Position numbers and translations under genes: made by a program. The notes beneath the pieces are model-generated. The model had not been told where the DNA came from. It made no database searches and worked only from the letters and a program-made list of their open reading frames with translations. Source: a virus. From it: DNA of 21,975 nucleotides. Positions 1 through 21,975 of the stretch are shown here, in pieces. The stretch lies in IMG/VR virus record IMGVR_UViG_3300009124_000114, positions 1 to 21,975 of that record; one strand, given 5' to 3'. The number at the start of each line of letters is the position of its first letter. Positions within the stretch are counted from its first letter, which is position 1.

Positions 1-735
1 CCGGACCCGACGCCTTCGATGGCGATTGGTTCAGCTCTGCACACGCACGTACTCGAACTTGACCAGTGGGATGCGCGCTATGCAATTGCACCTGAAGGCA
101 TCGACCGGCGCACCAAGGCGGGGAGGGAAGAATGGCACGTCTTTACAACAGCAGCACAAGGTCGCACGGTGCTGAAGCGAGAAGAGGCTGAACAGGTAAT
201 GCACATGGGCCGATCTGTTCTTGGCCACCGCAGTGCCGCTGCGTTGCTTGCAGCTGATGGCCAGCCGGAAGACACATTTATGTGGACCGACGAAGCCACA
301 GGGTTGCAGTGCAAGTGCAGGCCGGATTACATGCACAGCGATGGCTCAACGATTGTTGACCTGAAGACAACAAAAAACGCCAGCCCGCGGGGTTTTCGGT
401 ATTCGGTGATTGACTACCGCTATTACGTCCAGGCGGCTTGGTATTTGCACGGCGTGGAGCAAGCGACCGGCAAACGGCCTGAGCGGTTCATCTTTGTGGC
501 GGTGGAATCCACGGCGCCGTATGCGTGCGCGGTGTATGAAGCCAGCGCTGAGATGATCGAAGCCGGCATGATCCAAGCGCGCGAAGATCTGGGCAAGCTT
601 GCGGCTTGCAAGGCTGCCGACCATTGGCCCAGCTATAGCGAAGAGGTGCAGACGATGACGCTGCCGCCTTGGATGCTGCCTGGTGCTGGCACTGGTGAGC
701 CTGTGACCTTTCCCGACAACATCGAGACATTTTGA
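1..735 (+). CDS. RecE-like (PDDEXK/DUF3799-type) exonuclease, 5' partial
   Basis: Probable exonuclease of the RecE/exodeoxyribonuclease VIII type, which resects dsDNA ends to make ssDNA for the annealing protein encoded next. The frame is open back to base 1, so the ATG at 19 is probably internal; the residues around it (PTPSMAIGSALHTHVLEL) look like the conserved N-terminal helix of this family, with an early His. Numbering from the ATG at 19, a PD-(D/E)XK core is visible: RPD at 101-103, VDLKTT at 113-118 (Asp114, Lys116 as metal and catalytic residues), then a YYVQAAWY helix at 135-142. The stop overlaps the RecT-like start (TGATG), so the two are translationally coupled, as expected for a two-component recombinase. 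The N-terminal part lies outside the window. Family assignment is strong, exact substrate inferred. Confidence 0.85.
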   Translation, partial: PDPTPSMAIGSALHTHVLELDQWDARYAIAPEGIDRRTKAGREEWHVFTTAAQGRTVLKREEAEQVMHMGRSVLGHRSAAALLAADGQPEDTFMWTDEATGLQCKCRPDYMHSDGSTIVDLKTTKNASPRGFRYSVIDYRYYVQAAWYLHGVEQATGKRPERFIFVAVESTAPYACAVYEASAEMIEAGMIQAREDLGKLAACKAADHWPSYSEEVQTMTLPPWMLPGAGTGEPVTFPDNIETF

Positions 736-1358
736 TGACTGACTCAGCACTGACAACCGCACGGCCCAGCTCGATCTATGCGGGCATGGAAGCATTTGAC
801 AATGCTCAACGCATCGCCAAGTCACTGGCTAGCAGCACGTTGGTTCCGCAGCAGTTCCAAGGGCAGCAGGGTTACGCCAACTGCTTAGTGGCGCTTGAGA
901 TTGCGGGCCGCATGAATTTGAGCCCGCTGCAGGTGATGCAAAACCTGCACATCATCCATGGCCGCCCAAGCTGGGGCAGCCAGTTCATCATTGCGTTGAT
1001 CAACGGTTGCGGCCGGTTTGAGCCGCTGCAATACCGCGTGACGGGCAAAGGCGACGACTTGGCCTGCCAGTGCGTGGCCAAAGAGATCAGCACCAGCGCT
1101 GACCTTGAAGGCCCAACGGTGACGATGGCGATGGCGAAAGCTGAAGGCTGGGCCACAAAATCGGGCAGCAAGTGGCGGACAATGCCAGATCTGATGATCC
1201 GTTACCGGGCCGCGGCCATGTGGGGCCGGCTTTATATCCCCGACCTTTTGGTAGGCATCAGCCACAGCCAAGAGGAAGTGATGGACATTGAGCCGATCAC
1301 CGTCGAGGATGCACCACAGCCGGAGTTCGCGCCGCAGCCTGCTGATGAAATCTTCTGA
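735..1358 (+). CDS. RecT-like single-strand annealing protein
   Basis: Likely phage annealing protein of the RecT/Red-beta type that coats and pairs complementary ssDNA produced by the exonuclease upstream. The 207-aa protein has the usual family course: an N-terminal helical part, a NLSPLQVMQNLHIIHGRPSW segment at about residues 57-76, a beta-rich middle, then GSKWRTMPDLMIRYRAAAMW (about 142-161), which matches the KW..MP..M.RYR motif known from RecT-family proteins, and a C-terminal EEVMD. I chose the ATG at 735, which overlaps the exonuclease stop, over the TTG at 732. The C-terminus is acidic and ends in DEIF. Family assignment rests on these motifs and the RecE-like neighbour; a RecT profile search would settle it. 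Confidence 0.8.
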   Translation: MTDSALTTARPSSIYAGMEAFDNAQRIAKSLASSTLVPQQFQGQQGYANCLVALEIAGRMNLSPLQVMQNLHIIHGRPSWGSQFIIALINGCGRFEPLQYRVTGKGDDLACQCVAKEISTSADLEGPTVTMAMAKAEGWATKSGSKWRTMPDLMIRYRAAAMWGRLYIPDLLVGISHSQEEVMDIEPITVEDAPQPEFAPQPADEIF

Positions 1359-1536
1359 TTTTTTGACTGATGTTCAGCTTGCTGAGCGTTGGCAGTTGAA
1401 TCGTGGGACGTTGATCCGTTGGCGTCGCGTCGGTTGCGGGCCTGACTTCATGAAAGTTGAAGGCCGCGTGCTCTACCCGTTGGCCGCGGTGGAGCAATAC
1501 GAACAGGCCAACACCACCATCCTCGGAGGAAAATGA
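1345..1536 (+). CDS. Small helix-turn-helix DNA-binding protein (excisionase/AlpA-like)
   Basis: A 63-aa protein that is essentially one winged helix-turn-helix: FLTDVQLAERWQLNRGTLIR (residues 6-25) gives the two helices, RWRRVGCGPDF the turn and recognition end, and VEGRVLYPLAAVEQY the wing and last helix. This is the pattern of HTH_17/excisionase-type domains. It could regulate the early genes or act as a recombination directionality factor, but no integrase is in the window. The start at 1345 is chosen because the residues before it, in a longer reading from 1288, are Arg/Ser-rich shadow of the RecT-like gene. It overlaps that gene by 14 bases and its stop overlaps the next ATG (ATGA). Confidence 0.72.
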   Translation: MKSSDFLTDVQLAERWQLNRGTLIRWRRVGCGPDFMKVEGRVLYPLAAVEQYEQANTTILGGK

Positions 1537-1949
1537 ATTTCAAGTTCTTTGCCAATGTTTTCAAAAACACCGTTGAAGATCACAAGCGGATCTATGGCGA
1601 AAATTATGATCCTGGCAAAAATTACCCAGGGTTCGTGGGAACCATTGAGATCCCGAAAAGTCAGCTACAAACGCATGTCACTTATTACCACTACGCCAGC
1701 CAGACGGAATTGAATCGCAATTACCTAAATGAAGAAGTGGTGCCGATCCGCATTAGCGGTTGGGCCAAGCAATCTGAAACCACTGGCAAGACTTATTTAA
1801 GCCTTCAGTTCGAGCCGGATTACAAGACCATGAAGGCAGCAGAGGAAGCCCAGCGAGCGGAAGCCGCTAAGGCTGCACCCGCAGCACCACCAGTCGATCA
1901 GGCAGCGCAATCATTGGCCGCTGCTACTGGCGGTGACGTGCTGTTTTAG
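1533..1949 (+). CDS. Putative ssDNA-binding/DUF736-like protein with SSB-type tip
   Basis: A 138-aa protein preceded by a strong GGAGGAAA Shine-Dalgarno, the best in this operon. The middle (about residues 64-93) is beta-rich, with an ISGWAKQSETTGKTYLSLQF stretch that recalls small OB-like or DUF736-like phage proteins. The C-terminal third is a low-complexity Ala/Pro/Glu linker ending in GGDVLF. A globular domain, flexible linker and short acidic-hydrophobic tip is the architecture of single-stranded DNA-binding proteins. Its place after the exonuclease and annealing genes fits an SSB role. The function is inferred from architecture and context; I do not recognise a close family with certainty. 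The stop overlaps the 3' end of the convergent gene at 1946-2143 by 4 bases. Confidence 0.6.
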   Translation: MNFKFFANVFKNTVEDHKRIYGENYDPGKNYPGFVGTIEIPKSQLQTHVTYYHYASQTELNRNYLNEEVVPIRISGWAKQSETTGKTYLSLQFEPDYKTMKAAEEAQRAEAAKAAPAAPPVDQAAQSLAAATGGDVLF

Positions 1950-2143
1950 GGCAACTCTGATTCAAGCCGTGCGACCTCATGCACGGCTTTATTTAGCAGG
2001 TGTTGTAGCAAGTAGTTTTGCCGCAGCAAGATTGCAGCAAGTGTGCCGGCTTCGGGATGCGTCTCGATTCGCCGGCATTCTTGCTCAATCTCAAATTTTT
2101 GTTCCATCGGCACATCAAAATCCATCCAATCACCTAAGGCCAT
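1946..2143 (-). CDS. Hypothetical 65-aa protein, opposite strand
   Basis: Unrecognised protein of 65 residues (MALGDWMDFDVPMEQKFEIE at the N-terminus), acidic and predominantly helical, with a hydrophobic/amphipathic segment LAAILLRQNYLLQHLLNKAV at about 38-57 that could be a coiled coil or oligomerisation helix. The start at 2143 is chosen over an upstream GTG-type reading (2278), because the extra 45 residues would lie antisense inside the zinc-ribbon gene. It converges on the SSB-like gene with a 4-base overlap and diverges from the zinc-ribbon gene with 30 bases between starts. Being a minus-strand gene in a + strand early operon, it is probably expressed separately. No function can be given. 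Confidence 0.65.
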   Translation of the reverse strand: MALGDWMDFDVPMEQKFEIEQECRRIETHPEAGTLAAILLRQNYLLQHLLNKAVHEVARLESELP

Positions 2144-2173
2144 GACTGTGCTGCGTTTCCCTATTTTGTCGCG

Positions 2174-2401
2174 ATGAAATGCCCTGAATGCAACAGCAGC
2201 AAGCTGCGTGCGCTTGATACCAACAACCGGCCTGATGACTATGCAGTGCGGCGCCGTGCTTGTGCAGAGTGTCACCACACATGGTTCACGGTTGAGGTGA
2301 TCGCGCCGGCGTGGGCCTGCAGCTGGGATAACCCACGCAAACAGGGCAGCAAACCATGTCTCAAGGTTCCTGTGGTGAAGCTATGGGAAGAGACGACCTG
2401 A
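2174..2401 (+). CDS. Zinc-ribbon protein resembling the NrdR N-terminus
   Basis: A 75-aa protein beginning with a four-Cys zinc ribbon: CPEC (Cys3, Cys6), an LRALDT segment, YAVRRRACAEC (Cys30, Cys33), then HTWFTVE. This spacing and the surrounding residues copy the N-terminal zinc ribbon of NrdR, the bacterial repressor of ribonucleotide reductase genes, but the ATP-cone that follows in NrdR is absent. The C-terminal 35 residues are of unknown nature, with two more Cys. It probably binds nucleic acid. Whether it interferes with host NrdR or regulates phage genes is speculation. It is divergent from the gene at 1946-2143 and overlaps the small membrane protein gene at 2356. Confidence 0.75.
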   Translation: MKCPECNSSKLRALDTNNRPDDYAVRRRACAECHHTWFTVEVIAPAWACSWDNPRKQGSKPCLKVPVVKLWEETT

Positions 2402-2517
2402 TTGCCGGTTTTTTGCTAGCTGCATCACTGGGCCTGGCTATTGGCCTTCAGCTAATGCCTGCTGCACGTAATGGTTGGCAGGGGGGACCGGCTCACGCGC
2501 CTGCATCCCCTTGGTGA
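2356..2517 (+). CDS. Candidate 53-aa single-span membrane protein
   Basis: A short frame below the usual length cut-off. Reading from the ATG at 2356 gives 53 residues; an in-frame ATG at 2383 gives 44. After a short polar N-terminus comes one membrane helix, LIAGFLLAASLGLAIGLQL, then a Gly/Pro/Ala tail. It overlaps the 3' end of the zinc-ribbon gene by 46 bases in another frame. Support is the clean hydrophobic segment and its place in a chain of overlapping genes; the Shine-Dalgarno is weak (AGGG well upstream of 2356). Function unknown: a small phage membrane protein. Confidence 0.5.
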   Translation: MSQGSCGEAMGRDDLIAGFLLAASLGLAIGLQLMPAARNGWQGGPAHAPASPW

Positions 2518-2649
2518 CCCGGCACCCTGCCGTTAGCCGGAACGATCGATACATCCTGAAAGAGGTATCAGCCGCAAGCTAGCTACCAGGCCGCGGTTGC
2601 GTTGTTACTGATTACAACAGCCCACTAGCGGCACCATCGGAGGTGCATC
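2518..2649 (+). other. Longest non-coding gap of the early region
   Basis: No convincing frame on either strand. It contains a short perfect hairpin, CGGCA-CCC-TGCCG at about 2521-2533, not followed by a T run, so it is not a normal terminator. A strong GGAGG at 2639-2643 lies 6 bases before an ATG at 2650. A promoter for the downstream genes is plausible here but I cannot name a -35/-10 pair. Confidence 0.35.
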
Positions 2650-2677
2650 ATGATGCGCTCGTTCGCCACTCACCCCA

Positions 2678-2797
2678 ATGCGCAACAAGCTCGCAAACGC
2701 CGCACTGTTCCTGATGCCCGTGATCGTTTTCGCGGCAATCATCCACGACCATGGCGTCCAAGCCCATCATTCACCCGATGCTGTGATCTGCAAATGA
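2678..2797 (+). CDS. Candidate 39-aa membrane or signal-like peptide
   Basis: Starting at ATG 2678, this frame encodes 39 residues: a basic start (MRNKLANAA), a hydrophobic stretch LFLMPVIVFAAII (residues 10-22), then a His-rich polar tail. It ends with an ATGA overlap onto the gene at 2794. Third codon positions are clearly G/C-biased like the neighbours, whereas the competing frame from 2650 over the same bases reads as an Arg/Pro-rich peptide. There is no Shine-Dalgarno directly before 2678; the strong GGAGG at 2639-2643 instead precedes ATGs at 2650 and 2653 in the other frame. It may be a membrane-anchored or exported peptide. Function unknown. Confidence 0.5.
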   Translation: MRNKLANAALFLMPVIVFAAIIHDHGVQAHHSPDAVICK

Positions 2798-2964
2798 ATC
2801 GCTATTACTTTCAGATTAAAGATGCCAACGTGCTGGAGTGCATCAAAGCCTCATCATTTGAAGAAGCCAAGGCCATTGCTTTCGACGATTGGTGCAGCAT
2901 GTGGAACCGCATAGAATGGCTGACACCACAGACCCTCACTGAAGTTTCATTGCCTGATGTCTAA
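2794..2964 (+). CDS. Hypothetical small protein
   Basis: A 56-aa protein (MNRYYFQIKDANVLECIKAS...) with alternating beta and helix character: a beta strand YYFQIKD, then the helix SFEEAKAIAFDDW and two Trp-containing segments. This is a compact small alpha/beta fold like other tiny early phage proteins, but I do not recognise a family. Start 2794 is taken from the ATGA overlap with the peptide at 2678. The same frame is open upstream to ATGs at 2650/2653 behind a strong GGAGG, which would add 48 Arg/Pro-rich residues. The next gene starts at 2957, inside its last codons. Confidence 0.6.
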   Translation: MNRYYFQIKDANVLECIKASSFEEAKAIAFDDWCSMWNRIEWLTPQTLTEVSLPDV

Positions 2965-3211
2965 GTTTGAATCCGCTGCTTTTCAATGGCGCCATGATGA
3001 CGAAGGCGCCCAGTATGGCGAAGGTGTATCACGGCCAGTGTCTGGCAAGCGCACCCGCCAATACCGCATCAAAGTCCACATGGCCCAGTCTCAACCAATG
3101 AGCGTAATCCTCTCTGCTGAAAGTAAATCAGCAGCGATCAAATACGCTCAAAACCGATGGCCCAATGCAAACATCAAATTCAATGAAGCCATCCAGAAAG
3201 CGGCTACATGA
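2957..3211 (+). CDS. Hypothetical 84-aa protein
   Basis: Unrecognised 84-aa basic protein. The N-terminal third is polar (about 1-34), followed by a likely alpha/beta domain: the strand RQYRIKVHMA, the strand MSVILSAES, then the helix SAAIKYAQNRW and NANIKF. The beta-beta-helix pattern with a conserved-looking Trp resembles the small protein just upstream (strand, then a helix rich in Ala/Lys, then Trp), so the two may be distant relatives, but that is only an impression. It overlaps the previous gene by 8 bases and the next by about 29. Confidence 0.6.
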   Translation: MSKFESAAFQWRHDDEGAQYGEGVSRPVSGKRTRQYRIKVHMAQSQPMSVILSAESKSAAIKYAQNRWPNANIKFNEAIQKAAT

Positions 3212-3365
3212 TTTAATCAGCGACACCGCTGGCGTGCAAATTGAACGTCAGCGCATCGCTGGTCTAATTCGCGCCAGACTTCAAGAGCTACAAGGCGAGC
3301 CACGCACCCGTGAACGCTCGCTTGAATTGCAACTTCTTCTCAACCGAATCGATGAAACCCACTGA
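3183..3365 (+). CDS. Hypothetical helical protein, 60 aa
   Basis: A mainly helical, charged 60-aa protein with an amphipathic run, IERQRIAGLIRARLQELQGE, then a second helix RSLELQLLLNRI, suggesting a short coiled-coil hairpin. The start is uncertain: 3165 and 3183 (ATG) and GTG at 3234 are in frame. I chose 3183, which overlaps the previous gene by 29 bases. The stop overlaps the DUF3310 start by 14 bases. No function recognised. Confidence 0.5.
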   Translation: MKPSRKRLHDLISDTAGVQIERQRIAGLIRARLQELQGEPRTRERSLELQLLLNRIDETH

Positions 3366-3570
3366 TGCTGTCAACAGCCCAGAGCACTACTGGGGCAAGA
3401 TCGAATGCATCGACGCAATTGAAGCCGCATTAACCCCGGAAGAATTTCGGGGTTTTTGCAAAGGCAACATTATTAAGTACATTTTCCGCGAACGGTTGAA
3501 AGGCGGCAACGAATCGCTAGAGAAGGGGCAGTGGTATCTAAACCGCTTGCTGGAAGGTGTGAAACCATGA
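3352..3570 (+). CDS. DUF3310 family protein (phage nucleotide-kinase-like small protein)
   Basis: A 72-aa protein with the DUF3310 signature: NSPEHYWGKIECIDAIEAAL near residues 7-26, then TPEEFRGFCKGNIIKYIFRE and the basic-aromatic end GQWYLNRLL. DUF3310 proteins are widespread in phages and their biochemical role is not established; some are annotated as nucleotide kinase-like. The start at 3352 (rather than 3310) begins just before the conserved domain and overlaps the previous stop; the extra residues from 3310 look like shadow sequence. The next gene starts by an ATGA overlap, so it is inside a coupled chain. Confidence 0.85.
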   Translation: MKPTDAVNSPEHYWGKIECIDAIEAALTPEEFRGFCKGNIIKYIFRERLKGGNESLEKGQWYLNRLLEGVKP

Positions 3571-3764
3571 AGCTGCCATTCTTGAACAAGCTTGAAAACT
3601 GGGCACTGCGCTTGCTAATCAAAAGCCCCCGCACTGGTTTGGTTGTCATCAAACAGATGGATGGCCCGTTGGTTTTTATTGCCGCTGATCCAATGGATGA
3701 TCAACCATTAGACGAACACGGAGAACAAGTGCAGCACCTCGAACGCATCTGGCGGCGCTCATGA
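3567..3764 (+). CDS. Hypothetical 65-aa protein
   Basis: Unrecognised small protein. An amphipathic basic helix at the start (PFLNKLENWALRLLIKSPRT) is followed by beta strands (GLVVIKQM, PLVFIAAD) and an acidic tail ending in RIWRRS. The N-terminal helix could associate with membranes or a partner protein. The start at 3567 is chosen from the ATGA overlap with the DUF3310 gene; a longer reading from 3531 would overlap it by 40 bases. The stop overlaps the next ATG (ATGA). Confidence 0.6.
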   Translation: MKLPFLNKLENWALRLLIKSPRTGLVVIKQMDGPLVFIAADPMDDQPLDEHGEQVQHLERIWRRS

Positions 3765-4084
3765 TCTCACTGTATGGCGGCCGTTTAATTCTTGATCTTG
3801 ACCCCGAAGCAGGCGGCTGGGTCGCTTATTTAACAATCGGCCCCAAACTTGAACACAAGACCACAAAAGCTTTAGATACAACTCATTTATTTACCGCACA
3901 GCAGCGTGCGGTTAAGTTTTATCGCCAGCTAAAGGCCGAACAATTGCCTGATCGGTTGACCTGCTGGGTATGCAAGCAATGGTCACCAAAGACCAACAGG
4001 TGCCAAGTTGGTATCCCTGAGTGCCGGCAAACTGGGGGAAGATTTGCCACAAATTGTGCGCTATTTGTGCAGCTGCAAGATTAA
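3761..4084 (+). CDS. Cys-rich small protein, possible metal binder
   Basis: A 107-aa protein in two parts. The N-terminal 60 residues are beta-rich (LILDLD, WVAYLTIG) and end in a helix (AQQRAVKFYRQL). The C-terminal part holds five Cys: CWVC (68, 71), Cys81, Cys88 and Cys99, in the pattern C..C..W......RC..GIPEC....G..FA..C. This looks like a zinc or Fe-S binding module; I remember similar C-terminal modules in small cyanobacterial proteins, but cannot name a family. It is coupled to the previous gene by ATGA and overlaps a further Cys-rich candidate (4056) by 29 bases. Confidence 0.65.
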   Translation: MISLYGGRLILDLDPEAGGWVAYLTIGPKLEHKTTKALDTTHLFTAQQRAVKFYRQLKAEQLPDRLTCWVCKQWSPKTNRCQVGIPECRQTGGRFATNCALFVQLQD

Positions 4085-4241
4085 CTGCCGCCCCGATGGC
4101 GCCTGGCGCATCTGCACTGCAGGTGGTGGCCTTTGTGTTGATTGCACCAGCGAACGTCGTGCGCGTGCCATTGGCGCAATGCTTCACGATTCAACCCACT
4201 GCTCAATCCAGCGCTCGCGCGATTCACGCCAAAATTCTTGA
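4056..4241 (+). CDS. Candidate Cys-rich 61-aa protein, GTG start
   Basis: Reading from the GTG at 4056 gives 61 residues with six Cys in the first half (positions 5, 7, 11, 20, 27, 30), including LCVDC, followed by a helix ERRARAIGAML. The Cys spacing looks like a small metal-binding knuckle. It overlaps the preceding gene by 29 bases and its last 58 bases lie antisense to the 3' end of the HNH gene. A GGGGGAA about 15 bases upstream is too distant for a good Shine-Dalgarno. Without it 4085-4183 would be non-coding. It could be a chance frame. Confidence 0.4.
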   Translation: MRYLCSCKINCRPDGAWRICTAGGGLCVDCTSERRARAIGAMLHDSTHCSIQRSRDSRQNS

Positions 4242-4501
4242 CCGCGGTACCACTCGCGCCATGGATGGTGGGCCTTACTGCTATTACAACCTAGGCAGCA
4301 GGCCACCATATTTTCCCGCACCGTCAGGCCGCCTTTTGCCTTTGGCTTTACGTGATCTAAGGTCGCATCACGTTCGCCCAGCATGTTGCCGCAATATGCG
4401 CAGCACCACCCCCAGTTCAGAAAAATCTGATCACGAAACCGCAGTTTATTCTGCTTTTTCGGAATCAGGTGCGTCCCTTCGATCTGGTGATCCATGCACA
4501 T
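4184..4501 (-). CDS. HNH endonuclease
   Basis: Small free-standing HNH nuclease, 105 aa, likely a DNA nicking or cutting enzyme. Two CxxC zinc knuckles are visible (Cys34/Cys37 and Cys69/Cys72) framing the motif: DHVKPKAKGG begins at Asp49-His50, Asn64 lies in RENMVACC, and NSSKAHH (from 73) supplies the final Asn/His. Such genes are often mobile or morons, and this one sits on the opposite strand in the early operon. It could be a homing enzyme or act in packaging, but terminase is not in the window. Start at 4501 or the ATG two codons later (4495). It overlaps the gene at 4446-4661, which is likely co-transcribed upstream. Confidence 0.88.
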   Translation of the reverse strand: MCMDHQIEGTHLIPKKQNKLRFRDQIFLNWGWCCAYCGNMLGERDATLDHVKPKAKGGLTVRENMVACCLGCNSSKAHHPWREWYRGQEFWRESRERWIEQWVES

Positions 4502-4661
4502 CCTCCGGCAATGGAAAGCTTTCCACCTCCAGATCCATCAAGTGATCTAGAGATGGCAAGAACTCTGCAATGTGCGAATAGATGTCAGCGGGCAGCTCCT
4601 CGGGTTCTGTTTCAGATTTCAGCAATAGCTTTGCATTTATCTCGACAACGTACCAACGCAT
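4446..4661 (-). CDS. Hypothetical acidic protein upstream of HNH
   Basis: A 71-aa, strongly acidic protein: a short beta segment with MRWYVVEINAKLLLK, then Glu/Asp-rich helices and an acidic C-terminus. The net negative charge could suggest a DNA mimic or an inhibitor, but nothing specific supports that. Its 3' end overlaps the HNH start by 56 bases on the same strand, so the two form a two-gene unit. It diverges from the gene at 4701 with 39 bases between the starts. Family not recognised. Confidence 0.6.
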   Translation of the reverse strand: MRWYVVEINAKLLLKSETEPEELPADIYSHIAEFLPSLDHLMDLEVESFPLPEDVHGSPDRRDAPDSEKAE

Positions 4662-4700
4662 TAGGCTGTGCCTGCTAGCTATACGGTAGCGAGTCGAACA
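4662..4700. promoter_or_regulatory. Divergent intergenic spacer with two short palindromes
   Basis: The only space between the HNH-pair start (4661, minus) and the gene at 4701 (plus), so promoters for both are expected here or inside the flanking genes. It contains AGGC-tgt-GCCT and GCTA-tacgg-TAGC inverted repeats and a TATACG/TATAGC element readable on either strand as a poor -10. No matching -35 was found, so an operator or promoter is only a suggestion. Confidence 0.3.
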
Positions 4701-4898
4701 ATGTCAGAACCGCCGCTTGAGATTGAACAGATGCCAGACGACATGCTGCGCGTTAGCCTCACGCTGCATGGGATCACATCAAGCTGTTATGTGTCGTCGA
4801 TGCACCTAGTGGAAGAAAAACGCGGCCAGCTAAAAGCCAGCATTATGCGCAAAGTCATGGCAAGCTATGACCCACAATCGCCCATCAACGACTGGTGA
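4701..4898 (+). CDS. Hypothetical 65-aa protein
   Basis: Unrecognised 65-aa protein with a beta-rich first half (LEIEQMPDDMLRVSLTLHGI) and a helical second half (GQLKASIMRKVMASY). The shape is a strand-strand-helix fold common in small phage regulators. The start at 4701 is chosen; an upstream TTG-type reading from 4668 would extend into the divergent spacer. The stop TGA overlaps a GTG start for the next gene (GTGA). Confidence 0.6.
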   Translation: MSEPPLEIEQMPDDMLRVSLTLHGITSSCYVSSMHLVEEKRGQLKASIMRKVMASYDPQSPINDW

Positions 4899-5056
4899 TC
4901 CGCAAGCTGACAGCAGGCCCATTCAAGACCCATCAGGCAGCAACCAAATGGGCCGAAAAGCGTGGTTATGACGATTATGACTTGGTGCAATCAGGTGAGA
5001 AATACCTGCTGCACATTATGCGGCCAGCTGGTCAGACTTTGCTGCCATCACGGTGA
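4895..5056 (+). CDS. Hypothetical 53-aa protein, GTG start
   Basis: A 53-aa frame starting at the GTG that overlaps the previous stop as GTGA. The protein reads naturally: VIRKLTAGPFKTHQAATKWA, then AEKRGYDDYDLVQSGEKYLLH, with a helix followed by beta strands. I do not recognise a family. Its last 41 bases overlap, tail to tail, the 3' end of the dCTP deaminase-like gene on the other strand. This is the last + strand gene in the window; no + strand terminator is seen after it. Confidence 0.65.
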   Translation: MIRKLTAGPFKTHQAATKWAEKRGYDDYDLVQSGEKYLLHIMRPAGQTLLPSR

Positions 5057-5546
5057 TGTCGTTGTTGTAGCGGCCGGTCATTGAATAATCCTGCAGCGGC
5101 TTGGCGTGCTGGAAGAAAACCATTTGGCCGATCTTGAGGTTTGGATACAGTGGCAGGCTCCAATGGCGCCGCGCATTGACCAGTTCAAGCGTTAATTTGC
5201 TGCCGTGCCATCCTGCATCGCACCAACCTGCCAGCAGGTTTTCGTAGCCTTCACGCGCGCGGCTTGACTTCAGCACAAATTGTGCCGACACAGTGCTGGG
5301 CAGGTTGAAGGTTTCAAACGTCTCCGCCAAGCAAAACTCACCCGGCAGCAGCATGTAGGGATCATCCTCAGTGCGGGTTGAAATGTCGATTTGAATCAGC
5401 TCTTTGCTGTCCATCACCTCAATCATCAGGTGATGACCCAGCACCACATCAATGCTGACCGGATTCAGTAGATCGGGCCGAAATGGCCACACCATCTGGC
5501 TGGCTTCGCATAGCTCGCGGATCTGCCAATCACAAAGAACGGTCAT
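5016..5546 (-). CDS. dCTP deaminase/dUTPase-family protein
   Basis: A 176-aa protein of the Dcd/dUTPase trimeric fold, which deaminates dCTP to dUTP and so feeds thymidylate synthesis. Motifs in order: NPVSIDVVLG (28-37, substrate loop), LLPGEFCLAET (66-76), KSSRAREG (93-100), DAGWHGSKLTLELVN (110-124), IGQMVFF (139-145) and a C-terminal YNNDI (160-164). By comparison with E. coli Dcd, Ser94, Arg98 and Glu121 sit where the catalytic Ser111, Arg115 and Glu138 are. Start at 5546 comes from an ATGA overlap with the endolysin stop, so it is translated as the last gene of the lysis cassette. A bifunctional dCTP deaminase/dUTPase or plain dUTPase remains possible. Confidence 0.85.
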   Translation of the reverse strand: MTVLCDWQIRELCEASQMVWPFRPDLLNPVSIDVVLGHHLMIEVMDSKELIQIDISTRTEDDPYMLLPGEFCLAETFETFNLPSTVSAQFVLKSSRAREGYENLLAGWCDAGWHGSKLTLELVNARRHWSLPLYPNLKIGQMVFFQHAKPLQDYSMTGRYNNDITVMAAKSDQLAA

Positions 5547-6277
5547 GCAGTGATGAACTCCTTGGCTTTCTCGTAATACTGGATCCTATCGTCGATCCCG
5601 TTGTAGCCACCATTAAGGATTCTGGTTGATTGATAGATGTCGCCGGTTTCACAGACCGCTGCCCAGTTGTTTTCCTCAATCCAGCAAACCGCGCATAGGA
5701 ATGGATACTTTGTTACCACGTAGTCGGTGCCTTCCATGATGCGATCATCGGCCATGCCGTTGTCACGCATCCATTTGTCAAATCGTGCAAAGTTGTAACG
5801 TCCAGTCAGTTGGATCACGCCACAGCCACGAAAACGGTATCCATCACCAGGCTGCGTGTTGCCAAGATCACTGCGGCCTTCATACATCCGCGTGAAATAA
5901 TCCCGATCACCGATCTCCGTCATATACCGATAACCAGCAGTTTCATGGCACGTCTGCGCAACCAGCATTCGCCGTTGCGTCACGCTTGTCATGCCAGTGG
6001 CTAGCACCAGCCGGTTCAAATCTTCCATGAACACATCGTCAAATTGCGCTTCGTTATGGCCTGAAATTTGCGCAATCTGCCGGCGTGTAATCAGCCAATC
6101 AACGCCTTTGGCTGGCACTGCACTGCACCAAGCGTGATACCAGTCACGATCACGGCGCAGCAAATCTGGCGCACGGCTTTCAATCAGCTCACCTAGCTGC
6201 ACAATGGCTGCACGCTGATGGCCCAAATCTTTCCAGTACCTGAACAGATCAATCAGCTGAATCGGTTTGTCGTTCAT
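5543..6277 (-). CDS. Endolysin, glycoside hydrolase family 19 (chitinase-like)
   Basis: Peptidoglycan-cleaving endolysin with a GH19 lysozyme/chitinase-like fold. Numbering from an upstream GTG (6310), the catalytic Glu lies in CHETAGYRYM (Glu123, after His122), the second acid is likely in MYEGRSDLGN (Glu144), and DGYRFRGCGVIQLTGRYNF follows at about 156-174. The C-terminus has the usual RILNGGYNGIDDRIQYY. About 90 N-terminal residues form an extra helical part (DLFRYWKDLGHQRAA...) of unknown role. No signal peptide is seen, so release would need a holin. I chose ATG 6277, just before this domain; GTG at 6310, behind AGGAG, is the alternative. It overlaps the gene upstream and is coupled by ATGA to the Dcd gene. 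Confidence 0.9.
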   Translation of the reverse strand: MNDKPIQLIDLFRYWKDLGHQRAAIVQLGELIESRAPDLLRRDRDWYHAWCSAVPAKGVDWLITRRQIAQISGHNEAQFDDVFMEDLNRLVLATGMTSVTQRRMLVAQTCHETAGYRYMTEIGDRDYFTRMYEGRSDLGNTQPGDGYRFRGCGVIQLTGRYNFARFDKWMRDNGMADDRIMEGTDYVVTKYPFLCAVCWIEENNWAAVCETGDIYQSTRILNGGYNGIDDRIQYYEKAKEFITA

Positions 6278-6515
6278 CAGACCATGGTGAATGAATGCTG
6301 ATCGGGCCACCTAACGGGCCATCTCCTGGATGCTCGCGATAGATCGGCCGCGGCGTTTCGTCTGGCTGTGTTGCGTGCCAGATTCGGACGGCGGTATCCA
6401 GACGGTGCTTCAAGGTTGCGTGGAACTTGCGCGCTTGAATGCTGCGCTGTAACCGTTGCCAGTTTGAACGTGTGTCAAACCGCCAAAGCCATTGGGCATC
6501 TGGCGGGACGTTCAT
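6249..6515 (-). CDS. Hypothetical protein in lysis cassette
   Basis: An 88-aa basic protein rich in Trp, Arg and His in its first half (WLWRFDTRSNWQRLQRSIQA) with a Pro/Gly/Asp-rich second half. No membrane segment, so it is unlikely to be the holin. It starts by a TAATG overlap with the preceding membrane-protein gene and its end overlaps the endolysin start, so it belongs to the same transcript. I do not recognise it; support is position, coupled starts and a natural composition. Confidence 0.6.
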   Translation of the reverse strand: MNVPPDAQWLWRFDTRSNWQRLQRSIQARKFHATLKHRLDTAVRIWHATQPDETPRPIYREHPGDGPLGGPISIHSPWSDERQTDSAD

Positions 6516-6655
6516 TACTTTTTTGGCTTCACTGCATAGATCGCTTGCAGGATCAGCTGCACCACGCTGTTGGATTTCAGCGGTGTCAGCGCGATAATTT
6601 CACTTGCAGCAGCGATCACAATCCATGTGATCGGATTTGAAATGATTTCTGCCAT
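6515..6655 (-). CDS. Small membrane protein, holin candidate
   Basis: A 46-aa frame (start ATG at 6655) below the usual length cut-off. It has a hydrophobic N-terminal half, ITWIVIAAASEIIAL (about 9-23), a second moderately hydrophobic helix SVVQLILQAIYAV and a basic tail PKK. Two hydrophobic segments and a positive C-terminus just upstream of an endolysin are the traits of a small class II-like holin. This is inferred from position and hydropathy, not from a recognised family. The stop overlaps the next start (TAATG). Confidence 0.6.
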   Translation of the reverse strand: MAEIISNPITWIVIAAASEIIALTPLKSNSVVQLILQAIYAVKPKK

Positions 6656-6679
6656 GGAAGCAAAGCATTCAGACTCAGC

Positions 6680-6877
6680 TTAGTCTGCCTGTTCAAGTGC
6701 TCTCAGTCGCTTTTCGTGATCATCAAGCCTTTCTTTATGATCGCTGCGCAATGCAGTGATCTGTTCAAGTACCAAGGTGATGCGTGCATCCATCACACTG
6801 CTGCGTTTATCTAAACGCCACAATGCACCGACGCCGGCTGAAATGATGACGGTGGCAATGCCGGAGAAAACGTCCAC
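6680..6877 (-). CDS. Membrane-anchored coiled-coil protein, GTG start
   Basis: A 65-aa protein with an N-terminal membrane helix (FSGIATVIISAGVGALWRL, residues 4-22) and a long charged amphipathic helix from about 30 (RITLVLEQITALRSDHKERL) to the end, clearly a coiled coil. The start codon is GTG at 6877, with GGAG 9 bases upstream. The layout recalls small phage lysis accessory proteins (holin-associated or spanin-like inner-membrane partners, type II holins). It is 24 bases from the 46-aa membrane protein. Either could be the holin. Confidence 0.7.
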   Translation of the reverse strand: MDVFSGIATVIISAGVGALWRLDKRSSVMDARITLVLEQITALRSDHKERLDDHEKRLRALEQAD

Positions 6878-6907
6878 GCGGCAGATCTCCGAATTGCTGT
6901 TTGTATT

Positions 6908-7036
6908 TTATCGACCTTGGCCACGAGGAAGTTTGCGGCTTCCCCGTGGGCGGCTGTGCTGGCCGTGACCTTGTCGGGTTTTCTTCGGCTTTCCGGCAAT
7001 AAACGTTTGCCCGTTCAGGCTTTTAGGCTTTGCCAT
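6908..7036 (-). CDS. Small basic protein, 42 aa
   Basis: A 42-aa frame (ATG at 7036) below the usual length cut-off, extremely basic: about a third Lys/Arg, no acidic residues, with motifs KSLNGQTFIAGKPKKTRQG, then GQHSRP and a C-terminal KLPRGQGR. It likely binds nucleic acid. I remember similar KPKKTRQG...RGQG peptides in cyanophage genomes, which supports the host guess, but I cannot cite a record. It starts by a TGATG overlap with the preceding gene and is followed by 30 bases before the next GTG. Function unknown. Confidence 0.72.
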   Translation of the reverse strand: MAKPKSLNGQTFIAGKPKKTRQGHGQHSRPRGSRKLPRGQGR

Positions 7037-7236
7037 CAGTCGTTATCGCAAAGATCCGGCAATGGGACGTTCGCATATTGCTTGGCCAAGCCGGTGTATG
7101 TGTGATGAAAAGGATGGTCAGGATTGCCCCGACCATCATGCACATACAGAGCTTCTAGCCATTTGACGCGATTGTCCATCGCTTGGGTGTCTTGCGCACC
7201 AGGCTTTGAAGGAATCATTGGGTCAGGACGTTGCAT
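7036..7236 (-). CDS. Hypothetical 66-aa protein
   Basis: Unrecognised 66-aa protein. The N-terminal third is Pro/Gln-rich, then a helix MDNRVKWLEALYVHDGRGN, and an aromatic/His-rich HPFHHTYTGLAKQY. I chose the ATG at 7236, which overlaps the previous stop as TGATG, over the TTG at 7245. Its own stop overlaps the start of the small basic protein. The coupled overlaps and the sensible composition support it as a real gene. Confidence 0.6.
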   Translation of the reverse strand: MQRPDPMIPSKPGAQDTQAMDNRVKWLEALYVHDGRGNPDHPFHHTYTGLAKQYANVPLPDLCDND

Positions 7237-7544
7237 CAGCTCCAAGGCATCCCGCTAGCTTTGGTTGGCGCACGCTGCTCGTCGATTTGAGCTTGCAGTG
7301 CAGTTTCAATTTCAGCGACCTTTTCGTCGCCGCCGAGTGCCTCTTTCACCCAGCCAACGACTTGCTCTTCTTGAAGATCAGCAAAGGGGATCAGCGTTTC
7401 AGGGCGCTGAAAACCAATACTGCCGTACGCACCAGAAGAGTAGGTGTCGTCTGCTGCATTTACTGTGTAATGAGCAGTAAAAACGAAGCCATCGTCGGTC
7501 TCCCTTTCAAGGTTTGCGATAGCCCAGGTGAAGGTAGTGGCCAT
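7236..7544 (-). CDS. Conserved phage protein (DUF7936-like), 102 aa
   Basis: A 102-aa protein beginning MATTFTWAIANLERE, with a beta-rich half (DGFVFTAHYTVNAADD) and a helical second half ending AEIETALQAQIDEQRAPTKA. I associate this pattern with a small family common in marine phage genomes (DUF7936-like), found near late structural genes, of unknown function; I hold the family name with moderate confidence. It is first in the downstream cassette, 65 bases after the fibre stop at 7610, and coupled to the next gene by a TGATG overlap. Confidence 0.7.
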   Translation of the reverse strand: MATTFTWAIANLERETDDGFVFTAHYTVNAADDTYSSGAYGSIGFQRPETLIPFADLQEEQVVGWVKEALGGDEKVAEIETALQAQIDEQRAPTKASGMPWS

Positions 7545-7609
7545 GAGAAAGAATGCCTTGTTAGCAGTGTATTAGAAAAGCCCATTTATGACACGGGGCG
7601 GTTTGCGCG

Positions 7610-9514
7610 TTAGGCGTGCTTCGTGATTTTAATTGTTGCAAATACGTTGTTCTCCCCAGAACCTGCATCTATGCCAAGGCCGTTAGTGTCGTTGCTTGCG
7701 GTGTAGTGCTGAAGTTCAAATGCTTTTGAGCTTGCGATGGTTGTTTTACCAAATCCTCCACCAACGCCATCACTGCGGTAAGCCAAGCCCAAGGCAGCTG
7801 TTGTGCTGTCAGTCACATTTCGGAATCTGCTTTGAGTACCATCAGAACGATAAATAGTTTCTTGCCACTCAATTGAATACGTTCCAGCACTTAACGTAAT
7901 TTGGTTTGAAGAAACGGACGCCCACGTCTGACTTACAGCTGTGGTGTTAATTGGGCGTGTATTCCACGTGCCCGTTGAAGTCGCTCCACCGTCTGTGCCG
8001 CTAGACGTTGTGTGTTGGAAGATTGCGTAGTCATCGTATAAACCACCGCCACCACCACTTGGTGTTTGCCAAGTAGGAGCACTCGCAGAGCCGTTTGAAG
8101 TTAGGACTTGTCCAGAGGTTCCGTAGTTTGCACCGCTAAGCCCAAATTGACCAGCTGGACCAATACGTAAGCGTTCAGTTCCATCATCTTTAATTATTAA
8201 ACTTCCACCTGCGCGAATATCAAATCCGTTTACACCATCAGAAATACGCAACTGGTCTGAAGTGCCATTCAAATGCAGAAGATTGCTAGGACCACTCGTC
8301 CCCAGACCCACGTTGCCCGAGGCATCGATGCGCAGTCTTTCACTGCCATTGGTATAAAAAACGCTTGGATACGCACCAACAGAAGTAAAGAACGAAGCAC
8401 CGCCATCGGAATACATCTGAGCGGTATGAGAACCGACTGATGATTGAATCGTTCCAGCAACATGGAGCTTGGCGGTTGGTGTTAAGCCAACACCGACGTT
8501 GCCTGATGAATCGATGCGGAATCTTTCAGTGCTACTGGTTGCTAGAGTTATAGCGCCGCCCGATGCTTCATTAACAATTTCAAAATTATTACCACTGCCA
8601 CCAAATCCGTAGTACGCAATACGAGTACCTGCACGACGCACGCCAACATAATTGGGACCGCTATCTGTTACGTCCATATTTAACGGATTATCGTTAGTCC
8701 CTCTAATCCTGATGGCGGCATTGGTATCACCAGTGTTCAGGTCAATCCCGACAGTTGGCGAGCTGGTCCCCACACCCAATCTGCCCTGACCGTCAATTCT
8801 GACTCTCTCAGAACCATTGGTCCTGAAGAACATGTTCTCAGTATTAAAGTCATACGCGACATAACCTCTTTGCGAACCAGAAGTGTTCCCAAATGCGTAA
8901 TAGGCAGTTTCAGTGTCAGCAGATGGCTCCAACCATGCTCTTGGATGTGAACCTTTTAGGTGCAGCAACTGCGCTGGAGATGATGTCCCCACACCCAACC
9001 TGCCCGATGAATCGATGCGGGCTCGCTCACTGCCGTTTACTTCAAACGCTAGGGAATCTCCACTGTTTCTATATTTGATTTGACCTGTTGTTGGTGATGC
9101 GGCATCACCTAAGAACAAGGTTGAAATTCCCGCATTGTCCGCACAAGTTAAATAGACGGAGCTATTGCCAGTCAGGGCATTGATTCTGGCGCCAGCGTCT
9201 GCTTTTTCAACATCTAAAAGATAGTTTGGCGTGCTCGTCCCCACGCCCAAGTTGCCCGAGCTGTCAATAAACAATCTTCCCGTTCCGCCTGTACTAAATG
9301 CCAGCGCATTTGTACCGCTGTTGTACACCCCTGTGTCAGGGTCACCGTCAAACGCAATGCCTGGCGCAGCTGCCGTTCCAGCCGCCACATTCTTTAATAG
9401 TTCTTCAATGCTGATCTTATTTGTGACGTCATCGCTTACATCAACGATTGGCAGCACATCGGTGCTGATCGGATCCGCAATGGTTGCTAGATCCGTAATC
9501 TTGATGTTGGCCAT
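7610..9514 (-). CDS. Repeat-built tail fibre with a C-terminal jelly-roll-like head
   Basis: A 634-aa trimeric-type tail fibre, likely used for host contact. The N-terminus (MANIKITDLATIADPISTDV) resembles short attachment domains of phage fibres. The shaft contains about six repeats of an ERxRIDSSGNLGVGTSSP unit at residues near 78, 161, 234, 328, 390 and 445, a common phage fibre element. A Gly hinge at about 485-491 precedes a C-terminal domain of about 140 residues rich in beta strands (ITLSAGTYSIEW...), C1q/TNF-like in pattern, which I infer is the receptor-binding tip. No S74-type chaperone motif is seen. It follows the adhesin gene at 9555 after a hairpin. Strong as a fibre, uncertain as to receptor. 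Confidence 0.85.
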   Translation of the reverse strand: MANIKITDLATIADPISTDVLPIVDVSDDVTNKISIEELLKNVAAGTAAAPGIAFDGDPDTGVYNSGTNALAFSTGGTGRLFIDSSGNLGVGTSTPNYLLDVEKADAGARINALTGNSSVYLTCADNAGISTLFLGDAASPTTGQIKYRNSGDSLAFEVNGSERARIDSSGRLGVGTSSPAQLLHLKGSHPRAWLEPSADTETAYYAFGNTSGSQRGYVAYDFNTENMFFRTNGSERVRIDGQGRLGVGTSSPTVGIDLNTGDTNAAIRIRGTNDNPLNMDVTDSGPNYVGVRRAGTRIAYYGFGGSGNNFEIVNEASGGAITLATSSTERFRIDSSGNVGVGLTPTAKLHVAGTIQSSVGSHTAQMYSDGGASFFTSVGAYPSVFYTNGSERLRIDASGNVGLGTSGPSNLLHLNGTSDQLRISDGVNGFDIRAGGSLIIKDDGTERLRIGPAGQFGLSGANYGTSGQVLTSNGSASAPTWQTPSGGGGGLYDDYAIFQHTTSSGTDGGATSTGTWNTRPINTTAVSQTWASVSSNQITLSAGTYSIEWQETIYRSDGTQSRFRNVTDSTTAALGLAYRSDGVGGGFGKTTIASSKAFELQHYTASNDTNGLGIDAGSGENNVFATIKITKHA

Positions 9515-9520
9515 GCTAAA

Positions 9521-9555
9521 ACCGTCAATACTCAGATTTTACTGCGATTGACGGT
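9521..9555 (-). promoter_or_regulatory. Hairpin in the leader of the fibre gene
   Basis: A perfect 9-bp inverted repeat, ACCGTCAAT with ATTGACGGT, arms 9521-9529 and 9547-9555, loop 17 bases, with CAG/CTG inside the loop able to extend the stem. On the minus strand it starts in the stop codon of the upstream adhesin gene and its 3' arm ends 6 bases before the fibre ATG, followed by TTTT. No Shine-Dalgarno is visible. It may limit fibre translation or act as a weak terminator/attenuator. Confidence 0.5.
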
Positions 9556-10556
9556 CAAAGAGTAATCACCCAAACAGCACCGTCACCACCTGCGCCTGAG
9601 TCTGCAGATTCTGATGCGCCGCCACCGCCGCCAGGTTGTTGTCCAGCTCCTGCTGCTGTACCTCCACCCGTACCGTATCCACCATTGCCGCCAAAAACAC
9701 TTGCGCCGCCATTGCCGCCAACAGTACCCGATGCATCACAACTGCCGCCAGCGCCTCCGCCAAAAATTCCATTGCCGCCATCTGAATCAGTGCGACTTTC
9801 ACGGCTACTGCCACCATTGAAAATAGTCAGTGCGTCAAACCCAGCAAAGCCTGCTGACGTTTCCACAGTTCCCTGCGCCCAAGCAGTTGAACCGAAGCTG
9901 TAACTACCAGCGGCGTTGGTGCCATAGATGCCGCCATACCCAATAACGTGGGTGCCAAAGGAGCTGTTCCCACCGGAATTGCCGTTGCCGTTCACCGAAA
10001 CACTTGCCCCACCAGCGCCGACCGTGATGGTTTCGGTAGCACTTAGATCACTTAACTTCAAGATGCCAATTACGCCAGAAGCACCAGCACCGCCACCAGC
10101 GCCCAAACCGCCGCGTCCGCCAGATCCTCCGCCGCCCCAGCAGATAACGATTGCAGTTGTCCCGCCACTTGGTTTATTCCAAGTAAACGTCCCAGGGGTT
10201 AGGTATTTCGTAAACGTCGAAGCAGCGATCGTGCCCCATAACAGTGCAGCGCCGTCAGTCAGCAGTGCCTTCCCAGCGTTTCCGGTTTGACTAGGGAGCA
10301 AAGAATCTACATTGCCTTCGACTTGGAACTCTGCAGGATCAAGCGTTCCAACAGTGATCCAACCAGAATTAGATGCGTTTCTGATTTTCCAAAGTGGTGG
10401 GCTGCTGCTTGTGTCGATCCAAGGCTGAAATGCAACAGTCGTTGTAGGCGCAGAAGGTCCAGAACTTTGGCTATAAAGCGCAGCAAGATTGTCGTTAATA
10501 TCTCCGCGAACAGTCGGGAATGTTGCGTTTTGAACGACCTGATCGCTTTGGGCCAT
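9555..10556 (-). CDS. Polyglycine-rich tail adhesin
   Basis: A 333-aa protein. The N-terminal 130 residues form a mixed domain with a short attachment segment (DQVVQNATFPTVRGDINDNL) and WKIRNASNSGWITVG. From about residue 125 the protein is dominated by glycine (WGGGGSGGRGGLGAGGGAG and many GGNGG blocks to the end). This is the composition of glycine-rich phage proteins, including gp38-type tail adhesins whose polyglycine II bundles carry receptor-binding loops; the similarity is in composition, not proven fold. The C-terminus GAVWVITL is beta-like. It begins at the J stop (TAATG) and precedes the fibre. Likely a host-recognition or J-capping protein. Confidence 0.75.
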   Translation of the reverse strand: MAQSDQVVQNATFPTVRGDINDNLAALYSQSSGPSAPTTTVAFQPWIDTSSSPPLWKIRNASNSGWITVGTLDPAEFQVEGNVDSLLPSQTGNAGKALLTDGAALLWGTIAASTFTKYLTPGTFTWNKPSGGTTAIVICWGGGGSGGRGGLGAGGGAGASGVIGILKLSDLSATETITVGAGGASVSVNGNGNSGGNSSFGTHVIGYGGIYGTNAAGSYSFGSTAWAQGTVETSAGFAGFDALTIFNGGSSRESRTDSDGGNGIFGGGAGGSCDASGTVGGNGGASVFGGNGGYGTGGGTAAGAGQQPGGGGGASESADSGAGGDGAVWVITL

Positions 10557-13500
10557 TACAGTGCTCTACCGTATCCAGTCGCAGTGTAACTGAAACCGCT
10601 ATTTGTCGCTCCCGTAAGAGTTGCCGTGAATCCTGTCCCCGTGATGCCACTCAACGTCACGTAACCATTCGCACCAAGATCTGTTGGGGTGATGACAACC
10701 TCAGGAGCCTGGTAGAACGCATTGCTAAACGTCACCGCACTGCCGGACGAGCCAGTGCCAGTTTCTGTGCGCCGTCGTAGCTGCAGTGTTGCACCAAGCT
10801 GATCAGCAGCCACATTGATATTTGAGCTTGTCGTGGTTAGTTGAGCTTTGATCTGGATGCCACGACCTTGGATCACCCCCGCAACAAATTCAGTCCATGG
10901 TCCCCAGGTTGGGGATCCCGCCGGATCGTCATCCGTCGTTCGCACGTAAGTTACCGCGTTCACAGAGTCAGATGTCGTGCCATCAAATAAACCAGTTGCA
11001 TCGTCAAAAAATCCGGGATAATCGTCGAAGTCTGTTCCCGTTTGAACCGTGGGGCGACTAAGGATTACGCGGCGAATAATCGTGTCGTAGACCGCACCAA
11101 AGTCAAAAGTGTCTTTGTAGGTATATTCAGCCTGTCCGTCAACTTCAAAGTAAAGATCAACTGCATAACCTAACGCCACATAAATGTCAGGCTCTAGCAG
11201 CAGTGCGGTCTCAGTCGCATCGTATGCACAGTTAACAGCGGTTCCATCGAATGGCGGCGCCAAGCTTTGCTCCGCGTAAGTCTTGACCGTCAGCAGTGCG
11301 TCAGGATCAGGCAACGCGACTTCATATCCGACTGCATTGACGGAACGATTACCGAGGAAGTCTTCGGCTTTGACAAAGTACGTCCCGGCAAGCAACGGCA
11401 CCTGTTTTTGGGTGGACGCGCCAGAGACACCATCAACGATACGGTTACTGCTATTCCATTCAGCACTAGCTAACGGTCGTGGATCGTGGCGAATAATAAT
11501 GCGCCCGCCAAGTTGAACATCTAGTTCGTCAACCTGATCCCAAGACAGAATGGCCAGCGTGTCAGTTGTTGGCGTCAGACTTAAATCAACGATGTCAGCC
11601 GGTGGTGCGCCAAGACCTTGAACGGTGTAATCCGCCAATGCCGGTTTACTAAATAAAACACCACTGGCACTAATCGCACTGACTTGGATTTGATAGTTGC
11701 CTGGCTTGGCGTCAAGAATGTCTAGCGTCGTGCCTTGAATAACCTCTTCGGTAAAGTTGTCGTCTTCGTGGCGATAACGCACACGGAATTTTTTGGTTGT
11801 TTGGCCGCTTGGAACGCGCCAGTGCCAGGTGATCTTGATTGCAACTCTGCCATTCAATACAAATTGGACTTCTTTGGTTGGCTCCGTCCCACCTAAGGGG
11901 ATAAGCTCTAATACCTCAAGATCTTCTGGTGGCTCGGGGATGACATCTAAATTTGTTGCGTCACGCTGCTGAAGTTCTTCACCGTCTTCAACGTAAGCGT
12001 ATTTGCCCTCGTTGTATGAAACGGCGTTGATGGTGTAGAGCATCTGGTCTTGCTCTTCAATTGCAAGCACGCGCCATAGCGTTGGCTGGATGTTACTTGC
12101 TCCCAAGCCAAGGCTTTCAAGCATCCAAATACTGTTGACGTTCGGGGCGATGCTGAAAGACTCTTGGACTGTAATTACGCCTGAGACAATCGTGTCTACA
12201 AGTCGCGTTTCGGCTGTTCCGTCAGGCAAAATAACGTGCAATTTGCTTCCCGACCCAAAGCTCAAATCGGTGTTTGCGGTATCGTCAACTGTGATTGAAG
12301 TGGTTGTTGATGCGTTGATTCGACCTGCTTTACGCTCGCCAGCAATAACAGGATCAGCGATCTGAATCACCATACCGGGTCGAACAACCTGCCCTGCGGA
12401 AAGACTTGACGTGAAGGAAACGACTTCTTTCTCGTACCTTTCTGAATACAGAATCCATCTGCCAATTCTTGCGGCTTGGCCACGGCTTGTGCAGGCGAAG
12501 GCGTCAAACTCTTTGCGCACCACGCCATACTTTGCAATACCGTCTTGGTCTTCAACAACCTCATAAGCTTTGTCTTTAAGGTCAATGTCGAGGTAGCTAA
12601 CCACAACAACGGTGGGGCGAGTTTTTAGACTGCTGCCGCTATACGTAAAACCATCTTCTGTTATGTTGGCCATCGTGAATAGATAGGCCGGATCCCGTGG
12701 TGCGTCCTGTGCAATAGTTAGACTGCCTGCACTCCAAAAGCCTTGGCAGCGCATGACTGAAAGCAGGTCATTGACTAGCTTGAAGGACTCCTCAGCTGTT
12801 TGAATCGTGGTATTGCAGCTAAAACGTGCCTCCGTTCCACCGAAGCCATCATCAACAAGCTCGTTGCTATATTTCGACGCTGCAAAAAACGCCCACTTGT
12901 CTAGCTGGGAAACGTCAATGTGGTTGCCGAAGCCGTACCTAGTGCTGGTCAATAAATCCCATAAAATCCACGCTGGACAGGCGCACCATGTTGAAGCAGC
13001 AAATGTTCCGTCCCAGACAAAATTTTGCGGGTAAATAATTCTGCCAGTGTCAGAGTCAACGGTGACGCCATTGGGGATCTTGACTTTGACGCCCTTGATC
13101 AGGTACTTACGTGAGGGGATGCTATTGAATTGTTCGGCATCTACACGCAAGCCGATGAGAGCGCTGTTTGCATAGGTGAGCTTTGCCCACTTGATTTCGG
13201 TCATGCTTGACCAGCTGAAAGCGTCGGTCTTAAGAGGGTTTCCGCTGTCCTTCGTGATCCGTTCTACCTTTACGTCTACGTTGTCCGTAGGGTTTGGGCG
13301 CTCAAACTCAATTAGATAATCTTTTTGGTAAAGGTCGGCTGTACGGCCACTGATCTTGTCAGAAATAACCTCTACAAAGCCCCCGCTTGCGTACTGCACA
13401 AAAATCTTTAGTTCTACTGACGTGCCACTTGTGTCGCCCGTCTCATTATCAATTTTTTGTAGAGATGGAACTGAAAGCGTGATCCTTACCGCATCAACTT

Positions 13501-13864
13501 CATCGTCGGTGACACTCTCAACAATAGGGACGGATTGAGCAACAGGTCTACCAACCACACGCTCATTTTCCGTTCCAGGAGTTAAGGGAATATGCTTTTG
13601 ACTTTGCGTGCCGTTTCGCGTGTAGATAGTAACGTCTTCAAAATTAAAGTCTCCGTTTGCACTTTCCAGTTGGGTGTCATTAAGAAAGATCGATTTATTT
13701 CCGTCAACTAAACCTTCAATCTCGCCTTCTGAAATCAGGTCAATGACATTTGCGTATTGCCTTGAATCCAGAGAATCTGGCGCGGTTTTGGGAGCACGAC
13801 TGCTGCCGCCGCCGCTACCGCCTTTGCCGCCGCCGCCACCGCCGTAACCGATAATCTCCGTCAT
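10556..13864 (-). CDS. Tail-tip central protein, lambda J-like
   Basis: A 1102-aa tail-tip protein of the lambda gpJ type, which closes the tail tube and contacts the host. It opens with a Gly loop (GYGGGGGGKGGSGGG) followed by the J-type domain containing SLDSRQYANVIDLISEGEIE. Two fibronectin III-like domains can be seen at about 645-750 (PEPPEDLEVLELIP...) and 755-840. The last 60 residues have the pattern FSNAFYQAPEVVITPTDL ... YTATGYGR, a C-terminal beta-sandwich common in phage tail proteins. Length is close to lambda J (1132 aa). The start overlaps the I-like gene (ATGA) and the stop the adhesin start. Confidence 0.95.
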   Translation of the reverse strand: MTEIIGYGGGGGGKGGSGGGSSRAPKTAPDSLDSRQYANVIDLISEGEIEGLVDGNKSIFLNDTQLESANGDFNFEDVTIYTRNGTQSQKHIPLTPGTENERVVGRPVAQSVPIVESVTDDEVDAVRITLSVPSLQKIDNETGDTSGTSVELKIFVQYASGGFVEVISDKISGRTADLYQKDYLIEFERPNPTDNVDVKVERITKDSGNPLKTDAFSWSSMTEIKWAKLTYANSALIGLRVDAEQFNSIPSRKYLIKGVKVKIPNGVTVDSDTGRIIYPQNFVWDGTFAASTWCACPAWILWDLLTSTRYGFGNHIDVSQLDKWAFFAASKYSNELVDDGFGGTEARFSCNTTIQTAEESFKLVNDLLSVMRCQGFWSAGSLTIAQDAPRDPAYLFTMANITEDGFTYSGSSLKTRPTVVVVSYLDIDLKDKAYEVVEDQDGIAKYGVVRKEFDAFACTSRGQAARIGRWILYSERYEKEVVSFTSSLSAGQVVRPGMVIQIADPVIAGERKAGRINASTTTSITVDDTANTDLSFGSGSKLHVILPDGTAETRLVDTIVSGVITVQESFSIAPNVNSIWMLESLGLGASNIQPTLWRVLAIEEQDQMLYTINAVSYNEGKYAYVEDGEELQQRDATNLDVIPEPPEDLEVLELIPLGGTEPTKEVQFVLNGRVAIKITWHWRVPSGQTTKKFRVRYRHEDDNFTEEVIQGTTLDILDAKPGNYQIQVSAISASGVLFSKPALADYTVQGLGAPPADIVDLSLTPTTDTLAILSWDQVDELDVQLGGRIIIRHDPRPLASAEWNSSNRIVDGVSGASTQKQVPLLAGTYFVKAEDFLGNRSVNAVGYEVALPDPDALLTVKTYAEQSLAPPFDGTAVNCAYDATETALLLEPDIYVALGYAVDLYFEVDGQAEYTYKDTFDFGAVYDTIIRRVILSRPTVQTGTDFDDYPGFFDDATGLFDGTTSDSVNAVTYVRTTDDDPAGSPTWGPWTEFVAGVIQGRGIQIKAQLTTTSSNINVAADQLGATLQLRRRTETGTGSSGSAVTFSNAFYQAPEVVITPTDLGANGYVTLSGITGTGFTATLTGATNSGFSYTATGYGRAL

Positions 13865-14490
13865 GCTTTTACCTGAACGGTGTCGATGCCAGCAGAGATA
13901 ACGACACTGCCGGTCAGAGTTCTACCGTAAACGATAGGAACAGGCGTGCCACCACGGCTTGTATTTTGTACGCCTGAGAATGAATACGATCGAGATTTGC
14001 GTGGATCTTGTTCAGTATCTGGGCCTTGCGGAATTACAGGCACAGGAGAAATAGCTTGAGAAATGCCAGTCAACACAAGGCCTGCGCCGATGAAAAACAG
14101 CGCAGACGATCCCCAAGCAGCGCCACCAGCTCCAATACCCGTAACGCCAAATGCACCAGCAAATGCAGTGCCAGCGCCAAAACTTACAGCTGAAAGAGCA
14201 ATCAGTGCAGCGCCAGCAAGAATAGTCAGGCCAGCATTGCCACCAGCACCGACAACTACTGGAACGATTTTGATTTCTTCTCGCCCGACAGGAAAATGAA
14301 GCTCATCCAGCGTCAACGCACGTTCGCCAACCAGCACCTTGTAATGCTGATCGGCCATGTGTTCTTCCAATACAGGAAAATTTGCAATCAACATTCGCAC
14401 CACTTCTGCTGTGGTGCTTAAATCTGCCTCCAATGCAGTTCGACCAACGAACTTGGCGAGCTGCCCGTAAAGCCTGACCTTACGCAACAT
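13861..14490 (-). CDS. Tail assembly protein, lambda I-like
   Basis: A 209-aa protein of the lambda gpI type, needed to assemble the tail tip. The N-terminal ~80 residues have a ubiquitin-like beta-grasp pattern ([16 protein letters not shown] ... [12 protein letters not shown]). The middle is a Gly/Ala-rich hydrophobic block ([20 protein letters not shown], then [20 protein letters not shown]), and the tail ends with the [20 protein letters not shown] segment typical of these proteins. Start 14490 is taken over an upstream reading from 14529, which would overlap the K-like gene more. It overlaps the K-like gene by 11 bases and J by 4. Confidence 0.9.
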
Positions 14491-15181
14491 GACGCAGCCG
14501 CCTCCCTGTAACCGATTGTAGCCAGCCACCGTAAATATCTCTACTGCTTAGGCGTCCTGCAAGGTGATGTAGCACCATTCCATCACCGATAAATACGGCG
14601 CAGTGATTCAAGCCTTTGCCGTTAATCTGCATCAGCAACAGGTCGCCACGCTCCAGTGGTTCGTTTTCAGCCAGTTGGCGGAATCCTGTTGCAGCCCAAG
14701 CGCCATCAAACATAGGCGCATTCATGAACAGTTCTGGTGTTGCAGGACGATCCCAATCACGCAGCATGATTCCTTCTTCTGCATACCAGTCACGCGCCAA
14801 AGTCCAGCAGTCGTTGACGGCCCAAGTCCATTGTCTGCCGATTAAAGGGGCCTTGTAGCCGCAGGGGCAGTATTCGCCCCAGCGCTCAATTCGCGGGTTG
14901 ACGATGTACCAAGGCAGACCGTGTTTTTCTGCTGAAACTCGATCGGCTTCGCTGGCAACTGGTGCGGTATGCGGGTGGCTGTGAACAATGCCGATGATCT
15001 CGCCAGCATCTGATGCAGCAGCGTAATCCTCAGGATTCAGCACAAACATATCTTCCCTACTGTGCGCCATATTGCGGCATGGCCAATACCGCTCACGACC
15101 TTTGATGACAACGACCAAACCAACTGACTCCCAAGGATCGCGGTCTTTAGCGTCTTGTAATGCAGCGTCGCGCCAAGTCAT
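14480..15181 (-). CDS. Tail-tip protein with JAMM and NlpC/P60 domains, lambda K-like
   Basis: A 233-aa fusion of two peptidase domains, as in lambda gpK. The first ~100 residues are a JAMM (Mov34/MPN) domain: Glu18, then HSHP with His67 and His69 followed by seven residues and SEAD (Ser77, Asp80), matching HxH(x7)SxxD. The second is an NlpC/P60 domain: Cys125 in [10 protein letters not shown], His193 in [11 protein letters not shown], and a further His near 205. NlpC/P60 may cut peptidoglycan at entry and JAMM process a tail-tip partner, by family knowledge. Start and stop overlap the neighbours by 4 and 11 bases. Confidence 0.93.
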
Positions 15182-16023
15182 GCAAAGAAAGTGCCAATGC
15201 CTGGATAGCCACCAAATGGCAGCTCATTATTCTCGCCAAACCTAGCCTCGCAGCTACTCTGCTTCTTACCGCAAACGTCCTCCGATGCATTTACAGCAGG
15301 GTTATCATTAGCGTCAAAGTAATCAGTGCCTGTGTAACCGCACTCTGCGGATCGGTACACCCACTGACAACGGCTAATGCACTGACGTTTTGGTGCCCGA
15401 ACACCTGCAAGGTCAAAAGCACTTGCAAGCTCAAATTCAACCAGATTACGATTCTCAGTTGATTTTCGATCTACGTAATAAACTTCGATTGGGAATAATG
15501 CTGATGGATCTGGTGTGCCGTAGGGGTTGCCAAGGGTAGCGACAAAAGTATCGCCTCCTTGGGTCGTTATTAAGCTGCCCCCTTGAGTGACCAATGGAGA
15601 TACCACTGAGTTGAAGTTCGCGTCATCGATATAACGTGCCAAGGTGCGGAGACGTGTAACCTTTGCACCTTCCAAGCCATTTGGCAGTGTCGCTAGCAGC
15701 GCTGTGATTGTGCTGAGAATGTTACTGACTCTCAGCGTGGGTCTTGGTAGGCTCCCTTGACCAGAATAAGCAAAGCCGTCGGCTTCAATTGGCAAGGCTA
15801 TGTATGTTCTTCCGCCAAATACCAAGTCGTTGCCGGAGTTTTGCTGCGTGCCGTTATGGAAGTAATAGGTCTCGTCCACACCGTGCTGGCTTACATTCAG
15901 TTGAAGCTGAAACAGCTCAATGATCGCAGTAGGGCTTATCCCCTGCAGGTCGCCAGTTATCGCCGCACTAGATTCAGTGTCGGTATAACCGACATCCCAG
16001 TAACCGGAGACAACGTAAGCCAT
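15178..16023 (-). CDS. Minor tail protein, lambda L-like, with Fe-S cysteines
   Basis: A 281-aa tail-tip protein of the lambda gpL type. The N-terminal two-thirds are beta-rich ([43 protein letters not shown]), followed by a C-terminal metal-binding domain with Cys219, Cys228, Cys251 and Cys258. The spacings 9, 23 and 7 equal those I recall for the Fe-S cluster cysteines of lambda gpL (173, 182, 205, 212), so a [4Fe-4S] cluster is likely. A fifth Cys lies at 215. It overlaps the K-like gene by 4 bases; the gene upstream (16026) is an insertion relative to lambda. Confidence 0.93.
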
Positions 16024-16025
16024 GT

Positions 16026-16448
16026 TCAGCTAATTACGGCTTTGATAATTGCAAAGCCAATAACGATCGCTTCCGACAATGATCCGCCAGTGATGTTACG
16101 AACGTTGATGCTCGCGGAACCAGATCCAGCTTGAGCGTTCAGTAGATACGAACCAGCAGTGCCTCCGCTGACGTGGTTGAGAATAATGATATCGGTAGCA
16201 ACGATCTCGGTGTTGGTCAGCGTGAAAGTCACGGTTGTGTCGGCAGCAAGCGCTGCGGCATTCATTGTGATCTGACCGCATTTCTTGCTAAGGGTGACAC
16301 CCGTGCTTTTGCTGGTGGCTTGCGTGACTGTGCCGCCTTCACCCGCTACGTAGCCAGCCTTGTCTGTATTGAGATTCGTGAAGTTGGCATCAACTTCGGT
16401 GTGAGTGAGTGGTGAGCCCTTGCCAGCTCTAGTTACGATGGTGCTCAT
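16026..16448 (-). CDS. Fibre-like structural protein inserted between M and L
   Basis: A 140-aa protein whose N-terminus MSTIVTRAGKGSPLTHTEVD followed by NFTNLNTDK is a short attachment domain often seen in phage tail-fibre proteins. The remainder is a beta-rich, Ala/Thr-rich domain (ITMNAAALAADTTVTFTLTN) ending in a hydrophobic VIGFAIIKAVIS, resembling small jelly-roll domains. It has a GAGG 8 bases upstream of its ATG. Lambda has no gene here, so it is an added decoration, fibre or receptor-binding protein of the tail tip. Role inferred; a virion location is probable. Confidence 0.7.
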   Translation of the reverse strand: MSTIVTRAGKGSPLTHTEVDANFTNLNTDKAGYVAGEGGTVTQATSKSTGVTLSKKCGQITMNAAALAADTTVTFTLTNTEIVATDIIILNHVSGGTAGSYLLNAQAGSGSASINVRNITGGSLSEAIVIGFAIIKAVIS

Positions 16449-16471
16449 GGAAAAATCCTCTTGGCTGTAGT

Positions 16472-16834
16472 TTAAGGCTCATAGACCTCGCGGAAAGTCG
16501 CAGTAATAGTTTCGCGATTTGCCGCAACCAATTCGCGCTGCCATTCGTCGCACAACCACTTGTAAGACGTTGTGGTGTCTGGCGGGGTCCAATCAAACGA
16601 AGCTGCATCATCAGCCCGTGCGTCAAAAAACGCTTCAATCGCCGTAGCGTTTGCTGTGGTCAAATATTTCCAGGTTAATGACCACTGCTTAGGGTTTTGA
16701 TTCAACCCAAAACTTAAACGCTGCTCATAGCCATCACCAAAAACAACCTTGCGCTGCCGTGGCTGTGAATTTTTTTGCGCCGCAAAATCTGGAGTGGTAT
16801 TTGCGCCAACTGTGGTGTCGTCGAAAGTAGCCAT
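16472..16834 (-). CDS. Minor tail protein, lambda M-like
   Basis: A 120-aa tail-tip protein of the lambda gpM family. The pattern is KVVFGDGYEQRLSFGLN (about 29-45), then WSLTWKYLT and FFDARADDAASFDWTPP with WLCDEWQRE near the end, typical of this beta-rich family. gpM interacts with the tape measure and L. Its start overlaps the tape measure stop (TGATG), so it is translated by coupling. Length agrees with the family. Confidence 0.9.
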   Translation of the reverse strand: MATFDDTTVGANTTPDFAAQKNSQPRQRKVVFGDGYEQRLSFGLNQNPKQWSLTWKYLTTANATAIEAFFDARADDAASFDWTPPDTTTSYKWLCDEWQRELVAANRETITATFREVYEP

Positions 16835-18741
16835 CAGCGTGCCAAGAGTCCTCCAGGTCGTTGCTGCTTTATCAATTCTGCCTGAACAGCGGCAGAAATG
16901 GCAGAACCAAGTTGACGACCTTTGCCTTCATCGCCTTGAACGCTTGTTCCTTGCGCGTTTACGTTGACCACTACATTTGTGCCACCACCAGAAGCTTCAA
17001 CGCCAAGCCGCCCATCTGCACCACGACGAAGCGGCATGATCGCTTCAGGGCCAGCCTCACCCATAAGGCCGGTGCCGTTTGCCATTGGGAATAGCGTTGG
17101 CTTGTTCACCACGCCGCCATAGGCAAAGGGGACGATTTTGTTTTGCGCGAATACATTGCCATTAGCGCTTGGAAACAATCCGCCAATTAAAGTTTTAGTG
17201 CCGAACTGCAAGAATACGCTGGCCAGTGATCGCAAAATGTTAGTCAATGATTCTTGCAGGGTTTGCGCTTCAAATATTGCACCCTCAATAGCGCCGGTCA
17301 CGCTGGAAGTAATGGTGCTTCCGATTGACTTCCAAAGCTCGTCTAAGTTTTGTGATTCAGGCAACAAATCAGCAAGATCTGCCCCTAAGCGCTTAAACGC
17401 TTCCTCTAACGCTTCAGCTTGTTCAACACGTTGCTGGTCAATTGCCAAAATCTGTTCATTCGCGTTGATTTCAGCTTTGCGCAAAGCGAGGGCACCAGCC
17501 AAGGGATCGTCAACCATTTTTTGGTTGGCTTGAAAAATAGCAAGATTTAACTCGGCTAAAACTTGCGCATAGTCATTTTGCTGTTCACGCGCGTCAAGAA
17601 TTGCATTTTCTAAATCAAAAACCTCTTGGAGCATGACGCGACGCTCTTTCGCTGCTTTAACTTGCTTTGCTGTGTCACCGCCAACGGTATCGCCAATTTG
17701 GAAGGGTCTGCCACCACGGAGCCCGTAGCCTTCAGGTGCTTCGCCTTGGCCAAACAACAGTCTGTTGAATTGGGAGCCACTAGTACCAAGTCGATCCACA
17801 AAGCCTTGGCCGTAACTTTTTCCTAGTTCAATAGCCTTGCCCAAATCGCCAGACAAGGCAGCTTGGGAAATTTGAAAGGCAATTTGCACCGCCTTTATCG
17901 TTTCCTCTACGCCTTTGACAACAGTCAGAGTGGCGATTGCGACGCCGCGCAACCCAAACTCAATAACGGAAAACAACGCCTTCCAGTCAGCCTCTGTATT
18001 GAATAACTCGGCAAACACTTCAGTAATGGAAATCAGCGCCGGCATCAGCGCATCCATTAGCTGCATCTGGAAACCTTCAAATGCAAAACTTAACTTAGTG
18101 ATTTGGTCGTTGTAATATTCAGCATTTTGAGCAAACTTGTCACTTAAGTTGTAGTTGAATTCTTCAAGCGATGCGCTGCCGCCATTCAGCAGCGTAATCA
18201 TGTCTGCGCCAGACTTGCCAAACAAATCCATCGCCAGGGCGGCCTTTTCTGGGCCGTCGGGCAAATCCTTAAACTGATCGGCAATTTCACCTAGCAGCTT
18301 GTCGGAAGCTTTAAGCGTTCCGTCGCTGTTTTTTACGGAAACACCAAGCTTTGCATAGGCTTCTGCGTAGCTGGCTGTACCTTCTGCTGCTTCAGATTGC
18401 GTTCGCGCCAATGTACGCAAACCAGTGATCAGCTGCTTTTGACTCACGTCAGCCAGCTTGCCGGCTTGCACATAACCCACCAGCTTTTCTGCTGCAATAC
18501 CAGTGCGAACCTCAAGCTTGCCAAAAGCGTCCGCGGTGTCAGCGGCGGATTTGACATAAGCTGCAAAACCTGAAACAGCTGCTGCAGCAAACAGCGCCCG
18601 AAACGCACCAGCTAATTTGCCAACGCCACTTTGTAAATTTTTAACTTTACCTTGAACGCCTTGCATTGTATTACCAAGGCGCTTAATCTCATTGTCCCCA
18701 GAGACAGAAGCTTTAATTCTGAGCAGAGAATTTTCAATCAT
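16834..18741 (-). CDS. Tape measure protein
   Basis: A 635-aa tape measure protein (lambda H-like), which sets tail length and passes into the host during DNA ejection. Hydrophobic helical segments lie near residues 43-62 (LAGAFRALFAAAAVSGFAAY) and in the middle (VIEFGLRGVAIATLTVVKGV); coiled-coil regions follow around 365-470. The C-terminal hallmark GEAGPEAIMPLRRG lies at about 561-574, then a VVVNVNAQG strand. At about 1.5 angstroms per residue, a value from the literature, the tail would be near 95 nm. The start is 9 bases downstream of the chaperone stop and the stop is coupled to M. Confidence 0.95.
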   Translation of the reverse strand: MIENSLLRIKASVSGDNEIKRLGNTMQGVQGKVKNLQSGVGKLAGAFRALFAAAAVSGFAAYVKSAADTADAFGKLEVRTGIAAEKLVGYVQAGKLADVSQKQLITGLRTLARTQSEAAEGTASYAEAYAKLGVSVKNSDGTLKASDKLLGEIADQFKDLPDGPEKAALAMDLFGKSGADMITLLNGGSASLEEFNYNLSDKFAQNAEYYNDQITKLSFAFEGFQMQLMDALMPALISITEVFAELFNTEADWKALFSVIEFGLRGVAIATLTVVKGVEETIKAVQIAFQISQAALSGDLGKAIELGKSYGQGFVDRLGTSGSQFNRLLFGQGEAPEGYGLRGGRPFQIGDTVGGDTAKQVKAAKERRVMLQEVFDLENAILDAREQQNDYAQVLAELNLAIFQANQKMVDDPLAGALALRKAEINANEQILAIDQQRVEQAEALEEAFKRLGADLADLLPESQNLDELWKSIGSTITSSVTGAIEGAIFEAQTLQESLTNILRSLASVFLQFGTKTLIGGLFPSANGNVFAQNKIVPFAYGGVVNKPTLFPMANGTGLMGEAGPEAIMPLRRGADGRLGVEASGGGTNVVVNVNAQGTSVQGDEGKGRQLGSAISAAVQAELIKQQRPGGLLAR

Positions 18742-18750
18742 GCTGGCGAC

Positions 18751-19409
18751 CTAGTTGTTCAACACTTGCAAAGCAGCAGCTTCGATGACTTGAATTTTCT
18801 CAAGCGTCGAACGCTGGTCATCTATCTCATACAGTTTAAGCACCCATGCAACTGCTGCATAGTCCAAACCTATCAACCCACCCATTGAAACCCGCCATTG
18901 AGTTTGGCACTGCAAGAAAACCTGAAGAGCCTGCCAGTTCTCTTCCCATACCTCAAACTGCGCAGCTTTTGCCGCTTTACGCATAGCGTTGATCTCGCCA
19001 GGGTCCATGCCCTGAGCCATCAAGTCTTCGTAGTTTTCTTCAAATTTGCCGCCCGCTTCGCACCAATGCCGGGCGGCATCTTTTAGTTTTTTGCCGGCGC
19101 TCCCTGAAAGCTGTCGGCGTAGGCATTGATCAATCCTTTCAAAACGAAAGGGTCATCAAACAACTGCGCTTTTGTCGTGTCGTCAAATGGCAAATCCTCG
19201 CCGTCCTCGTCTTTAATGCCAGTCCAGCCGACGACAATGGCATCCACCAAAGCGTCTTCGCCTTCAGCTATTAAGCTGTTGAACTCAGACCTGCTAATTC
19301 GCTTAAAAACTGCCGTAAAGGTCTCTTTCTTGAACTTGCCACCATCGACGGGGATTTCAACGGCAACAGGCCACTTATAAGAAGAGACCTTTTTAAGGAC
19401 AAATGACAT
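18751..19409 (-). CDS. Frameshifted tail assembly chaperone GT fusion (G plus DUF1799-like T)
   Basis: The long form of the tail assembly chaperone, made by a -1 ribosomal slip at 19092-19086. It would be 219 residues: 108 from the G frame, 21 new residues beginning LKDAARHWCEAGG, then the 90-aa open frame starting at 19023. The distal part is DUF1799-like (QFEVWEENWQALQVFLQCQT, then QWRVSMGGLIGLDYAAV). In lambda, gpGT binds the tape measure through its T part. There is no in-frame stop between the heptamer and 18751. A separate start at TTG 19023 or ATG 19020 is possible but has no visible Shine-Dalgarno. Strong inference from sequence and synteny. Confidence 0.88.
19047..19092 (-). promoter_or_regulatory. 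Programmed -1 frameshift signal
   Basis: On the minus strand the heptamer A AAA AAC (19092-19086) sits in the zero frame just before the TAA stop of the G-like gene. A 7-base spacer follows, then a perfect 9-bp GC-rich inverted repeat, TGCCGCCCG with CGGGCGGCA (arms 19070-19078 and 19047-19055), loop 14 bases. Heptamer type, spacer length and hairpin match known bacterial -1 frameshift sites. Confidence 0.9.
19083..19409 (-). CDS. Tail assembly chaperone, lambda G-like
   Basis: A 108-aa protein, the short form of the tail assembly chaperone that helps polymerise the tail tube around the tape measure. It is beta-rich at the start (VAVEIPVDGGKFKKETFTAV), then acidic and helical (FNSLIAEGEDALVDAIVVGW) and ends GAPAKN at the frameshift heptamer. 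Position directly after the major tail protein and before the tape measure is that of lambda G. No clear Shine-Dalgarno precedes ATG 19409. It would be made in excess over the fusion. Confidence 0.88.
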   Translation of the reverse strand: MSFVLKKVSSYKWPVAVEIPVDGGKFKKETFTAVFKRISRSEFNSLIAEGEDALVDAIVVGWTGIKDEDGEDLPFDDTTKAQLFDDPFVLKGLINAYADSFQGAPAKN

Positions 19410-19414
19410 GCAGA

Positions 19415-20359
19415 TCAGGTGTAAACAAGTGTGATTTCGTCATTGCCGGAATCACTTGGCACCATAGTAGTCGGAAGGTTCAACATCACAATCCCCTGAT
19501 CCTCAGAGTAAGTCGGGTTACCTAGCGACAATCCGGTCGCGGGCGAACTCAGCGTGATGATGTTGCCAGCTGATGTGCCGTGAACAATGCTGAGGTTGCC
19601 TAAGGTGCCAGCCACCGCCAAGGCGAAAAAGTCAGCCGTGGCGATCGTTGGGCATTCAATTACAAAGTTGGCAGTCGCTGCACGGTTAGTGATCAATACC
19701 TCCTTCTCAGAGTTGACCAGCTCGCGGTAAACCACCTCGTTGCCAAGGTCAAGCTCTACTGACTGAAGTGCCAAGCCAGTTTCGGAGTACATCTCAAACG
19801 ATGTTGTGTTGGTGTCGTTAAAGATTTGTGGAATGGCTTGATTTTGAAAGGTTAGGGTTGGTGATGCTGTATCAGTCGGGGTGTTGTACTGCCCCGTGAA
19901 CGTGAAGTTGTAAACAGGAATTTGGTTAGCGTTCAAGCTGACAGTAAAAGACCCGCGCGCACCAGTCACGATGTGGCGAATGCCATCATTGTCGATGTAC
20001 ATCGTTACAGAATCAAACGAGGTCGAAACCGGCGCGTAGGTGACAGAGGTCGATGCGACAACGGTTTCACTGAAGCCGCAAGCCTTTAGAAGAGGACCGT
20101 ACTGGGGCGCGGTCCCTGCAGTGCCAGAACCTGAATACTCAACCGTGAACGTAACGGTGACGCGGGTGTTTGCGATCAGCTGAGGGCTATTGCCCAAATA
20201 ACTGCGAATAAGGTCGCGGGAAAGAACCTCAGACTCTGCAGGGCTGATCTCAAGCGCAGAGACTTGGATCGCGTTATCAGCTCCAGTCGGCGTCGGGTCA
20301 GTGCCGTAAGTAACTTCTTCTTTCGCAAGGATTGACCTCACGCGGGCGAGCTTTGCCAT
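19415..20359 (-). CDS. Major tail (tube) protein, lambda V-like
   Basis: A 314-aa major tail tube protein. The N-terminal part has features of siphovirus tube proteins (AKEEVTYGTDPTPTGADNAI, then VTVTFTVEYSGSG and PQYGPLLKACGFSETV), followed by beta strands throughout. The C-terminal region from about 235 (ADFFALAVAGTLGNLSIVHG) continues the beta-rich pattern and may be a small extra domain. GGAG lies 9 bases upstream of the start, and it follows the largest gap in the tail operon (67 bases), in keeping with high expression. It precedes the chaperone gene by 5 bases. Confidence 0.9.
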   Translation of the reverse strand: MAKLARVRSILAKEEVTYGTDPTPTGADNAIQVSALEISPAESEVLSRDLIRSYLGNSPQLIANTRVTVTFTVEYSGSGTAGTAPQYGPLLKACGFSETVVASTSVTYAPVSTSFDSVTMYIDNDGIRHIVTGARGSFTVSLNANQIPVYNFTFTGQYNTPTDTASPTLTFQNQAIPQIFNDTNTTSFEMYSETGLALQSVELDLGNEVVYRELVNSEKEVLITNRAATANFVIECPTIATADFFALAVAGTLGNLSIVHGTSAGNIITLSSPATGLSLGNPTYSEDQGIVMLNLPTTMVPSDSGNDEITLVYT

Positions 20360-20426
20360 TAGTCAGGCTCCGGCACTAAAAAATCTTGTCTTCAGTCTAA
20401 GTTTAACGACTGCCCCAGCCGCCCAT
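20360..20426 (-). promoter_or_regulatory. Leader region of the major tail gene
   Basis: The 67-base gap upstream of the major tail gene, reading toward it on the minus strand, holds a CAGTC...GACTG inverted repeat (10-base loop), a nearby T6 run and the GGAG for the tail gene. It could be a promoter or attenuator, but no strong -35/-10 is visible and the T run is too far from the hairpin for a usual terminator. Confidence 0.3.
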
Positions 20427-20846
20427 TTATGCGCTGGTGAGGTCCACTCGGCTGGTGCGATATTTAACCAGATAGTCCATGGCAATAATTCCGACAGGGA
20501 CATCAGCATCAAAAAAACTGAAGTCTGTTGTTGCAGGATCAATATCTAAGGCGTAACCATTGATGGTGGTGTCAGACATCACTGCATCATGCACTTGCTT
20601 CACGTAAGCGTCAGCGGCGTTGCCTGGTGCATTCGCGCGAACCAAAACAGTAACGCGAACGCGAAAAGTCCATTGGAGCGTGCTTGAAAATTCCTCAATT
20701 GGCTCGTCACTGATTGGCTCGACAATTACAGCAGGAACCTCACCTCGCGCCAATGGCTCCACCCGGTTGCGATAAACGGTTGCCCCGGTGATAGCGTCAA
20801 GATTAGTTTTAAGCCGAGCAAGGATAAGCTCACGCCTTGTCGTCAT
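20427..20846 (-). CDS. Tail terminator protein, lambda U-like
   Basis: A 139-aa protein of the tail terminator type, which caps the tail tube at the head-proximal end. It starts with a helix (RRELILARLKTNLDAI), followed by a GATVYRNRVEPLARGEVPAV loop typical of this family, then strands (TFRVRVTVLVRANA) and a helix (ADAYVKQVHDAVMS). The place immediately before the major tail gene agrees with lambda U. It overlaps the preceding fibre-like gene by 4 bases (ATGA). Confidence 0.85.
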   Translation of the reverse strand: MTTRRELILARLKTNLDAITGATVYRNRVEPLARGEVPAVIVEPISDEPIEEFSSTLQWTFRVRVTVLVRANAPGNAADAYVKQVHDAVMSDTTINGYALDIDPATTDFSFFDADVPVGIIAMDYLVKYRTSRVDLTSA

Positions 20847-21451
20847 GCCTTCACCTCAATGGCACTGATTCGCCCGCGTTGGAATTGAATGGTGGTCGTG
20901 TCGCTGATATTGGTTACATACAGCGCCACCTCGTCACCATCAGCTAGCTCAACCATCCAAAAGCAAAACAGCTTGGCAATCTGCCCAGTTGATCCCGAAA
21001 ATGCGCGACATTCAGACTGGTCAATGCCAACGCCATTTTTTGCCAGCTTAATTCCAAGCGTGTGGTTGTTGCCGGCGTAAGCATCCATGCTGGCCTGCAC
21101 TTGGAACAGCTTTGTTGCGCCGCTGTCGTTCTTAATTGCAAAGGTGTCAGACGTGCCCAGCGCGGTCTGATAATCAGTGCTGCTATCAAAAGTCGCAGTC
21201 AGACCAGTGCTTTGATACGTGCCGGCCGCGCCAATGGTGATAGTCCCACTGGTTGTTTTGCTGGCCTGGCCACGGGCCAAAACGCCTTCGATGTAATAGC
21301 TCAAACTGCTCCATGCAGTAGAGCCGTCGCCCACTTTGTAGCGGCGGGTATCGGTCTCGATGCCCATCTCGCCAGCGAGCAAGACGGGATCCTCTGAAGT
21401 CCAATTTGCTTCAGTGTCGCGACGCAACCTAATCCGTGCCGTGCTGCTCAT
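20843..21451 (-). CDS. Structural protein with hyaluronate-lyase-type N-terminus and C1q-like domain
   Basis: A 202-aa protein. The first ~50 residues (RIRLRRDTEANWTSEDPVLL, then GEMGIETDTRRYKVGDGSTA) match the short N-terminal domain known from phage hyaluronate lyases and major tropism determinant-like fibres. The remaining ~140 residues form a beta-rich domain (FAIKNDSGATKLFQVQASMD, ALYVTNISDTTTIQFQ), jelly-roll/C1q-like in pattern. It lies between the connector and the terminator, where lambda has Z, with 4-base overlaps on both sides. It may be a head-tail neck decoration, a short collar fibre or an adhesin. Confidence 0.7.
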   Translation of the reverse strand: MSSTARIRLRRDTEANWTSEDPVLLAGEMGIETDTRRYKVGDGSTAWSSLSYYIEGVLARGQASKTTSGTITIGAAGTYQSTGLTATFDSSTDYQTALGTSDTFAIKNDSGATKLFQVQASMDAYAGNNHTLGIKLAKNGVGIDQSECRAFSGSTGQIAKLFCFWMVELADGDEVALYVTNISDTTTIQFQRGRISAIEVKA

Positions 21452-21885
21452 GCCGCGCCACCATCCACCGTGTTGCCTTCAATGTAGCTAGATCCAGCAC
21501 TGCCGCCGTCAAGCTCAGGGTCTAACTTTTCAAGTCCAAGATCATCAACAGTATCGTCAACGTCGCCACCATCAATCGCCGTGGTTGATGTCGTTATTGC
21601 CGTTTCAACGCTGCGCTGCAATGAAAGCTCACAAAACATTCCATCACTAGCAAGCCTGTTATCACGCACCGTAAAGGCTGTGCCATTGACAGTGATTTGT
21701 GAGTTGTAAACAAGATCTCCAAAGTCTGAGGATTTTGCTGTCAAGACGTAATCAGTAGACAGCATCATGTCACCAGCAACCACCTCGGTGGGCATGTCAA
21801 GAATGCCCTTACCAGAGACGCTGCCGGCGACACAATCAACGCCAAAGTCAGCTAGATAAACATCCGGCAGATCAGTTAGCGCCAT
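21448..21885 (-). CDS. Head-tail connector, FII-like (Gifsy-2 type)
   Basis: A 145-aa protein resembling the lambda FII/Gifsy-2 family that joins head and tail. The first 90 residues hold the family's beta-sandwich pattern: YVLTAKSSDFGDL, ITVNGTAFTVRDNRLASDGM, FCELSLQR. The last ~50 residues are acidic and disordered (GGDVDDTVDDLG ... GGSAGSS), an extension I do not recognise from lambda FII. The start overlaps the upstream partial gene by 14 bases. Position before the terminator agrees. Confidence 0.78.
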   Translation of the reverse strand: MALTDLPDVYLADFGVDCVAGSVSGKGILDMPTEVVAGDMMLSTDYVLTAKSSDFGDLVYNSQITVNGTAFTVRDNRLASDGMFCELSLQRSVETAITTSTTAIDGGDVDDTVDDLGLEKLDPELDGGSAGSSYIEGNTVDGGAA

Positions 21886-21975
21886 CTTTTACCGTTGCTT
21901 TGGTTTTGCGTGGTGCTGGTTTTGGCTTAACCGTTTCTGCAGGAGCTTCAACAGCTCGGCCAATCCGTAAAAGCG
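21872..21975 (-). CDS. C-terminal end of an upstream virion gene, partial
   Basis: The frame enters from the right edge and ends at a TGA at 21874-21872, giving 33 residues beginning LLRIGRAVEAPAETV and then Lys/Pro/Ala-rich. Its composition suggests a basic disordered tail of a head or connector protein. It overlaps the connector start by 14 bases, which supports coupling. Too little is present to name it; lambda order would suggest a connector or head protein. Confidence 0.6.
   Translation of the reverse strand, partial: LLRIGRAVEAPAETVKPKPAPRKTKATVKDGAN

Follow-up and report, generated by a model that had tools for sequence, protein, structure and literature searches.

The question raised by this locus is how a reading frame that is open for 21 codons ahead of its first start-like codons comes to be translated. 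The locus lies in IMG/VR virus record IMGVR_UViG_3300009124_000114, positions 1-21,975, and this whole stretch of 21,975 nt is referred to here as the window. We consider the junction, as judged from its sequence and that of its homologues, to be almost certainly a programmed -1 ribosomal frameshift signal that yields two tail assembly chaperones from one message. The features on which this reading is built are the following.

19415-20359, minus strand: tail tube protein, directly upstream (PF18906 Phage_tube_2, E 1.1e-18)
19083-19409, minus strand: G-like tail assembly chaperone, zero frame, 108 aa, ATG start, C-terminus ...PAKN followed by the stop
19100-19105, minus strand: SD-like AGGGAG, 7 nt 5' of the heptamer
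19086-19092, minus strand: slippery heptamer A_AAA_AAC, in phase, abutting the stop
19083-19085, minus strand: zero-frame stop TAA, adjoining the heptamer; next A-site codon after AAC
19079-19085, minus strand: spacer TAAAAGA, the heptamer-to-stem interval, 7 nt with the stop included
19047-19078, minus strand: hairpin, putative stimulator, perfect 9-bp GC stem with a 14-nt loop
18751-19086, minus strand: T-like extension in the -1 frame, DUF1799, 111 aa; G and T together give a predicted fusion of 219 aa
16834-18741, minus strand: tape measure protein, 635 aa, directly downstream (phrog_8462, E 6.5e-43)

On the minus strand, the G-like ORF (19409-19083) ends in GCA AAA AAC TAA, and the stem is formed by the arms TGCCGCCCG and CGGGCGGCA, positions 19078-19070 pairing with 19055-19047; from the heptamer through the end of the stem the signal takes up 46 nt. 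The post-slip -1 frame reads LKDAARHWCEAGGKFEENYED and ends at TAG 18753-18751, and its first start-like codons, TTG 19023 and ATG 19020, come after 21 codons. A previous sequence-only reading of this DNA had claimed the position and phase of the heptamer, the adjoining TAA, the 7-nt spacer, the perfect 9-bp GC stem, the 46-nt total, the 21 open codons in the -1 frame and the 219-aa fusion; when the coordinates were re-derived, every one of these values was recovered (108 + 111 = 219 aa). By itself, AAAAAAC is nothing out of the ordinary for the window, where it occurs eight times against 5.4 expected. The combination of XXXYYYZ (Y being A or T), a stop and a 9-bp perfect stem 4-9 nt downstream, searched on both strands, is present once in the window and in none of 60 dinucleotide shuffles.

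The genes around the junction follow the order tube, G, T and tape measure, and then minor tail, L-type, NlpC/P60 and J-type genes. The G-like protein matches phrog_569 (E 1.4e-19) and has a weak match to phrog_313, 'Tail assembly chaperone' (E 1.9e-4); it has no match in Pfam, the lambda G family included. Its AlphaFold model (pLDDT 82) resembles in Foldseek a predicted structure from Klebsiella phage Solomon, its 'Tape measure chaperone' (E 1.8e-4, TMq 0.60), and also the predicted tape measure chaperones of Serratia phages, and a fold search of the model against the PDB gave nothing significant. The weak phrog_313 match and the similarity to predicted structures point to G being a tail assembly chaperone. 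The T part belongs to DUF1799 (PF08809; E 6.6e-20, 71.6 bits against a gathering cut-off of 26). Matches of T to ribosomal protein L20 in a PDB profile search were weak, and we take them to be due to chance.

Several other genes of the window deserve mention in their own right. In its C-terminal part, the tape measure protein is similar to its counterpart in the RcGTA gene transfer agent (NF058675, E 3.9e-36, below the family cut-off). Between a head-closure-like gene and the tail terminator, positions 20843-21451 (minus strand) encode a fibre-like protein whose N-terminal domain is that of Mtd (PF18454) and which matches phrog_24754 along its entire length (E 4e-105); Synechococcus phage S-CBS1 gp10, a 'fibre protein', is equal in length and holds the equivalent place. 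JAB-like and NlpC/P60 domains are joined in one ORF at 14480-15181 (minus strand), a tail-assembly K-like fusion, and the gene after it, at 13861-14529, has a weak ubiquitin/MoaD-like match. The 634-aa protein encoded at 7610-9514 (minus strand), with no Pfam match, has partial matches in phages of Synechococcus, Prochlorococcus, Pelagibacter and roseobacters. A recombination module lies on the opposite strand at positions 1-1358 (plus strand), where a DUF3799 nuclease of PDDEXK type is accompanied by a weak RecT-like match. The tail tip protein, J-like and 1102 aa long (10556-13864, minus strand), is closest to those of the Prochlorococcus siphophages MED4-184/P-HS2 and MED4-117, at about 33% identity, and for this reason the phage is probably aquatic and possibly has a picocyanobacterial host. 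Rfam and tRNA scans of the window found nothing.

Is the heptamer kept as such in related phages? Homologous loci were collected by scanning IMG/VR with peptide patterns from outside the junction (77 and 80 loci), and together with cultured phages these loci gave 105 distinct junctions. The junction is conserved at the nucleotide level: the heptamer is AAAAAAC in 103 cases and GGGAAAC in two, and a stop stands directly after it in all 105 (TAG in 59, TGA in 29 and TAA in 17). In 103/103 of the AAAAAAC cases the codon ahead of AAA ends in A, whichever of Ala, Arg, Glu, Val or Ser it specifies; the same residues elsewhere in G have a third-base A in 5-44% of their codons, and lysine in these genes is written AAG 473 times versus AAA 266 times. 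The base ahead of AAA is always A, or G in the GGG cases. With AAC followed by a stop, the leucine codon of the -1 frame is CTA or CTG, never CTC or CTT.

The change from AAAAAAC to GGGAAAC alters three bases and would retain the tandem re-pairing in the -1 frame, an outcome that neither protein conservation nor an A run predicts. It also bears on transcriptional slippage, in which RNA polymerase on the A run, and not the ribosome, would shift the frame. A runs can be slippery for RNA polymerase and an A6 run is present at the site, but six As are all that the run contains, which is short for polymerase slippage; GGGAAAC, found in the two homologues of the main set and in several further phages, keeps the re-pairing of the tandem tRNAs and not the A run; and a stem 5-8 nt downstream, together with an upstream SD-like element, are stimulators of ribosomes. 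We regard a shift made by the polymerase as highly improbable, and programmed ribosomal frameshifting is the reading that we continue to follow.

The -1 frame is coding upstream of any start. Over T codons 2-21, dN/dS is 0.20 in this frame, and the two remaining frames give 1.16 and 2.14; these ratios are descriptive only, the sequence pairs being non-independent. Stops are present in 0/71 sequences. Down to 21% identity, the T residues L1 and A4 show no or almost no variation. These observations are difficult to reconcile with an alternative in which T is an ordinary gene apart from G and has its own start (TTG 19023 or ATG 19020), its translation being coupled to termination at TAA, 60 nt further upstream, and the heptamer being incidental. 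In favour of this alternative, many of the window clade's relatives have a start-like codon at T codon 20-22, and T is annotated as a separate short ORF in most databases; however, the 20 codons ahead of the proposed start evolve as protein in the -1 frame, and the invariant heptamer is left unexplained. The place of the ATG is not conserved either, the first ATG of T being at codon 21 in 42 of the 105 junctions and elsewhere or absent in the remainder, and ATG 19020 pairs with the anti-SD at only -1.0 kcal/mol. A start codon in the -1 frame upstream of the junction exists in just 4 of the 105. Because 20 codons upstream of any usual start evolve as protein and no start is conserved, T appears to be entered through G. 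Expression of T solely from its own start, which the sequence-only reading had named as evidence that would overturn it, is thus contradicted by the protein-like evolution of these codons, and we consider an independent T gene scarcely credible. Under ribosomal frameshifting, by contrast, the heptamer and the start-less coding stretch would have one common explanation.

The third part of the anatomy is the hairpin. The 63-nt RNA folds at -20.9 kcal/mol (z -3.3 relative to dinucleotide shuffles), and a hairpin is predicted in 60/60 non-redundant homologues, its outer pair lying 3-10 nt, mostly 5-8 nt, past the heptamer. No homologue lacking both heptamer and stem, a find by which the earlier reading could have been refuted, came to light among the 105 junctions and the 60 folded homologues. 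The peptide AA...GG favours complementarity of GCC with GGC, so part of the stem is owed to the protein; since the peptide itself biases toward a stem, we used a synonymous-codon shuffle, which corrects for this. The z of the stem in this test is -3.17 in the window and averages -2.08 over the 60 homologues, 63% of which fall individually below 5%, and four control windows further downstream give z between -0.33 and +0.22. RNAalifold recovers a stem in the region, with covariation that is thin (one compensated pair), and the register of the stem in the window clade is offset by one codon. Folding with pseudoknots included had also been proposed: the best pairing between the loop and downstream sequence has 6 bp, G-U included, and as 64% of shuffles reach the same, it does not rise above chance. 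On the plus strand, a terminator-like site at 19066-19079 was considered and rejected, being the frameshift stem and the A run seen on the opposite strand; two such sites are present versus 2.0 expected.

A component that the sequence-only reading did not contain is the SD-like AGGGAG at 19105-19100, with which the predicted signal becomes three-part and dnaX-like in layout. The duplex of AGGGAG with the anti-SD has -7.4 kcal/mol. At this site the Gly codon is GGA or GGG in 52 of the 54 non-redundant homologues that have Gly there, versus 44/376 elsewhere in G (Fisher P about 1e-37, uncorrected for shared ancestry), and the best match to the anti-SD is found at a fixed spacing in 47/60 homologues. 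The synonymous-shuffle z for anti-SD pairing over the whole stretch is modest, with a mean of -1.0 and controls of -0.37 to +0.48. SD-like elements 5' of the site stimulate -1 frameshifting in dnaX and in many IS elements (PMC5009743).

In the mechanism that we propose, most ribosomes would read ...AAA AAC and then the stop, releasing the 108-aa G-like protein. A minority would move back by one base on A_AAA_AAC, helped by the SD-like AGGGAG behind and the 9-bp hairpin ahead, and would then read CTA and continue in the DUF1799 frame to give the 219-aa GT-like fusion. Slippage in the cell and the resulting ratio of the two products are what we infer from this arrangement. By analogy with lambda, G would coat the tape measure and the DUF1799 part would recruit tail tube subunits.

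At which step would the ribosome slip? The stop is the next A-site codon, so slippage in the P and E sites could compete with a release factor; the sequence agrees equally well with a simultaneous slip in the P and A sites that precedes the reading of the stop and would involve no such competition. A refinement that does not exclude the above is that the adjoining stop is regulatory: the P/E-site slip would take place with the stop in the A site, and release factor and stop context would set the G:GT ratio. The adjacency is fixed in 105/105 junctions and in nearly all distant relatives, and as heptamer and stop lie on average 26 nt apart in the frameshift genes of SEA-PHAGES (PMC10885494), zero distance makes a recognisable sub-style. 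With bacterial ribosomes on an HIV heptamer followed by a stop, extra RF2 is reported to have abolished -1 slippage (PMC4373837), and this precedent, together with the anatomy, suggests a competition between slippage and termination. The same paper, however, has a stop at that place lowering slippage and not raising it; the adjacency could merely keep G short and avoid dual-coding sequence; and all three stops occur, in varied contexts (TAGA in 59, TGAT in 14, TGAC in 12, TAAA in 9 and TAAT in 5 of the 105), a variety of identity and context that gives no clear sign of tuning. We consider a regulatory stop possible but less likely than not. We speculate, as a rather unlikely extension, that slippage with the stop waiting in the A site, and a chaperone ratio governed by release-factor competition, would make this junction a -1 counterpart of the 'shifty stop' of prfB. 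Programmed -1 frameshifting itself is common to both orders of events.

The junction extends well beyond the window clade. Each of the 14 cultured-phage records first examined (Synechococcus S-CBS1, S-LBS1 and S-CBS3, and phages of Rhodobacter/Rhodovulum, Vibrio, Pseudomonas, Thiobacimonas, Pelagibaca and Cronobacter) has A_AAA_AAC or G_GGA_AAC and then a stop at once. The same junction is present in most of 18 further phages and prophages, which comprise Drexlerviridae, Dhillonvirus and Serratia loci and prophages or prophage-like contigs of Burkholderiales, Rhodobacteraceae, Oceanospirillum, Noviherbaspirillum and Acidovorax. The Klebsiella phages Smiley, K34PH164 and KLB22 and Escherichia phage Jk06 have no classical heptamer and other A-rich strings touching TAA (AAA GTT, AAG AGT, AAG GGT and AAG GTC, respectively, KLB22 having AAAGGGT); these may possibly be A_AAR tetramers or slip sites of another kind, equally far from the stop. 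In a Gallionella contig one sense codon stands between heptamer and stop. Searched as nucleotides, the junction had no match in the phage collection, the sequences being too diverged; protein searches did match. In S-LBS1 the G-like gene carries the label ABC transporter ATPase, and the annotation of many GenBank phages gives the DUF1799 frame as a short separate ORF from an internal start, at a loss of about 20 residues.

With more than 100 distinct natural variants, the junction offers a clean comparative case of a compact -1 signal in bacterial viruses. The putative SD-like stimulator is invisible in genome annotations, and many phage records show T truncated or detached from G. Should the adjacency of the stop be functional, these phages would also provide a natural test of bacterial -1 slippage after translocation, with the stop in the A site.

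One of the closest known systems is lambda G/GT. As in lambda, the two frames lie between the tail tube and tape measure genes, the -1 shift falls near the end of G, and a GT fusion is made, here as a prediction; unlike lambda, the locus has an A_AAA_AAC site, a stop right behind the heptamer, a DUF1799 T part and a G without a match to the lambda G family in Pfam. The lambda slippery site is GGGAAAG. In gene position, in the in-phase and conserved heptamer and in an overlapping -1 T frame that lacks a conserved start, the locus conforms, by its sequence, to the lambda G/GT type. Frameshifted G/GT chaperones have been known since 1993 (Levin) and were found to be widespread in 2004 (Xu, Hendrix and Duda), the -1 frameshift being conserved among tail genes of dsDNA phages, as cited in PMC5009743. 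AAAAAAC or GGGAAAC is used in Caulobacter phages (PMC3556154), and frameshifting of 6-7% has been measured in an HK97-like chaperone cluster (PMC3711429). A heptamer touching the stop was already reported for gp12/gp13 of Acinetobacter phage vB_AbaS_Loki (PMC5313236); in its account of these genes that report gives the motif alone, without stem, SD-like element or selection test, and the likeness is one of the motif as described there. In the open-access library searched, we found no paper that links the DUF1799 family to stop adjacency or to an SD-like element.

Homologous DUF1799 T parts are present in Citrobacter phage Supreme284 and Escherichia phage NBD2 (T1/TLS-like Drexlerviridae, with chaperone and TfmS), where A_AAA_AAC touches TAA, and in Klebsiella phage Smiley, where the gene is annotated as a joined frameshift CDS, 'TfmS'. 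These Drexlerviridae-type relatives differ from the window in that identity over the matched T part is about 30-38% and in that Smiley and Jk06 have other slippery strings.

The SD-like letters of E. coli dnaX are AGGGAG. The dnaX signal and the present one share an upstream SD-like element, an A_AAA_AAN heptamer and a 3' hairpin in the same order (PMC5009743). They differ in the product, which would be lengthened here and is shortened in dnaX, and in the last base of the heptamer, which is C here and not G; in E. coli, A_AAA_AAC slips weakly by comparison with A_AAA_AAG (PMC5009743), and E. coli may not be the host here. Having the SD-like element and not A_AAA_AAG, the locus would work like dnaX and not be a member of the dnaX type. 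The signal is ordinary in kind and unusually well conserved, and it has one added component, the SD-like element.
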